A DNA stretch of 64,000 nucleotides, taken from NCBI GenBank assembly GCA_022566535.1, contig JADFIR010000001.1, forward strand, positions 1 through 64,000, written 5' to 3'. The notes beneath the pieces were generated by a model. It saw only the letters and a program-made list of their open reading frames with translations. It searched no databases and was not told the DNA's origin. Numbering within the stretch: the stretch's first letter is position 1; every line of letters starts with the position of its first letter. The translations under genes and the position numbers were made by a program. This document shows positions 1-64,000 of this stretch, one piece after another. This DNA is from Planctomycetota bacterium (lineage in GTDB: Bacteria > Planctomycetota > Phycisphaerae > Phycisphaerales > SM1A02).

Positions 1-472
1 GTGCCCCGGGTTGGGGCCCGAGTTCCTTGCTGCGGCCGGGCCGGGCGTCGGTGACGGCCTCTGTCAGCCAGGCCCGGCCTTCGCTGCGGATCAACCCGGC
101 CGAACGACCGAGGTCGTCAAGCACCCGTAACAGCCCGTCGTCGCCGATAACGCGAACACGTCCCGTTCGATGAGCGTGCCTGACGATCCTCACCGCCGGC
201 GCCGACTTCCCAACAACAGAGTCAACAGCCGAACTCGGCCCAATGGGACCGCGACCAACAACGTGCGTCGTCTGCGATGCGCCGGGCAGGTGCAACCCAA
301 CCGCCCACGCACATCCGATCACAACCAGCACGATGGCGAGGGTCCCCGCGGCACGACGTCGCCGATTCCGATGACGCTGCGTGCGGCGCATGGCCGCGAT
401 CAGATCATTGAGCATGGCATCGCGCCGCGCCCGCCCGGTCGCTGAGAGTTGATCGGGGCCGTTGTCAATCAT
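1..472 (-). CDS. Hypothetical membrane protein downstream of ECF sigma factor (possible anti-sigma), partial at window edge
   Basis: Reverse-strand reading frame from ATG at 472-470 (MIDNGPDQLSATGRARRDAMLNDLIAAMRRTQRHRNRRRRAAGTLAIVLVVIGCAWAVGL...) open to the window edge; one TM segment; overlaps the sigma stop codon. Confidence 0.6.
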   Translation of the reverse strand, partial: MIDNGPDQLSATGRARRDAMLNDLIAAMRRTQRHRNRRRRAAGTLAIVLVVIGCAWAVGLHLPGASQTTHVVGRGPIGPSSAVDSVVGKSAPAVRIVRHAHRTGRVRVIGDDGLLRVLDDLGRSAGLIRSEGRAWLTEAVTDARPGRSKELGPQPGA

Positions 473-1085
473 CGATTTGCTCCTTCGCTCGACGGCGCAG
501 GGTGCGCTGCAGCCGTCTGAGCCGGCCGTCCACCGCTCCCGGCTTCAAGCCCAACACGTTGCCGATTTGCTGCAAGGTCCATCCGAAGCGGTGCCGCATC
601 AACAACAGCTGCACGCTGCGGTCATCCATCGATTCCAGTTGCTGGTGGAGCCAGCGCAGCCGACGGCCCAAATCGTCTGTGCAATGCGCCGGCGGCCCCG
701 GACTCAATCGGCCAGCGGCCGCCCGCCGCTCGCGCGCCCGGCGCCTGGCTTCCTGTCGTAACCGGTCATACGCACACGATGCAACGAGAACGCACAGCCA
801 GCGCCGCAGATCTCCGGCGGTATTCATCGGCTTCAGTGAACGGATCACGCGCAGCATGGCGTCCTGAACAACATCGAGACAGAACGCCTCGTCGCGACCG
901 GTGGCTCGTCGTGCCTCGGCGTACATCGAGTCGAACCACGCGCGGTAGAACCGCGCAAACGCCTCGGTGTCACCCGAGGCGACGGCCGATGTCAGGGCTC
1001 TGACCTCTGCCTGCACGCGCGCCCTCGGCTGGGATGCAAATCCATCGAACCAGTCAATCGTTTGGGCGTTCGCGTTGGAGCTCAC
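465..1085 (-). CDS. ECF-type RNA polymerase sigma factor
   Basis: 206 aa; sigma-70 region 2 (FCLDVVQDAMLRVIRSLKPM) and region 4 HTH (LLLMRHRFGWTLQQIGNVLGLKPGAVDGRLRRLQRTLRR). Confidence 0.85.
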   Translation of the reverse strand: MSSNANAQTIDWFDGFASQPRARVQAEVRALTSAVASGDTEAFARFYRAWFDSMYAEARRATGRDEAFCLDVVQDAMLRVIRSLKPMNTAGDLRRWLCVLVASCAYDRLRQEARRRARERRAAAGRLSPGPPAHCTDDLGRRLRWLHQQLESMDDRSVQLLLMRHRFGWTLQQIGNVLGLKPGAVDGRLRRLQRTLRRRAKEQIDD

Positions 1086-1998
1086 GTTGCGCTCGCTCCT
1101 TTTCCAACTCCAGTCTCATTCGCGTCTCGCCGAGCTCAGTCGTCACCGCCGCCAACTGGCTCTCCTTGCTTTCAACGATACGCTGAAGGTCGGCCACTCG
1201 CCATTCCAGGGCCTCCACCTTTTGTTGCAGCGTGGCGACCAAAGCCTGCGCCTGCCGTTGCGAGGTCTCCGCCGCCCCCAGCCGGGCCAGGGCTTCTCCG
1301 CGCTTTGCGTCCAGGTGGCTCAGCAGGACCGACTCGTTCAATCGTTTAAGCACTTCGTTGATGACTTCCAACTGCTCCTGATCGCCGTGGGCGATCAGCA
1401 GACCCGTGTCCTCGTGGAACCGGATGTCCATCTCCGTCTTCGAGCCGACGACCTCCAACGCCATCTCGACGGCAGCGAGTACGGCTTCACTAGTGATGCC
1501 ATTCGTGAGAAGATTGGACACGGTCCAAACCTGAGTGGGGCTTGCGGCCGCTCGTCCGACGACCCGAGCCAAGACCTGATACGTTTGCCGCTCGGCCGGG
1601 TCGTACATGGGCATGTGCCTGACCAGGAGCGTGACCGTACGGCTCGGCCGCTCATGGCCCCTACCGTCCAGCAGGTCGATGGCCCCCGCTACCGTCACCT
1701 GTGTCAGCGTGACCGGAGGCATTGGAATCTCCGACGCTTCAGGGGCGACGACGATGTTCGTCTCACCGGCGGCCCGGCGAATGCTGGCGACGTAGTCCAT
1801 CGCGCTCCCCCCGGAGAACTCCAGGGAGATGAGCGCAAGCGGCTCGTCCTGGGGCCCCTCGATCGCCGCGGCCGGCGGCGCGGTCGTGAGCATGATCGGG
1901 ATGACCAAGGCGCGTACCCACGGCGAAGTCATTGTCCACAACGGTTTCATCAGCTTCATCTCCATGTCAAGGGCAGATGTCAAGCCCTCCGTGATCAA
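1054..1998 (-). CDS. Secreted/periplasmic protein with STN (secretin N-terminal)-like region and C-terminal coiled coil
   Basis: Signal-like N-terminus, IVVAPEASEIPMPPVTLTQVTVAGAIDLL STN-like pattern, long heptad-rich tail; overlaps the sigma gene start. Confidence 0.55.
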   Translation of the reverse strand: MITEGLTSALDMEMKLMKPLWTMTSPWVRALVIPIMLTTAPPAAAIEGPQDEPLALISLEFSGGSAMDYVASIRRAAGETNIVVAPEASEIPMPPVTLTQVTVAGAIDLLDGRGHERPSRTVTLLVRHMPMYDPAERQTYQVLARVVGRAAASPTQVWTVSNLLTNGITSEAVLAAVEMALEVVGSKTEMDIRFHEDTGLLIAHGDQEQLEVINEVLKRLNESVLLSHLDAKRGEALARLGAAETSQRQAQALVATLQQKVEALEWRVADLQRIVESKESQLAAVTTELGETRMRLELEKERAQRELQRERPND

Positions 1999-2200
1999 AC
2001 GACGCTCGGCCGGCGATTTCGCGCTGCGGCTGACAACTTCTGTAAGATCTTTCGGTGAGGCCGCGGGGAAAGGTGGTGTAAGGGCGTCCGTATCGCGCGG
2101 ACTGACCGCGCGGGGCGGATCGGTCTGTGCGGGCTGGGTAATTCGACGGCACCCGAGTCACCCAGCCCGGCGGTGGGGCATCGGGGCATGCGGATTTTCG

Positions 2201-2228
2201 TTGACGCGGGCGAATGACCGCGTAGAGT
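2201..2228 (+). promoter_or_regulatory. Candidate sigma70-like promoter for the cytochrome gene
   Basis: TTGACG (2201-2206), 16-nt spacer, TAGAGT (2223-2228). Confidence 0.35.
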
Positions 2229-2380
2229 GGATTGTGCGCTGGTTTCGGTGGCTTGTGTGCTCGGTGCCCCACGCAAGGTGAGTTTCGGCCATAGGATTAC
2301 CGGCAACGCTGAGCGGTCGAACCATGCGGCGGATGAAACCACTCCGCGTGTCGAGCCGGACCCTCAGGAGGAGTTGATTG

Positions 2381-4357
2381 ATGCAGTTGGGCCGCAAGAG
2401 CCATTGCCGGGCGATATTGATGACAGCGGCTGGGATCATGGCCGCGTTGGCGGTTGGGCCGGGGCGGACGGTATCAGGGTTCCGCGACGCCGGTCCGCCG
2501 GGCCTTCCCATCGGCACCACCCTCGAGGATTTCTTTATGCCGGGCACGCAGCCGGATCCGAGCGGCGCGGAGCTGACGCCGATCGTCTCTGTCTTTGATT
2601 GCCTTCTCTGCCACGCCGATTTCGACGATGCCGATCCGCCGCTGCCTTTGGATGCAGAACCCTATCGCACCTGGAGCGGCAGCATGATGGCCCAGGCCAC
2701 CCGCGACCCCGTATTCTGGGCCGCGCTCACCGTCGCCAATCAGGACGCGGACTTCGGCGGCGACCTCTGCCTGCGATGCCATACCCCGGCTGGCTGGTTG
2801 GCCGGTCGCTCGACGCCCACCGACGGATTGGACCTCGTGCACTTCACCGCCGACTTCGAGGGCGTCACCTGCAACTTCTGCCATCGGATGGTCAATCCGA
2901 TGTACATCAGGGGTGAGAGTCCCGTTGAGGATTGGCAGATCCTGGACGACCTGGACATCGAAGGTCTCGTTCCCGAACAGCCGGGCAGCGGGCGGTATGT
3001 CGTTGATCCGCAGGATCGCCGCAGAGGCCCATACGACCTGGGAGATTCTTTCCCGTTTCATTTCTGGCTGCAGTCGCCGTTCCATCAGGAGTCGGCGCTG
3101 TGTGCGACGTGTCATGACGTCAGCAACCCTGTGTATACCCGCCAAGGCGACGGTAGTTACGTGCAGAACGATCTGGATGCCCCGCATCCCACGATGGACA
3201 AGTACGACATGTTCCCCATCGAGCGTACCTTCGGGGAGTGGGCCGAAAGCCAGTTCGCCAATGGTGGCGTCGTGTTTCCCGACGGGCGCTTCGGCGGCGC
3301 ACTGCCTGATGACATTCCGATCGAGAGCTGTCAGGACTGTCACATGCCGGATCAGGTGTCGCCGGGCTGCCGCGTGCCGGAGTTTGACGATCACCCGGAC
3401 ATGGCGGCCCACTTCTTCAACGGCGGTAACACGTGGGTGATCAAGGCGGTCAACACGCTCTATACCGACGGTGACGGCGGACTCAACGACCCCGTGTTCC
3501 TCGATGAGCCGACCGGCCTGACGCAACAAATCATCGATGAGTCAATTGCCCGGGCGGTCCAGATGTTGCGCGACGCTTCTGACCTGGAGCTGTCCCAAGA
3601 AGGCAATCTGCTCAATGTTCGCGTTATCAACTTCTCCGGCCATAAGCTGCCCACCGGGTATCACGAAGGCCGGCGGATGTGGATCAACGTCATGTTCCTC
3701 GACGAAGCCGCCCAGGTGGTGCTCGAACACGGCGCGTATGACTTTGGCACGGCCGAGCTGACCGCCGGAGACACTAAGGTGTACCAGGCGAAGTTCGGAC
3801 TTGATGCCGCAGCGGCGGCGAAGACGGGTCTGCCACAAGGGCAGTCGTTCCACTTCCTCCTCAATAATGTCATCCTGTTCGATAACCGCATCCCGCCGAT
3901 CGGCTTCACCAATGCCGGCTTTGAGGCGGTCCAGGCGGAGCCGGTGGACTACACCTATGCCGACGGCCAGCACTGGGATGACACCGAGTATCGCATCCCC
4001 CCCGGCGCGACGCAGGCGCTGGTCACGGTGTACTACCAACTCACCTCCAAGGTCTACATTGAGTTTCTGCGGGACGAGAACACGACGGATAATCGCGGGC
4101 AGATCGCCTACAACCAATGGGTGCTTCACGGCAAGAGCGCCCCGGTGGATATGGATTCAGCGTTGATTGACCTGGTGCCGAGCATCCCCGGCGACCTGGA
4201 CGGCGACGGCGATGTGGACATCTTCGATCTGTTGATTCTGATCAGCAATTGGGGCCGCTGCGCTGAGCCCTGCCCACCGGCCTGCTTCGCCGATCTCGAC
4301 GCCGACTGCACCGTGGGCATCCTCGACCTGCTTGCCTTGTTAGCCAACTGGGGGTAG
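2381..4357 (+). CDS. Secreted multihaem c-type cytochrome with dockerin-like C-terminus
   Basis: Five CxxCH motifs (CLLCH, CLRCH, CNFCH, CATCH, CQDCH) and C-terminal GDLDGDGDVDIFDLLILISNWG...ADLDADCTVGILDLLALLANWG; AGGAGG upstream of ATG 2381. Confidence 0.8.
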   Translation: MQLGRKSHCRAILMTAAGIMAALAVGPGRTVSGFRDAGPPGLPIGTTLEDFFMPGTQPDPSGAELTPIVSVFDCLLCHADFDDADPPLPLDAEPYRTWSGSMMAQATRDPVFWAALTVANQDADFGGDLCLRCHTPAGWLAGRSTPTDGLDLVHFTADFEGVTCNFCHRMVNPMYIRGESPVEDWQILDDLDIEGLVPEQPGSGRYVVDPQDRRRGPYDLGDSFPFHFWLQSPFHQESALCATCHDVSNPVYTRQGDGSYVQNDLDAPHPTMDKYDMFPIERTFGEWAESQFANGGVVFPDGRFGGALPDDIPIESCQDCHMPDQVSPGCRVPEFDDHPDMAAHFFNGGNTWVIKAVNTLYTDGDGGLNDPVFLDEPTGLTQQIIDESIARAVQMLRDASDLELSQEGNLLNVRVINFSGHKLPTGYHEGRRMWINVMFLDEAAQVVLEHGAYDFGTAELTAGDTKVYQAKFGLDAAAAAKTGLPQGQSFHFLLNNVILFDNRIPPIGFTNAGFEAVQAEPVDYTYADGQHWDDTEYRIPPGATQALVTVYYQLTSKVYIEFLRDENTTDNRGQIAYNQWVLHGKSAPVDMDSALIDLVPSIPGDLDGDGDVDIFDLLILISNWGRCAEPCPPACFADLDADCTVGILDLLALLANWG

Positions 4358-4587
4358 CCCTCTCAGTGATCAGCTCCCAGCGTTCAGCGTTCAGCGTTGA
4401 GCGAGCCGGGCTGTCCCTCAAAGCCGCCCTGTCCCCACCCCGGGCTCCGCCCCGCCCGGGCGGCGTAATCTGCCCTTTCTCGTCATTTTTCCCTTGGAAA
4501 TCCAGCTTCTTGAGGTAGGCTGCGCACGTCGCCGGGGCCCATTTCTGACCGCCTGACCTCGGTTCACGGTGAGAAGAGAGAACAGCC

Positions 4588-5208
4588 ATGCGCTTGGGAA
4601 AGACAACGACCGGACTGATCGCTGCGGCCATCATGGCCTGGCTCGGCAATGGTCAGGCCCTGGGCGGATTTGTTGAGGAGTTCACCGACAAGGCTGAGTG
4701 GATCTCGGCGGTTGGCCGGTTCACCACCATCGACTTCACCGGCTTCCCGGATGGAACCTTCATTACGGACCAGTACGCCGACCTCGGCATCCTGTTTACC
4801 GACGGCAACGACAACATCTTTCTGAGCGATAACGCGTTTCCAAACGACGGTGCCGGGCTGTTCGGAGGTGGCTTCACACCGATCGCGGTCTCCTTCGATA
4901 CCCCCCAAGCCTGGATCGCGGTGGACTTCCCGGGGGCTGTTCAGTTTGAGCTGTTTCGGGAAGGCGAGCTCATCTACACCAGTAGCTTGTTTGGTGGCGG
5001 GGGGGTCGGCTTCTTTGCTGGGTTGGTATCTAGCGAGTTGTTCGACGCCGCCGTGATCCTCGACCCTGACGACCAGTCGGTTTTTATCGACGATCTGCAC
5101 TTCGGGGTTCCGGCGCCGGGAGCCATCGCACTGCTTGCGCTTGCGAGTCTGTTCTCTACTCGCCGCCGGCGCTCAGGTGTGACGGGCGCAGCCTCAACCG
5201 AGGATTGA
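4588..5208 (+). CDS. PEP-CTERM-like surface protein, paralogue 1 (cluster 1)
   Basis: Signal peptide, FTDKAEWISAVGRFTTIDFTGFPDGTFITDQYADLGILF core, tail VPAPGAIALLALASLFSTRRRRS. Confidence 0.85.
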   Translation: MRLGKTTTGLIAAAIMAWLGNGQALGGFVEEFTDKAEWISAVGRFTTIDFTGFPDGTFITDQYADLGILFTDGNDNIFLSDNAFPNDGAGLFGGGFTPIAVSFDTPQAWIAVDFPGAVQFELFREGELIYTSSLFGGGGVGFFAGLVSSELFDAAVILDPDDQSVFIDDLHFGVPAPGAIALLALASLFSTRRRRSGVTGAASTED

Positions 5209-5229
5209 CCAGGAGAAGAGAGAAGAGCC

Positions 5230-5820
5230 ATGCGACTGCCAAATATGCCGACCGGACTGATCGCTTCGGCGCTGCTAATAGGCTGGCCGGGGAATGGTGA
5301 GGCGCTTGGCGGATTTGTTGAGGAGTTCACCGACAAGGCTGAGTGGATCTCGGCGGTTGGCCGGTTCACCACGATCGGCTTCACCGGCTTCCCGGACGGC
5401 ACATTCATCACCGACCAGTACGCCGACCTCGGTGTCCTGTTTGTCGGTGGCAATGAGAACATCTTTCTCAACGATTTCGCGTTTCCAAATGACGGTGCCG
5501 GCCTCGACGACGGCGGGTTCACTCCCATCGCGGTTTCTTTCGATACTCCCCAGGCGTGGATCGCCGTGGACTTCCCGGGCCTGATTCAGTTTGAGCTTTT
5601 CAGTGGGGGGAACCTGATCTACACGAGCAGCGAGTTTGGCATCGGAGGTGTGGGTAAGTTCGCCGGACTTGTCTCTACCGAGCTCTTCGATCTCGCGGTC
5701 ATGAGTGACCGTTCAGGTGTGGACGTGGTCATTGATGACTTGCACTTTGGGGTGCCGGCGCCGTCAGTCCTTGCTCTGCTGGCCCTGGGAGGTCTGTACT
5801 CTGCGCGGCGCCGGGGCTGA
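5230..5820 (+). CDS. PEP-CTERM-like surface protein, paralogue 2 (cluster 1)
   Basis: Same core; tail VPAPSVLALLALGGLYSARRRG. Confidence 0.85.
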   Translation: MRLPNMPTGLIASALLIGWPGNGEALGGFVEEFTDKAEWISAVGRFTTIGFTGFPDGTFITDQYADLGVLFVGGNENIFLNDFAFPNDGAGLDDGGFTPIAVSFDTPQAWIAVDFPGLIQFELFSGGNLIYTSSEFGIGGVGKFAGLVSTELFDLAVMSDRSGVDVVIDDLHFGVPAPSVLALLALGGLYSARRRG

Positions 5821-5874
5821 CGTCTGACGGCCGCGGCCTCGACCGAGGATTAACCAGGAGAAGAGAGAAGAGCC

Positions 5875-6456
5875 ATGCGACTGGGAAAGACGATCGGATT
5901 GATGGCTGTGGCGATAATGGCCTGGCCGGGGAATCAGGTGGCCTCTGGCGGCTTTATTGAGTTCACCGACAAAGAGGAATGGATCGCGGCGGTGGGTCGG
6001 TTCACCACAATCGACTTCACTGGCTTCCCGGATGGAACCTTCATTACGGACCAGTACGCCGACCTCGGCATCCTCTTTGTCGGCGGAAATGAGCACATCT
6101 TTCTGAACCAGGGCTTCATCAACGATGGGGCCGGGCTAAACAGTGGCTTTTTTACCGATATTGTGATGGAATTTGGGACGCCGCAGGCCTGGATCGCTGT
6201 GGACTTCCCGGGCTTGATTCAGTTTGAGCTTTTCAGTGCTGGGGAGCTCATCTACACGAGCAGCGAGTTTGGCATCGGAGGTGTGGGCAACTTCGCAGGG
6301 CTTGTCGCCACCGACCCCTTCGATATGGCAGTTATCCTCGACCCGACGGGCGGAACTGCCAACGTCGATGATCTCCATTTCGGTGTGCCGTCGCCCGGAG
6401 CCATCGCACTGCTTGCGCTCGGGGGGCTATTCTCTACTCGCCGCCGGCGCTCTTAG
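5875..6456 (+). CDS. PEP-CTERM-like surface protein, paralogue 3 (cluster 1)
   Basis: Same core; tail VPSPGAIALLALGGLFSTRRRRS. Confidence 0.85.
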   Translation: MRLGKTIGLMAVAIMAWPGNQVASGGFIEFTDKEEWIAAVGRFTTIDFTGFPDGTFITDQYADLGILFVGGNEHIFLNQGFINDGAGLNSGFFTDIVMEFGTPQAWIAVDFPGLIQFELFSAGELIYTSSEFGIGGVGNFAGLVATDPFDMAVILDPTGGTANVDDLHFGVPSPGAIALLALGGLFSTRRRRS

Positions 6457-6529
6457 CAAATGTTCGTATTCTCGGAGGGGATGGAAGGTCTAATCGTTAG
6501 CAGAAACCGTTTCTTACAGGAGGATCGCG

Positions 6530-6637
6530 ATGAAGGCTTTCAGTTTCAGCTTCATTCTCCCGTCTCTCGCTGCTGCGACGCTGACTGTTTCCATAGTTGG
6601 CATCGCCACGGCTCAGACCTGTGGGCTTGAGAAGTGA
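6530..6637 (+). pseudogene. Truncated signal-peptide ORF (35 aa)
   Basis: MKAFSFSFILPSLAAATLTVSIVGIATAQTCGLEK* with AGGAGG-type RBS; runs into the leader of paralogue 4. Confidence 0.5.
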
Positions 6638-6645
6638 GAACAGCC

Positions 6646-7230
6646 ATGCGAGTGCGTATGACGATCGGGTTGATGGCTGTGGCGGTCATGGCCTGGCCGG
6701 GGAATGGCGAGGCCCTCGGTGGATTTGTTGAGGAGTTCACCGACAAGGATGAGTGGATCGCGGCGGTGGGTCGGTTCACCACGATCGGTTTCACTGGCTT
6801 CCCGAACGGGACATTCATCACCGACCAGTACGCCGAGCTGGGCATCCTGTTCACGGACGGCAACGACAGCATCTCCCCGTTTGACCCGATTACGTACCCC
6901 AATGACGGCTGGGGCCTGGACGGCAACGGCAACATCTCCGTTGCGTTCGACAGCCCCCAGGCGTGGATCGGCGTGGACCATCCAGGCTTCCTCAGCATTG
7001 AGTTGTATAGCGAGGGACGCCTTTTCTACACGAGCAGCATCGCCGGAGGCGGCGGCGTAGGTTTCTTCCTGGGGCTGATTTCCAGCGAGTTGTTCGACGC
7101 GGCGGTGCTCATCGACCCGTTCGGCCTGGACGCCGAAATCGATGACCTCCACTTCGGCGTCCCTGCACCTGGGAGTGTTTGTCTGTTAGCCTTGGCCGGC
7201 CTGTGGCCCAGACGTCGCCGACGGGCATAA
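6646..7230 (+). CDS. PEP-CTERM-like surface protein, paralogue 4 (cluster 1, more diverged)
   Basis: Same core; tail VPAPGSVCLLALAGLWPRRRRRA. Confidence 0.85.
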   Translation: MRVRMTIGLMAVAVMAWPGNGEALGGFVEEFTDKDEWIAAVGRFTTIGFTGFPNGTFITDQYAELGILFTDGNDSISPFDPITYPNDGWGLDGNGNISVAFDSPQAWIGVDHPGFLSIELYSEGRLFYTSSIAGGGGVGFFLGLISSELFDAAVLIDPFGLDAEIDDLHFGVPAPGSVCLLALAGLWPRRRRRA

Positions 7231-7303
7231 CACTTTCTCTGTTCTGGCACGGGAGCTGAAATCGTGCTTCCTCAAATCGACTCTAAAGATAAGGAGACCT
7301 CCG

Positions 7304-7952
7304 ATGAAAGCACTCAATCGTCGATCCACTGTCACCTGTCTTGTGGGCGCGGCTTTGGCATTGCTCCCTGTCAATGCGGCCACCGGCCAGCAGACCTGCT
7401 ACAGGCTCACCGACCTGAAAGCGCTCGGGTTTGCACCCGGACCCGACGGGATATTCGGGACAGTCACCTATTTACGTCCTGGCTAAGTAGTCTATTCAAG
7501 GTGTGCTCGCCTTCGTGCGTTTGCGCTTGGCTCGGACGACGGCAGGCTTTGGCGGTCAACCCACCGGCGCCGCGTGGAGCCGTCGCCTCAAAAACGCGCG
7601 CTTCATGCCATAGCCCGCGACTCGGCCGCGGGGAAATGGTGCAATCGCATCCACTGTCCTTCAACCCCCGGCAGAGCCCGGGGCTATCGGTGGGGTTGCG
7701 GCCAATGACCAACGCCTGTCGGCCGCAATCATCACATCGCATGGAGGAGTCGAGAAAGGCGGCGAGAGCGCTCAAGGCGGCGGCGGTAGCAACCACAACG
7801 GATCGGGTGACGATCCATCGCTCACCGCGGCGCTGGCGCAAATGGGATTCGACAGCGTCGACGAATACCAGGACTGGCTGATCGACGCAAGCGATTCCGA
7901 AGCCTTCGCATGCGCGTGTGTGCTGCTGGCGCTTCTGGAGGCGCAGCCATAG
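7304..7952 (+). pseudogene. Decayed secreted-protein gene (N-terminal start and C-terminal fragment)
   Basis: MKALNRRSTVTCLVGAALALLPVNAATGQQTCYRLTDLKALGF... stops at 7486; in-frame GGESAQGGGGSNHNGSGDDPSLTAALAQMGFDSVDEYQDWLIDASDSEAFACACVLLALLEAQP* ends at 7952. Confidence 0.45.
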
Positions 7953-7997
7953 GGAAAGAGGAAGCGATGAGCGATGAGTGATGAGTGATGCGCCAAG

Positions 7998-8025
7998 GCC
8001 CAGGGAACGCATTCCCTGGGCTTTT
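7998..8025 (+). terminator. Intrinsic terminator
   Basis: GCCCAGGGAA-CGCA-TTCCCTGGGC followed by TTTT. Confidence 0.75.
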
Positions 8026-8153
8026 CATGTGAGCGTGCGGTGGTTTCGAACGCTTGTGCGGCAGCGACGCGTTGGGCGCCTCACAACGTCGCCGGGCTGG
8101 ACCAAATTGCCCGGTACTCAACTACGCGTCGCATGTGTGCCGATACAGAACAC

Positions 8154-8468
8154 ATGCCTGCAAACGTCGAGTCGATCCTGAAGCTGGAGGTTCCCCTGAT
8201 CGTTCAGATCGCCCAGCGCTCGATGCCCGTCAAGGAGGTGTTGTCGGTGATTCCGGGATCGATCATCGAGCTGCCCAAGCCGGCCGACGGTGATCTGGAG
8301 ATTCTCGTCAACAACAAGCAGATCGGCACCGGCACAGCCGTGAAGGTCGGCGAGAATTTCGGGGTGCGGGTTTCATACCTCGGCGATCTGACCCAGCGGA
8401 TCGCCGCCTTGGGCGATGAATCTGAATCACCCGGCGGCTCAGCCGGCGCCGGCGAAGCGGCGGAATAG
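8154..8468 (+). CDS. FliN/YscQ (SpoA-domain)-like protein
   Basis: 104 aa; LEVPLIVQIAQRSMPVKEVLSVIPGSIIELPKPADGDLEILVNNKQIGTGTAVKVGENFGVRVSYLGDL. Confidence 0.75.
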   Translation: MPANVESILKLEVPLIVQIAQRSMPVKEVLSVIPGSIIELPKPADGDLEILVNNKQIGTGTAVKVGENFGVRVSYLGDLTQRIAALGDESESPGGSAGAGEAAE

Positions 8469-8490
8469 CCCGCCGGGGATCGGTCGCCCG

Positions 8491-9516
8491 TTACGGCGCC
8501 GCGCGCGACTCAGGGATCGCGCCACTTGGGCGAGGCAGTGGCGGCTCCAATCCATCAGCCGTCCACAATAACGCCAGCGAACTGCGCAGCCTCGGCGGCA
8601 GCAGAGCGCGAATCAAGCCCCGCACGATCGGGCGGCCAAAGACGAGTCCGAGGCTCAGGGGAACGACCGCGAAGGCAAGCGACATGATGTAGAACGGCGG
8701 CCCGATCTGTCGCTGGGCGATGGTTATGGCGGCGGTCCATGTCCACCTGGCGAACATCGAATACGGCCCAGGCGCCGCGAAGTGACCGATCACCGCGAAG
8801 ACGCCGGCCAAGCCGATCAGCATCAATCCAAAGAGAATCAGCCGGCGCCGTCGCACATGCGTCAGCGCGACGGCCCAGCAGCACCCGATGGGGACGGCCC
8901 AGATTGAAAGCCCCGTCCATTGTCGCAGCGCCGAGAAGTCGCCCGCGGACCTCCAGCCGCCGGCTTCGGCCAGCAACTCGTCAAAATTCTGCTGGTCCGA
9001 CCAGGTCTGATCAAAGCCTTCGTACGGACTTGCCGGATCCGACAGGATCCATTGGGCGTTTGGCGGCAGCGTGCCTTGCGCTTCCTGCTCCTTGGCCCAT
9101 TGGTACTGGCGTTCGGCCAGGTGAGCCGCGTGCGGGACGGATGCGGCTTCCGCCACTGAATCAGCTTCGGCGTAAAGGATGCCGGCGCTGGCCAGGGCGA
9201 GCAGCAAGATGAATCCAAACCACAGCGCCGCCAGCAGCATCGCCCACCGGCCGGCCCATCGGCCGAGCAATGGATACTCTTGCAGCGACGCCACCATCGC
9301 ACATTCGGGGCATCGCACGATGAGCATGTCATAGTGCGCTTCGCGCTTGACCGGCTGGCCGGTCAGGTTGTACCCACACTTGATGCAGAGTCGATCACCG
9401 ACCAGCGTGGAGACGCGCGGCTCAGTCGAGGCAGCGTCGCCGGCCCGGCTGGATTGGGGCGAACCACTCATGCGCCGGCTCTCCTTGCGCGTAACCGTTT
9501 GCGACGCTTGCGCCAC
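8491..9516 (-). CDS. Multi-spanning membrane protein with N-terminal zinc-ribbon-like CxxC pair
   Basis: CIKCGYNLTG...VRCPEC then several hydrophobic segments. Confidence 0.6.
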   Translation of the reverse strand: MAQASQTVTRKESRRMSGSPQSSRAGDAASTEPRVSTLVGDRLCIKCGYNLTGQPVKREAHYDMLIVRCPECAMVASLQEYPLLGRWAGRWAMLLAALWFGFILLLALASAGILYAEADSVAEAASVPHAAHLAERQYQWAKEQEAQGTLPPNAQWILSDPASPYEGFDQTWSDQQNFDELLAEAGGWRSAGDFSALRQWTGLSIWAVPIGCCWAVALTHVRRRRLILFGLMLIGLAGVFAVIGHFAAPGPYSMFARWTWTAAITIAQRQIGPPFYIMSLAFAVVPLSLGLVFGRPIVRGLIRALLPPRLRSSLALLWTADGLEPPLPRPSGAIPESRAAP

Positions 9517-10169
9517 CGATGGGAGCGATGCCGGGCGAAGGCTGCTCGCACCGCCCGGCCGAGCGGGATCCCCGCCGTGGCAACGACGAGCATCGCGGCG
9601 AGTGCAATGAGGGAAGCGATGCGCTCGATGAGTATGGGGAAAACATGTAACTCATACTCGCGGCGCACGAGGTTGAACCAGCTGACTCCGGTTGCCGGGG
9701 GAAGGTCGGCCAAAACTATGAGTATCGTATCCACGCACAGCAGGGCGACCATCACAGCGATCCAGGTTCGCCAAGCCGTCGCCTGCCGCCAATGGCCGAG
9801 TCCTGCCGTGAGCCAGACTCCCGTGGCAATCGGCACTGCGAGACCAAAGAGGGCAAGCGCGAAGCGATGGCGTTCCGCGAGCAGCGCCACTGGTGGTCCG
9901 TGAATCACCTGACGGCCGAACCATGCTGCTCCCGCCGGCATGAGCCAGCCTAGGACAACGGCAGCCAGGCTCTGCAACACCAGAGCGCAGAGGGTCCCAC
10001 GAACGCGGATCGCGGTGTGATGCCATCGCTGAAGCGGATGCACGGACCTCGTACACGCGGTGTTGCAGCTCGGGCAGGTCACCATCGGCAGGCGGTAGTG
10101 CGGGTCACGACTCGGGCGTAGCCGCGTCAGAGCCATTCCGCATTGCATGCAGACGTGGGCGATAGCCAT
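9468..10169 (-). CDS. Multi-spanning membrane protein with N-terminal zinc-ribbon-like motif
   Basis: VCMQCGMALTRL...VTCPSCNTAC then several TM segments. Confidence 0.55.
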   Translation of the reverse strand: MAIAHVCMQCGMALTRLRPSRDPHYRLPMVTCPSCNTACTRSVHPLQRWHHTAIRVRGTLCALVLQSLAAVVLGWLMPAGAAWFGRQVIHGPPVALLAERHRFALALFGLAVPIATGVWLTAGLGHWRQATAWRTWIAVMVALLCVDTILIVLADLPPATGVSWFNLVRREYELHVFPILIERIASLIALAAMLVVATAGIPLGRAVRAAFARHRSHRWRKRRKRLRARRAGA

Positions 10170-11177
10170 TGATCGTTACGATAGGGGGCAGCGGCGGCGG
10201 GGTGATCGATTGGGAGCGTGGCAATCTGCCCCAAGCAAGCCGGGTGCGGGCGAGCGCAACGCGCGAGCCACTGCGCCCGAGTCTGACCATTCTTGATTGT
10301 TGCTGAGACGCGATTGCTCGACGGCGTGAAGCGGGCGCTCAACTGCTCGTACATCTCGTCCGGCGATGTCGGGACCGCCTGATTAGAGCCGGTCCCGACT
10401 TTCCTCCCGCTACTTCTCCTCCCGTCCGGACATCATTGCCCATTCAAGCGGGCTCTTGCGGCCCGGCCCGGCTGACGCCGGCCGAATCGATCCTGCTCGA
10501 AGTCATCCGCGTCTTGGTGCATCTGCGGCCAAAGCCCCGGGCGAACGCCGAAATCAACTGGGCGTGAAATGCATCTGGCACGGGGAACATTCATCGAATG
10601 GATCATTGCAAGGCGGGCAAGCCCACCAACTCGAAAGCACCTACGCAAAGGTAACACAAGTTCTCGATGACGGAAGCGCATAAATGACAATTTGCCCACA
10701 TCGAAGTCCGGCCGGGACCAATCGTGAGGTGTTATCACGTAACAACTTGATACGCCATAGGTTGTGATGGTCCATCAAAGATCTGCCTGTGTGGCTGCCC
10801 AATCGCGGGGCATTGTTATTCACGAAGCCGGGCCGGACTATTGGACGTCGGCGGGGCGGCGGGTGATCAACGCCTCGCAGCAAGACCCGCATCGCCTCCA
10901 CAGGGCCCCGATCGCCACTTCAATGGGCGCTTCTGTGGCCGGCGACTCGCCTGGCCCAGGCCGATCAGCGGGAGGTTCTTGCGCGGAAGTAGGCATAAGT
11001 GATTGCGCACACGTGATTTGTGAAATTCTCACCAACGTGGCGATCGGACGTTGACCCAACCGCGCCGACGAGACTACTGTGGGAAGCGGTTCCCGTGGCA
11101 CACCAAAAGACGCGGCCTTCGGGTCGTGGCGCACCGCCGTCCGGGAGTGTCGGAGCGTCCGGGCGGCGGACTTTTTT

Positions 11178-12035
11178 TCAACATTGCCGCAGCAGCTCTT
11201 GTGGCGGTGGTTCACCCGGATGCTTGAGAATATGCTCGGCCAGGCGATCGGCAAGACCGACCGCAGCCTGCACATCCCATCCCGCCAGCACCCCGTGCAA
11301 CAATGCGACAATGCTCGCCTCGTGCGCTTCGGGGCGATGGGCGCGCCCCGACCAGGACGACTCCGCGCTGTGCACAACCATCGGCTCACCCGGTTGGGCG
11401 ATCACCACCAACGTGAGGTTACCGAGGCGTAGCAGTTCAACCGCAGCCTCCCGCTGCGGCTTGTCAACACCGCCGGGCAACAGCACGTTGCGGGCGAAGT
11501 CGTCGACGACCAGGGTGTTGGCGAACTTCAGCCCCGACATCGCGCGGCTCCGATCGAGCTGGTCGTCGGGGCGGTTGGTCAGATCAAACACGCGCAGCGC
11601 GAACTTGCATTCAGCGAGGAATCGATCGCTCACCGATCGGGCCTGCCCGGTTCGCCTGGCCAGCGCGCCGTAGACGACGGCGTCTGTTCGCTGCGCGACG
11701 TCGGCAAGATCAAAGTCCCATTGCAAGTTGTCGAAGGCGGCTTCCGAATCGAGGCTATGGAAGGTCTCTGCGCCCATCGATCGCACCAGCCAACGCCCCG
11801 TGGCCAGATCGGGATCGCTCTGGAGGTGAGTGACATCCACCCCGAGCACTCGAAGCTGCGCAATCAGCTCCTGGGCCGCCGGGTCCTGGCCGAGGCGTGA
11901 AATCGCAATGCCCACGTGGCCGAGCAGCACCGCGTATCTCGGTATCAGTAGTGCCAGGCCGGCCGGTTCCTCTCGGTCCGGATGCTCAGCCAGCAGCGCT
12001 TCACCGAGCCCGACGATGGTCCGTTGACGTGCCAT
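11178..12035 (-). CDS. PfkB/ribokinase-like protein, apparently degenerate
   Basis: Ribokinase-like N-terminal half; the C-terminal GAGD-type catalytic motif is not recognisable. Confidence 0.55.
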   Translation of the reverse strand: MARQRTIVGLGEALLAEHPDREEPAGLALLIPRYAVLLGHVGIAISRLGQDPAAQELIAQLRVLGVDVTHLQSDPDLATGRWLVRSMGAETFHSLDSEAAFDNLQWDFDLADVAQRTDAVVYGALARRTGQARSVSDRFLAECKFALRVFDLTNRPDDQLDRSRAMSGLKFANTLVVDDFARNVLLPGGVDKPQREAAVELLRLGNLTLVVIAQPGEPMVVHSAESSWSGRAHRPEAHEASIVALLHGVLAGWDVQAAVGLADRLAEHILKHPGEPPPQELLRQC

Positions 12036-12215
12036 GAGCCGGCTACTCTAACGCCTCAGCGGCCGCTGACCAGGGCGCCGATGACGTCCAAGCGGCAAGG
12101 CGCGATGGGACCCCTCGCCCGCCGGCCTGGCATCGTCGTAGATCGCTGACGGGCCTCGACGCAACGGCTGGCTCGCCACCTTTGGCCGGCGCAGGCCGCC
12201 CACGCCGATCAACTG

Positions 12216-12923
12216 TTGATGTGGCCGTTGTGGCGATGGAGCGTGCCTGTCGCACGGACCTGCATGGTGGTCCCGGCGGTTCTGGCAGCACGTCATTGCG
12301 TGGCCGAGACGACCCCGGCAGCAATGAGCACGTTGACCGGGCTCGAGTTGAAGTACGCGCCATTGGCGGCGACCGCTGCGCCTTGGGCCGGGGCGCTACC
12401 AAGTGTCTCGGCGGCGAGTGAGCCTGCGCCCCCATTCGGCGAGAAAGGGTCCTGGCGGTGGAATCTCACGGAAGGTTTTGCCACGGATGTCGCCGACCAT
12501 CAGAACCGCTTCGCGCTGCTCGGCGGAGGGTTCAGCTACTTCATGATTGACAACCTGAGCCTTGAGCTGGAGTTCAACGCGCTGTACGTCCATCAGGAGG
12601 GCCCCGACGCGGTTGGCGCGAACTTCAATCTGCTGGCTCGCTGGCATGTGGTGGCGAAGGAGCAGTGGTCGTTGTACGTCGAGGGCGGGGCGGGACTGCT
12701 CGGCACCACCGAGCGGGTGCCTGCGGCGACGCCTGACTCGGCTGCGGGCGGGCGATTCAGCTTCACACCCCAGCTCGGGCTCGGCGTGAGCTACCAGATC
12801 ACCCTCAACACCCGCGTGCTGGTCGGTGCTCGGCTGCATCACATCTCCAATGCGCGTACCCGCGCGGAGAACCCGCCGCGGAACAGCCTGCTGCTCTATG
12901 CCGGGCTGAGCTTTCCGTTCTAG
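12216..12923 (+). CDS. PagL-like acyloxyacyl hydrolase (outer-membrane lipid A deacylase family)
   Basis: Beta-barrel-like pattern with LHHISNARTRAENPPRNSLLLYAGLSFPF, matching the HxSNA...N motif and terminal aromatic of PagL proteins. Confidence 0.7.
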   Translation: MMWPLWRWSVPVARTCMVVPAVLAARHCVAETTPAAMSTLTGLELKYAPLAATAAPWAGALPSVSAASEPAPPFGEKGSWRWNLTEGFATDVADHQNRFALLGGGFSYFMIDNLSLELEFNALYVHQEGPDAVGANFNLLARWHVVAKEQWSLYVEGGAGLLGTTERVPAATPDSAAGGRFSFTPQLGLGVSYQITLNTRVLVGARLHHISNARTRAENPPRNSLLLYAGLSFPF

Positions 12924-13016
12924 GAGAGCCTTGAAGGCCTGAGGCTTGAAGGCTTGAGCGAGCCGGGCTGTGTCAGCCCGGTGCACCCCCGCATGCCCCA
13001 CACTTTCGCCGCGCAC

Positions 13017-15050
13017 CTACGGGAGGCAAGTGCCGCAGGGGTTGCCGCCGGCGACGGAGCACCAGTTGCCCAGCAGCTTCGCCAGGTCGAACGCATCGAC
13101 ACAACCGTCCGGCACATTGGCCGCACCGGAGATGTCCGCGAGGGCGAGATTCGCGGGCGTGCAGTTCTCGCACGGCGGACTCGGCGGGTTCGGGTCGTTG
13201 ACGCCGGAGCACCACGCCCCGAGCATGGCGCCCAGGTCAAACGCGTCAACGCAGCCGTCGCCGTTGAAATCACCACGAGCTTCACATTCATCCAGAACGC
13301 CACTGCCGTCAGCGTCGAGACTGGGATCATCAGCGAGATCACATTCGTCCGGGATACAGTTGAAGTCGCAATCGAAGCTTGCGCCGATCAGGATATCCAA
13401 CCGGTCGATGATGCCGTTGAGATTACAGTCGTCGTCAGCCAGCGTGCTGCCAAACTCGTACGCTCCCATATCGACAATCGGCGCTTCACCCGATCCGGTG
13501 TCCGATGTGGCGGGATCATCTGCGAAGCGCAGCTTGCGGTCCAGATCAACAGAACACGCGTGGATAGCTGAATTATCACCCGCGTCGATACACGGTGAGC
13601 CGGGTAAGAGGTGCAAATCTCCTCCGGCGCTATCGACAAACAAGGGGTCAGCATTGATGTTGCCGGTCCCACCACCAGCCCAGCTATTGGAGCAGCAATA
13701 GTTGACGGTCAGCGTTCCCTCGCTCGGCTCAGATATGAGGGTATTCCATAGAATGGAGTTGCCAACATCAATATCTCCCTGAGTTCCGAAGGATGAAATT
13801 GATAGACCTCCGCCGAAGAAGGTGCAGTTCCTAACTATGGCCAGTCCTTGATAGGTCTTCCGAAGGCCGTCGCCAATGAATTCGCAGTTTGAAAAGACCG
13901 TCACTACGGTTGACAAGACCCTTACTGCCCTAGTGGTCCCGGCTGGAGGGTCGTTGTAAACGAAACGGCATTGAATGAACGTGCTCTCACCGGTGGCCAG
14001 TGCGCTACAGGAAACGCCACTCGAAAACCAACTGCTATTGCCGTTGAACAGACAGCCAATAAGTGTCGCAGCCCAAACGAAAGCCCCACCTCCCTGACCG
14101 CTGAAATTGCCAAGCAATGAACAATCCGTAGCTACACCGCCAAACATATAAAGCCCGCCCCCCATGGCGTTGCCCATGCCGGCTAGTATGTTTCCCGAGA
14201 ATGTACAGTGAGATATGGAAGCATCTCCTGATGAGTACATTCCACCACCCCGTAACTGGAAGAAATCGCAACCAGTTACAGGATTAAAAGGACAGACAAA
14301 TTTGTTGTTCTCGAATAGGCAGTATTGGACCACAGCCTTACCTACCGAATAAAGTCCAATCCCCCTATTAGAAACGGTGGAACGCTGCGGCGTGAGAATG
14401 TTGCCTATGAAGCTTGATCCCTCGATGGTTGGATTACCAGTCGAGTGCATGCCGGAACCTTGCAGGTTCGCGGCATTTTGGGTGAACGTGCAAGCCACAA
14501 TCATCGGGCTGCCGTCTTGATTCCAGAAGCCGCCGCCGTACTCATGTCCTGGACCATTTGCATTTCCGGCAACGATCACGAGCCCGTCAAGTACCGTCGA
14601 CGGATCAAGTGTGAACCCCCTAACGACGTGAAAAGCATTCTCATCATTGTTTAGGAAATCGCGGCCATCATCCCCATTCAGATCCCCACTGAGGATCGTT
14701 TCGTAGAGCTCGATGTCGCGGGCATCGGGGTCCGGGGCGCCGAACCCTGCGTAACCGCCCATCAGGGCTACGCCGTTGATCAGTTGGAACGTGGCTTCGC
14801 GGTTGCCGGTGCCAAGGGGATTCAGTTCGTCGCGATCGGGCTGGTAGGTGCCTTGCCCGACGCGGACCTCGCTGATGCCGCCCCCGGAAGCATCCGTCAC
14901 CGCGTCCTGCAGAAAGCGATAGGCAGTGTTCCAACTCGTACCGTCTCCGCCGGGCGGCGCGTCATCATCGACGTACAGCACGGTCTGGGCCTGGGCTCCG
15001 GATGAGACGAGAACGATGAGCACTATCGGCAATAGTCGGCCGTGGAGCAT
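13017..15050 (-). CDS. Secreted right-handed beta-helix protein with dockerin-like C-terminus
   Basis: YVDDDAPPGGDGTSWNTAYRFLQDAV start, many GGG/CxFxxN rungs, GDFNGDGCVDAFDLGAMLGAWC and PDGCVDAFDLAKLLGNWC. Confidence 0.8.
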   Translation of the reverse strand: MLHGRLLPIVLIVLVSSGAQAQTVLYVDDDAPPGGDGTSWNTAYRFLQDAVTDASGGGISEVRVGQGTYQPDRDELNPLGTGNREATFQLINGVALMGGYAGFGAPDPDARDIELYETILSGDLNGDDGRDFLNNDENAFHVVRGFTLDPSTVLDGLVIVAGNANGPGHEYGGGFWNQDGSPMIVACTFTQNAANLQGSGMHSTGNPTIEGSSFIGNILTPQRSTVSNRGIGLYSVGKAVVQYCLFENNKFVCPFNPVTGCDFFQLRGGGMYSSGDASISHCTFSGNILAGMGNAMGGGLYMFGGVATDCSLLGNFSGQGGGAFVWAATLIGCLFNGNSSWFSSGVSCSALATGESTFIQCRFVYNDPPAGTTRAVRVLSTVVTVFSNCEFIGDGLRKTYQGLAIVRNCTFFGGGLSISSFGTQGDIDVGNSILWNTLISEPSEGTLTVNYCCSNSWAGGGTGNINADPLFVDSAGGDLHLLPGSPCIDAGDNSAIHACSVDLDRKLRFADDPATSDTGSGEAPIVDMGAYEFGSTLADDDCNLNGIIDRLDILIGASFDCDFNCIPDECDLADDPSLDADGSGVLDECEARGDFNGDGCVDAFDLGAMLGAWCSGVNDPNPPSPPCENCTPANLALADISGAANVPDGCVDAFDLAKLLGNWCSVAGGNPCGTCLP

Positions 15051-15104
15051 GGCTGGGCCTCCTGCGGTTGCAACGCGCTTCGGAGAGCCGTGGCGGCGCG
15101 AGAG

Positions 15105-15135
15105 TCAGCCGGCTTGAGACAAGCCGGCTCGCTCA
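15105..15135. repeat. Perfect hairpin AGCCGGCTTG-AGA-CAAGCCGGCT
   Basis: Direct reading of both arms. Confidence 0.6.
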
Positions 15136-15282
15136 AGCCGTCCCTGATGCGGTTACAGCGATATGAGCGTACCACGCTCGGCGGGGGTCGCACAAGGAAA
15201 AAAGTGGAAATGCTCGCTGCGGCTTGGTTCGCGGGCTTCCGCCCGCGGCTATTGGCAATGCCCGCCTTGTACGCACATCCCC

Positions 15283-15369
15283 GTAGGGTCCGCTGGGCGG
15301 ACCGATACCGGGCAAGCGTTGCACAAGACGGTCCGCACAGCGCAAGACGGTCCGCACAGCGGACCCTAC
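15283..15369. repeat. Inverted pair of GTAG-headed REP-like palindromes
   Basis: GTAGGGTCCGCTGGGCGGACC (15283-15303) and GGTCCGCACAGCGGACCCTAC (15349-15369), with a tandem ~19-bp duplication of the CAAGACGGTCCGCACAG unit. Confidence 0.7.
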
Positions 15370-15394
15370 AAATTCATGGCTTATGGCTTTCCGT

Positions 15395-16654
15395 TCACGC
15401 GCCGTTGTATCGGCCGAAGGCGAGGCTGACGTTGTGGCCGCCGAAGCCGAAGGAGTTGTTCAGCGCGTAGCGCACCGGGCGCTCCTGCGCGGTGTTGGCG
15501 GCAAAGTCCAGGTCGAAGTCGTTATCGGGGCGATCGAGGTTGATGGTGGGTGGGACGACGCCGTGGTGGACAGCGAGGACGGTGATGACCGATTCGAGGC
15601 CGCCGGCTGCGCCCAGCGCATGGCCGGTCATCGACTTGGTCGAGCTCATGACTAGCTTGCGGGCGTGGTCGCCGAAGAGTTGGTTGACGGCGCGGACTTC
15701 AGCGGTGTCGCCCAACGGGGTGGCGGTGCCGTGGGCATTGATGTAATCGACCTGGTCGGGGTTGATGCCCGCCTCGGCGATGGCGGCCTGCATGGCCCGC
15801 ACGGCCCCGATTCCCTTGGGGTCGGGGGCGGCGATATGGTGAGCATCGGCGGAGGAACCAAAGCCGAGCATTTCGGCGTAGATTCGCGCCCCGCGGTTCT
15901 TGGCGTGTTCGAGTTCTTCGAGCACCATGACCGCAGCGCCTTCGGCGAGCACGAAGCCGTCACGATCGTGATCGAATGGGCGGGAGGCCTTCTGGGGCTC
16001 ATCGTTGCGGGTGGAAAGGGCCTTCATTGCGGCGAAGGAGCTGATGCACAGCGGGCTGATGGGGGCTTCGGCGCCGCCGGCGAACATGACCTCCGCGTCG
16101 CCGAACTGAATCAGGTTCCACGCGTTGCCGATGGCGTGGGCGCCGGTGGCACAGGCCGTCGACGTGGCGGAGTTGGCGCCGCGAAGGTTGTGCCGGATCG
16201 AGACGTGGCCGGCCACGGCGTTGACCATCAGCTTGGGGACAACAAAGGGACTGATCTTGCGGGGCCCGCCACGCAGCAACCTGGTGTGGCCGTGCTCAAT
16301 CGTGAGGATCCCGCCGATACCGGAGCCGATGACCACGCCGCGTCGGTAGGGATCGCCGCTGTTGAAATCGACGCAGGAGTCCTCCGCAGCCTCCGCAGCG
16401 GCACACATGCCCAAGGCGCAGAAGCGGTCCATCCGCTTTATCTCGCGGGCATCGATGCGGCTGCGCGGATCCCAGCCGTTGACTTCGCCGGCGATCCGCA
16501 CGTTCCATTCATCGCCCTGCTCGAAAGCGGTGATTCGTGAGATGCCTGAGCGTCCCTCGATCAGCGCCTGCCACATGCTTGGCACGTCCACACCGACGTT
16601 GGTCACGGCTCCCATGCCGGTGACGACGACACGCCGGTTCGCATTGCTTCTCAT
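15395..16654 (-). CDS. fabF: Beta-ketoacyl-ACP synthase II
   Basis: RRVVVTGMGAVTNVG, TSTACATGAHAIG, INAHGTATPLGD, GHALGAAGGLE, NNSFGFGGHNVSL. Confidence 0.95.
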   Translation of the reverse strand: MRSNANRRVVVTGMGAVTNVGVDVPSMWQALIEGRSGISRITAFEQGDEWNVRIAGEVNGWDPRSRIDAREIKRMDRFCALGMCAAAEAAEDSCVDFNSGDPYRRGVVIGSGIGGILTIEHGHTRLLRGGPRKISPFVVPKLMVNAVAGHVSIRHNLRGANSATSTACATGAHAIGNAWNLIQFGDAEVMFAGGAEAPISPLCISSFAAMKALSTRNDEPQKASRPFDHDRDGFVLAEGAAVMVLEELEHAKNRGARIYAEMLGFGSSADAHHIAAPDPKGIGAVRAMQAAIAEAGINPDQVDYINAHGTATPLGDTAEVRAVNQLFGDHARKLVMSSTKSMTGHALGAAGGLESVITVLAVHHGVVPPTINLDRPDNDFDLDFAANTAQERPVRYALNNSFGFGGHNVSLAFGRYNGA

Positions 16655-16738
16655 GTGCAGATGGTCTCGGGAGTCCCCGGGAAGCGGACTGCGCCATACG
16701 TTGCGACAGCCGATCGACCGCGGGGGCGGCTGCGGATT

Positions 16739-16990
16739 CTAGGCGTCCGAGCCGATGCTCTGCTTGATGAAGGCGATGGCCTGGCCGATCGTCTGGATCT
16801 TCTCAGCCTGCTCGTCGGGGATTGCGGTTTCAAACTCGTCTTCGAACTCCATGACCAGCTCGACGGTATCCAGGCTATCCGCATGGAGATCGTTGGTGAA
16901 GTTTGTGTCGCGGGTGATAGTGCCTTTGTCAACGCCCATTTGTTCGGCGACGATATCGATCACTTTGGCTTCGATTTCGGTTTCCGTCAC
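16739..16990 (-). CDS. acpP: Acyl carrier protein
   Basis: [30 protein letters not shown]; likely GTG start at 16990 preceded by GGAG. Confidence 0.95.
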
Positions 16991-17137
16991 TTCTGAGGTC
17001 TCCTGAGTGAGAGGCCCGGGCCGCCCAGGGGCCGCCCAGGGCCCGCGGGCGGTCACTATAGCCGGATTTCTTCGCGATGCAATGGGTCAGGCGTCCAGCC
17101 GAGCCCGGCCTTGGAGGCGTCTCGCCCGGCAGGGGGG

Positions 17138-17968
17138 TCAGCAGGCCAGCCCTCCATCCACGACCAGGACCTGGCCGGTGAGGTACCCAGCGAGGTCGGA
17201 GGTCACAAACGATACGACATGTGCGATCTCTTCGGGCTGGGCGAACCGTCGCACGGGCAGCGAACGGATCACCTCCTCTCGTCGCTGAGGCCCCAGGGCA
17301 TCAAGCATGCTTGTTTCGACGAACCCCGGGGCGACCACGTTGGCGGTGATGCCCTTGGGGCCGAGTTCCTTGGCGAACGATTTCGTGAGCCCGATTAGGC
17401 CGGCCTTGGCGGCCGCGTAGTTGGCCTGCCCGGCGTTGCCGATGACCCCGGTGACGGAACCGATGTTGACGACTCGTCCGAATCGTCCGCGCATCATTGG
17501 GCGGGCCGCGGCGCGGCAGGCCACGAACGCCGAGCGCAGGTTCACCGCGATGACCAGGTCGAAGTCGGCGTCGCTCATTCGCAGGATCAAACCGTCTCGG
17601 GTCATGCCGGCGTTGTTGACGAGAATGTCCAGCCGGCCGTGGGTGGAGGCAACCGCCTCGATCAACGCGCTGAGCGATTCGGAGTCGCTGACATCGCAGG
17701 CGCGAACCTCGGCCGCGCCCCCGGCGTCCTCGATCTGCTGTCGCACCTCTTCCAGCGCCTCGGCCGAGCGGCTCACCAGGACTACCAGTCGCCCGTCGGC
17801 AGCGAGTCGCTGGGCGATGGCCCGCCCGATCCCACGGCTGGCGCCGGTGATGATCGCTACTCGCGGTTCGATGGTTTGCCTCGTGTCATTCGGTTGGTGA
17901 GGTGAACGAGAAGGAAAAAGCCCGCCGTGGGCGGGCCTTGATTGTACTGAAAATGTAAACGTTGCCAA
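17138..17968 (-). CDS. fabG: 3-oxoacyl-ACP reductase (start uncertain)
   Basis: VAIITGASRGIGRAIAQRLAADG, NNAGMTRDGLILRM, NIGSVTGVIGNAGQANYAAAKAGLIGLTKS. Confidence 0.92.
   Translation of the reverse strand: MATFTFSVQSRPAHGGLFPSRSPHQPNDTRQTIEPRVAIITGASRGIGRAIAQRLAADGRLVVLVSRSAEALEEVRQQIEDAGGAAEVRACDVSDSESLSALIEAVASTHGRLDILVNNAGMTRDGLILRMSDADFDLVIAVNLRSAFVACRAAARPMMRGRFGRVVNIGSVTGVIGNAGQANYAAAKAGLIGLTKSFAKELGPKGITANVVAPGFVETSMLDALGPQRREEVIRSLPVRRFAQPEEIAHVVSFVTSDLAGYLTGQVLVVDGGLAC
17914..17938 (-). terminator. Terminator/attenuator-like hairpin at the fabG 5' end
   Basis: Minus strand GCCCGCC-CAC-GGCGGGC followed by TTTTT. Confidence 0.6.
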
Positions 17969-17977
17969 TCGAACGGC

Positions 17978-18763
17978 TTAGCCCGGCGGGCCGGGCGGCC
18001 GCCGCGGGCTCCTTGGAATAGGTCTTCTGCCGGGCCCGGAAGGCGCGGTAGGAGCTGTAGGTGAGCGCCCCGGGGTCATCGAGCTGCCGCTGCCGCCCCT
18101 CTTCCCGCTGACGATCTTCTGTGGCACGACGAATTCTTCGTCCGGCTTGTACGCTAGGGCAAGCTCCTGCTCGAGAAGCTCAAACCACGCGGCGATCCAG
18201 TCGGAGCCGCTGAGCTTGTCCATGATGTTCGGCGGCGTGGCGACGGCATCGAACGTCGCGCCATCGATGCTGGTGGTGTAGTACCACAGTTGTGGTTGGT
18301 GTCCCAGGCCGACGTAGAATATGGCTAGCGCACACGCCTGACCGTCCGGGCTCTCGCCCGTTTGCACGTGAATGCGCGTGATCTGGGAGGTGGTTGTCTC
18401 CCATGCCCCGGATCGCACCAGGTCCTCCAACTCGAGTCGATCAAGCATCGAGAGCATGGTCCCCAGCGCCGTGGCGTCTGAGCGGGCAAAGGTGTCGAAG
18501 AATTCCAGCACGGCCCGACGGTCATCCTCTTTGGCGGGAGCGTCCTCTTCGCCCAGCTGCACGCGCTCGTCGATGCCCAGCTGAACCATGAGTTGATCGA
18601 TCGGCGTCACCGTTGGCTTGGGTGGCGGAGGCGTCGGAGCCGGCCTGGTGACCACCGGCGGCGGCGGCGGGCTGCTGTCGCATCCAATCGAGCCTGTGGC
18701 GACGACGGCACATGCAGCCGCAGCCCCAACGAGTCGAAGCAGTCGTGTTTCATGGCTGGTCAT
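17978..18763 (-). CDS. Hypothetical secreted lipoprotein-like protein between fabD and fabG
   Basis: Signal/lipobox-like VVATGSIGCDSSPPPPP; co-directional, overlaps the fabD stop. Confidence 0.6.
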   Translation of the reverse strand: MTSHETRLLRLVGAAAACAVVATGSIGCDSSPPPPPVVTRPAPTPPPPKPTVTPIDQLMVQLGIDERVQLGEEDAPAKEDDRRAVLEFFDTFARSDATALGTMLSMLDRLELEDLVRSGAWETTTSQITRIHVQTGESPDGQACALAIFYVGLGHQPQLWYYTTSIDGATFDAVATPPNIMDKLSGSDWIAAWFELLEQELALAYKPDEEFVVPQKIVSGKRGGSGSSMTPGRSPTAPTAPSGPGRRPIPRSPRRPPGPPG

Positions 18764-19676
18764 GGTTGATCACCTTTACGTTACGGTCGATACGGCGCAT
18801 CAGACCTCGCAGAACTGCCCCCGGGGCCAATTCGTGATAGCTCATTGTATCTCCGCCGGCAAGCTCCAGGCAGATTTCGAACCACCGAACAGGGCTGACG
18901 ATCTGTTCGACGAGCCGGCGTTTGAGAAGTTCCATATCCTGCGGGTGGTGTGGCTGGGCGGTCACGTTCGACCAGACCCGGACCTTTGGAGGCTGGAAAC
19001 TCATATGACCCAGGGCCGTGGCCATGCCGTCGGCGGCCGACTGCATCAGCGGCGAGTGGAACGCTCCGGCCACGGCCAGCGGCGTGGCTCGCAATCCGCG
19101 GCGCCTGGCCGCGTCAGTGGCCCGTTGGCAGGCGTCGACGTGGCCCGACAGCACGATCTGGCCGGGGGCGTTGACGTTGGCGCAGACGAGCACGTCACGC
19201 CCACGTGCCTCGTCACAAATGGTCTGAGCCTGCTCTTGGTCGGCCCCGGCCACGGCGACCATGCCGCTTTGGCAGCGCTGCGCCGCCTCCTGCATCAGCC
19301 GGCCTCGCCGAGCGACCAGCCGCAGCCCGGGAACGAAGTCGAAGACGCCCGCCAGGCACAGCGCGGTGTATTCGCCCAGCGACAGCCCGGCCGTCGCCTT
19401 CAGCGGCAACTGTCCATTTCGTTCAACGAGACCGCGATGGCAGGCGACCGAGCAGACATAGATCGCCGCCTGAGCGATGTCGGTTCGGTTCAACAGATCC
19501 GCCGGGCCGTTGAAACAGATCTCGCTGAGTGGGCGATCGAGTGATTCGCCCAGCGCCTCATCGGCTTGAGCAAAGATACGTCTGGCCGCTTCGCTGGCCT
19601 CATGCCAGGCCTTGCCCATGCCTACGGCCTGGGCCCCTTGGCCGGGACAGAGGATCACGGCTGGGAAGCTGTTCAT
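18750..19676 (-). CDS. fabD: Malonyl-CoA-ACP transacylase
   Basis: ILCPGQGAQAVGMG, AGLSLGEYTAL, VAGAFHSPLMQ; start ATG 19676. Confidence 0.93.
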   Translation of the reverse strand: MNSFPAVILCPGQGAQAVGMGKAWHEASEAARRIFAQADEALGESLDRPLSEICFNGPADLLNRTDIAQAAIYVCSVACHRGLVERNGQLPLKATAGLSLGEYTALCLAGVFDFVPGLRLVARRGRLMQEAAQRCQSGMVAVAGADQEQAQTICDEARGRDVLVCANVNAPGQIVLSGHVDACQRATDAARRRGLRATPLAVAGAFHSPLMQSAADGMATALGHMSFQPPKVRVWSNVTAQPHHPQDMELLKRRLVEQIVSPVRWFEICLELAGGDTMSYHELAPGAVLRGLMRRIDRNVKVINHDQP

Positions 19677-19714
19677 CTCGCGGCTGTCCTCGAGCCTCAA
19701 GCCTCGAACCTTCC

Positions 19715-20716
19715 CTAGAGTTTCCACACGCTGGTGGACCATGTCAGGCCGCCGCCGATGGCGACGAACATTACATAGTCGCCGCGCTTGACTTCGCCCG
19801 CTTTCCACAGTTGATCGAAGCACAGCCCGACCGAGCCGGCTGAGCTGTTCCCGTGCGTATCGATATTGATGTAGAACTTCTCCGGAGGCAGGCCGAGCTT
19901 CTGACGGGTCGAGTCGATGATGCGCAGGTTTGATTGATGGCAGATGAACCGGCTGATCTGACAGGCGGAGAGGCCGGTGGCTTTGAGGGCTTCCTCGATC
20001 ACTTCCCGCATCTTGACCACAGCGAACTTGAAGATCTCTCGTCCACGCATCCGCAGGCAGCCGAGGCGAATGGGATTGTCACGGTCGTGTTCAGGGATGT
20101 CCTGCTCGCGGCGGGGGATGTAGAGGGATTCCCACAGCGCGGCGTCGGCTTGCATGGTTTGGTAGAGGCAGCCAAGGGATGGGTCGTCGTCGCGGGCCAC
20201 GACCACGGCTCCCGCGGCGTCGCCGAACAGAATCGACAAGGTGCGATCGGTGTAATCGGTGATGGTGCTCATGGTGTCGGCGCCGATGACGCCGATGGTG
20301 CGATATCGGCCGCAGCGGATCAGCGAGTCCGCGATGTTGATGCTGTAGACGAACCCGCAGCAGGCGGCGCCGACGTCGAAGGCGCCTGCGGGAGCAGCGC
20401 CGAGGGCATCGGCGACGCGGCAAGCCACACTTGGACAGGTCATCTCCCCCGTGACCGTTCCGAGGATGATCAGGTCCAGATCGCTAGCGGCAAGCTTCGC
20501 ATCCTCCAACGCTCCCCGCAGGGCGTCACAGGCGAGCGTAAAGGTGCCTTCACGCTCCGGATCGACGACACGCCGCTCGCGGATCCCGGTGCGCTGGACG
20601 ATCCATTCGTCGGTCGTGTCCACCATCTTCTCGAAGTCGGCGTTGGTCAGCACCTTCTCCGGCACGGCCGAACCTACTCCGGCGATCCGAATCCCGTATC
20701 CGTCGGGCGAGTTCAT
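19715..20716 (-). CDS. fabH: Beta-ketoacyl-ACP synthase III
   Basis: TDEWIVQRTGIRERR, GAACCGFVYSINIAD, HQSNLRIID, NIDTHGNSSAGSV. Confidence 0.95.
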   Translation of the reverse strand: MNSPDGYGIRIAGVGSAVPEKVLTNADFEKMVDTTDEWIVQRTGIRERRVVDPEREGTFTLACDALRGALEDAKLAASDLDLIILGTVTGEMTCPSVACRVADALGAAPAGAFDVGAACCGFVYSINIADSLIRCGRYRTIGVIGADTMSTITDYTDRTLSILFGDAAGAVVVARDDDPSLGCLYQTMQADAALWESLYIPRREQDIPEHDRDNPIRLGCLRMRGREIFKFAVVKMREVIEEALKATGLSACQISRFICHQSNLRIIDSTRQKLGLPPEKFYINIDTHGNSSAGSVGLCFDQLWKAGEVKRGDYVMFVAIGGGLTWSTSVWKL

Positions 20717-21729
20717 GCGATGGCTTCTTCCATGATGCCGAGCCGCTGGGAGATCGCCTGGTTGACGCCGGACTCTACGAATTGTTTGGCGCGTGACACG
20801 GCGTTGGTGATCGTCCGTGCGACGCTGGAGCCGTGGCTGATGAGGCAGACGCCGTTGACGCCCAGCAGTGGCGCGCCGCCGTATTCATGATAATCGTGTT
20901 TGGCATAGATGCTCTTGACGACCGGCTCAAACCGGGCGGCCAGCTCGGGATCGATCTCAGAAACTTCGCGGGCGATCGCCTTGAAGATGCCGGCGGAGAG
21001 TCCCTCGGCGAGCTTGATCATGACATTGCCCACGACGCCGTCGGTCACGACCACGTCGGCCTCGCCGTTGAAGACGGCCCGGCCTTCGATGTAGCCGATG
21101 AACTGCAGGCTGTTGTTGGCCCGCAACGTGTCGCGGGCTTGCTTCATTTCCGCAGTACCTTTTTGTGCCTCGCCGCCGACGTTCATTAGAGCGACCCGCG
21201 GGCGATCGATACCCAGCACCAGCCGGGCATAGACCTCGCCCATCACCCCGTACTGGGCCAAGTGGTGCGGTTTGGGTTCGAGGTTGGCGCCGACGTCGAT
21301 GAGCACGACCGGCCCGCAGAAGGTGGGCACGGTCACGGCTACGCCGGGACGGTGTACGTTGGGCAACCGGCGCAAGTACATCTGCGCCGCGGTCACGCAG
21401 GCTCCGGTGTTGCCGGCGGAGACCATCGCGTCGACGGTGTGTTCGGCCCTGCGGCCGGCCATGCGGGCGAGCACGGCCAGCGAGCTGTTCTTCTTGGATC
21501 GGACAGCCTCCACAGGCGGCTCGTCCATGCCGATGACGTCTGTGCAGGCCACAACAGTGACGCGATCGTTACCGGCGGCGAGTTGCGAGACGGCCGGGTT
21601 GATGACCTGGGGATCGCCCACGAGCACAAGCTCGTCGTCGAGGCCGATTTGGTCCAGCGAAGCGATGGCTCCTTCAAGAATCGCGTCGGGGGCATTGTCG
21701 CCCCCCATCACATCGACGCCGATTCTCAT
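20713..21729 (-). CDS. plsX: Phosphate acyltransferase
   Basis: MRIGVDVMGGDNAPDAILEGA, SAGNTGACV, VLIDVGAN. Confidence 0.95.
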   Translation of the reverse strand: MRIGVDVMGGDNAPDAILEGAIASLDQIGLDDELVLVGDPQVINPAVSQLAAGNDRVTVVACTDVIGMDEPPVEAVRSKKNSSLAVLARMAGRRAEHTVDAMVSAGNTGACVTAAQMYLRRLPNVHRPGVAVTVPTFCGPVVLIDVGANLEPKPHHLAQYGVMGEVYARLVLGIDRPRVALMNVGGEAQKGTAEMKQARDTLRANNSLQFIGYIEGRAVFNGEADVVVTDGVVGNVMIKLAEGLSAGIFKAIAREVSEIDPELAARFEPVVKSIYAKHDYHEYGGAPLLGVNGVCLISHGSSVARTITNAVSRAKQFVESGVNQAISQRLGIMEEAIA

Positions 21730-21732
21730 CGA

Positions 21733-21918
21733 TCATTCGCCTTCGGCGGTCTTGATTTGGAGACCCGGCCGAACATAGCCGCAGGACGGGCAGGCCTGGT
21801 GAGGCGACTTGGCGGAGCCGCAGTTGGGACACCCCACGGTGTGCGGCGGGCGCAGGGCGTGATGCGACCGTCGCTTGCCCTTTCGGCTGGGCGAGGTTCG
21901 GAATGCTGGAACGGCCAT
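21733..21918 (-). CDS. rpmF: 50S ribosomal protein L32
   Basis: MAVPAFRTSPSRKGKRRSHHAL...CPNCGSAKSPHQACPSCGYV, 61 aa. Confidence 0.95.
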   Translation of the reverse strand: MAVPAFRTSPSRKGKRRSHHALRPPHTVGCPNCGSAKSPHQACPSCGYVRPGLQIKTAEGE

Positions 21919-22068
21919 GACCAAATCCCTGCCTAGCGTGGCCCGCGACCCGACGCGGAGCCGATGGGTTTGCACCAACGGGGCTTCGGCGCATCTGCCG
22001 GTGAACAACCGATAGACCAGCCGACTCTAAAACGCCGCCGCCGAAATGTCAACTTTGCCGCCGGCCGG

Positions 22069-23070
22069 CTATATGCCCAGCCGCTTGTCCGTGGGGTCGA
22101 TCAGCCACAACCAGTCATCAAAGAGGAACTCCAAGCGGATGGCCAGCAGGGCGATTCGCCCCATCACGGTGTAGGCGAAGCCGGCGCCGAAGGTGATCAT
22201 CAGGAACCAGATGCCGAGCTTGGCGGTCTTGCCGACAATGCCCTTGTGCTCGAACGAGAAGAAGAAGTAGACGAGGCATGAGAGGACACCGATGAGGAGA
22301 ATGACGTTGGCCAGTGAAGCCCAAACATCGAATACGCCGCCCTCGGTCACATACAACGGGTCAATGCCGGCGCGGATCTGGAGGAGGAAGTCGGCCTGCA
22401 GGAAACGGATGAGTCGTAGACCACAGAATGTTCCGATGAAGAAGGCCATTGGCCAGCGCGAGATCCACCCTCCCTTGGGGGAAAGTCGCCACAGGAGCAT
22501 CAGGCCGAGAATCAACGGGATGAGATAGAGCAGTTCCTGGCGAGCATCTTCACCGAGTCCGGGCATGGCCCAATTGCGGACGAAGGTGGGTGAGAGTTTC
22601 CCAATCAGGTTGGGCACAATCTGATCCCAGAAGGCAACAACCATCCAGTATGCGGCCGAGATACCGACAAACAGCGACTCGGCGATCTTGTAAAACGGGT
22701 TGTCCTTGATCAGGAATGAAAGCACGAACAGCGTAAGCAGCGCTGCAAGCCAGACGCCGATGGAACGCGCGAGGCTGAATTGAATGTTACCGCCAGCCGG
22801 CTGCTGCACGAATTCCCCGTAATTCGATGTCCTTTGCTTCTTCCAGGACACACGATGATCGGCGGGAATCGCAGAGACGTCGACATACTCAGGCGCCTCT
22901 TCAATACTCACCCAGTCAGGATTCTCCTCATCACCCAGATCGACGAATTCTCGCGGTGATTCTTCGACGTACATCTTTGCCATGCCGTGTTCAGTGAACA
23001 TGGCGCGACCGAATAACATCACAGCTCCGATCAGGAACACAATCAGCCAGATCGTGTTTTCGCGGCTCAT
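22069..23070 (-). CDS. Polytopic membrane protein of the MutL/DUF6754 operon
   Basis: N-terminal TM, extracytoplasmic loop, ~6 further TM segments; ATGA overlap with next gene. Confidence 0.7.
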   Translation of the reverse strand: MSRENTIWLIVFLIGAVMLFGRAMFTEHGMAKMYVEESPREFVDLGDEENPDWVSIEEAPEYVDVSAIPADHRVSWKKQRTSNYGEFVQQPAGGNIQFSLARSIGVWLAALLTLFVLSFLIKDNPFYKIAESLFVGISAAYWMVVAFWDQIVPNLIGKLSPTFVRNWAMPGLGEDARQELLYLIPLILGLMLLWRLSPKGGWISRWPMAFFIGTFCGLRLIRFLQADFLLQIRAGIDPLYVTEGGVFDVWASLANVILLIGVLSCLVYFFFSFEHKGIVGKTAKLGIWFLMITFGAGFAYTVMGRIALLAIRLEFLFDDWLWLIDPTDKRLGI

Positions 23071-24011
23071 GACCGGGCCTCCCGCTTGCGCTCGACGAAG
23101 AAGATGATGTTGCCGGCGAAGATCAGCAGCACCATGAGCACGTGGGCGACAAGCTGCGGGCCCATGCGCCGCTGCGCTTCGAGATACTTGCCGCTGATAT
23201 CATCGCCGCCGTATTTGTTGATGACGAGTGACTCATACTCGGAGGCGCCCTTGATCGCGGCGAGGAGGCCGGGGAGCTGCTGTGGGATATATGGATAGAG
23301 CAGTGGTGCCTGCACACCGGTGCATCCCGCCACCATGCGGATATCGTGCGGGAACGGGGTCACCGCATACTGCACCCATTCCTTCGTTCCGGGATACCCC
23401 GCCGAGACATTGATGATCAGGTCCATCTTCTGAATGCTGTCGATCCCCTCCATCATGGGGATTGCGGCGATGTCCGTGCCGTAGGCGTCGGTGGTATAGA
23501 GCTGCTTGATGTCAGTGACGATGACGTTGATCACGCCCTCGTTGCCGGCCTTGAAGCCGAGATTCATGTAGTCAACGCCATAGACCATCTCAGGGAAGTC
23601 CGGCTCGATGATCTTGGCGATGTTGTCATCGATCATTTGCCGACCGATCGGCCACAGCGCGATGAAGTACATCTTGAGCTTCTTCGTGGCGCAGTGATAG
23701 GCAAATGTGGTGGCCATGGGGCCGAGTTCGCCCTCGCTTCCCGGGTCGAAGTCGAAAGCGAGCAGAACCTTGTCGCCCTCGTTCAGTTCCTCAATGACGT
23801 CAAAGACAGCCTGGGCCTTGGGGAGCGCCTTCTCCGGGAACGTCTCCTTGGTCTTGCCGATCACGTAGACGGGGACGGCTACGGCCACCAGCATGAGCAG
23901 GAAGATCCATCGGCGATCGAGATTCTTGAAGAACTCAGTCCTCGCTCTAACCGCGAAGGTCAGGAGGACAAGGAACCCAGCCGTGGCACCGAGGGTGATC
24001 AGTAAAGCCAT
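23067..24011 (-). CDS. Membrane protein of the MutL/DUF6754 operon with large central soluble domain
   Basis: Two N-terminal TMs, central soluble region (VLLAFDFDPGSEGELGPMATTFAYHC...), C-terminal TM. Confidence 0.7.
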   Translation of the reverse strand: MALLITLGATAGFLVLLTFAVRARTEFFKNLDRRWIFLLMLVAVAVPVYVIGKTKETFPEKALPKAQAVFDVIEELNEGDKVLLAFDFDPGSEGELGPMATTFAYHCATKKLKMYFIALWPIGRQMIDDNIAKIIEPDFPEMVYGVDYMNLGFKAGNEGVINVIVTDIKQLYTTDAYGTDIAAIPMMEGIDSIQKMDLIINVSAGYPGTKEWVQYAVTPFPHDIRMVAGCTGVQAPLLYPYIPQQLPGLLAAIKGASEYESLVINKYGGDDISGKYLEAQRRMGPQLVAHVLMVLLIFAGNIIFFVERKREARS

Positions 24012-24014
24012 GGC

Positions 24015-24722
24015 TCAACCCTCTCCCGATCCGAGATACGATCGATCGACACCAAGCAGGATTTTCAGCGACACCGATGCGGTGCCCAGGGCGACGCCGA
24101 TCATGATGGCGCGGTGGCCCGCGGTGTTGAAGACGTCCATGATAAAGACCGTAATGTTCTCCAGTCGCAGGCCGCTGTAACCGGACTCTTCCGGGATGAA
24201 GTCGGTCAGAAAGACGCCGGCGGCGGTGCGCCCCAGAAGAATGAAGAACGCGGTGGCGAGCAGGAGAATCGCCTCCATGTTCTTGGCTCGGAACGCCCGG
24301 AACGCAGCCGAGGCGACGTAGAACGCGAGCATGGCGAAGATCGTCGCCTGAAGCGGCTTGAACACGCTCTCGAACAGCCAGTAGAACGGGCTGCCGACTT
24401 CGTTGTACTGTCCCGCCCAATGACCGTGCCCGGGGAACTGGGGGTTCGGATTCACGCCCAACTTGGTGAGCCCGACGAACAGCATCACCAGAAAGGCAAC
24501 GATGGTGATGATGGAATAGCCCCAGCCCTTGGCCTGGTCGGAAACCTTCTTAAGATGAACCTTCAGGAGATTACCGCCACCGAGGATGAACGCGATCGAG
24601 GCCAGAATGTCGAACCAGATCGAGACATCCTCGCCCCAGCTCACGGTGTAGGGGATGAAGAAAGCCACGATCATCACGAACCCGGCGATAATGGCCAACA
24701 ACAGTGGAACGTTGCGTTTCAC
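24015..24722 (-). CDS. Polytopic membrane protein of the MutL/DUF6754 operon
   Basis: Multiple hydrophobic segments; tight spacing to neighbours. Confidence 0.7.
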   Translation of the reverse strand: MKRNVPLLLAIIAGFVMIVAFFIPYTVSWGEDVSIWFDILASIAFILGGGNLLKVHLKKVSDQAKGWGYSIITIVAFLVMLFVGLTKLGVNPNPQFPGHGHWAGQYNEVGSPFYWLFESVFKPLQATIFAMLAFYVASAAFRAFRAKNMEAILLLATAFFILLGRTAAGVFLTDFIPEESGYSGLRLENITVFIMDVFNTAGHRAIMIGVALGTASVSLKILLGVDRSYLGSGEG

Positions 24723-24734
24723 CAGCCGGGCTCC

Positions 24735-26033
24735 CTAGGTCAGGATCGTTTCCTTGAGGTAGGCCACCGCCTTGAGCAAGGCCTGATTGTCGAAGATCAC
24801 CCCGAGGGTGGCCATCAGCACGCCGACCAGGAGCAGAATCGCCACGACCACCTTGCCCACGTCCTGGCCTTTGAGGCTGCCGAGTTGTTCCGGCTCACCG
24901 GAGAGATAGGCCGAGGCGGCGAAGAACTCCTCGCCGATCAGGGTGTAGTCGCAGGCCGCCACGAAGAACGGCAACTGTGCGGGCATCGCGGTGCCGGCGA
25001 TCTGAATGGCACCGATCGAGTTGCCGGTTTCGGCCAGGATCAGCGATTCGGCGAAGAACGCACCCATGTAGAAACACGTGGCCGGCTTCTCCCTGACCAT
25101 CATGCCTTGGAGGTAGGCCACGTAGCCGAACTGCTCATCGGTGACGTAATAGATCAGGTCCTTGTTGTAGGCGTCCGGCCTGCCCGCCTCAAGAAACGCA
25201 GCCTGAACCGTCTCTCGGGCGGTGGTCATCACCAGCGACTTGCTGGTGGGCACTTCGACCTTCGCGCCATAAGCGGCGGCGGTTTTCGCCACCCGAGCGA
25301 GAATCGTCAGGCCGGCGATAGTCTGAATCTCATTGATGTCTTGGATGCCGGGGATGAAAAGGACGGATCGGCCCATCTCCGTGGCCCGGCCAACGGCTTC
25401 ATCCACCGCCTCCAGGCCCGCGATCTTGCGGACTTTAATCGGTCGGCCCTTCTTGGCGCGGTATATCCAAAACACCACCGCACCGCAGATGATGAGCGTC
25501 ATAAAGGAAAAGTAGAACCGGCTCCCCTCGAACCATTGCATGGTCGGCGTGAATGGCGCTGTCGTAGCCAGCGCGGTCGATCGCGAGCCGTTCCGGGCGA
25601 TCGCCACCACCTGGAAGACGTAGCCGACTTTCAGCTTCAACCGTTTCTTCTGGTTCTCCGGCAACGGAGGATCGGTGAACAGGGTCCGGTGGGGTTCCAG
25701 ATCGCGCACCATCATCTCGACCTGGAACGGAACCCCGTCCACGGTGAACGAGGTCGTCCCGGCCGGCACGCTGTCAACCTGCTCGAACTTCGGCGGCTTT
25801 TGGGGAATGGGGCCGGTCTGCGCAACCGCCTTGTAGATCTCGTAACGCAAGAGTTCCGCATCGTCCGGCGAAAGATCCCAGGACAGGTCGATCTGTTTCC
25901 CCCCGTCCCACGGATGATCCGTCACCTCCAGATTCGTCGGCGGGGCCGGGGCTTGGGCCTGAACCGACGATGGCGAAACATGAATGACCAGCGCGGCCAT
26001 GAGCGTGGTGATCTGATATAGCCTCATGTCCAC
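24735..26033 (-). CDS. DUF6754-like membrane protein with N-terminal FN3-like domain
   Basis: Signal peptide, PAPPTNLEVTDHPWDGGKQIDLSW...YEIYKA FN3-like pattern, TM, then GRSVLFIPGIQDINEIQTIAGLTIL...TAMPAQLPFFVAACDYTLIGEEFFAASAYLSGEP. Confidence 0.7.
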   Translation of the reverse strand: MDMRLYQITTLMAALVIHVSPSSVQAQAPAPPTNLEVTDHPWDGGKQIDLSWDLSPDDAELLRYEIYKAVAQTGPIPQKPPKFEQVDSVPAGTTSFTVDGVPFQVEMMVRDLEPHRTLFTDPPLPENQKKRLKLKVGYVFQVVAIARNGSRSTALATTAPFTPTMQWFEGSRFYFSFMTLIICGAVVFWIYRAKKGRPIKVRKIAGLEAVDEAVGRATEMGRSVLFIPGIQDINEIQTIAGLTILARVAKTAAAYGAKVEVPTSKSLVMTTARETVQAAFLEAGRPDAYNKDLIYYVTDEQFGYVAYLQGMMVREKPATCFYMGAFFAESLILAETGNSIGAIQIAGTAMPAQLPFFVAACDYTLIGEEFFAASAYLSGEPEQLGSLKGQDVGKVVVAILLLVGVLMATLGVIFDNQALLKAVAYLKETILT

Positions 26034-27161
26034 CTACCCTTCGATGAGCTCCACATTGGCTCGTGGAATCGTGACACTCTCTCCGGAATCGAATCTCACT
26101 TCAAGTACGCGGGCCTTGGAGCCCGAATCCAAGGCCTGCGGCTCGGCCGGCAGGTTGCTCACCTCGCCGATCAGGCCGAAATGCGGATCGCGGATGATCC
26201 GCACTGCCCGCCCGAGCTTCAGCTCGCTGTCGGGGTGCGAGGATTCAGCCTCCCGGGCCTTCTCCTTCTCGCTGAGGGGGATGATGATCTCGGGTCGCAT
26301 GACGCCGGCCCGGATCTGCGTCGCGCCGTTGACGGACGCATCATCGCCTTGGCGCGAGGCCAGCAGCTTGAAGGTGCGCTGGGCCATGGCGATATCACCG
26401 AAACCTTCCGTGACAATGATCGTCAACCCCAGATCCTCCGACCCGGTAATCGCCACGCCGAGGTCGTATCCGAGGAAGTCGCGCAGGTCCTCATCGTCCA
26501 GGCCGCCGGAGACCACCGCCGCCGCCCCGACATCGCGGGCCCGCCGGATGGCCTGGTCGGTCATCCGCGCACCGCCGATGATGATGCAATCTTTCATCTG
26601 GGGTTTGATCAGGTCGGCGGTGAGCTCCTGGTCGTGGCTGGAGCAGGCCGCGACGATGCGACCCCAGACCTCCCCGCCGATGCCGAAGATCCCCTGCACG
26701 AACGAGACATCGGCCTCGATGACGCACCCCTCGCCGGCAATGATCTCGACGACTTCGCCGCTGAGATACGCCCGCACCTGCACCGGCTCCGGCTCGCCGC
26801 GAATCATGACCTGCCCGGTGACGCGCGAGATCGATTCGACGGTGCCCGCCACCTTGGACTTGCAATCCTTCTTGAACAGGCCGAAGATCCCTTTGGTCCG
26901 GGCCAACGGCTCTGCGATTTCGAGGCGGTCGCCTTTGCTCTTGAGCATGCACTCGGGTACGTCGGCCGGCGGAAGCGCTAGCATGTTGGCGATGTTCATC
27001 GGCGTGATATCGCCGGGCATGAGCGTCTGCGCGACGACATCACGGGCGTTGACGGTGTCGCCGACCGCCACCAACACATCACCCGGAATCGGCAACACGC
27101 GCCGACATCGATGCGTGATCCGGTTCGTGACGGTCAGTCCTGGGGTGTAAGCGGTGGCCAT
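26034..27161 (-). CDS. Conserved hypothetical (barrel-sandwich/KOW-like segments) associated with MutL-like ATPase
   Basis: RRVLPIPGDVLVAVGDTVNARDVVAQTLMPGD N-terminal biotinyl-lipoyl-like pattern; C-terminal LGRAVRIIRDPHFGLIGEVSNLP KOW-like pattern. Confidence 0.6.
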   Translation of the reverse strand: MATAYTPGLTVTNRITHRCRRVLPIPGDVLVAVGDTVNARDVVAQTLMPGDITPMNIANMLALPPADVPECMLKSKGDRLEIAEPLARTKGIFGLFKKDCKSKVAGTVESISRVTGQVMIRGEPEPVQVRAYLSGEVVEIIAGEGCVIEADVSFVQGIFGIGGEVWGRIVAACSSHDQELTADLIKPQMKDCIIIGGARMTDQAIRRARDVGAAAVVSGGLDDEDLRDFLGYDLGVAITGSEDLGLTIIVTEGFGDIAMAQRTFKLLASRQGDDASVNGATQIRAGVMRPEIIIPLSEKEKAREAESSHPDSELKLGRAVRIIRDPHFGLIGEVSNLPAEPQALDSGSKARVLEVRFDSGESVTIPRANVELIEG

Positions 27162-27258
27162 GGAGGAAGGGGTGAGGGGTCAGGGATTAGGGGGAATTCT
27201 TCGTTTAGCCGTCGCCGCCAGGCGACGCGCGGGCCCGATGCCCGCCGCGAAACATGTC

Positions 27259-29079
27259 CTATGCCGCCACAACCATCGTCGGGTACAGATCAAGGCTGGT
27301 CACCCATCCTTCAATCGTGCGTTTGCAGATATCGCGATCAGCGGGAAGTTGCAACGGCCGGCCGCGTGCATCAAGAATCAGTCCCACGGTTCCTCCCTTG
27401 ACTTTGCGCTCGATGCGTCGGCCGGCGCCGGCGCCGAGATCGAACCCGCGAGCCGGATCAGCCGTGATCGTGGCGGTTTCACCGAGGCCCAGCGGCAGGA
27501 GCTTGATCTCGCCGAACGCCAGTGCGCCGGACTGATCAATCGTCTCGCCACGGATGGCGTACTCAAAGCAGGTCTTTTGCGGCCGGCCGATGCCTTTCGC
27601 CGCCACACATGTGCCCAGATAGATCAAGCAGTCCTTCTCAAAGACTTCCATCGCGGCTTTGGGGTGCACCTGTGCCAGCACGCCGAGGTGGGGCATCATG
27701 AAGATACTGTCCTTGGCGAGGGTGGTGACGCCTTCGGGTTGGAACGCGTCGATGAGCATCATCGCGGTCTGGTGCATCCTTGGAGCGTGCGACAACACCC
27801 CGCCGGAGCCGACCAGCAGATCGAGCTTCATGTTGTCCACGATGGTCTGACCGGAACTTTGCTGGCTGAAGGTATCGCCCACGGTCCGCTGCTGCTGCAC
27901 ACCCTTGAGCGTGGTGGCAAACTCCTTGTGCTGGACGTAGGCCAGCCGCAGCGCCTCGCGGGCCACCGCCTGCTCGAAGATGAGCGCTTCGAGCGTCTGG
28001 GGAATCGTCGTGGGGCGGATCATCTTGTTCTTGACGCGATTGCGCAGCTCGCGCTCATCCATGTCGAAGTGCACCCACCGCAGGATATTGGGCATGCCGG
28101 CTTCGGTGCAGACGTTTGAGATCGAGTAGCTCATGCCGAGGTTGGCGCTGACGGTGCGATTGAACGTGCCGTCGAAGACGCTGAAGACGTCGGTGGTCGC
28201 CCCGCCGATATCAACGCCGACCGCGTTGATGTCCTGTTGCTCGGCGATGGTGCGAAGGATGCTGCCGACGGCCGCGGGTGTGGGCATGATCGGGGCATCG
28301 ACCCATCCCATCAGCTTGTCGTAGCCGGGGGCGTGAGCCATGACGTGCTCGAGGAACAGATCGTGGATCTTGTCGCGGGCCGGGCCGAGGTTTTCGCGCT
28401 CTAACACCGGGCGAAGGTTCTCGGCGATCGAGAGGTCAACGGTGTCGTCGAACACTCCTTCGATCATGGACACGGCATCCTTGTTGCCCGCGTAGATGAT
28501 GGGCATGCAAAACGCCCGGCCAAAGCGAGGCTGGGGCTTGGCCGGCGCAATCAGCTCGGCGATCTGCACCACGTGCGTGGTGGTGCCGCCGTCGGTGCCG
28601 CCCGAGATCAGGATCATGTCCGGGCGGAGCTGGCGAATGCGTTGAATCTGATCGTGCGGGCGGCGCTTATCGTTGGAGGCGATGACGTCCATAACGATGG
28701 CTCCGGCGCCGAGCGCCGCGCGCTTCGCGCTCTCGCCGGTCATCTGGCGCACCACGCCGGCCACAAGCATCTGCAACCCGCCGCCGGCGCTGGACGTGGA
28801 GATATAGATATCGCAGCCTTCGTCGCCACCGGCTGGCTGGATGATTCGGCCGCGGTCGTCGATGAGCCTTCGGCCGGCCAGCTCCGACACTTCGGTTACC
28901 GCATTGACTACGCCCATGGTGACGTCGGCGAACGGGGCTTCGACCGTTGACGGCGCTTCGCCTCGGTGAGTCTGACGGTACACGCCGTCGAGCTTCTGGA
29001 TGAGGATCGCCTTGGTGGTGGTCGAGCCGCAATCGGTAGCCAGGATCACGCGGACATTGTCTGGATCAATATTCTTCAT
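27259..29079 (-). CDS. MutL-family (glutamate mutase accessory-like) ASKHA ATPase
   Basis: VILATDCGSTTTKAILIQ phosphate-1 motif, VGVDIGGATTDVFSVF, ISGGTDGGTTTH; start ATG 29079. Confidence 0.75.
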   Translation of the reverse strand: MKNIDPDNVRVILATDCGSTTTKAILIQKLDGVYRQTHRGEAPSTVEAPFADVTMGVVNAVTEVSELAGRRLIDDRGRIIQPAGGDEGCDIYISTSSAGGGLQMLVAGVVRQMTGESAKRAALGAGAIVMDVIASNDKRRPHDQIQRIRQLRPDMILISGGTDGGTTTHVVQIAELIAPAKPQPRFGRAFCMPIIYAGNKDAVSMIEGVFDDTVDLSIAENLRPVLERENLGPARDKIHDLFLEHVMAHAPGYDKLMGWVDAPIMPTPAAVGSILRTIAEQQDINAVGVDIGGATTDVFSVFDGTFNRTVSANLGMSYSISNVCTEAGMPNILRWVHFDMDERELRNRVKNKMIRPTTIPQTLEALIFEQAVAREALRLAYVQHKEFATTLKGVQQQRTVGDTFSQQSSGQTIVDNMKLDLLVGSGGVLSHAPRMHQTAMMLIDAFQPEGVTTLAKDSIFMMPHLGVLAQVHPKAAMEVFEKDCLIYLGTCVAAKGIGRPQKTCFEYAIRGETIDQSGALAFGEIKLLPLGLGETATITADPARGFDLGAGAGRRIERKVKGGTVGLILDARGRPLQLPADRDICKRTIEGWVTSLDLYPTMVVAA

Positions 29080-29479
29080 GGTGCTCGGAGTCGTTTGTCT
29101 CGCTTTCTGGGTGTTGGTCTTCTGCAGGGGTATCGACTTCGCTGCGGGCATACTCGGCTTCTAGCTCTTCGATCCTCCGGCACATGTACTCGATGGAGCC
29201 TCGCTGCTCGAGGAATCTGGCAAAGTGTAGATAGCTTCCGTAGCGCTGGCTCCGCGTGATGGCCCATACTCCCGGGCTGGCGAAGTGCATGACCTGCGCG
29301 CCGATCCAGTTGAGCGGGCGCACCATCTCCAGGCCGATCAATCCTGGGGTGGTCATGTGACGTTTGGCAATCTGGCGGCATATCCATTCGACGGCCGGCT
29401 TCTGGTGCTCGGTCGGTTCAGCCGGGCCGGTCGGGTCAACGGCGAAGGCGTGCCGGAGCTTGCTCCTCAGTGATCTCAC
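29066..29479 (-). CDS. Conserved hypothetical protein upstream of MutL-like gene
   Basis: 137 aa, overlaps the MutL-like start by 14 bp, same strand. Confidence 0.55.
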   Translation of the reverse strand: MRSLRSKLRHAFAVDPTGPAEPTEHQKPAVEWICRQIAKRHMTTPGLIGLEMVRPLNWIGAQVMHFASPGVWAITRSQRYGSYLHFARFLEQRGSIEYMCRRIEELEAEYARSEVDTPAEDQHPESETNDSEHHEEY

Positions 29480-29904
29480 GAGTCGCCCCCTTGTGGCAGT
29501 TGGCAGCGGATCCGCTCGATCACCGACGTCCGGTGCTCCCCGAACAGAACATGCAGGCCGCGGTAGGCATCCAGCCAGGATCGCCTTGATCTGGTGGATA
29601 GGTATCCGCCGCGCCTATCCACCACGAACCGGCGGAGGTCCTTCCACCGATACCGCTGAGTGCGCAAGAGGTAGCGGGCAGTGATGCCTTCGGAATCGAT
29701 GCTGAAGCGGCTGGGAAAGAAGAAGCGGTTCAGTGCGGCGACGAGCACGATCACAGCCAAGCAACTCCAGGCGATGCTCTGAAACGCCAGATAGATCGCG
29801 CCGGTCACTGCGATCAGCACCACGGCGGCAGCGACGGCGGCTCCGATCCGCTCGCCGGCGGGGTGGGCGTGCCAGGAGAATTCCTCGATATGGGTGTCGC
29901 TCAT
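29476..29904 (-). CDS. Small membrane protein, PH-domain-like
   Basis: Two TMs then RFSIDSEGITARYLLRTQRYRWKDLRRFVVDRRGGYL. Confidence 0.5.
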   Translation of the reverse strand: MSDTHIEEFSWHAHPAGERIGAAVAAAVVLIAVTGAIYLAFQSIAWSCLAVIVLVAALNRFFFPSRFSIDSEGITARYLLRTQRYRWKDLRRFVVDRRGGYLSTRSRRSWLDAYRGLHVLFGEHRTSVIERIRCQLPQGGDS

Positions 29905-30098
29905 CGTATCCCCTGCTCCGGTGGGTCTGAGGGCGAAATAGCTTAGCCCATCGGCATCGACTTCCCAACCGCCGGTGGCCGCCATCATCGCTCGTCCGCT
30001 GCCCGATGGTTGCCATCCGCCCCTCATGCGACGTATCGTGCAGTGAGGAACGCCCCAGTTCAGGTAATGCCGGGCTGCGTGGCGAAGGAGACCCCGCC

Positions 30099-30710
30099 AT
30101 GACCACCGCGGCCACCGAGCAGATCGCGTCCCGCATCACGCCCGGTTCGGCCGTCGGGCCCCCGATCAATCTCACGAAATGGGTCGATGAGCATCGGCAC
30201 CTGCTCAAGCCGCCCGTCGGCAATCAATATGTCTACGACGGAACCGACTTCTTCGTGATGATCATCGGTGGGCCGAACGCCCGCAACGACTTCCACCTTA
30301 GCAACTCCGAGGAGTTCTTTCATCAGCTCAAGGGTGACGTCGTGGTTCGGATCCGCGAGGAAGGTCACATCAAGGACGTCGCGCTGCGCGAGGGCGAGAC
30401 GCTGTTCATTCCCGGCAACGTCCCGCATTCCCCGACCCGGCCGCCGAATACGATCGGGATGGTCGTCGAGCGCCGCCGGCCGCCGGGCGAAACCGAGCAT
30501 CAGCAGTTCTATTGTGAGAACTGTGGCGAGCTGGTCTACGACAAGGAGTTTGACTGTGGTGATATCGTCGAGCACTTTGCGCAGTCGATGGAGGAGTTCT
30601 GGGCTGACGAGCGGCTGAGCACCTGTAAGAAATGCGGTACGCGAGTTCCAAAGCCCACGCCAGTCAAGCGCATCATCTTCGAGCCGAAGGTGGTGATCGA
30701 GCGCGAGTGA
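30099..30710 (+). CDS. nbaC: 3-hydroxyanthranilate 3,4-dioxygenase
   Basis: NDFHLSNSEEFFHQLKGD, PGNVPHSPTRPPNTIGMVVERRRP, C-terminal CENCGEL...CKKCG. Confidence 0.92.
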   Translation: MTTAATEQIASRITPGSAVGPPINLTKWVDEHRHLLKPPVGNQYVYDGTDFFVMIIGGPNARNDFHLSNSEEFFHQLKGDVVVRIREEGHIKDVALREGETLFIPGNVPHSPTRPPNTIGMVVERRRPPGETEHQQFYCENCGELVYDKEFDCGDIVEHFAQSMEEFWADERLSTCKKCGTRVPKPTPVKRIIFEPKVVIERE

Positions 30711-30746
30711 GCGTTGAATGAGCGAGCCGCCGCGTCCCCGCCTCCC

Positions 30747-30826
30747 GTAGCCCCGGGCTCTGCCCGGGGATCGAGTCAAAGATTTACGCCCGCTGCGCTA
30801 AGACCCCCCGGCAAAGCTGGGGGCTA
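30747..30826. repeat. Two REP-like palindromes in opposite orientation
   Basis: GTAGCCCCGGGCTCTGCCCGGGG (30747-30769) and CCCCCCGGCAAAGCTGGGGGCTA (about 30804-30826). Confidence 0.6.
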
Positions 30827-30880
30827 GGGGAGGGCAGCCGACATCGTGGCGGCGCCGACGCATCTGGTACGCTGTGGAAC

Positions 30881-31972
30881 GTGTCGGAACGGCCCCCCCT
30901 GAAAATCGACCTGCACACCCACATCCTGCCCCAGAACTGGCCGGACCTGCGGGAGAAGTACGGCTACGGCGGATGGATGCGCCTCGATCACTATCAATGC
31001 GACTGCGCCCACATGATGGTCGATGAGAAGTGCTTCCGCGACATTCAGGCCAACTGCTGGGACCCGCAGAAGCGCATTGCGGACTGCGATCAATGTGGTG
31101 TCCACGTGCAGGTGCTCTCCACCGTGCCGATCATGTTCAGCTATTGGGCAAAGCCGGCCGATGCGCTGGACCTTTCGCGGATGCTCAATGATCACATCGC
31201 CGGCGTCTGTGGGCAGTACCCGGATCGCTTTGTCGGGCTGGGCACGATCCCCATGCAGGATCCGGACCTCGCCGTCAAGGAGCTCCAACGATGTGTTGGC
31301 GAGCTGGGCCTGGCGGGCGTCCAGATCGGCAGCCACGTGAACGGGTGGAACCTTGACGAGCCGGCGTTGTTCCCCATTTTTGAAACAGCGGCAGCATTGG
31401 AAGCCGCGGTCTTCGTCCACCCTTGGGAGATGCTTGAGCGTGAACGGATGAGCAAGTACTGGCTGCCGTGGCTGGTGGGAATGCCCGCCGAGACCGCCCT
31501 GGCCATCTGCTCGGTGATCTTCGGCGGCGTGCTGGAGCGCCTGCCCAAGCTGCGGATCGCCTTTGCCCATGGCGGCGGCGCGTTTGCATTCACCATCGGG
31601 CGAATCGAACACGGCTACCACGCTCGCCCCGATCTGGTGAACCCAAACGAGGTGGGCAACCCGCGCTCCTATCTGGATCGCATTTACCTCGATTCGCTGG
31701 TGCACGATGCTGATGCGTTGCGTTATCTGGTCAAACTGATGGGGCCCGATCGCATTGCGCTGGGCTCGGACTATCCGTTTCCCTTGGGTGAATCGCAGCC
31801 GGGCAAGCTCATCGAGTCGATCGACGAGCTGTCGCCTCAAGCCAGAGAGCGATTGCTGGCGGGGACGGCTCTGGAGTTCCTCGGCCTCAGCCCGCAGGCC
31901 TTCACGTCCTCGGCGTCATCGGGGCGTGCTGCCGCAGCGCACTCACATAGCCCCCGGCATGCCGGGGGCTAA
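30881..31972 (+). CDS. nbaD: 2-amino-3-carboxymuconate-6-semialdehyde decarboxylase (amidohydrolase family)
   Basis: [54 protein letters not shown]. Confidence 0.9.
31948..31971. repeat. REP-like palindrome TAGCCCCCGGCATGCCGGGGGCTA
   Basis: Perfect palindrome overlapping the 3' end of nbaD. Confidence 0.8.
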
Positions 31973-31999
31973 CTGCGTCATTGCCGCTACGATGGGCGC

Positions 32000-33337
32000 A
32001 TGAGCCGCACGGAGTCCAGCGCGACGACTGCCTTCGAGCCGTCGCAAGAGTTTGCCCGCCATCTCGATGAGACCGACTCGCTGCGCGAGTATCGCGATCG
32101 GTTTCACATTCCTCGCCGGCCCAACGGAGAGCCGGTCATCTACTTCGCCGGCAACTCATTGGGGCTCCAACCCAAGACCGTCCGGGCGATGGTTGAGCAG
32201 GAACTCGATGACTGGGCCGAGCTCGCTGTTGATGCCCACGGCAAGGCTCGCACGCCGTGGTACTCCTATCACGAAGTGTTCGGCGAGTCCGGCGACCGGC
32301 TCGTTGGCGCGCTCCCGGGCGCGCGCGAGGTGGTGATGATGAACAGTCTGACGATCAATCTGCATCTGATGATGGTCAGCTTCTTCCGCCCGACACCCAA
32401 GCGGTACAAAATCCTGATGGAGCACCCGGTCTTTCCGTCGGACCTGTATGCGGTGAGGACACACTTGCGCAGCCGGGGGCTCGATCCCGCTGAGGCGTTG
32501 GTCCAGATCAGACCCCCAGAGGACGAATACACCGTTCGCACCGAAGACATCGAGCGCGTGCTGGCCGAGCAAGGCGAGCAGATCGCGCTGGCGTTATTGC
32601 CCGGCGTGAACTTCCACACCGGGCAGGTGTTCGACATGGCTCGAATTGCCACCGCGGCGCGGAAGCACGGCTGCACGGTCGGCTTGCAACTGGCCCACGC
32701 AGCCGGCAACGTCCAGCTTCACCTGCACGATTGGGAGGTCGATTTCGCGGTCTGGTGTTCGTACAAGTATCTCAACGCCGGGCCAGGCGCCGTCGCAGGG
32801 TGCTTCGTACACGAGAAGCACGGCAACGCGCCCGACCTGCCGCGCTTTGCCGGATGGTGGGGTGACGATCCGGAAACACGGTTCCTGATGCATCTTCAGC
32901 GCGATTTTGTTCCGCAGCCCGGCGCGGCCGGTTGGCAGGTCAGCAACCCGCCCATTCTTTTGATGGCGCCGCTGAAGGCCTCGCTGGAGATGTTCGATGA
33001 AGCCGGGTTGGGCGCGCTGCGACACAAATCCCGACAACTCACCGGCTACCTGCGCTTTCTGCTGCAGCGCTCGTCGAGCGATCGGTTCGAGATCATCACG
33101 CCGAGCGACCCGGATGCACAAGGCTGCCAGCTCTCGATCCTCGTGCACGATCAGCCCAAGCAGCGTCACGAGGCCGTGTTGGCCGAAGGCGCCGTCTGCG
33201 ACTTCCGCGAGCCGAACATCATCCGCGCCGCGCCCGTTCCGCTGTACAACACCTTCCACGAGGTGTGGCGGTTTGCGCAGATCCTGACGCGTCACGTAGA
33301 GGCGGATTCACCACGGAGGGCCTCGGAGAGCCACTGA
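32000..33337 (+). CDS. kynU: Kynureninase
   Basis: PVIYFAGNSLGLQPK, LAHAAGNVQLHLHDWEVDFAVWCSYKYLNAGPGAVAGCFVH. Confidence 0.94.
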   Translation: MSRTESSATTAFEPSQEFARHLDETDSLREYRDRFHIPRRPNGEPVIYFAGNSLGLQPKTVRAMVEQELDDWAELAVDAHGKARTPWYSYHEVFGESGDRLVGALPGAREVVMMNSLTINLHLMMVSFFRPTPKRYKILMEHPVFPSDLYAVRTHLRSRGLDPAEALVQIRPPEDEYTVRTEDIERVLAEQGEQIALALLPGVNFHTGQVFDMARIATAARKHGCTVGLQLAHAAGNVQLHLHDWEVDFAVWCSYKYLNAGPGAVAGCFVHEKHGNAPDLPRFAGWWGDDPETRFLMHLQRDFVPQPGAAGWQVSNPPILLMAPLKASLEMFDEAGLGALRHKSRQLTGYLRFLLQRSSSDRFEIITPSDPDAQGCQLSILVHDQPKQRHEAVLAEGAVCDFREPNIIRAAPVPLYNTFHEVWRFAQILTRHVEADSPRRASESH

Positions 33338-33340
33338 GGG
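33311..33340. repeat. Left imperfect inverted repeat flanking the GxxExxY gene
   Basis: CCACGGAGGGCCTCGGAGAGCCACTGAGGG. Confidence 0.45.
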
Positions 33341-33347
33341 CTAAGGG

Positions 33348-33731
33348 GTGGTTGCGATGCTCGTTCATGAGCGCGTCACGGAACAGGTCATCGGCGCCGC
33401 AATTCGCGTTCATCGGGCGCTTGGACCGGGTCTGCTTGAATCCGCGTATGAAACGTGTCTTGCTCATGAGCTTGCGCAGCAGAGTCTGAGCTTTGAGCGT
33501 CAGGTTGAGATCCCCATCGTCTACGGAGGGTGCTCGCTGGATTGTGGATTTCGCATTGACCTTCTTGTCCAAGACAAGGTGGTTGTTGAGCTCAAGGCGG
33601 TTCAGAAGCTGATGCCCATCCACGAAGCTCAGCTCATGACCTACCTTCGGCTGTCGGGAAAGAAAGTCGGCCTGCTTATCAACTTCAACGTTCTCCGCCT
33701 CAAAGATGGAATCATGCGTCGTGTTCTCTGA
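33348..33731 (+). CDS. GxxExxY family protein
   Basis: VIGAAIRVHRALGPGLLESAYETCLAHEL...VVVELKAVQKLMPIHEAQLMTYLRLSGKKVGLLINFN. Confidence 0.9.
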   Translation: MVAMLVHERVTEQVIGAAIRVHRALGPGLLESAYETCLAHELAQQSLSFERQVEIPIVYGGCSLDCGFRIDLLVQDKVVVELKAVQKLMPIHEAQLMTYLRLSGKKVGLLINFNVLRLKDGIMRRVL

Positions 33732-33772
33732 CGATCCGTTCAACCCCTGCGTTGCCGGCGCCACGCCCCTTC

Positions 33773-33806
33773 GTCTCTCTCTGTGGTCCTCGGTGGCCCT
33801 CTGTGT
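33773..33806. repeat. Right imperfect inverted repeat flanking the GxxExxY gene
   Basis: CTCTCTCTGTGGTCCTCGGTGGCCCTCTGTG, resembles the complement of the left repeat. Confidence 0.45.
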
Positions 33807-33833
33807 TGAGCCGTCTTCGGTCGGTCTATAGCA

Positions 33834-35177
33834 ATGGGCATCGAAGTGAGAAGCACAGTCACCATCGTCGGCGCCGGTTTGGCGGGGGCGCTGCTGGCGT
33901 GTCTGCTCGGCGAGGCCGGCTATAGCGTGGGAGTGTACGAGCGCCGGCCGGACCCCCGGACCAGGGGGTTGACCGCCGGGCGATCGATCAACCTCGCCCT
34001 TTCGGTCCGCGGGATTCACGCCCTGCAACGAGCCGGCTTGGCCGAGGCGGTGCTTAAGGACGCCATCCCGATGCGCGGGCGAATGATTCATTCACCCGCC
34101 GGCCGGCTCACCTTCCAGCCATACAGCAAGAACCCCAACGATGCGATCAACTCCGTGTCGCGGGGCGGGCTGAACGTGACGTTACTCGACGGCGCCCGGA
34201 AGCACCCCAACGTTCGGTATCACTTCGAGCATCGCTGCATCGACGTTGATCTTGACAAGCCCTCCGTTACGTTTCTAAACACCGCTGACAATGAAACGAC
34301 TCGCGTCGATGCAGACATCGTCATCGGTTGTGACGGCGCGTTCTCGGCCGTGCGCGGGCGGATGCAGTTGGTCGATCAATTCGATTACAGCCAGACATAC
34401 CTCGGGCACGGCTACAAGGAGCTGACGGTTCCGCCGACGCGTGGCGGTGACTTCGCCATGGAGCCGCACGCGCTGCACATCTGGCCGAGGGGCGGCTCCA
34501 TGATGATTGCGCTTCCTAACCGCGACCGCTCATTCACCTGTACTCTCTTTTGGCCGTTTGTGGGTCCTGGCAGCTTTGAGGCGGTGAAGAGTGAAGATGA
34601 GATTCAGCGTTTCTTCCAGGCGAATTTCCGTGACGCCATGGAGCTCATGCCCAGCCTCGTGGAGGATTACAGGCACAACCCAACGAGTTCGCTGGTGACC
34701 GTGCGCTGCTCGCCGTGGTTCTATCAGGACAAGGTTGTGCTCGTCGGCGACGCCGCCCATGCCGTTGTGCCGTTCTACGGCCAGGGTATGAACGCGGCGT
34801 TCGAGGATTGCGTCGCTCTGGCGGAGTGTCTCGCGCACTCCAGGTCGGATCGCCACGCAGCGTTCGAGCGGTACTTCCATGGGCGCAAGGTCAATGCCGA
34901 CGCCATCGCCGACCTGGCGATCGGCAATTTCATTGAGATGCGAGATCGCGTGGCCTCGCCGGCGTTCCGGCTGCGCAAACGCGCCGAGCGTGTGGTTCAC
35001 AGGCTCTGTGGGCGGTGGTACACGCCGTTATACAACATGGTGACCTTCTCGCGGATCCCCTACGCGCAAGCGAAGCGGAAAGCGGCGAAACAGCTGCGCG
35101 ACATCATCGTGCTGTCGAGCCTGCTGCTGAGCCTGCTGGCAGTCGGTATCCTGGTCGCGGTCTGGTCGCTGCGGTGA
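33834..35177 (+). CDS. kmo: Kynurenine 3-monooxygenase
   Basis: TIVGAGLAGALLACLLGEAGYSVGVYERRPDPR...GRSINLALSVRG, LVGDAAHAVVPFYGQGMNAAFEDC; C-terminal TM. Confidence 0.94.
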   Translation: MGIEVRSTVTIVGAGLAGALLACLLGEAGYSVGVYERRPDPRTRGLTAGRSINLALSVRGIHALQRAGLAEAVLKDAIPMRGRMIHSPAGRLTFQPYSKNPNDAINSVSRGGLNVTLLDGARKHPNVRYHFEHRCIDVDLDKPSVTFLNTADNETTRVDADIVIGCDGAFSAVRGRMQLVDQFDYSQTYLGHGYKELTVPPTRGGDFAMEPHALHIWPRGGSMMIALPNRDRSFTCTLFWPFVGPGSFEAVKSEDEIQRFFQANFRDAMELMPSLVEDYRHNPTSSLVTVRCSPWFYQDKVVLVGDAAHAVVPFYGQGMNAAFEDCVALAECLAHSRSDRHAAFERYFHGRKVNADAIADLAIGNFIEMRDRVASPAFRLRKRAERVVHRLCGRWYTPLYNMVTFSRIPYAQAKRKAAKQLRDIIVLSSLLLSLLAVGILVAVWSLR

Positions 35178-35222
35178 GCTGCGCGAATCGGCGAGGCGCC
35201 GGCCCCCAAACAGGGACAAACG

Positions 35223-35948
35223 ATGTCCAAAAAGCCTGAGCATCTCCACGACCCGTATTGCGGCAACTGCGGATACAAGCTCACGGGGTTGGTCGATTCA
35301 TCGAAATGTCCCGAGTGCGGCAAACCCTTGGTGGAGGTGGTCAGCCGCATAGGGCAATGGGGACGGCGATACCGGTCCGAGGCGACACTGTTTGGGTTGC
35401 CGGTGATTGATGTCGCGTTCGGTCCCAGACCGGGCGAGCGCATCGGTCGGGCCCGAGGGGTCATCGCCCTGGGTGACCGGGCCACTGGATTGGTTGCCGT
35501 CGGCGGATTCGCGCGGGGTGCGGTGGCGGTCGGGGGAAACGCCATCGGCCTGTTTACCCTTGGCGGCTTCAGTTTCGGTCTGGTTGCCGCGTGGGGTGGC
35601 GTGGCGATCGGGGCCCTGAGTTATGGCGGACTGGCCCTGGGAATGCTCGCTTCCGGCGGACTGGTTCTAGGCATCGTCGCCACCGGCGGCCTGCCCATCG
35701 GCTATTACGCGATGGGCGGAGCACCCGTCGGCGTGCACCGCCTCGGCCCCGGCGTGAGCTCATCGGAAGCGATCCAGATGCTCGGCCGGCTCTCATGGTT
35801 CTTCGGACCACCGACAGCGTTCACCGCCATGAATCTGTTGCAGCCGCTGGTCGTCATCGCCGGCCTGGTGGTAGCGGCCGCGGCTGGGATCGGCCTGCTC
35901 GCGCTGTGGGGACATCTGCGAGGAAAGCCCTCCGCCGCAGACCCATGA
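35223..35948 (+). CDS. Zinc-ribbon membrane protein with Gly-rich GGxxxG repeats
   Basis: CGNCGYKLTG...CPECGKPL followed by about 10 short repeats of FxxGGxxxG type. Confidence 0.65.
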   Translation: MSKKPEHLHDPYCGNCGYKLTGLVDSSKCPECGKPLVEVVSRIGQWGRRYRSEATLFGLPVIDVAFGPRPGERIGRARGVIALGDRATGLVAVGGFARGAVAVGGNAIGLFTLGGFSFGLVAAWGGVAIGALSYGGLALGMLASGGLVLGIVATGGLPIGYYAMGGAPVGVHRLGPGVSSSEAIQMLGRLSWFFGPPTAFTAMNLLQPLVVIAGLVVAAAAGIGLLALWGHLRGKPSAADP

Positions 35949-36571
35949 AGCGCTCGCTGTTCGACATCACGCCGCCGATTTCACTGGACTTGAAGGTCTG
36001 GCCGGGCGACACTCCGCCGAGCCGCGAAGTGCTGCTGGACATGAAGCGCGGTGACAACCTCACGCTCTGCACCCTGCACGCGACCGTGCATCTGGGGGCT
36101 CACGCCGATGCCCCGAGCCACTACGGCCGCGATGCGCCATCAATCGAGCAACGAAGCCTGGAGTTGTATGTCGGTCCGTGCCGGGTCATTCACCTGGATG
36201 TCAAACGCGGCGCCCGCATTGAACCGGAAGATGTCCGGGCGAACATTCAAGCTGAGCGGCTGCTTCTTGCGACCGGCACGTTTCCCGACCCCCGGAAATG
36301 GAACGAGGACTTCGCGGCCCTGAGCCCGCAGCTTGTCGATCATCTTCACGAGCGAGGCGTCAAGCTCATTGGCATCGACACCCCCAGCGTGGACCTGTTC
36401 GATTCCAAGGACCTGCCCGCCCACCAGCGTGTTCTCGCCCACGACATGGCGATCCTGGAAGGCTTGGTGCTCAAGGATGTGCCGCAGGGGATGTACGAAC
36501 TGATCGCCCTGCCGCTGCCATTGGTCGGCTTCGACGCCAGTCCGGTCCGTGCGGTGTTGCGCACCATATAG
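35945..36571 (+). CDS. kynB: Arylformamidase (kynurenine formamidase, cyclase family)
   Basis: DITPPISLDLKVWPGDTPPSRE, HLGAHADAPSHYG; ATGA overlap with upstream gene. Confidence 0.92.
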   Translation: MKRSLFDITPPISLDLKVWPGDTPPSREVLLDMKRGDNLTLCTLHATVHLGAHADAPSHYGRDAPSIEQRSLELYVGPCRVIHLDVKRGARIEPEDVRANIQAERLLLATGTFPDPRKWNEDFAALSPQLVDHLHERGVKLIGIDTPSVDLFDSKDLPAHQRVLAHDMAILEGLVLKDVPQGMYELIALPLPLVGFDASPVRAVLRTI

Positions 36572-36592
36572 CCCCCGGCTTGCCGGGGGTTA
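36569..36592. repeat. REP-like palindrome between convergent kynB and RidA genes
   Basis: TAGCCCCCGGCTTGCCGGGGGTTA. Confidence 0.8.
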
Positions 36593-37021
36593 GCTCCCAA
36601 TCGTGGCGATGACTTTCAACTCCACCGCGATCGGCGTGGGCAGGGAACCCACCTCGATCGTGGTGCGCGTCGGGTTCGGCTTGCCGTCGCCTGCGAAATA
36701 CTCTGCATACAGCGTGTTGAACCGCGTGAAGTCCTTCTTCATGTTCGTGAGGAACACCAGCACATCGACGATGTTGTCCCAGCCCGAGCCGGCGTCTTCG
36801 AGAATGGCCCGCACGTTATCGAAGCACGACCGGCACTGCGCTTCAATGTCATATGAAGTCACGTTGCCCTGAGTATCAAGCGTCACGCCTGGGATCTCTT
36901 TGCGGCCGCGTTTCCGGGGTCCGACGCCGGAGAGATACAACAGGTTGCCGACGCGCCTGGCGTGCGGATAGGCGCCGACGGGTTCCGGGGCGCGGGGGCT
37001 CATGAGGCCCGGGTCGTGCAT
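36590..37021 (-). CDS. RidA-family protein, probable 2-aminomuconate deaminase
   Basis: GNLLYLSGVGPRKRG, CFDNVRAILEDAGSGWDNIVDVLVFLTNM, PTRTTIEVGSLP; pathway context. Confidence 0.82.
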   Translation of the reverse strand: MHDPGLMSPRAPEPVGAYPHARRVGNLLYLSGVGPRKRGRKEIPGVTLDTQGNVTSYDIEAQCRSCFDNVRAILEDAGSGWDNIVDVLVFLTNMKKDFTRFNTLYAEYFAGDGKPNPTRTTIEVGSLPTPIAVELKVIATIGS

Positions 37022-37072
37022 CGATCATCCTTCCCAACCCGCCGGGACAAGCTCGGCGGCGAAACATTGCGC

Positions 37073-38533
37073 CTATGTTCGTTCGTTCCTCAATTTGAAA
37101 CACACGTTTTTCGGTTCGGTGAAGAAGCGCAGCGCTTCATCGCCTCCTTCTCGGCCGAGGCCGCTGTGCTTCATCCCGCCGAAGGGTACTCGCAGATCGC
37201 GCAGCAGCCAGCAGTTCACCCACACCGTCCCGGATTGAATCTGCCCGGCCACGCGATGAGCACGATCGAGGTTGCCCGTCCACAGCGAGGCGGACAGCCC
37301 ATATTGCGTGGCGTTGGCGAAGCCGATGACCTGCTCCTCGTCGTCAAACGGCATGATGGTGACCACCGGGCCGAAGATCTCCTCGCGGTTTGTCCGGCAC
37401 TGCGCGTCTAGACCGGTGATGACCGTCGGCTGGAGGAAGAACCCGCCGCGGCATCGCTCGTTGATCGCCGCCGGCCGGGCCCCGCCGCAGCGGATCGTGC
37501 CACCCTCATCCTGAGCCAACGAAACATACGATTCGACCTTGGCCAGATGCTCTTTGGAGATCAGCGCCCCGAGGTCGGTGCCTTGCTCCAGCGGGTCGCC
37601 CACGCGCAGCGCGCCGCTGCGCTCGACGAAGCGATCGACGAACTGGTCGAAGACCGAACGTTGCACGAAGATGCGCGAGCCGCACAAACAGACCTGGCCC
37701 TGGTTGGCGAACGCGGATTGCACACTCACCGGAAGCGCGTCATCAAGATCAGCGTCAGCGAAGACGATCGTCGGGTTCTTGCCGCCGCACTCCAGCGCCA
37801 GACGTTTGAACATCGGAGCGGCGGTGCGGGCGATGAGCGAGCCGGTCTCGGTTCCCCCGGTGAAGGAGATCGTCGGGACATCGCCGTGGCTGACGATGGC
37901 GGCGCCCGCCTTGGCCCCGAGGCCGTGCACGATATTGAGCACGCCCGCCGGCAGACCCGCCTCCTGACACAGTGCAGCCAGTCGATGGGCGGTCGTGGGG
38001 GTGAGCTCCGAGGGCTTGCCCACCGCGGTGTTGCCGGTGGCGATCGCGGGGGCGACCTTCCACGTGAAGAGATACAGCGGCAGGTTCCACGGCGAGATCA
38101 GCCCGGCTACACCGCGCGGCTGGCGCAGGGTCACGTTGAGCGCCTCAGTATCGGTCTGATGCGTTTCGGATTTCGTGTGCAGGATCGCCGTGGCGAAGAA
38201 GCGGAAGTTGTTCACGGCGCGCGGGATGTCAACCGATCTGGCTACGCTCAGCGGCTTGCCGGTGTCGATGCACTCGCTGCGGGCGAGTTCGTCGAGGTCG
38301 CGTTCGATCAGGTCCGCGATCCGAAGCAGGATTCGACTGCGCTCGGCTGCGGGGGTTGATGACCACGCTCCGAACGCTCGCTTAGCGGAGTCCACGGCCG
38401 CCTCGACATCGCGCTGATCGCTATCGGGGACCTGCGCGCAAACCTCGCCCGTGGCTGGGTTGATGTCGTCGAAGTACCCCCTGCCCACTGGTTCTACGAG
38501 TTGCCCGTCGATGAAGTTGCGGATCGTCAACAT
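37073..38533 (-). CDS. Aldehyde dehydrogenase, probable 2-aminomuconate semialdehyde dehydrogenase
   Basis: PWNLPLYLFTWKVAPAIATGNT, FTGGTETGSLIARTAAPMFKRLALECGGKNP, GQVCLCGSRIFV. Confidence 0.88.
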   Translation of the reverse strand: MLTIRNFIDGQLVEPVGRGYFDDINPATGEVCAQVPDSDQRDVEAAVDSAKRAFGAWSSTPAAERSRILLRIADLIERDLDELARSECIDTGKPLSVARSVDIPRAVNNFRFFATAILHTKSETHQTDTEALNVTLRQPRGVAGLISPWNLPLYLFTWKVAPAIATGNTAVGKPSELTPTTAHRLAALCQEAGLPAGVLNIVHGLGAKAGAAIVSHGDVPTISFTGGTETGSLIARTAAPMFKRLALECGGKNPTIVFADADLDDALPVSVQSAFANQGQVCLCGSRIFVQRSVFDQFVDRFVERSGALRVGDPLEQGTDLGALISKEHLAKVESYVSLAQDEGGTIRCGGARPAAINERCRGGFFLQPTVITGLDAQCRTNREEIFGPVVTIMPFDDEEQVIGFANATQYGLSASLWTGNLDRAHRVAGQIQSGTVWVNCWLLRDLRVPFGGMKHSGLGREGGDEALRFFTEPKNVCFKLRNERT

Positions 38534-38562
38534 GTCTCGACGCGAGGTTCTGGGGTGATCTG

Positions 38563-39351
38563 TTACTGCCCTGCGAGGCGTCCGCCATCGACGGGCAGGT
38601 TGACGCCGTTGATGTAGGCTGCCGAGGGCGAGGCGAGAAAACCGGCTACCGCAGCGATCTCTTGCGGCGCGGCGAAGCGGCCCAGCGGCACGTTGGCGAT
38701 CATTTGACCTTCGATTTCCTGGACCGTCGAGCCGGCGCGATTCGCCCTGCCCTGGATGAGGCTGTCGAGTCGAGCGGTGCGGGTGTAGCCGGGCAAGATA
38801 TTGTTGACGGTGATCCCGAACGGGCCGAGCTCGCCGGCGAGGGTGCGGGCCCAGTTCGCCACCGCGCCGCGGATGACGTTGGACACGCCGAGCCCCTTGA
38901 TCGTCTGGATCACCGACGTGGAGATGATGTTGACGATGCGCCCGTAGCCGGCGTCGCGCATGCCGGGCGCGAGGGTCTGCACGAGCACATGGTTGCACAG
39001 GAGGTGCTGGGTGAAGGCAGCGATGAGCTGGTCTGACGGAGCCTCGAAGACCGCCCCGGCCGGCGGCCCGCCCGTGTTGTTCAGCAGGATGTGGATCGGC
39101 CCGTTCGCCTCAACGTGACGGGTCGCCTTGTCGCGTACGACTTCCCAATCACAAAAGTCGGCGACGATCGAACCGTGCGACTGGCCGTGGTCGCTCGGCA
39201 ACTCTTGGCGGACCTTTTTGAGCCCCGCTTCATTGCGGGCCATCAAGGTGACCTCGGCCCCGAGCCTGGCCAGCTCCATCGCGCAGGCCCGGCCGATGCC
39301 TTGCGTGCTGCCGCAGACCAGCGCGTTCTTGCCTTGGAGAGTGTCGGTCAT
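38563..39351 (-). CDS. SDR-family oxidoreductase
   Basis: ALVCGSTQGIGRACAMELARLGAEV, NNTGGPPAG; start ATG 39351. Confidence 0.85.
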   Translation of the reverse strand: MTDTLQGKNALVCGSTQGIGRACAMELARLGAEVTLMARNEAGLKKVRQELPSDHGQSHGSIVADFCDWEVVRDKATRHVEANGPIHILLNNTGGPPAGAVFEAPSDQLIAAFTQHLLCNHVLVQTLAPGMRDAGYGRIVNIISTSVIQTIKGLGVSNVIRGAVANWARTLAGELGPFGITVNNILPGYTRTARLDSLIQGRANRAGSTVQEIEGQMIANVPLGRFAAPQEIAAVAGFLASPSAAYINGVNLPVDGGRLAGQ

Positions 39352-39425
39352 CGCGTCGTTGTCATCGTTCAATGTTCTCGCGGCGGGGCGAGGTGAGCCG
39401 GCGAAACAGGGTATCATGTTCCGGC

Positions 39426-39896
39426 ATGAGTGAATCATCTCCCATCGTGGTCGCGGTCAACATCTCACCCGGGGGCGTCCCCAAGCACCAAATCGAGATC
39501 GGCGAGGTGACCTCAGCCGGCCTCGTCGGCGACGGGCACGATCACGCCAAGCACAACACCCCGATGCAGGCGATCAGCTTGATCGATGTCGAAGATCTCG
39601 ACGATCTGCGGCGAGAGGGGTTCGACGTCTATCCCGGCGCGACCGGCGAAAACCTGACCATTCGCGGCCTCGACGTTGATGCACTCCACATCGGTGATCG
39701 GCTGTGCTTCAACGGCGGCCTGGAGCTTGAGATCACCAAGGTGCGTAAGCCATGCTACGTGCTGGACGCCATCAGTCCTCGGTTGCAACGTGCCATTGCA
39801 GGCCGATGTGGCTGCTACGCCAGGATCATCACGGCCGGTCGAATCCGCTCCGGCGAGACGATTGAAGTGCATTATGGGGTCCCCGATCAAGTTTGA
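39426..39896 (+). CDS. MOSC-domain protein
   Basis: VNISPGGVPKHQIEIGEVTSAGLVGDGHDHAKHN, YPGATGENLTIRGLD, PCYVLDAI. Confidence 0.85.
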   Translation: MSESSPIVVAVNISPGGVPKHQIEIGEVTSAGLVGDGHDHAKHNTPMQAISLIDVEDLDDLRREGFDVYPGATGENLTIRGLDVDALHIGDRLCFNGGLELEITKVRKPCYVLDAISPRLQRAIAGRCGCYARIITAGRIRSGETIEVHYGVPDQV

Positions 39897-40524
39897 TGGC
39901 GGGCGGTGGCCGCACACCGGCGCCGTGCTGGCCGGCGGCCGAAGCGCGCGGATGGGCCGGCCGAAGCACGCGCTGCCGCTGCCCGATGGTCGCCCCATGA
40001 TCGAAGCCGTCGCCGATGTCATGGCACAGGTGTGCCAACAGGTGGTTGTCGTCGGGAGCACCGACGCGCTGGCGACACTTCAGCATATCGACGACCTGCG
40101 ATCCCGCCACGGACCGCTTGGCGGCATTGAGGCACTGCTTGGTAGCGGCGTGGATACGCAATACCTCGTCTGCCCCTGTGATCTGCCGCTGGTGACAAGC
40201 AAGTTGCTCAAGGCGCTGACTGTGCCTTCGTCCGCCCAGGCCACGGTCCTGCGGATTGATGGTCGTTCAGGAACCGAACCATTGCCTGCGCGAATCTCGG
40301 CGGAGGTACTGCGTGCGGTACGAGCGCTGCTCGATGCCGGTCAGCGCGCCGTGTCTCATCTGATGCAGTCCATCGAGATCGAAGCGATCGAGGCTCCGCA
40401 GGCGTGGTCAAGATATTTGACCAATATCAACACGCCTCAGGAGTACGAGGCGCTTGTTCAGCACACCGCAACTCAATGGCCGCGAGCCGACGGCTCGCCG
40501 GTGCATCCGCGGCTCTCATACTGA
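39874..40524 (+). CDS. mobA: Molybdenum cofactor guanylyltransferase
   Basis: GAVLAGGRSARMGRPKHALPL, CPCDLPLV, NINTPQEY. Confidence 0.82.
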   Translation: MGSPIKFDGGRWPHTGAVLAGGRSARMGRPKHALPLPDGRPMIEAVADVMAQVCQQVVVVGSTDALATLQHIDDLRSRHGPLGGIEALLGSGVDTQYLVCPCDLPLVTSKLLKALTVPSSAQATVLRIDGRSGTEPLPARISAEVLRAVRALLDAGQRAVSHLMQSIEIEAIEAPQAWSRYLTNINTPQEYEALVQHTATQWPRADGSPVHPRLSY

Positions 40525-40554
40525 CTCCGACAGCTGAAAGCTGAGGGCTGACCG

Positions 40555-42735
40555 CTATCCCGGCTCGATCCTCACCACCGTATTCTTGAACGCCGGCGTG
40601 CGCGACCGGGGGTCGGCCCGCTTGGGGATGATTGCGTTGGCCTCGGGGTAGTACATCACCGCGTTGCCGGCGCGAATGTCGATTGAGCGCACGAGCAGAT
40701 TCGCCAATGCCCCGGTCTCACTGCGGACGGTCACGCGCTGATTCACCTCAAAGCCGAAACGCTCGATGTCATCGGGGTGCATCATCACCACGTCCCGCCT
40801 GTCCTGACCGCGATAGATGTCGTGCTCCTCGTACACCACCGTGTTGAATTGCCCCTCGGAGCGCACGGTCATCAGGCGAAGCTCGCCGTTGTCCGTGCCC
40901 GCAAGCGCCGGCAGATCGACCACGTGGAACTTCGCCCGGCCGGTGTCGGTGGGGAATTTCCGCTCGTGCAACGTTCGGCCGTCGATCTGGAACTCCTGCC
41001 TGGTTTGGTCGATAGCGCCGATCTTTTCGTAACCGGGGATGATTTCGGCGATCGCCTCGCGGATCCGGCCGTGGCGGCGCATGGATTCCCAGTCGATGGG
41101 CGTGGAATCACCGAGCACCCGCTGAGCGAGGTCGGCGATGACTTGCACTTCGCTGCGCGGGCCAACGTGGCGCGGCTGCCCGCCGTCGCTGAGCCGCACG
41201 TAGTTGAACATCGACTCCTGAGTGGTGGCCTGGGGCTCCTCGTCTCGCGCAAGCACGGGCAGGATGATCGTTTCGCGCCCACGGCCGTGCGCATGGCCGG
41301 TGTTCAGCGTCGTGGACATGTACGCCACCATGTCGATCTTGCTCATGGCACGGGCAGCGAAGGCGGAATCGGGGTTCGACCCGTACAGGTTCCCGCCGAG
41401 GCAGGACGCAAAGCGAACCTTGCCCTCGTCGGCCCGTCCAATGCTACCGAGGGTGTCGAGGCCCGCCGAAGTCGGCAGCGTGACGCCGAAAGTGCTCTCA
41501 AGCCGCTCGAACACAGCCTCCTTGAGCTTCGGCACCACCCCCATCGAGCCCATGCCCTGCACGTTGGAGTGCCCGCGCAACGGCAGCAGCCCGCAGCCGG
41601 CCCGGCCGAGCATCCCGCGCATCATGGCCAGGTTCGCGATCATCTGCACGTTCCCAAAACCGTGCTCATGATGGGTGATCCCCATCGCCCAGCAGAAGAT
41701 GGTCTTCTGCGAGGCGGCATAGATCTCCGCGACGTGCTCGATCGTTTCGCGCCCTACGCCGCAGCGCTTGACAAGTTCTTCCCACCCCAGCGACTCGATG
41801 TGTCCTTGGAACGCGTCCCAGCCGTCGGTGTGGTTGGTCACGAACTGCTCATCCACCGCCCCGCGCTCAAGCACGGCCTTGGCCACGGCGGCGAGGAACG
41901 CAATGTCGCCCCCGATGTGCGGCTGAACGTAAACGTCTGCGATCTTCGACCCCAACAGCAGGCTGCGAACGTCGGATGGCACCTTGAACCGCACCAGGCC
42001 GATCTCGCGCAGCGGGTTGACGACGATGACCTTCCCGCCGCGGCGACGATGCTCGACGATCGTCCGCATCAGCCGGGGATGGTTCGATGCGGGGTTCGCC
42101 CCGATCAGGAACAGCAGGTCGCAGCGTTGGATGTCATCGAGTGCAACCGTCGCGGTACCGGAGCCGGTGACGGTCGTCAAACCTACGCCTGAGGCCTGGT
42201 GGCAGAAGAACGAACAGTTGTTGATGTTGTTGGTGCCGTAGAGCCGGGCGAAGAGTTGCAGCAAGAACCCCGCTTCGTTCGACGACCGGCCGCTGAAGTA
42301 GAAGAACGTTTCCTCGGGTGCCGTCTTCTTGAGTTTCACCGCGATGCGGTCCAGCGCATCGTCCCAGGTGATGCAGCGGTAGTGATTGTCGAGCGGCCCG
42401 GCGTACAGCGGCTCGGTCAATCGGCCGGCCGCTTCGAGTTCGCGTGACGAGAGGCCCCGCAACTGTTCAAGGCTAAAATTATCGAAGAAGTGCGGCTGGA
42501 TGCGACCCTGCATGTCGGCGGCCATGGCCTGGATCGATTTCTTGCAGACTTCGGGGAACCGCCCGGCTTCGTTGACCATTCCGCCGAGCTGCCCGCCCAT
42601 GCCCAGCGCGCAGGTCTTACAAGTGTTCTTGGACCGCAGCGCCTTGTACATGCGCCACAGCCCGCCTGATTGCCGGGCCTTGCCCAGCGCATACCAGATC
42701 GCCGGCCAACCACCACCTGCTTTGACCCGTCGCAT
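40555..42735 (-). CDS. FdhF/YdeP-family molybdopterin oxidoreductase
   Basis: FYFSGRSSNEAGFLLQLFARLYGTNNINNCSFFCHQASGVGL, LRGHSNVQGMGSMGV, VNQRVTVRSETG. Confidence 0.88.
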   Translation of the reverse strand: MRRVKAGGGWPAIWYALGKARQSGGLWRMYKALRSKNTCKTCALGMGGQLGGMVNEAGRFPEVCKKSIQAMAADMQGRIQPHFFDNFSLEQLRGLSSRELEAAGRLTEPLYAGPLDNHYRCITWDDALDRIAVKLKKTAPEETFFYFSGRSSNEAGFLLQLFARLYGTNNINNCSFFCHQASGVGLTTVTGSGTATVALDDIQRCDLLFLIGANPASNHPRLMRTIVEHRRRGGKVIVVNPLREIGLVRFKVPSDVRSLLLGSKIADVYVQPHIGGDIAFLAAVAKAVLERGAVDEQFVTNHTDGWDAFQGHIESLGWEELVKRCGVGRETIEHVAEIYAASQKTIFCWAMGITHHEHGFGNVQMIANLAMMRGMLGRAGCGLLPLRGHSNVQGMGSMGVVPKLKEAVFERLESTFGVTLPTSAGLDTLGSIGRADEGKVRFASCLGGNLYGSNPDSAFAARAMSKIDMVAYMSTTLNTGHAHGRGRETIILPVLARDEEPQATTQESMFNYVRLSDGGQPRHVGPRSEVQVIADLAQRVLGDSTPIDWESMRRHGRIREAIAEIIPGYEKIGAIDQTRQEFQIDGRTLHERKFPTDTGRAKFHVVDLPALAGTDNGELRLMTVRSEGQFNTVVYEEHDIYRGQDRRDVVMMHPDDIERFGFEVNQRVTVRSETGALANLLVRSIDIRAGNAVMYYPEANAIIPKRADPRSRTPAFKNTVVRIEPG

Positions 42736-42762
42736 CGTGCGTCCTCACGCTGTGAATGATGA

Positions 42763-42867
42763 ACCACGGAGCCACCGAGAACACAGTGAATACGAAGACG
42801 TAGAAGAACCTCCTGTTCGTAGGGATCCTACCAGGTATCTTCTCAGTGTCCTCTGTAGCCCTGTGGT
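42763..42867. repeat. Non-coding inverted-repeat element resembling the arms around the GxxExxY gene
   Basis: ACCACGGAGCCACCGAGAACACAGTG ... CTCAGTGTCCTCTGTAGCCCTGTGGT; about 19 of 26 positions complementary by hand alignment. Confidence 0.5.
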
Positions 42868-42870
42868 GAA

Positions 42871-44322
42871 TCAGAAAGCACTTGCGTCAGCTGATTCGCG
42901 AATGAGCTTCCACGCCGCCTCGACGTGGCGGCGCTGGGTGTTCGTCTGGCCGACGCAGAAGCGCAGGGTCAGCTTGTCATCGAGCCGGGTGTGGGTGAGA
43001 AACAGCTTGCCCGAACGATTCACGCGGTCCAGGATTCCCTGATTGATCTCATCCCCGCCTCGATGGCGGAAGCAGACCAGGTTCAACGGTGGCTTGACCG
43101 CCAGCTCGAAACGCTCATCCGCCTTGACCCATGATGCGAACTCCCCAGCAAGCCTGACATGCTCGCGGATGTGATGTTGCAGGCCAACGATGCCGTAGTG
43201 GCGGATGACGAACCAGAGTTTCAGCGCCCGGAACCGCCGGCCGAGCGGGATATGCCAGTCGCGATAATCGAACACCTCTCCGCCCCCGGAACCGCCGGCC
43301 GGGTTCTTCAAATACTCAGGCTGAACGCTGAGCGTGTTGATGAGTGCGGCTCGGTCGGCGACCCAGAAGCAGTCGCAGTCGAAGTTGGTGAACATCCACT
43401 TATGCGGGTTGAAGCAGTAGCTGTCGGCGAGCTGGAGCCCGTCGTGGATGAAGCGAAGCTCGGGGCAGATCGCGGCGGTTCCGCTCATGGCCGCATCCAC
43501 GTGCAGCCAGACCCCCGGAACTTGCCGCCGACATATCTCGCCGATTCGACGAAGTGGATCGATTGCATTCGACGACGTCGTGCCGACCGTCGCGCAGACG
43601 AAGCACGGTATTCGGCCGGCCGCTTTGTCCAATTTGATCGCCGCCTCCAAGGCGTCCGGCCGCATCGCGTAGGTCTCATCGACGTCGATCATGCGCAGGT
43701 TCGCCCGACCAATGCCAGTGATCTTGACCGCCTTCTCGACGGAGGAGTGAGCCTGGTTCGAGGTGTAGGCGATCAACTGGCGATCGACTCCCCTGTGGTT
43801 GCTCGTGAAGTCCGTCGCCCTCTCCCGCGCTGTGAGCAGCGCACAAAGGGTCGCGCTGGAGGCGGTATCCTGGATGACACCTCCGCCGGCTGTGGTGGAT
43901 TTGAAATGCTGCGGCAGCTCCAGCATGTCCACCAGCCAGTCCAGCACATGGGTTTCCAGTTCCGTGCACGCCGGACTCGTGGCCCAGAGCATCCCCTGTA
44001 CGCCGAGACCCGCAGAGAGCAGTTCGCCCAGGATCGACGGGCCGGAGGCGTTGGCGGGAAAGAACCCGAAGAAGCTCGGCGACTGCCAGTGGGTGATCCC
44101 CGGGAGAATGATCTCCTCCAGGTCGCGCATCATGACGTCGAAGGGTTCGCCCTGTTGTGGCGGCGAAGCCGGCAAGCGGCTTCGGGTCTCACCCGGCTTG
44201 ACTTGCGAAAGCACCGGGTATTGCTCAATCTGCTCCATGTAACGGGCGATCCAATCCACCATCGCCCGGCCGTGGCGGCGGAACTGATCCGGCGTCATGT
44301 GATAGGTTGTCTCGTCGTTCAT
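42871..44322 (-). CDS. PLP-dependent group II (aromatic-L-amino-acid-type) decarboxylase
   Basis: GVIQDTASSATLCALLTARERA, VDAAMSGTAAICPE, DSYCFNPHKWMFTNFDCDCFWV. Confidence 0.92.
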   Translation of the reverse strand: MNDETTYHMTPDQFRRHGRAMVDWIARYMEQIEQYPVLSQVKPGETRSRLPASPPQQGEPFDVMMRDLEEIILPGITHWQSPSFFGFFPANASGPSILGELLSAGLGVQGMLWATSPACTELETHVLDWLVDMLELPQHFKSTTAGGGVIQDTASSATLCALLTARERATDFTSNHRGVDRQLIAYTSNQAHSSVEKAVKITGIGRANLRMIDVDETYAMRPDALEAAIKLDKAAGRIPCFVCATVGTTSSNAIDPLRRIGEICRRQVPGVWLHVDAAMSGTAAICPELRFIHDGLQLADSYCFNPHKWMFTNFDCDCFWVADRAALINTLSVQPEYLKNPAGGSGGGEVFDYRDWHIPLGRRFRALKLWFVIRHYGIVGLQHHIREHVRLAGEFASWVKADERFELAVKPPLNLVCFRHRGGDEINQGILDRVNRSGKLFLTHTRLDDKLTLRFCVGQTNTQRRHVEAAWKLIRESADASAF

Positions 44323-44359
44323 CTGGGCATCGTAACGCCGGCTCGGAGGATCATTGCGT

Positions 44360-44840
44360 ATGGCTGAGACCACAATGAAGTTGACCGCCGATCAGCATCT
44401 GCAATGTGGCAAGGCCCTGTTCAACTTCACCTGGACGCTGTTGGAGAAAACGGACCGGACGGAGGATGAGTCGGAAGTGATGGTCAAGGCGGCCCATGCA
44501 TCCGCGCTGCACTGGCTGCAGGTGGGCAAGCCGGTGAACTTCGCCCGCAGCGAATGGCAGATTTCACGCGTGTACGCCGTTCTCAACCGCCCGGAGCCGG
44601 CATTGCATCATGCCCAGCGGTGTCTACAAATCTGCGAGGATGACGAGATCGGTGATTTCGATCTGGCCTTCGCGTATGAATGAAGCGCTGGCTCGGGCTC
44701 ACGCCGCGGCCGGTGACCACGACCAAGCCAAGCGATACTTGGAAATGGCCCGCGAAGCCGGCAAGCGAATCGCCGATGCCCACGAGCGCGAACATTTCTT
44801 CGACGATCTGCGCACCGTGCCGGGATACGAAGAGTTGTAG
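44360..44840 (+). pseudogene. TPR-like hypothetical protein split by a frameshift
   Basis: Frame 1 ends ...GDFDLAFAYE* at 44683; continuation EALARAHAAAGDHDQAKRYLEMAREAGKRIADAHEREHFFDDLRTVPGYEEL* in another frame to 44840. Confidence 0.65.
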
Positions 44841-44856
44841 GGCCGGCTGTGCCGGC
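44837..44856 (+). repeat. REP-like GTAG hairpin, left copy flanking RAYT
   Basis: GTAGGGCCGGCTGTGCCGGC. Confidence 0.85.
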
Positions 44857-44860
44857 GGAT

Positions 44861-45436
44861 TCATTCTCTCGCCGAGACCGTGATGTCGCTGAAGGAGAAC
44901 CGGCGCGCGTCGATGTCATTTAGCTGACAGCCCCAATCGAGGGGGTAGATGCCTAGGCGTACCGAGCGGTGAAAGCTTGAATACGGCCAATCGCGGGGAC
45001 GTTTGGCAAGCTTGTGCTTGACCGGGTTGTAGTGAATGTAGTCAACGTGACGCTCAAAGTCGCGATCGTTGCGAATCGTGTGCTCCCAAAACTTGGGTTG
45101 AAACACGCCGCGGCGACTGTCACGGCGCTGGCCGTCGGTGAGCGGTTGCTGCGCACCGCCTTGGGCCAGCCACGCTTTCGTAAACTCCTTCTTGATCCAC
45201 GCCCAGTGCTTGGAGTAGGCCGAGTCATTGGGCGGCAGATTCCAGATGGCGTGGATGTGGTCAGGCAGAAGAACGATCGCGTCGATTTGGAACGGCCAAC
45301 GGCGGCGACATTCGCGCAATGCCGTTCGCAGGATTCGCCGAGCCGGTTCGTCGCACAGGAACGGCGCCCGGCCCTGGGTTACCACCGTGAAGAAGAAGGT
45401 CCCGCCGGGAACAATTGCGCGCCGGAAGTTTGGCAC
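44861..45436 (-). CDS. REP-associated tyrosine transposase (RAYT, Y1_Tnp family)
   Basis: FFFTVVTQGRAPFL, VLLPDHIHAIWNLPPND (HUH-type HIH), HVDYIHYNPVKHKL, DWPYSSFHR. Confidence 0.92.
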   Translation of the reverse strand: MPNFRRAIVPGGTFFFTVVTQGRAPFLCDEPARRILRTALRECRRRWPFQIDAIVLLPDHIHAIWNLPPNDSAYSKHWAWIKKEFTKAWLAQGGAQQPLTDGQRRDSRRGVFQPKFWEHTIRNDRDFERHVDYIHYNPVKHKLAKRPRDWPYSSFHRSVRLGIYPLDWGCQLNDIDARRFSFSDITVSARE

Positions 45437-45464
45437 GGCGCGATGATACCGGACGATGAGGATG

Positions 45465-45484
45465 GCCGGCACAGCCGGCCCTAC
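45465..45484 (-). repeat. REP-like GTAG hairpin, right copy flanking RAYT
   Basis: GCCGGCACAGCCGGCCCTAC, exact reverse complement of 44837-44856. Confidence 0.85.
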
Positions 45485-45494
45485 AGGTCACACC

Positions 45495-46400
45495 TCACGG
45501 GATCGGCATCGGGTCGGTCGCCAGCGCTTTCACAGCCACTGCGGGCAGGCTGAGACGCTTCTCGACCGTCTCGGCCAGGGCCTGGGCATGCAGCGGATCA
45601 TCCAAGAGCACGAAGAGGCTCGAGCCGCTGCCGGCCACGTGTGCGGGACGGTCGGCCAGTTTGGTCAGTCGGGCCAGATGCTCCTGGAGCGTGGGGGCGA
45701 CGCGAACGGCCGCTTGCGCTAGATCGTTGAAGATCGCATCCGGGCGCAACGGCCCATTCATGCCGGCCAGCGCCCGCACCGCGTCCGGGCGCAACGGTCC
45801 CGGCCCGATCTCGTCGAACATTCTGTAGACGTGTCCGGTCGGGCAGGAGGCTTCGGGAAAGACGATCACAGCGCTCAGGTTCGGCACGGTCTCTTGCGAT
45901 TCGATCTGCTCGCCGACGCCTTCAATGATGGCGCTCCCGCCTGCTACAAAGAAGGGCACATCAGACCCAAGCCCCCAACTGATCTGCCGCATGTCATCGA
46001 GGGACACGCCAAGGTCGAACATTTCGTTGACGGCCCGGAGCATCGCGGCCGCGTTGGAAGATCCGCCGCCGAGTCCGCCGCCGACGGGAATGTGCTTTTG
46101 CAGTTTGAGTTGCAACGGGAGCTGCCGGCCCACATGGTTCTCCAAAGCCAGATGAGCTTGCACCGCCAGGTCGCGGGTGATCGGCCAGTCGATGTCGCTT
46201 GGGCGCTTGGCGTCTTTGTGCCAGAGGATCGCGTAACGGGAGAGCCGGTCTTGCGGCAACCGGTCCACCACCAGTTCGTCGCAGAGATCGATCGTCACCA
46301 TCCAACTGCAAATCGGATGCATCCCGTCACGATCCGTTGGGCCGACCGACAGGGCGAGGTTCAGCTTGGCGGGCGCTTGGACGCTGATGGATTCGAGCAT
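45495..46400 (-). CDS. ispE: 4-diphosphocytidyl-2-C-methyl-D-erythritol kinase
   Basis: APAKLNLALSVGPTDRDGMH, HIPVGGGLGGGSSNAAAMLRA, AGSGSSLFVL. Confidence 0.93.
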   Translation of the reverse strand: MLESISVQAPAKLNLALSVGPTDRDGMHPICSWMVTIDLCDELVVDRLPQDRLSRYAILWHKDAKRPSDIDWPITRDLAVQAHLALENHVGRQLPLQLKLQKHIPVGGGLGGGSSNAAAMLRAVNEMFDLGVSLDDMRQISWGLGSDVPFFVAGGSAIIEGVGEQIESQETVPNLSAVIVFPEASCPTGHVYRMFDEIGPGPLRPDAVRALAGMNGPLRPDAIFNDLAQAAVRVAPTLQEHLARLTKLADRPAHVAGSGSSLFVLLDDPLHAQALAETVEKRLSLPAVAVKALATDPMPIP

Positions 46401-46569
46401 GGAAGAAGAATAAGGATAGGGCCGGGCGGATCGGCCGGTTGCGAGCCCCAGATCGGCCATGGGGCGGAGCCGTGCATATTCGCACCGGGCCAAAGTCATC
46501 GTCGCACATCGCCGATAACCCGGCTGTAGCCGCTGTGCAGCGACGCCGGCCACATTGAGGTCCACACAC

Positions 46570-46905
46570 ATGGTTGTACGAGATCGTCGAGCCCACGTGC
46601 GGGTTGAGATGGCGCGTGCCTGCAAGCTGTTCGTTGCGAAGACGGGCAAGTACCTGGCCGGGACTACGTGGAACCTGTCCGCCGCCGGTGCATTGCTGGA
46701 GGTCAAGGGGCATGGGGATCTTCAACCAGGCGACCGCCTGTTCCTCGGCATCGCGCTGAAACGCCGCCAGGCCGTTGTGCTGGCCAATGAAATGCTCGAT
46801 GCCCGGATTGTTCGTTCGCTGTGGATCACCGTCAATCGGGAGGTCTTCGGCGTGCAGTTCGTCAAGAGCTCCGCCGACTGGGCTGCTGCGCGACAAGCTG
46901 CGTGA
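46570..46905 (+). CDS. PilZ-domain protein
   Basis: DRRAHVRVEMARACKLFV...WNLSAAGALLEVKGHGDLQPGDRLFLGI. Confidence 0.75.
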   Translation: MVVRDRRAHVRVEMARACKLFVAKTGKYLAGTTWNLSAAGALLEVKGHGDLQPGDRLFLGIALKRRQAVVLANEMLDARIVRSLWITVNREVFGVQFVKSSADWAAARQAA

Positions 46906-47053
46906 ATCGGCCCGACCGATGGCGACCACAGAAAAGTGGGTTGGGATCGCCGAGCCGGGCATGGCCATGTGCGGCCTTGCTGATTCGCTATTACTATGGA
47001 TACGCTTGGCCGGTCGATCGCCAGCCGAATCGTTGTGAGCCTGTTGAGGCGCC

Positions 47054-48883
47054 ATGTCACAGTCCGCAGACAGACCACGTCGCCGGCGGAAGAAGGCCGT
47101 GGCCGTTCTCATCGGCCTGGGGGGTGTGCTTGGGCTGCTCGTTGCGCTGAGCCCGACGCTTGTCAGTTGGGGGCTGGGTCACGGTCTCATCCAACGGGCG
47201 CTGCAGCGGCGGATCAACGGCACCGTTGCCTTTGACAGGCTCACGCTGACGTGGTTCGGGTCGCAGGCCGTCAAAGGGTTCTCGATTACCGATGCCGGCG
47301 GCGAAGAGGTTGTGCGGCTCGATGTCGGGGCGAGCGCTGGGCTGTTCGGCCTGCTGACGCGACGTCTGGATGCGGTTGAGATCGACCTGTCGGGCACCTT
47401 GAGCGGCGAGCTGCGCGAGGATGGTTCGACCAGCTTCCAAGATCTGCTTGTCGGCAGTGATTCCGGTGCCGCTGAGGAGCCTCGACGCGGCCCGGACCAG
47501 AAGAAGCCGATCACGCTGCCAGGTTTGCCTGCAACAACACTGCGGATCAACGGCCTGACGGTGCGGCTGCGCGACGCCGCTTCGCAGCGAACGCTTGTAT
47601 TTGACGACCTCACCGGCGAACTGGCCTACCGTGGCCCAGATCAAGTTACGCTGGAGGTTCATAGCAAGGCGACCGGCGGAGACCTTGCGGGAACGCTCGA
47701 TGTGTCGGGCGAGATCAAGCGGTTGTTCGACAGCGACGGCGTCTTGACGCTCCCTCGCGCATCGGGGCGGATCGATATCCAGCTGAGCAATCTACCGGCG
47801 CCGGCCAATGATCAGGCAACGGCCCTGCGCTCGTTGAAGATTCTCGCAACCAGCGACAGCCTGGCCGAGGGCATCGACGTGTCGGTCACCGGCGAGGTGA
47901 TCGTTCCCGGGGCAGCTGAGGCGGAGCTGATCGAGCTGGACGGTACACTGGGCGGACTTCTCAACGAGCAAGGGGTCTCGGCCGACCTGGCGGGGCTTGA
48001 TATAACGGCCAGCGCCCATGGTGTGCCCACGGGCGTGGTTGATGCGTTCGCTGGGCTGGGGGGGATGCTGGTGGCGGCGGTGGGCCCGCGGATGGACGCC
48101 CAAGCCTCGGCCAACGGGTTCTCACGGACCACCGGCACCCTGGAGGCCCGTGTTGACACGGCGCACGGTTGGCTGCAAGGTCACTTCAAGGGTCGCGACA
48201 ACGCTCTGCGGATCACCAACGCCGCACCGATTCAGGCAGAGCTTGAGATCACGCCGGCGCTACGCGATCGCCTGTTATACAAGATTCACCCCATCCTGGC
48301 GGACATCCGCAGCACCGAGCAGCCCCTGCGCGCCACGATGAGCGATGGGACCGTCCCCCTGGATGGTGATGTCAGTCGGCTCAACGCCGATATCGAGATC
48401 ACGATCGGCGCCGTCGAGCTCGACAGCGGCTCCGTGACGTTGGCGCTGTTGACGTTATTCAACTCGGCAAACGCCCGGACCATTCCCGCCCGGATCGACC
48501 CGATCGTCGCCAGGATTCGTAATGGAATCGTCACCTACGAGCGGTTCACGGTGAAGATCGATCAGTACACGCTCGTCTACTCCGGCCGCATCGACCTCAA
48601 CACGCGGACCGTGGATCTGAGAACCGAGTTGCCGCTGGAGGGTTTGGCGATGAGCGTCAAGGAGCTGCGCGGCTATGCGGACAGGGTCATTGTCCCGCTG
48701 GTCACCCGCGGCGAGTTCGGCAAGCTCAAGACCGAGATCGATCCGGATTTCGATCTGGCCAAGGCGGCGTTGGAGTCAGGATTCCGCGGGCTGCTCAACG
48801 ACGCCCTGAAAGATACCGGCCTCCCATTGGGCGACCTGTTGGACGAGATTCTCAAGAAGCAAAGGGATCGGAAAGAGCCTTAG
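47054..48883 (+). CDS. AsmA-like membrane-anchored protein
   Basis: N-terminal TM, then long beta-rich region with INGTVAFDRLTLTWFGSQAVKGFSITDAGG and AsmA-like C-terminus. Confidence 0.65.
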   Translation: MSQSADRPRRRRKKAVAVLIGLGGVLGLLVALSPTLVSWGLGHGLIQRALQRRINGTVAFDRLTLTWFGSQAVKGFSITDAGGEEVVRLDVGASAGLFGLLTRRLDAVEIDLSGTLSGELREDGSTSFQDLLVGSDSGAAEEPRRGPDQKKPITLPGLPATTLRINGLTVRLRDAASQRTLVFDDLTGELAYRGPDQVTLEVHSKATGGDLAGTLDVSGEIKRLFDSDGVLTLPRASGRIDIQLSNLPAPANDQATALRSLKILATSDSLAEGIDVSVTGEVIVPGAAEAELIELDGTLGGLLNEQGVSADLAGLDITASAHGVPTGVVDAFAGLGGMLVAAVGPRMDAQASANGFSRTTGTLEARVDTAHGWLQGHFKGRDNALRITNAAPIQAELEITPALRDRLLYKIHPILADIRSTEQPLRATMSDGTVPLDGDVSRLNADIEITIGAVELDSGSVTLALLTLFNSANARTIPARIDPIVARIRNGIVTYERFTVKIDQYTLVYSGRIDLNTRTVDLRTELPLEGLAMSVKELRGYADRVIVPLVTRGEFGKLKTEIDPDFDLAKAALESGFRGLLNDALKDTGLPLGDLLDEILKKQRDRKEP

Positions 48884-48889
48884 CGGTTC

Positions 48890-49372
48890 TCAATCTTCCA
48901 ACAGGTCGATCGAGATATCCGATCCATGCACGGCCACTTCAAGCGTGTAATACTCCCACGAACCGGCGACCTTCTCAGCTTGCACGTAGAGTGATCCCGA
49001 TCCATTTTGGCCGGAAATGGGAATCACGATGTCCGCGTATCCGGACGTGGGGTTGACTTCCATATTGCCGGTGAAGATCAATCCATCCTCGATGCGATTG
49101 CCCAGGTGCTCAATCACCGCTGGATTCGTTTGCGCTTCGAACATGGCCGTCTCATACACCTGTGTGCTCTTCATCAAGCCGAAGACGAGCGCGAAGATGG
49201 CCAAGAGAAACCCGACGCCGCCTAACACCAATACGACGGAACCGACCGGAACAAACCAGCGCCAATTGCGGCTCCACCATCCGCGAGGGGGTTGTTGTGC
49301 ATGATCCGCTTGATACTGCGTTTGATTTAGCGGCTGTTGCTGCGTTTGCTGTTCGTACATGGCGTGCCCCAT
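48890..49372 (-). CDS. Coa1-like single-TM protein
   Basis: Single TM then STQVYETAMFEAQTNPAVIEHLGNRIEDGLIFTGNMEVNPTSGYADIVIPISGQNGSGSLYVQAEK. Confidence 0.65.
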   Translation of the reverse strand: MGHAMYEQQTQQQPLNQTQYQADHAQQPPRGWWSRNWRWFVPVGSVVLVLGGVGFLLAIFALVFGLMKSTQVYETAMFEAQTNPAVIEHLGNRIEDGLIFTGNMEVNPTSGYADIVIPISGQNGSGSLYVQAEKVAGSWEYYTLEVAVHGSDISIDLLED

Positions 49373-49468
49373 CTGGCAAGTTCACAAATCATTTTCGACC
49401 TTCTCATATCGGCGCAGCGATCACCCGAATGCACGTCCGAGAATGATCGTGCGTCACCCTCTTCTTGA

Positions 49469-50602
49469 CTACACCACACGAAGCGGATCGCAATCCTTCT
49501 TAGAGATGACCACCTTCCCCTCCGGTAGCGCGGAGCGAAGTCGTTTGCGCAACACGCGAAGGTAGCCGCGTTCCGTGTTCGTGTGGCCTGCGAGGATTAC
49601 CGTGCATCCCTCTGTTTGTGCGGCCAGCATGTCGTGGTGGCGCATCTCACCGGTGATGAAGGCTTGACACCCTTGGGCGGTCGCTTCGGCTCGCAACGAT
49701 CCACCCGCCCCCGCGCACAGCCCGATCGTGCCGTAACGGCGCGGTGCGGCGTGCGCCGCGGCGACTTGAAGCTGATCAACGCCCAGGCGTTGCTTGATAC
49801 GCTCGATGAGCGCGCGAAGCGGGACCTTCCGGTCGAGGACGATCCTTCGGCCCTGGCCGGTGTCTCGCCGGGGGCGGGGCAGGAGTTGATAGATTTCGAT
49901 CGGCGGCTCCTCATACGGATGGAATTGCCGAAGCGTCGTGACGGCCAGCGCCAACGACGCCTGCGGGCAGACCATCTCCAGGCGGGTCTCGTCAACGTGC
50001 TGCAGCGCTCCGGTGCGCCCCACTCGCGGGCGGGCTCCCTCGCCGCCGAAGAACGTCCCCGTTCCCTTGATCTCGAAGGAGCAGAGCTCGTATCGGCCGA
50101 TCCGCCCCGCCCCGACTGTGGCCAGGGCGTTGCGCAGCCGATCGACCGCGTCGGCCGGGCAGAACGTGACGAGCTTGCACTGCTCGGTCTCTGGAAGCGA
50201 TTCATACAAGTGCAGCGGCCGAACGTCGCCGTGGCCGAGTCCCGATGCGATCCAATCGTTGATCCCGCCCGGCGCCGCGTCGAGGGCGGTGTGCGGCGAG
50301 TACACCGCGATTTTCGCCCGCACCGCCTCCAGCGCGATTCGTTGCTTCTCCACGGCGTCAGTCAGTGCGGGGAGCGGCTCGAAGATCGGCGGGTGATACG
50401 ACACGATCATCCGCGCGCCGGCCTCTATCGCTTCGTGCAGCACCGCTTCGGTCAGGTCGATCGTGAGCATGATCGAGTTCGCCCGCCACTTCGTCGAACC
50501 GATGAGCAGACCGACGTTATCCCACTCGGCCGCGCATTCCAGCGGCGCGATCGACTCCAGTACCTCGATGACTCGCGAAACCTGCATAATGATCCTCGTC
50601 AT
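49469..50602 (-). CDS. Nif3-like dinuclear metal centre protein
   Basis: ECAAEWDNVGLLIG, SYHPPIFEPL, YSPHTALDAAPGGINDW, ITGEMRHHDMLAA, GHTNTERGYL. Confidence 0.93.
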   Translation of the reverse strand: MTRIIMQVSRVIEVLESIAPLECAAEWDNVGLLIGSTKWRANSIMLTIDLTEAVLHEAIEAGARMIVSYHPPIFEPLPALTDAVEKQRIALEAVRAKIAVYSPHTALDAAPGGINDWIASGLGHGDVRPLHLYESLPETEQCKLVTFCPADAVDRLRNALATVGAGRIGRYELCSFEIKGTGTFFGGEGARPRVGRTGALQHVDETRLEMVCPQASLALAVTTLRQFHPYEEPPIEIYQLLPRPRRDTGQGRRIVLDRKVPLRALIERIKQRLGVDQLQVAAAHAAPRRYGTIGLCAGAGGSLRAEATAQGCQAFITGEMRHHDMLAAQTEGCTVILAGHTNTERGYLRVLRKRLRSALPEGKVVISKKDCDPLRVV

Positions 50603-52093
50603 TTAGCCGCGGCTCGCAGAGCCGCGCGTCGCTCTACGAGCGACGGCTAAACTCTTGGCAGCGTCGAACACCAGCGCAGCGTACACCGGCAGATACGCCG
50701 CGACCATGACCCACGGCGATACCGACCAACTCACCACGTCGCCCAGGACCACATAGCCCCAGGGCAGGGTCAGCGAGGCGATCCACAACGCCGGGCTCCG
50801 GGTCATCGGCATCAGGGCCAGTGACCACAGCAGATACCACGGGTGGGCCGCCGGCGACAAGAGCACCATGGCGAAAAGAATCATTCGAGACCCGGCCCAC
50901 ACGTCGCGGCTCCGCAGCCAGACGACCACCACCAGCGCCACGACCATCGCAATACAGAGCCGCCGGGCGAGAACCTCCTGCTGGTCGTTGGTCCACTGCG
51001 GCTGAGCCTTCTCGATCGTCCACAGCATCGGCTCGTAGACACTTCCGAAGTGGGCCCATTTGAGGGTGAAGAGCTCAGCGGTGGAGACCATGTTCTTCAG
51101 CGGTTGGGCATTGTGCGTCAGCCACAAGGGCCCGGCGATGAACACGCACACGGTCGCGCCGATGGCGAGGCTGCGCGCCCAAGCCGGCCACGGCCTGCCC
51201 TTGAGCAGAAGCGCCGCGACAGGCAGGACCACGGGCTTCACCAGCGTTCCCACGGCCAGCATCACCGTCCATTCCCAGATCTTCTGCGGCGCCTTCGTGT
51301 ACGCCAGCAGAGCTCCCACCAGCAGCGCGATGCCGAGGCTGTCCAGATGTCCGGAGCCGGCGAACTCAGCAATCGGCAGCGGGTGCCAAGCGTACAGCAC
51401 CGCCCACCACGGTGATCTGCCGGCACGGGCCAACGCGATCAGTAGCCCGATGATCACCGCGAGGTCGAACCCAATGAACACCGCGCGAAAGACGCGGGCG
51501 CTGGAGGTGGGATCGGACCAATCATCCATAATCGCCAGCCCCGTTGATGCGAACACCCACTGGCTGGCCGGCAAATAGATCGTGTGAAGCTGCGGGAAGT
51601 TGATCAGCGGCAGCAGATCGGCCTGGCCCGGCCAGTTCTCTGCGGCATCCTCGGTGACGCCGAAGGATTCATCCGGCGCTTTCAGGTAGGGGTTGATCCC
51701 GGTAGCGGCGTTTCGGCCGTCGAAGACGTAGCGGTACACATCATCGCTCAGGGCCGGCTCGTGGGTGAACAACACCACCACCCGAGCCGTGACGGCGACG
51801 GTGAGGATCAGCAGCACCGACCGACCAAACCCCACCACGCTTTTCCCGACCGGCGTTCGGCGCAGCAAAATCCACATGGCCGTCAACGACGCCCACCCGC
51901 AGGCGGAGGCAATCCAAAACGGCCAAAGCGCCGCAAGGTTGGCCTGCCCTGCCTCGATGGTCGCCGAGCGATCAATCTGCATTCTCGCCAACGCGACGAC
52001 AAGCGCGGCCAGGGAGAGCATCGCCAGGATTACGATTGTCGCCATGGCCGGCAACGGACGTGAACCGTGCTGCTCGCTGGACACGTCCGGCAT
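50603..52093 (-). CDS. Polytopic membrane protein, GT87/mannosyltransferase-like
   Basis: Many TMs; EPALSDDVYRYVFDGRNAATGINPYLKAP after an early TM. Confidence 0.65.
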   Translation of the reverse strand: MPDVSSEQHGSRPLPAMATIVILAMLSLAALVVALARMQIDRSATIEAGQANLAALWPFWIASACGWASLTAMWILLRRTPVGKSVVGFGRSVLLILTVAVTARVVVLFTHEPALSDDVYRYVFDGRNAATGINPYLKAPDESFGVTEDAAENWPGQADLLPLINFPQLHTIYLPASQWVFASTGLAIMDDWSDPTSSARVFRAVFIGFDLAVIIGLLIALARAGRSPWWAVLYAWHPLPIAEFAGSGHLDSLGIALLVGALLAYTKAPQKIWEWTVMLAVGTLVKPVVLPVAALLLKGRPWPAWARSLAIGATVCVFIAGPLWLTHNAQPLKNMVSTAELFTLKWAHFGSVYEPMLWTIEKAQPQWTNDQQEVLARRLCIAMVVALVVVVWLRSRDVWAGSRMILFAMVLLSPAAHPWYLLWSLALMPMTRSPALWIASLTLPWGYVVLGDVVSWSVSPWVMVAAYLPVYAALVFDAAKSLAVARRATRGSASRG

Positions 52094-52139
52094 GATACGA
52101 GGATGTAGTCGGTGAACTGCGACCCGCCGGGGCAATGAA

Positions 52140-52169
52140 GAAGCCCACGGGCTCGAGCCCGTGGGCTTC
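52140..52169. terminator. Perfect 30-nt palindrome downstream of dnaK
   Basis: GAAGCCCACGGGCTCGAGCCCGTGGGCTTC. Confidence 0.6.
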
Positions 52170-52202
52170 GGAGTGTGCGATGCGGTCTGCCGGGCAAAGC
52201 CC

Positions 52203-54116
52203 TTACGTATCGTCCTTGACCTCGTACTCGGCGTCGATGACGTCTTCATCCGGTTTCGATTCGGCTGACGCGTCGTCGGTGGCGCCTTCAGTTGAGCCGG
52301 CGCCGACGGTGGACGAGGCGGCCTCGTAGACGGCCTTGCCGAGTTCGATCGCGGCGTCGTTGAGCTGCTTGAGCGCCGCCTCGATCGCGGCTTTGTCATC
52401 TTCCTTGATCTTGTCTTCGAGGTTGGAGATCGCGGATTCGATGCTGCCGCGGGCCTCGGCTGAAACCTTTTCGCCGTGCTCTTCGAGCGACTTGCTGGTG
52501 GTGTAGACGAGGTGCTCAGCCTGGTTCTTGAGATCCACCAGCTCGCGGCGGGCCTTGTCCTCGATGGCGTGCTCCTGAGCTTCGGTCTTCATCTGCTCGA
52601 TCTCCTGTTCCGAAAGACCCGTGGAGCCGGTGATCTCGATGGACTGGCTCTTGGAGGTGGCCTTGTCGGTGGCGGAGACGTTCAGGATGCCGTTAGCGTC
52701 GATGGAGAACTCCACTTCGATCTGTGGCAGACCGCGAGGCGACGGCGGAATCTCGGTCAAGTCGAAGCGACCCAACGTGCGGTTGTCCCTGGCGAACTCG
52801 CGCTCGCCCTGAAGCACGTGGATGGTCACCGAGGTCTGGCTGTCGGCCGCGGTGGAGAAGATCTCCTTCTTGGAGGTGGGGATGGTGGTGTTTTTCTCGA
52901 TGAGCCTGGTCAGCACGCCGCCGAGCGTTTCCACGCCCAGGCTCAGGGGGGTTACATCCAGCAGCAGGACGTCCTTGACCTCTCCGACGAGCACCCCACC
53001 CTGGATCGCGGCCCCGATCGCCACGACCTCGTCCGGGTTGATTGACTTGTCCAATGATTCGGTCTGAAAGATCTCCTTGGCGATTTCCTGCACCTTGGGG
53101 ATGCGGGTGGAGCCGCCGACCATCACCACCTCCTCGATGTCGCCGGGCTTGAGCTTGGCGTCTTCGATAGCGATTCTGCACGGGCCCCGCAGGCGATCAA
53201 ACAGGTCTTCGCACAACGACTCGAACTTGACGCGAGTGATCGTCTGTTGCAGATGCTTGGGGCCCTGCTGATCGGCCGTGATGAAGGGCAGGTTGATGGA
53301 CGTCTCCATCTGCTGGCTGAGCTCGCACTTGGCTTTCTCGGCGGCTTCCTTGAGCCGTTGCAGAGCCATGGCGTCTTTGCGCAGGTCGATGCCTTGGGCC
53401 TTGCGGAATTCTTCAGCGGTGAAGTTGATGATCCGCTGATCGAGGTCATCGCCGCCGAGGTGGGTATCACCGTGGGTGCTGAGGACCTCGAACACACCCT
53501 CGCCGATGTCGAGGATCGAGACGTCGAAGGTGCCGCCTCCGAAGTCGAACACGGCGATCTTGGCGCTTTTCTTCTTCTCCAGGCCGTAGGCCAAGGCGGC
53601 GGCGGTCGGCTCATTGATGATGCGCTCGACGGTGAGCCCGGCGATCTCGCCTGCTTCCTTGGTGGCTGTCCGCTGCGAGTCGTTGAAGTAGGCGGGGACG
53701 GTGATAACGGCCCGGTCGATCTTCTCGCCCAGGTAATCCTCCGCGGTCTTCTTGAGGTCGCGCAGGATCATGGCGGAGACCTCCTGCGGCGTGTAGAGCT
53801 TGTTGCGGACCTTCACCTTCACCGGCTCGTCCGCGGCTCCCACCACCTCGTACGGAACGAGCTTCTCTTCTTCCTGCACTTCGTGGTGACGCCGGCCCAT
53901 CAACCGCTTGATGGAGAAGACGGTGTTCTTGGGGTTGGTGACCTGTTGGTGCCTGGCGGGTTGGCCGACGAGCCGCTCGCCCTTGTCGGTGAAGCCCACG
54001 ACGGACGGCGTAATCCGATTGCCGGTCGAGTTGATGAGCACCTTGGGTTGGGCGCCTTCCATGATGGCGACCACGGAGTTGGTCGTGCCCAGGTCGATGC
54101 CGATGATCTTTGACAT
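52203..54116 (-). CDS. dnaK: Molecular chaperone DnaK
   Basis: [49 protein letters not shown]; start ATG 54116. Confidence 0.97.
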
Positions 54117-54512
54117 GGTGTCCACCTTCCTGATGGAAATGTTGCGAGGTCCGCGCGCGGCTCGGCCCGCGCGTGAGTCCACTGCTATGTCTGGCAAGGC
54201 CGGTGCCAGCGAAGAGCATCCTGGCGCGGGTGTCAGGGCGGCTGGGGCAGCAAGGATGTCGCGTGTACACCGCGCGGCCTGCCAGATTGGCGGATGCCGG
54301 CGATCAGCAGGCCTCCACTCACGCGAATCCCGTTTCGTTCCCGGCGATTCCCAAGAACGATTCCCGGCCGCGTTTCAGCCCTTGGACAATCCGCGCATTC
54401 TCGCCATTTTGTCCTTGGAATTCCAGCTTCTGGAGATAGGCTGGGCATGTCGCCGGGGCTCATATCGCAATGTCGCGGCCTCGGCCGGCGGTGAGCAGAA
54501 GAGAAGAGAGCC

Positions 54513-55097
54513 ATGCGACTGCGAAAGACGATCGGACTGATCGCTGCGGCCATCATGGCCTGCCCCGGCAATGGTCAGGCCCTCGGTGGATTTGTTGAGG
54601 AGTTCACGGACAAAGACGAATGGATCGCGGCCGTGGGTCGGTTCACCACAATCGACTTCACCGGCTTTCCAGACGGCACCCCCATTACAGACCAGTATGC
54701 CGACCTCGGGGTGCTGTTTGTCGGCGGAACCGAGCACATCTTTCTCAGCGATTTCCTGTTCCCAAATGACGGCGCGGGGCTGAGAGGTCCCTTCACCAAC
54801 ATTGTGACGCAGTTCGATGAGCCGCAGCTGTGGATCGCCGTGGACTTCCCTGGCCTGATCCAATTCGAGCTCTTCAGTGGCGGGAACCTGATCTACACCA
54901 GCAGCGTCTTTGATGACATTCTCGGCCCCTTCGCCGGACTTCTCTCCACCCAGCCCTTCGACATGGTGGTGCTCGACAATCCGGCCGATCTTTCGGTCGC
55001 GATCGACGATCTGTTTTTCGGCGTCCCTGGACCGGGAGGCCTTCCCCTGCTTGCGCTCGCAACTCTGTTCTCTCTCCGCAGCCGACGACGCTGCTGA
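54513..55097 (+). CDS. PEP-CTERM-like surface protein, paralogue 5 (cluster 2)
   Basis: FTDKDEWIAAVGRFTTIDFTGFPDGTPITDQYADLGVLF; tail GVPGPGGLPLLALATLFSLRSRRRC. Confidence 0.85.
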   Translation: MRLRKTIGLIAAAIMACPGNGQALGGFVEEFTDKDEWIAAVGRFTTIDFTGFPDGTPITDQYADLGVLFVGGTEHIFLSDFLFPNDGAGLRGPFTNIVTQFDEPQLWIAVDFPGLIQFELFSGGNLIYTSSVFDDILGPFAGLLSTQPFDMVVLDNPADLSVAIDDLFFGVPGPGGLPLLALATLFSLRSRRRC

Positions 55098-55367
55098 TCG
55101 GTGGGCCGTGGCGGCCGAGCACCGACGATCGCCGAGCTTTCACCTGTCCGAGCCGGGCTGCCCTGAGGGGGGTCTCGTGGCCCTGGGGCCGCCGGCCGAC
55201 ATCACCTGCCCAGTCTCGCCATTTTTCGCTTGCGATTGCGGTTTCTCGTGGTACGCTGCGCAAGCTGCCGGGGCCCATATCTTAGAGGCAATGCCTCGGC
55301 GGGGAAATGACGCGACATCACGATTGGGCCGCCTGTGCCGGCCGAGGCGCTCCAGGAGAGAGAAATC

Positions 55368-55979
55368 ATGCGCTTGGGAAAGACAACGACCGGGTTCGTG
55401 GCTGTGGCCCTGCTCGCCTGGTGGGGTGGGCATCGCGCCCTTGGCGGCGTAATCGAATTCACCGACCCGCTGGAATGGCAAGCAGCGGTGGGGCCTTTCA
55501 CCACCATCGACTTCACCGGCTTTCCAGACGGCACCCCCATTACAGACCAGTATGCCGACCTCGGGGTGCTGTTTGTCGGTGGAAACGAGCACATCTTTCT
55601 CAGCGAGAACGCCTTTCCAAACGATGGGGCCGGGCTGAACAGCGCCTTCGCTGACATTGTGACGCAGTTCGATACGCCGCAGCTGTGGATCGCCGTGGAC
55701 TTTCCCGGGCTGATCCAGTTCGAGCTTTTCAGCGGTGGCGAGCTCATTTACACCAGCAGCGTCTTTGATGACATTCTCGGCCCCTTCGCCGGACTTCTCT
55801 CGACCGAGCCCTTCGACATGGTGGCCCTCGACGGCCCAGCAGGTCTTACCGTCAACATCGACGATCTGTTCTTCGGTGTCCCTGGACCGGGAGGCCTTCC
55901 CCTGCTTGCGCTCGGGAGTCTGTTCTCTACTCGCCGCCGGCGCTCAGGTCTGACGGCCGCGGCCTCGACCGAGGATTGA
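55368..55979 (+). CDS. PEP-CTERM-like surface protein, paralogue 6 (cluster 2)
   Basis: FTDPLEWQAAVGPFTTIDFTGFPDGTPITDQYADLGVLF; tail GVPGPGGLPLLALGSLFSTRRRRSGLTAAASTED. Confidence 0.85.
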   Translation: MRLGKTTTGFVAVALLAWWGGHRALGGVIEFTDPLEWQAAVGPFTTIDFTGFPDGTPITDQYADLGVLFVGGNEHIFLSENAFPNDGAGLNSAFADIVTQFDTPQLWIAVDFPGLIQFELFSGGELIYTSSVFDDILGPFAGLLSTEPFDMVALDGPAGLTVNIDDLFFGVPGPGGLPLLALGSLFSTRRRRSGLTAAASTED

Positions 55980-56000
55980 CCAGAAGAAGAGAGAAGAATC

Positions 56001-56582
56001 ATGGGACTGCGAAAGACGATCGGACTGATCGCTGCGGGCATATTCCCCTGGGCGGGGAATGGAGTGGTATGTGGCGGATTTATTGAATTCACCGACAAAG
56101 AGGAATGGATCGCGGCGGTCGGTAGGTTCACCACGATCGGCTTCACCGGCTTTCCGGACGGGACATTCATCACCGACCAGTATGCTGACCTCGGCATCCT
56201 GTTCACCGACGGCAATGACAACATCTTCCTGAGCGATAACGGGTTTCCAAACGACGGGGCCGGGCTGTTCGGGGGTGGCTTCACTCCCATCGCGGTTTCG
56301 TTCGATACCCCCCAAGCGTGGATCGCCGTGGACTTCCCGGGCGACGTTCAGTTTGAACTCTTCCGCGAAGGCGTGCTCATCTACACCAGCAGCGAGTTTG
56401 GCATCGGAGGTGTGGGCAACTTCGCGGGGCTTGTCTCTAGCGAGTTCTTCGACGCCGCCGTGATCCTCGACCCTGTCGACCAGTCGGTCTTTATCGACGA
56501 TCTCCACTTCGGGGTTCCGGCGCCGGGCGGACTTGGTCTGCTCGCCGTCGCCGCGCTCTTGCCGCGACGCAGACGCCGATGA
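56001..56582 (+). CDS. PEP-CTERM-like surface protein, paralogue 7 (cluster 2)
   Basis: FTDKEEWIAAVGRFTTIGFTGFPDGTFITDQYADLGILF; tail GVPAPGGLGLLAVAALLPRRRRR. Confidence 0.85.
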   Translation: MGLRKTIGLIAAGIFPWAGNGVVCGGFIEFTDKEEWIAAVGRFTTIGFTGFPDGTFITDQYADLGILFTDGNDNIFLSDNGFPNDGAGLFGGGFTPIAVSFDTPQAWIAVDFPGDVQFELFREGVLIYTSSEFGIGGVGNFAGLVSSEFFDAAVILDPVDQSVFIDDLHFGVPAPGGLGLLAVAALLPRRRRR

Positions 56583-56692
56583 AGATTCGCCATGTTCGTG
56601 GAGGGCTTGGACTAACCGATCCCTGCCCTGCCGACCTCGATTACGACGGGGAGGTCGGTGTCCTCGACCTGCTCCAGCTGCTTGCGAACTGA
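56579..56692 (+). other. 37-aa ORF encoding an isolated dockerin-like repeat
   Basis: MKIRHVRGGLGLTDPCPADLDYDGEVGVLDLLQLLAN*, ATGA overlap with paralogue 7. Confidence 0.45.
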
Positions 56693-56716
56693 ACGACTCC
56701 CGACCCCCGTTTTCAA

Positions 56717-57355
56717 TCACTCATCGGCCGGGGGAGCGTCCTGGGTTTCACCGCTCTGGGACGGGTCCGCCGGCGACCGCGTTTCGTCCATCTGCCAGAT
56801 CTCCAGCGGGTTCCTGGCGTTGAAGTCGTCTGCGGTGTCGGGCGCGCCATCTGGGCCGTTGGTTATGATCTCGTAGCCGGCGCGATCCGGCAGCAGGATG
56901 TACCGATACGGGTTGCCCCAAGGATCGGTGAGGAACGGTGCGCCGAGATCGAGCGCGTCGAGGTCGGCGGGAAGCGCCCCGGTCACCTCGCGGTGCGCTT
57001 CGATGGCTAGGGTAATGGCGGCGGCATCCACGGTGAGCTCCGTCCTTTCCGGCTCGCTGAGAACGACAGCGGTCACCGCGGCTCCAAGGCCCAGCGCCGC
57101 CAGCATCGCCGTGCCGACTACGAGAAACGCGATCAGCCAGCCGCAGATGCCCAGCCCGCCGATGATGATCCCGGCGATGGCCCACCCTCGTCCGCCCTCC
57201 CGTTTGAGGGCGACCAGGCTCAGGATCAGACCGATTGGGCTCAGCAGATGCCCGCCGCTGACCAACCCGACCAGCGAGCAGACGAATCCGGCGATGGCCA
57301 TACCGTTGGTTTGTTGTGCGGGGACGCCTGCGTTGTCAAACTCGGATTCGGGCAT
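56717..57355 (-). CDS. DUF4190-like membrane protein fused to GspG-like pseudopilin globular domain
   Basis: NGMAIAGFVCSLVGLVSGGHLLSPIGLILSLVAL + FLTDPWGNPYRYILLPDRAGYEIITNGPDGAPDTADDF. Confidence 0.7.
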   Translation of the reverse strand: MPESEFDNAGVPAQQTNGMAIAGFVCSLVGLVSGGHLLSPIGLILSLVALKREGGRGWAIAGIIIGGLGICGWLIAFLVVGTAMLAALGLGAAVTAVVLSEPERTELTVDAAAITLAIEAHREVTGALPADLDALDLGAPFLTDPWGNPYRYILLPDRAGYEIITNGPDGAPDTADDFNARNPLEIWQMDETRSPADPSQSGETQDAPPADE

Positions 57356-57397
57356 ATGGCCGCTCCCTATTAGCGCTGCGTGTGTCCGGGGAGCAGT

Positions 57398-58276
57398 CTA
57401 ATCCAATTGGTCCGGGCTTGCAGGGTCGTCAGCGTCCACAGACGCATCGGGTTCAGCCGGTTCGGTGATGTCAGTTGCCGGGGGCGCCTCCGGCTGCGAA
57501 GGAGTCGTCGCTGTGGCCACGTCGGCGACCGCCGCGGCCACGGCCGCGGCTTCATATCTGGCCGCCCTGTTCTTGTCGCTCCCAAAGCGTCCGGAGGACG
57601 TGTGGTCGAAGCGGATGGTTGTCCCCTGCAAGCGCTCCAGCCTCTGGCACAGCTCCTCCATCCGTTCGCCGAAGCTCTCAAATGCGTCTTCCCAGACTCG
57701 ATCAAGCCCGCTCAGGGCCAAGTCATCATCGGTGCCCAGCTTGCCGTCTCCGCCGGCGCTGACAATATCGAAGCCCGGCTCATCATCGACGAGCTGAAAG
57801 CGATACGGCTTGCCCCAGGGGTCGGTAAGGGCTGCGACGCTCAGGCCCAGGGCAGTGAAATCTTCGGGAAGGGCGTCATTGGTGTCCTCGTACTCAGCGA
57901 CCGCGAGAGTCACGTTGAGCATGTCGGAGGTGATCTCAATGACCTCCGGCTGGGTGAGCATGAACGCGCCTGCGACGAAGACGAGGGCGGCGATGCCGAC
58001 TGCCAATGTGCCGAGGATTGCGACGATCGTAATCGCCAGCCAGATCACCGTGCCCAGGAGCCCGATGAGCACACCCATCGCCGCGAAGCCGCGAGGCGGC
58101 CGGCCCAGGGCCACCAAGCTGATCAGCAGCCCTAACACGGCCACGATCCCCGTCGGAATGAAAAGGCCGAACAGCGCGATCAAGAAGCCGGCCACGCCCA
58201 GCCCGTTGCTCTCACGGACGGGCACCATGACGTACCCAGCGGTCTGCGGAACGTACTGCGGTGCTTGGGGGTCCAT
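57398..58276 (-). CDS. DUF4190-like membrane protein fused to GspG-like domain (paralogue)
   Basis: NGLGVAGFLIALFGLFIPTGIVAVLGLLISLVALGRPPRG + LTDPWGKPYRFQLVDDEPGFDIVSAGGDGKLGTDDD. Confidence 0.7.
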   Translation of the reverse strand: MDPQAPQYVPQTAGYVMVPVRESNGLGVAGFLIALFGLFIPTGIVAVLGLLISLVALGRPPRGFAAMGVLIGLLGTVIWLAITIVAILGTLAVGIAALVFVAGAFMLTQPEVIEITSDMLNVTLAVAEYEDTNDALPEDFTALGLSVAALTDPWGKPYRFQLVDDEPGFDIVSAGGDGKLGTDDDLALSGLDRVWEDAFESFGERMEELCQRLERLQGTTIRFDHTSSGRFGSDKNRAARYEAAAVAAAVADVATATTPSQPEAPPATDITEPAEPDASVDADDPASPDQLD

Positions 58277-58541
58277 TGCAACACTCCCTGTTGATGGTAG
58301 GACTGAGTGGTGGAACCCGACGGCGACGGGTCGATGATGCGTGCTTGTGCGGGTACGGAGCTTCGGATTCCTCTTACAGCGATGCCCCGGCCGGCTCAGA
58401 AGAATCGTTGGGAATTCACAGGCAGCAGTTGCACAATATCGCGGCCAAGCACTCGACCAACAACGATTATCTTACAGAAACCAAACATTTGCGGAAGTGT
58501 GTACCTATTGAAAATATTTGTGCTTGGATGGCCATTTTGAC

Positions 58542-58578
58542 TTGACTTGGTCTTTTCACTAGGTATCATAATGCCTAG
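58542..58578 (+). promoter_or_regulatory. Candidate transposase promoter with overlapping palindrome
   Basis: TTGACT (58542-58547), 16-nt spacer, TATCAT (58564-58569); imperfect palindrome CTAGGTATCATAATGCCTAG (58559-58578). Confidence 0.45.
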
Positions 58579-58593
58579 ATTGGAGGTGGTCTG

Positions 58594-59571
58594 ATGGCCA
58601 AGAAAAAGCCCTGCAAGGTCGGGGAGAACAAGTCTCAGGTGGTGCGGGACATGCCCAATGTCTGCTCCGATGAGGATGCAGCCGTTCGTTTCATGGAGGC
58701 TCAGCGCTGGGGCGACGAGCCATGCTGTCCGCGCTGTGGCGATATGAACGTATATCAGGTGGGAGACCGCAAAACGGGCGGGCGGAACACAGATTACCGA
58801 TGGCGATGCCGGGCCTGCAAGCGGTACTTCACTGTGCGCACTGGCAGCGTCATGGCGGAAACGAGGATTCCGCTTCGGTACTGGTGCTATGCATTCTGGC
58901 AGGTATGCTCCTCGAAGAAAGGCGTCAGCGCCAAGCAGATTCATCGGCAAACGGGGTTGTCCTATAAGAGCGCGTTGTTCTTGCTCCATCGCATTCGATT
59001 CGCCCTCGCCGATATGGAGGGAGTGAAGCTGATGGGGACCGTCGAAGTGGACGAGTTATACCTTGGAGGTAGGCCCCGATACAGGATTCCGTACGATCCC
59101 TTGAAGCGACCGCACAGGCCAAAGCATCCGCGCAAGCAACCCATCATAGGAGTTCTTTCGAGAGATTCAGGAACCGTAAAGACGCGCGTCATCCCCGATG
59201 TCACCAGCCACACTCTGCGGCGCGCAGTGAGCGAATTGGTGGACAAGTCCGCGAAACTCGAAACGGATGAAGCGCCAGCTTACGTCGGAATTGGTCGTCA
59301 GTATGCTGGACACCAAGCTGTGAAACACAGCAACTATGAATATGTCAGAGAGGGTGTGACGACCAACACGATTGAGTCCTTCTTTGCAATCCTGCGCCGA
59401 GGCATCACCGGCATCTACCACAACGTCAGTCGCAAACACCTTCAGCGCTACCTTGATGAATTCGAGTTTCGCTATAACACGAGAGCGCTAGAGGATGGGG
59501 AGAGGACCGTAACCGCGATTCAGGGAGCAGTGGGCAAGCGACTACTGTACCGACAGCCGAATCCTGCATGA
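58594..59571 (+). CDS. IS1595 family transposase
   Basis: N-terminal zinc ribbon CCPRCG...CRACKRYFTVRTGSVM; DDE domain VEVDELYLGG, ETDEAPAY, TNTIESFFAILRRGITGIYHNVSRKHLQRYLDEFEFRYNTR. Confidence 0.93.
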   Translation: MAKKKPCKVGENKSQVVRDMPNVCSDEDAAVRFMEAQRWGDEPCCPRCGDMNVYQVGDRKTGGRNTDYRWRCRACKRYFTVRTGSVMAETRIPLRYWCYAFWQVCSSKKGVSAKQIHRQTGLSYKSALFLLHRIRFALADMEGVKLMGTVEVDELYLGGRPRYRIPYDPLKRPHRPKHPRKQPIIGVLSRDSGTVKTRVIPDVTSHTLRRAVSELVDKSAKLETDEAPAYVGIGRQYAGHQAVKHSNYEYVREGVTTNTIESFFAILRRGITGIYHNVSRKHLQRYLDEFEFRYNTRALEDGERTVTAIQGAVGKRLLYRQPNPA

Positions 59572-59632
59572 AGGGTGAGGACAGCTTCCATCCGCTACAA
59601 TGCCGTTGACCACGTGCTAAAGGACTCTAGCG

Positions 59633-59806
59633 ATGCCCGCAGCGGGCGGCGACAACAAGCGGAAGAAGCCCGGACCGAAGCCGAAAAGACTCAAGGCGGA
59701 AGGTGCTGATTGGGAAGAGGCGATCAAACACTCGCTGCGGAAATCAAAGCCAAAGGATGGCTGGCCGAAACGCCCCAAAGGGAAGGATGGCGAGCATGCC
59801 CGATAA
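59633..59806 (+). CDS. Small basic passenger protein (57 aa)
   Basis: MPAAGGDNKRKKPGPKPKRLKAEGADWEEAIKHSLRKSKPKDGWPKRPKGKDGEHAR; overlaps next ORF. Confidence 0.55.
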   Translation: MPAAGGDNKRKKPGPKPKRLKAEGADWEEAIKHSLRKSKPKDGWPKRPKGKDGEHAR

Positions 59807-60203
59807 CGGTCCACCTGCTGAGGAAAAAGCGCCCCCCACGGAAATAGCGTTTCACTATGAAAAGGGAAACTACTTTCGCGTCATCCACGTAGATGGCGGG
59901 CATGGAGGGCTTTCTCCAGACGGGCAGTCGCTCGTACTCTCGGTCTACACTGAGAGGCGACCAATCCCGAAGAAAGAGGTGTTTGACCTTGACGAGAACG
60001 GAGCGCTTATACAGCCTCCAAAGGATAAGGATGAGCGAACTGGCATCTTTCGAGAAGTGGAGGCGACACTCATAATGAACCCAACCACTGCAAGTGCGAT
60101 CAGGATTTGGCTCACTAAGTATCTGGACCAGCAAAAGGAAGCATCTGTAGAGATAGAAAAGACGAAAGCACGGATACGCAAAGCCAAAGAGGAAACAGAG
60201 TAG
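59796..60203 (+). CDS. Passenger hypothetical protein, distantly DUF3467-like
   Basis: MPDNGPPAEEKAPPTEIAFHYEKGNYFRVIHVDGG...REVEATLIMNPTTASAIRIWLTKYLDQ. Confidence 0.6.
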   Translation: MPDNGPPAEEKAPPTEIAFHYEKGNYFRVIHVDGGHGGLSPDGQSLVLSVYTERRPIPKKEVFDLDENGALIQPPKDKDERTGIFREVEATLIMNPTTASAIRIWLTKYLDQQKEASVEIEKTKARIRKAKEETE

Positions 60204-60692
60204 ATGGCCGACATATACTGCGATAATGCGCTACTCGGTGGTGCAACCGACGTTGATACGGCTGTTCACGGGACACTTGTCATCCAAGGGTCTGTTGTCC
60301 TTCTGAACAAACCCCAGCAATACCCGAGTAAGTTCGTCAAACAGTACAACATGATTGATATCCTAAATACGGCAACAAGCGGTATCCAGGAATTAGCAGA
60401 AAAGACCGAACAAACGTTCACCAGGCTTGCTGATGAATGGGAACACGACACCGCTGGATCATCGTTGATTCAGGACATGGTGGATCATCCCAAGTACAGA
60501 GAGATCATCGCGCTTGGGAGAGATGCCCTGCCTTTCATCCTTGAACGCCTAAGCGCACAAGGTGGATTCTGGTTTGGCGCGCTGCACGAGATTAGCAGAG
60601 AGTTCGCACCCTCAAAGGATGACCTTGGCAACCGCGAGAAGATGACAGCTGCGTGGTTGGAATGGGGGCGCGAGAATGACCTTTCGGGATGA
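60204..60692 (+). CDS. Passenger hypothetical protein (upstream partner of DUF7689-like gene)
   Basis: LIQDMVDHPKYREIIALGRDALPFILERLSAQGGFWFGALHEISRE...AAWLEWGRENDL; starts at the stop of the preceding ORF, overlaps the next. Confidence 0.65.
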   Translation: MADIYCDNALLGGATDVDTAVHGTLVIQGSVVLLNKPQQYPSKFVKQYNMIDILNTATSGIQELAEKTEQTFTRLADEWEHDTAGSSLIQDMVDHPKYREIIALGRDALPFILERLSAQGGFWFGALHEISREFAPSKDDLGNREKMTAAWLEWGRENDLSG

Positions 60693-61221
60693 AGGGGCAA
60701 TTCTTCGCCAATACCCGAGACTAAAGTCGTCTAGCTATTCTGGTCACAGTGATCCGGACGACTTCTACAATTGCATTGCATTTGCGGTTGGCGACAGGAA
60801 GCGTTGGTGGGAGCCATTCAGAAACTACCTCTACACTGGCGGGTTGCCCGTATGGCCCGAAGGATGCAGCGCCGCGAACACGCTGCCGGGGTGGATTGAG
60901 GCTTTTCACTCCCTGAGATTTGAGCGATGCGACGATGGCAACTTTGAGCGCGGCTTTGAGAGGATAGCAATATTCGGTCTCTCGGAATCAGAACCGAAGC
61001 ACGTTGCTTGGCAGCCATCCGATCGCAATGGGGATTGGTACAGCAAGCTTGGTAATGACGCCGACATTCGCCACGAAGACGTCTTGGCAGTCAGCGACGA
61101 GGACGGCAGCCAAGTTCTGGCCTACATGAAGCGGGACCGGCACCACCGATCTGACCAATCACTGCTGCGTTGCGCAAAACCACTAGAACCCCTCCCAACC
61201 CGTGTGCCCACTTTTCAATAG
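60676..61221 (+). CDS. DUF7689-like passenger protein
   Basis: DDFYNCIAFAVGDRKRWWEP...LPGWIEAFHSLRFERCDDGNFERGFERIAIFGLSESEPKHVAWQPSDRNGDWYSKLGNDADIRHEDV; 3' end runs into the right TIR. Confidence 0.65.
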   Translation: MTFRDEGAILRQYPRLKSSSYSGHSDPDDFYNCIAFAVGDRKRWWEPFRNYLYTGGLPVWPEGCSAANTLPGWIEAFHSLRFERCDDGNFERGFERIAIFGLSESEPKHVAWQPSDRNGDWYSKLGNDADIRHEDVLAVSDEDGSQVLAYMKRDRHHRSDQSLLRCAKPLEPLPTRVPTFQ

Positions 61222-61510
61222 GTACACACTTCCGAATATGTCTCCGACGACCCGACCTGCAGCCCAGGCGCCCCAAGAAGCCGGCGGGCGGGGCCCCGTG
61301 AATGGGGGTTGGGGGCTTGTAAGGGCGTCGCTCATATCGCACCGTCCGAGAAAATCCACGCAAACTTTCAGATTTGGTCTTGAATTGGACCAGCTCAAGT
61401 GGTACCTTCTGCTCACGGGAGGGAGGCGGAGCGCGCACGCGGCGTTCTCGCGTAGCGGGTTCATCAATACAATCCCCGGAAGCAGGGAGAGACCTCAGGA
61501 GGAAGAGGTC

Positions 61511-62386
61511 ATGCCTGCTCAATGGCGACGATTCGGCCGAAACCCTGCCGCCGCGGGTGCAGTAGCTGCGCTCTGCATTGCATCAATTGCATTGGGCGGC
61601 CCTACCGGGGATCCGTATTTGACGATGACATGGGATGCGTCCAACGATGGCGTCGGGGCCGAGGAGTACTCGTGGTACGAGCACGGCACCTTGAACCCGT
61701 TTGGCCTTTACACGATCGATCCGTTGATGATCGGCGATACGCAAAACCCCGGGAGCATGACCCCGATCCCGGGGAGCGGGGTTTCGGCCTTCGGGTGGAA
61801 CTACGCCGGTCAGTTGCAAAGCCAGGAGAACTTGTGGACGTATGAGTGGAACTGCATCTTCGATGACGGTACCGGTGCGGGGGCTGCCACCAGTGGACTT
61901 CCGTTTGTCACGGCGAACCTCGTCGTAACGAACAACGACCAAGTCAACTCCCAGACATTTACGCTTCTGATGACGCTCAACGTTCCCAGAGTGGTCGTGA
62001 ACCCACTGATGAATGGCTCGATCGTCGGGACCATTCTCGATCTGACCGGTGACGATGCGACCGTCAGCGCCCTTGGTGGCTCTTCAATTTACACGGCTCG
62101 TATTGATTTCGTTGACGAGCGTAGCTTGATGGTGGACCCCTTCTCTGCGAACGCCGGTGCCCCGTTCTTCAGCGGGCCGGTCGGGCCGGAAGATTTCGGG
62201 CTCCCCACGCCGGAGGTAGCCAGCCAGGATGTGAACACCAACATCCAGATTTTTCTGCAGTTCGAGCTTAGTCCGGGTGACTCGGCGTCGTTCATCTCGA
62301 TCTTTGAGATTGTGCCCAGTCCGGGCGGTTTGGCGGTTCTGGGGCTTGCCGGGTTGGCCGGTCGCCGACGCCGGCGTCGGGCCTGA
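61511..62386 (+). CDS. PEP-CTERM-like surface protein
   Basis: Signal peptide; tail PSPGGLAVLGLAGLAGRRRRRRA. Confidence 0.75.
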   Translation: MPAQWRRFGRNPAAAGAVAALCIASIALGGPTGDPYLTMTWDASNDGVGAEEYSWYEHGTLNPFGLYTIDPLMIGDTQNPGSMTPIPGSGVSAFGWNYAGQLQSQENLWTYEWNCIFDDGTGAGAATSGLPFVTANLVVTNNDQVNSQTFTLLMTLNVPRVVVNPLMNGSIVGTILDLTGDDATVSALGGSSIYTARIDFVDERSLMVDPFSANAGAPFFSGPVGPEDFGLPTPEVASQDVNTNIQIFLQFELSPGDSASFISIFEIVPSPGGLAVLGLAGLAGRRRRRRA

Positions 62387-62619
62387 GCCCTACCCGGCAT
62401 GGGCGGCGAGCATGAACGGCCAGTCGGCCCGTGATCCGCTGTTTCAAGCCGGTCTCTCCGTTGCCAATCAGGACGTGGCCAACGCGGGCGGATTCTGTGG
62501 TCGCTGCCATGTCCCGAATGCCTGCCTCAGCGCTGCTTCGGCTGAATCGGTTGCCCGACGGCTGCGTCGATGCGTTCGATCTGGCGGTGCCGCTGGCCAA
62601 CTGGACGGGCAGGCCATAG
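62382..62619 (+). pseudogene. Decayed multihaem cytochrome/dockerin gene fragment
   Basis: EPYPAWAASMNGQSARDPLFQAGLSVANQDVANAGGFCGRCHVP resembles EPYRTWSGSMMAQATRDPVFWAALTVANQDADFGGDLCLRCHTP of the 2381-4357 gene; then, in another frame, PDGCVDAFDLAVPLANW. Confidence 0.7.
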
Positions 62620-62929
62620 GCCGCCATCATGAGCATGCATGGGGCCCAATCGCGGTGCACAGACAGAGGGACAAGCCGTACGGCACCCAAACAGGAGCCG
62701 GGCCAGCCGCGAGCCGCCGAATGCTCGGATGAGATTCAGTCGCCCCGCGGCGCTGATTATTACCGAAATTTGATCAAAATGGTTGCATTGAGGTACGGCC
62801 CAGATTATAGTGCGAGTGGATAGTCGCCCCCCGGGAGGGGCGCGTCCGGGGTTTTGTCGCTTCGCTTGGGAGAGAGGCAGCCGTAGAAACAACTGGAGAG
62901 AGGGTATCCATGTACGGGAGGAAAAGGAT

Positions 62930-63709
62930 ATGTCCCTCTTTCGCAGGCGTGTTCGGGTGCTGGCGGTTGCTGGCGTTCTCGTTGCAGCGACCTCGATAGA
63001 GTTCCAATCCGCCTATGCCGGGACCATCCCGGCGCTGCAGATGGATCTCGAGTATGACGGCGCGACCCCTTTCCTGTGGAATCCGAATCCGTCCGGTGTT
63101 GATATCGGTAACGGATTGTTCAACTTCGTCGGCAGCTTCACCGACATTTTCGGTTACCTCACAGTTGAATGGAATCTCATCGTTAGTCCCAGCACCACCT
63201 TCGGGACAGCGCTGATCACCGGTAATTACACCGTTGAGAATCACACGGATTCCACGCATGATTTTGTGGTCGGGGTGACCTTGCCGGTCGCTCCGGCACC
63301 GGGGGCGCAGCTCATGGGAGGCGCACTGACGATCGCCCTGCAGGCCAACGGTGACGGCGGCGCCATCATGTCGATTCCGGACGACCCCGGGAACCCCAAC
63401 GGCCCCGGTTCGCCCGTATGGCAGGCGCAGATCGACGGCGTTTCCGTGCAAGACCTGTTTCAGCACCAATTCGAGCTCTCGATCACCGGTGCGGGCGGGA
63501 TTGCCACGAGCGGCAACTTTGGTACTCCGATCCCCAGCGCTCCTGCTCCCGCGGTACTCGGCTCGATCGGCATCAAGACCGCGTTCTCTCTGACGTCGCT
63601 GGACCAGGCGTCGATGACCAGCAGTTTTCAGGTTACTCCGGCTCCGGGCGGGCTGGCACTGCTGGCGATTGGTTTGCTGACTGGCCGAGGTCGGCGACGA
63701 CGCAAGTAA
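62930..63709 (+). CDS. PEP-CTERM-like surface protein
   Basis: Signal peptide; tail PAPGGLALLAIGLLTGRGRRRRK. Confidence 0.75.
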   Translation: MSLFRRRVRVLAVAGVLVAATSIEFQSAYAGTIPALQMDLEYDGATPFLWNPNPSGVDIGNGLFNFVGSFTDIFGYLTVEWNLIVSPSTTFGTALITGNYTVENHTDSTHDFVVGVTLPVAPAPGAQLMGGALTIALQANGDGGAIMSIPDDPGNPNGPGSPVWQAQIDGVSVQDLFQHQFELSITGAGGIATSGNFGTPIPSAPAPAVLGSIGIKTAFSLTSLDQASMTSSFQVTPAPGGLALLAIGLLTGRGRRRRK

Positions 63710-63907
63710 GCCGGGCCACCACAGCGCTCACACCACACGGCCGTTGCATCGTCTCGATCGCCTGATCGAGGCGCTTTTCGTTAGCCCGGGCGACTTTGCG
63801 CGGGGCCGCAGCTCGCCGACACTGCCCCGCCACACGCACAACCACCGCCACGCCAACGCAATTGCGATACGGGCGGTTCGCCCAGGTATCGCATCTGATA
63901 GTCAGAC

Positions 63908-64000
63908 CTACCAGGCCCCAAGCTCGCCGGTGATGGGCTCCACAAGATCCTTCAGCGTCAGCAGCCCGACCGGCTGGGTGCTGGACTGGTCAACGGCGAT
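63908..64000 (-). CDS. C-terminus of a CBS-domain protein, partial at window edge
   Basis: Reverse frame IAVDQSSTQPVGLLTLKDLVEPITGELGAW*. Confidence 0.55.
   Translation of the reverse strand: MAVDQSSTQPVGLLTLKDLVEPITGELGAW

Follow-up and report, generated by a model that had tools for sequence, protein, structure and literature searches.

The 64,000-nucleotide planctomycete stretch analysed here (the window) contains an element of 2,743 bp that is bounded by terminal inverted repeats (TIRs) of 23 bp: CGGAAGTGTGTACCTATTGAAAA at positions 58492-58514 on the plus strand and its 23/23 identical counterpart at 61212-61234 on the minus strand. A scan of the window that allowed up to three mismatches returned these two ends and no third match, with 0 expected in shuffled sequence, and a chance origin of the TIRs was rejected on these grounds. 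The repeats start with CGG, i.e., with the GG near the tip that is expected of the IS1595 family, and related elements with perfect target site duplications (TSDs) share the terminal tip CGGAAGT.TGTAC.T. The first gene within the TIRs (58594-59571, plus strand) encodes a 325-aa IS1595-family DDE transposase, which matches DDE_Tnp_IS1595 (PF12762; E=2e-38; 132 bits, cut-off 27), the N-terminal zinc ribbon Zn_ribbon_IS1595 (PF12760; E=1.3e-9; 38.3 bits, cut-off 25.4) and the NCBIfam IS1595 model NF033547 (E=1.9e-53; 181.5 bits, cut-off 75). Four further genes follow, all on the plus strand, which we call p57, p3, p4 and p5; p57 and p3 overlap by 11 nt, p3 and p4 abut, and p4 and p5 overlap by 17 nt. 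A preliminary description of this DNA had reported exact 23-bp TIRs around a transposase and four plus-strand ORFs, the last of which terminates in the right TIR. Coordinates and the 23/23 match agree with that report, and the p5 stop codon (TAG, 61219-61221) is indeed provided by the right TIR.

The element is present as a single copy in the genome from which the window derives. It holds non-transposition genes between its TIRs, and p3-p4-p5 also occurs without this transposase; the element is a transposon of the IS1595 family that carries passenger genes. Both this anatomy and the reality of the module are nearly certain. Insertion sequences of the IS1595 family that bear passenger genes (tIS), such as MTnSag1 and tISCpe8, are already known (Siguier 2009, as cited in PMC5704250). 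They share with the window element a zinc-ribbon IS1595 DDE transposase, TIRs, 8-bp TSDs (here found in relatives) and non-transposase genes, whereas the window element differs in having the lineage-conserved p57 and defence/toxin-antitoxin-like cargo, tISCpe8 being reported with lincomycin resistance (PMC5704250).

The small gene p57 (59633-59806, plus strand) encodes a basic protein of 57 aa (KKPGPKPKRLK..DWEEAIKHSLRKSKPKDGWPK). IS1595 copies were fetched from relatives by transposase search and then delimited, which gave a set of 23 TIR-bounded elements; delimited related elements measure 1.7-4.4 kb. Homologues of p57 lie inside 18 of the 23, among them all those with a transposase that shares 50% identity or more with that of the window, while the position and orientation of p57 differ among elements, as do the other (cargo) genes. 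A p57 profile run on 151 related genomes gave 19 matches, of which 16 adjoin an IS1595 transposase or its remnant. Because p57 homologues go with IS1595 transposases while the cargo changes, p57 is part of the transposon and not cargo, namely an accessory gene of the transposon lineage. This distribution rules out that all four genes are cargo, as had first been proposed; p3, p4 and p5 do stand as a cargo module, and p57 moves to the transposon core. Judging from its basic sequence, the protein could bind DNA, and p57 probably aids the transposase or binds DNA. The core of the transposon consists of the transposase and p57, with the coupled genes p3-p4-p5 carried along.

Elements of this kind appear to favour recA-type promoters. 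Seven IS1595 copies, one in each of seven genomes (G096, G064, G090, G034, G078, G030 and G027), lie directly upstream of recA, and several of these end about 20 bp before the block CC[GA]AACA..CTTGACA..CC[GA]AACATTG. Within 120 bp of element ends, the density of CC[GA]AACA is 3.3 per kb, as compared with 0.32 per kb in the remaining loci (approximately tenfold). The two-box pattern taken from this block occurs once in the genome of the window, at the recA promoter, and the target site of the window element, as read in the sister genome G003 where it is unoccupied, is a variant of the block. Of roughly 25 copies, seven lie within 1.5 kb of one gene, where simple arithmetic gives an expectation of approximately 0.01; this is far beyond chance, though some of the insertions may share ancestry.

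The last two genes of the element form an invariant pair. The 181-aa product of p5 (60676-61221, plus strand) is a member of DUF7689 (PF24738; E=1e-26; 94.4 bits against a gathering cut-off of 22.6), as the preliminary description had suspected. The family has no described function and is nowhere mentioned in the literature searched, which covered few subscription papers. Homologues of p5 mostly stop near residue 155 of the window protein, the last 26 or so amino acids of which are an extension reading into the TIR. A scan of one-per-species genomes with a p5 alignment, in which 80 of 252 confirmed loci were kept, recovered p5 from cyanobacteria, Planctomycetota, Nitrospirae, Chloroflexi-type bacteria, Desulfobacterales, Spirochaetes and others, and 12 viral contigs carry it as well. 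The distribution is patchy, with DUF7689 present in 14 of 392 Planctomycetota genomes. The neighbouring gene p4 (60204-60692, plus strand) encodes 162 aa with a variable N-terminus and a conserved, all-helical C-terminal core (HPxYxxII...WFxAL...WLEWG). In 92/92 loci retrieved by means of p5 (80 genomic and 12 viral; approximately 44 distinct at 62% identity), p4 directly precedes p5, and, reciprocally, 9/9 p4 matches in 154 Planctomycetota genomes adjoin p5. The p4-p5 pairing is obligate. A fixed gene pair had been proposed from the overlap of the two genes and is borne out by these counts, which also contradict the possibility, entertained with that proposal, that the genes never co-occur outside this insertion. 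Small, adjacent, translationally coupled and co-occurring, p4 and p5 have the layout of type II toxin-antitoxin pairs. A tblastn search of plasmids with p3, p4 and p5 gave no match.

The cargo proper is an operon of three genes. Its first gene, p3 (ATG at 59796, stop at 60203, plus strand), encodes 135 aa. Its earlier description as DUF3467-like is rejected, as a profile search of p3 against Pfam gave no family at E<=1. The order p3-p4-p5 recurs, being found in four loci (the window, L044, L142 and L176), and homologues of p3 are present in 12 of 392 genomes. More generally, a gene lies 5' of p4 on the same strand and no more than 50 nt away in 42 of 84 loci, and this coupled first gene is TIGR04255 in 24 loci, a member of a 227-aa family in six and p3 in two (L142 and L176). 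Downstream neighbours of p5 are tight in just 5/85 loci, and the module therefore ends at p5. The first genes, in turn, occur apart from the pair: in four loci (L228, L229, L231 and L233), p3 heads operons with another two-gene set, and among 30 TIGR04255 loci p4-p5 comes next in two and unrelated genes in many others. A 4-nt overlap with the next gene is frequent in these other p3- and TIGR04255-headed operons (12 of 30 loci for TIGR04255). First genes thus swap among operons and recombine combinatorially with the downstream modules; p4 and p5 never separate. The alternative partner pair of p3 gave no match behind TIGR04255 with four-sequence profiles, which are weak probes, and a scan of viral contigs confirmed no p3 with a single sequence and, with an alignment, just one contig, which was known beforehand. 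The literature searched, with its few subscription papers, neither describes the p4-p5 pair or its exchangeable first genes nor includes a paper on TIGR04255; the obligate p4 partner and the exchangeable first gene are thus added here to what is known of DUF7689. TIGR04255 and p3, both unannotated families, prove promiscuous, each serving as the first gene in many coupled operons, which is the pattern that earlier led to toxin-antitoxin networks.

Structural models point to a possible chemistry for p5. Across 45 diverse sequences, residues N32, C33, H109, Q113, S123, K124 and H133 are invariant, so that C33 and H109 constitute a conserved candidate catalytic Cys and His. In the AlphaFold2 model (pLDDT 86.8), C33 starts a helix and H109 lies on a later strand. 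A Cys at the start of a helix followed by a His on a strand is the order of NlpC/P60-type papain-like hydrolases. The p5 protein resembles NlpC/P60, CHAP and other papain-like hydrolases in these two positions; it differs from them in having no significant sequence or fold match and no apparent signal peptide in its sequence. The fold search of p5 remained below significance (best PDB match E=0.21, a C39 peptidase; best BFVD match E=0.007), with C39, NlpC/P60 and CHAP entries recurring near the top of the weak matches. We regard p5 as a putative papain-like cysteine hydrolase, with slightly more confidence than doubt. For p4, the model (pLDDT 80.6) has a disordered N-terminus and confident helices at residues 50-157, and a fold search gave no match; profiles of p4 and p5 searched against the sequences of solved structures returned nothing meaningful.

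The cargo of sister elements provides a context for this module. Proteins that combine HTH and IrrE/M78 (ImmA-IrrE) domains are encoded in two of them and match RmrA of RosmerTA (L082, E=8e-65; L194, E=2e-54), and a third (L080) also has an RmrA match, the matches across the three reaching E=3e-70. Another element carries DUF433+PIN_10 (L075), and others carry DUF3800 (L081), SLFN_AlbA_2 with HATPase_c_4 (L088), GmrSD_N (L201) or a PDC-M24A/B pair (L094; E=9e-36 and 1e-51). In the window's own genome, a further element (L089) encodes a Beta_protein that matches PD-Lambda-2_C (E=5.5e-58) beside a cll-like gene. Several other cargo genes encode uncharacterised membrane proteins. In a control set of 86 proteins from the flanks, the Pfam families seen most often are housekeeping ones (RecA, kinases, HSP70 and GidA). 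However, PADLOC also matches flanking housekeeping genes (kinases and others), so defence-match counts do not prove enrichment, and they were dropped as a measure of it. Searched against PADLOC, p3, p4 and p5 themselves gave no match at E<=0.001, with a single chance-level AbiEi match at E=0.044.

The survey adds a small and simple transposon family to the vehicles of defence-type genes. Toxin-antitoxin pairs are known in Tn3-family transposons (PMC7157771) and defence cargo in Tn7-like transposons (PMC8649781), and the likeness lies in the repeated gain of differing toxin-antitoxin or defence modules by one transposon lineage. The window's transposase is, however, unrelated to theirs, the IS1595 elements are much smaller (see sizes above), and the toxin-antitoxin modules of Tn3 are located at the res site (PMC7157771). 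RosmerTA (RmrT/RmrA), a phage defence system (PMC10440598), is comparable in that a conserved component is combined with swapped partners, and three sister elements carry a RosmerTA gene; nonetheless, the sequences of p3, p4 and p5 are unrelated to it.

A defence or toxin-antitoxin role of p3-p4-p5 is supported indirectly, because its first genes are exchangeable and sister elements carry known defence/toxin-antitoxin genes. A toxin-antitoxin or defence-like module is the reading with the most support, and we consider the chances evenly balanced that the three genes constitute one. As the most likely mechanism, p3-p4-p5 would act as a toxin-antitoxin or abortive-infection type defence module, in which the invariant pair would consist of p5, probably a cytosolic papain-like cysteine hydrolase, and the helical p4 as its partner or inhibitor, and the exchangeable first gene (p3, TIGR04255 or others) might provide the sensing or neutralising part. 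We infer the hydrolase chemistry, the assignment of the harmful protein and the role in defence or stabilisation. In its full form, the proposal is of a hitherto undescribed combinatorial operon network, in which first genes (TIGR04255, p3 and others) and effector pairs, including p4-p5, work in toxin-antitoxin or anti-phage functions by means of a cysteine hydrolase of papain-like type. IS1595 transposons, homing to promoters of the recA type, would spread these operons; taken as a whole, the proposal is tentative. Against a toxin-antitoxin or defence role stands the lack of a coupled first gene in many p4-p5 pairs, those of cyanobacteria among them, and p4-p5 may act alone or in another role. 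DUF7689 becomes a defined and testable unit: an inseparable pair in many phyla, in which a catalytic cysteine is predicted and to which a small number of first genes can be swapped in.

Such pairs without a first gene, especially the cyanobacterial ones, together with the very wide distribution of p4-p5, are also what one would expect if p4-p5 were a pair of enzymes with housekeeping or regulatory tasks in the host or a phage, e.g., an adaptor and a cysteine hydrolase that modifies or deconjugates its substrates, which the transposon acquired by chance and which serves neither toxicity nor defence. The lack of a PADLOC match and of an obvious nuclease or membrane toxin fold in p5 fits this explanation too. 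However, the presence of DUF7689 in so few of the Planctomycetota genomes, the exchangeable coupled first genes, the p4-p5 pairs on viral contigs and a carrier transposon lineage that repeatedly bears defence/toxin-antitoxin genes speak against a housekeeping pair, and we regard it as rather unlikely. A toxin-antitoxin or defence module could, on the other hand, benefit its carrier in the first place, p3-p4-p5 being an addiction module that stabilises the transposon and not a phage defence. The genes are mobile, compact and coupled, the sister elements carry DUF433+PIN and HTH/ImmA-IrrE modules, and a precedent exists in the toxin-antitoxin pairs proposed to stabilise Tn3-family transposons (PMC7157771), whereas sister elements also hold homologues of RmrA, PD-Lambda-2_C and PDC-M24, which are catalogued as anti-phage systems (RosmerTA, PMC10440598). 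Addiction and phage defence can coexist; as the sole role of p3-p4-p5, addiction seems to us unlikely. That all four genes control transposition, with p3-p4-p5 regulating or targeting the transposase, is highly improbable: the genes do form one coupled run directly 3' of the transposase, and p57 shows conservation across the lineage, but the explanation holds for p57 only, as other delimited elements lack p3, p4 and p5, 92 other loci contain p4-p5, and an IS1595 transposase of this kind accompanies 0/17 planctomycete DUF7689 loci examined.

The insertion site of the window element, a recA-type promoter, can be followed in sister genomes. Perfect TSDs of 8-9 bp flank 22 related elements, nine of which were identified by requiring a TSD, whereas the window copy has none, with AACATTTG on the left and AATATGTC on the right. 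The left octamer (58484-58491) belongs to a CCAAACATT box, and the site was compared in G003, where it is empty, and G001. In the latter, the same site is occupied by a different IS1595 element, with a transposase 34% identical to that of the window and an adjoining DUF3800-like gene; its TSD, AACATTGG, is in register with the left octamer of the window. The right flank of the window element (61235-63907) is not syntenic with either sister species, and synteny with G001 is picked up again at 63908, which corresponds to position 7021 of its contig C76 (G001:C76:7021). A rearrangement beside the right end appears to have removed the second TSD copy.

The insertion site of the present IS1595-family transposon at window 58492-61234 (left target octamer, window 58484-58491; compared loci L047, 3574-6332, and L213, about 7938) is known in three states at one and the same nucleotide position: empty in the sister species G003, occupied by a different IS1595 element with DUF3800-like cargo in the sister species G001, and occupied by this transposon in the genome that contains the window. 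To the right, the element adjoins a 2.7-kb segment (window 61235-63907) that stands in place of ~690 bp of the sister species, and it is probably through rearrangement here that the right copy of the target-site duplication (TSD) was lost. A ~50-bp stretch at window 62552-62604 recurs in dozens of copies across this genome and the sister genomes, and may code for a putative dockerin-like GDxDGDGxVDxxDL motif at protein C-termini.

The same genome harbours a second cargo-bearing IS1595 element (contig C27; locus L089, 4829-7734), which has a perfect TSD, TTGATTTT, and carries a cll-like gene as well as a Beta_protein gene matching the PADLOC defence family PD-Lambda-2_C (E=5.5e-58). In seven related genomes, recA has an IS1595-family element directly upstream of it (L081, L077, L087, L083, L084, L078, and L202; L199 and L290 are further handles for L077). 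A CC[GA]AACA..TTGACA..CC[GA]AACATTG block is often located ~20 bp beyond these recA-upstream elements, and the density of CC[GA]AACA is enriched approximately tenfold next to IS1595 element ends.

Homologues of p3, the 135-aa first gene of the p3-p4-p5 cargo operon, also stand first in operons that contain a second conserved two-gene set (L228, L229, L231, and L233), comprising a gene of ~190 aa, with WNGYGSEAPN in some cases, and one of ~145 aa with a [YA]xH[SAV]E motif. An alternative first gene, TIGR04255, precedes a large variety of unrelated small genes, among them XRE-HTH-like, PIN-like, and WDGYG-type ones, often with a 4-nt overlap (L237-L266), which suggests that TIGR04255 is a promiscuous operon partner.
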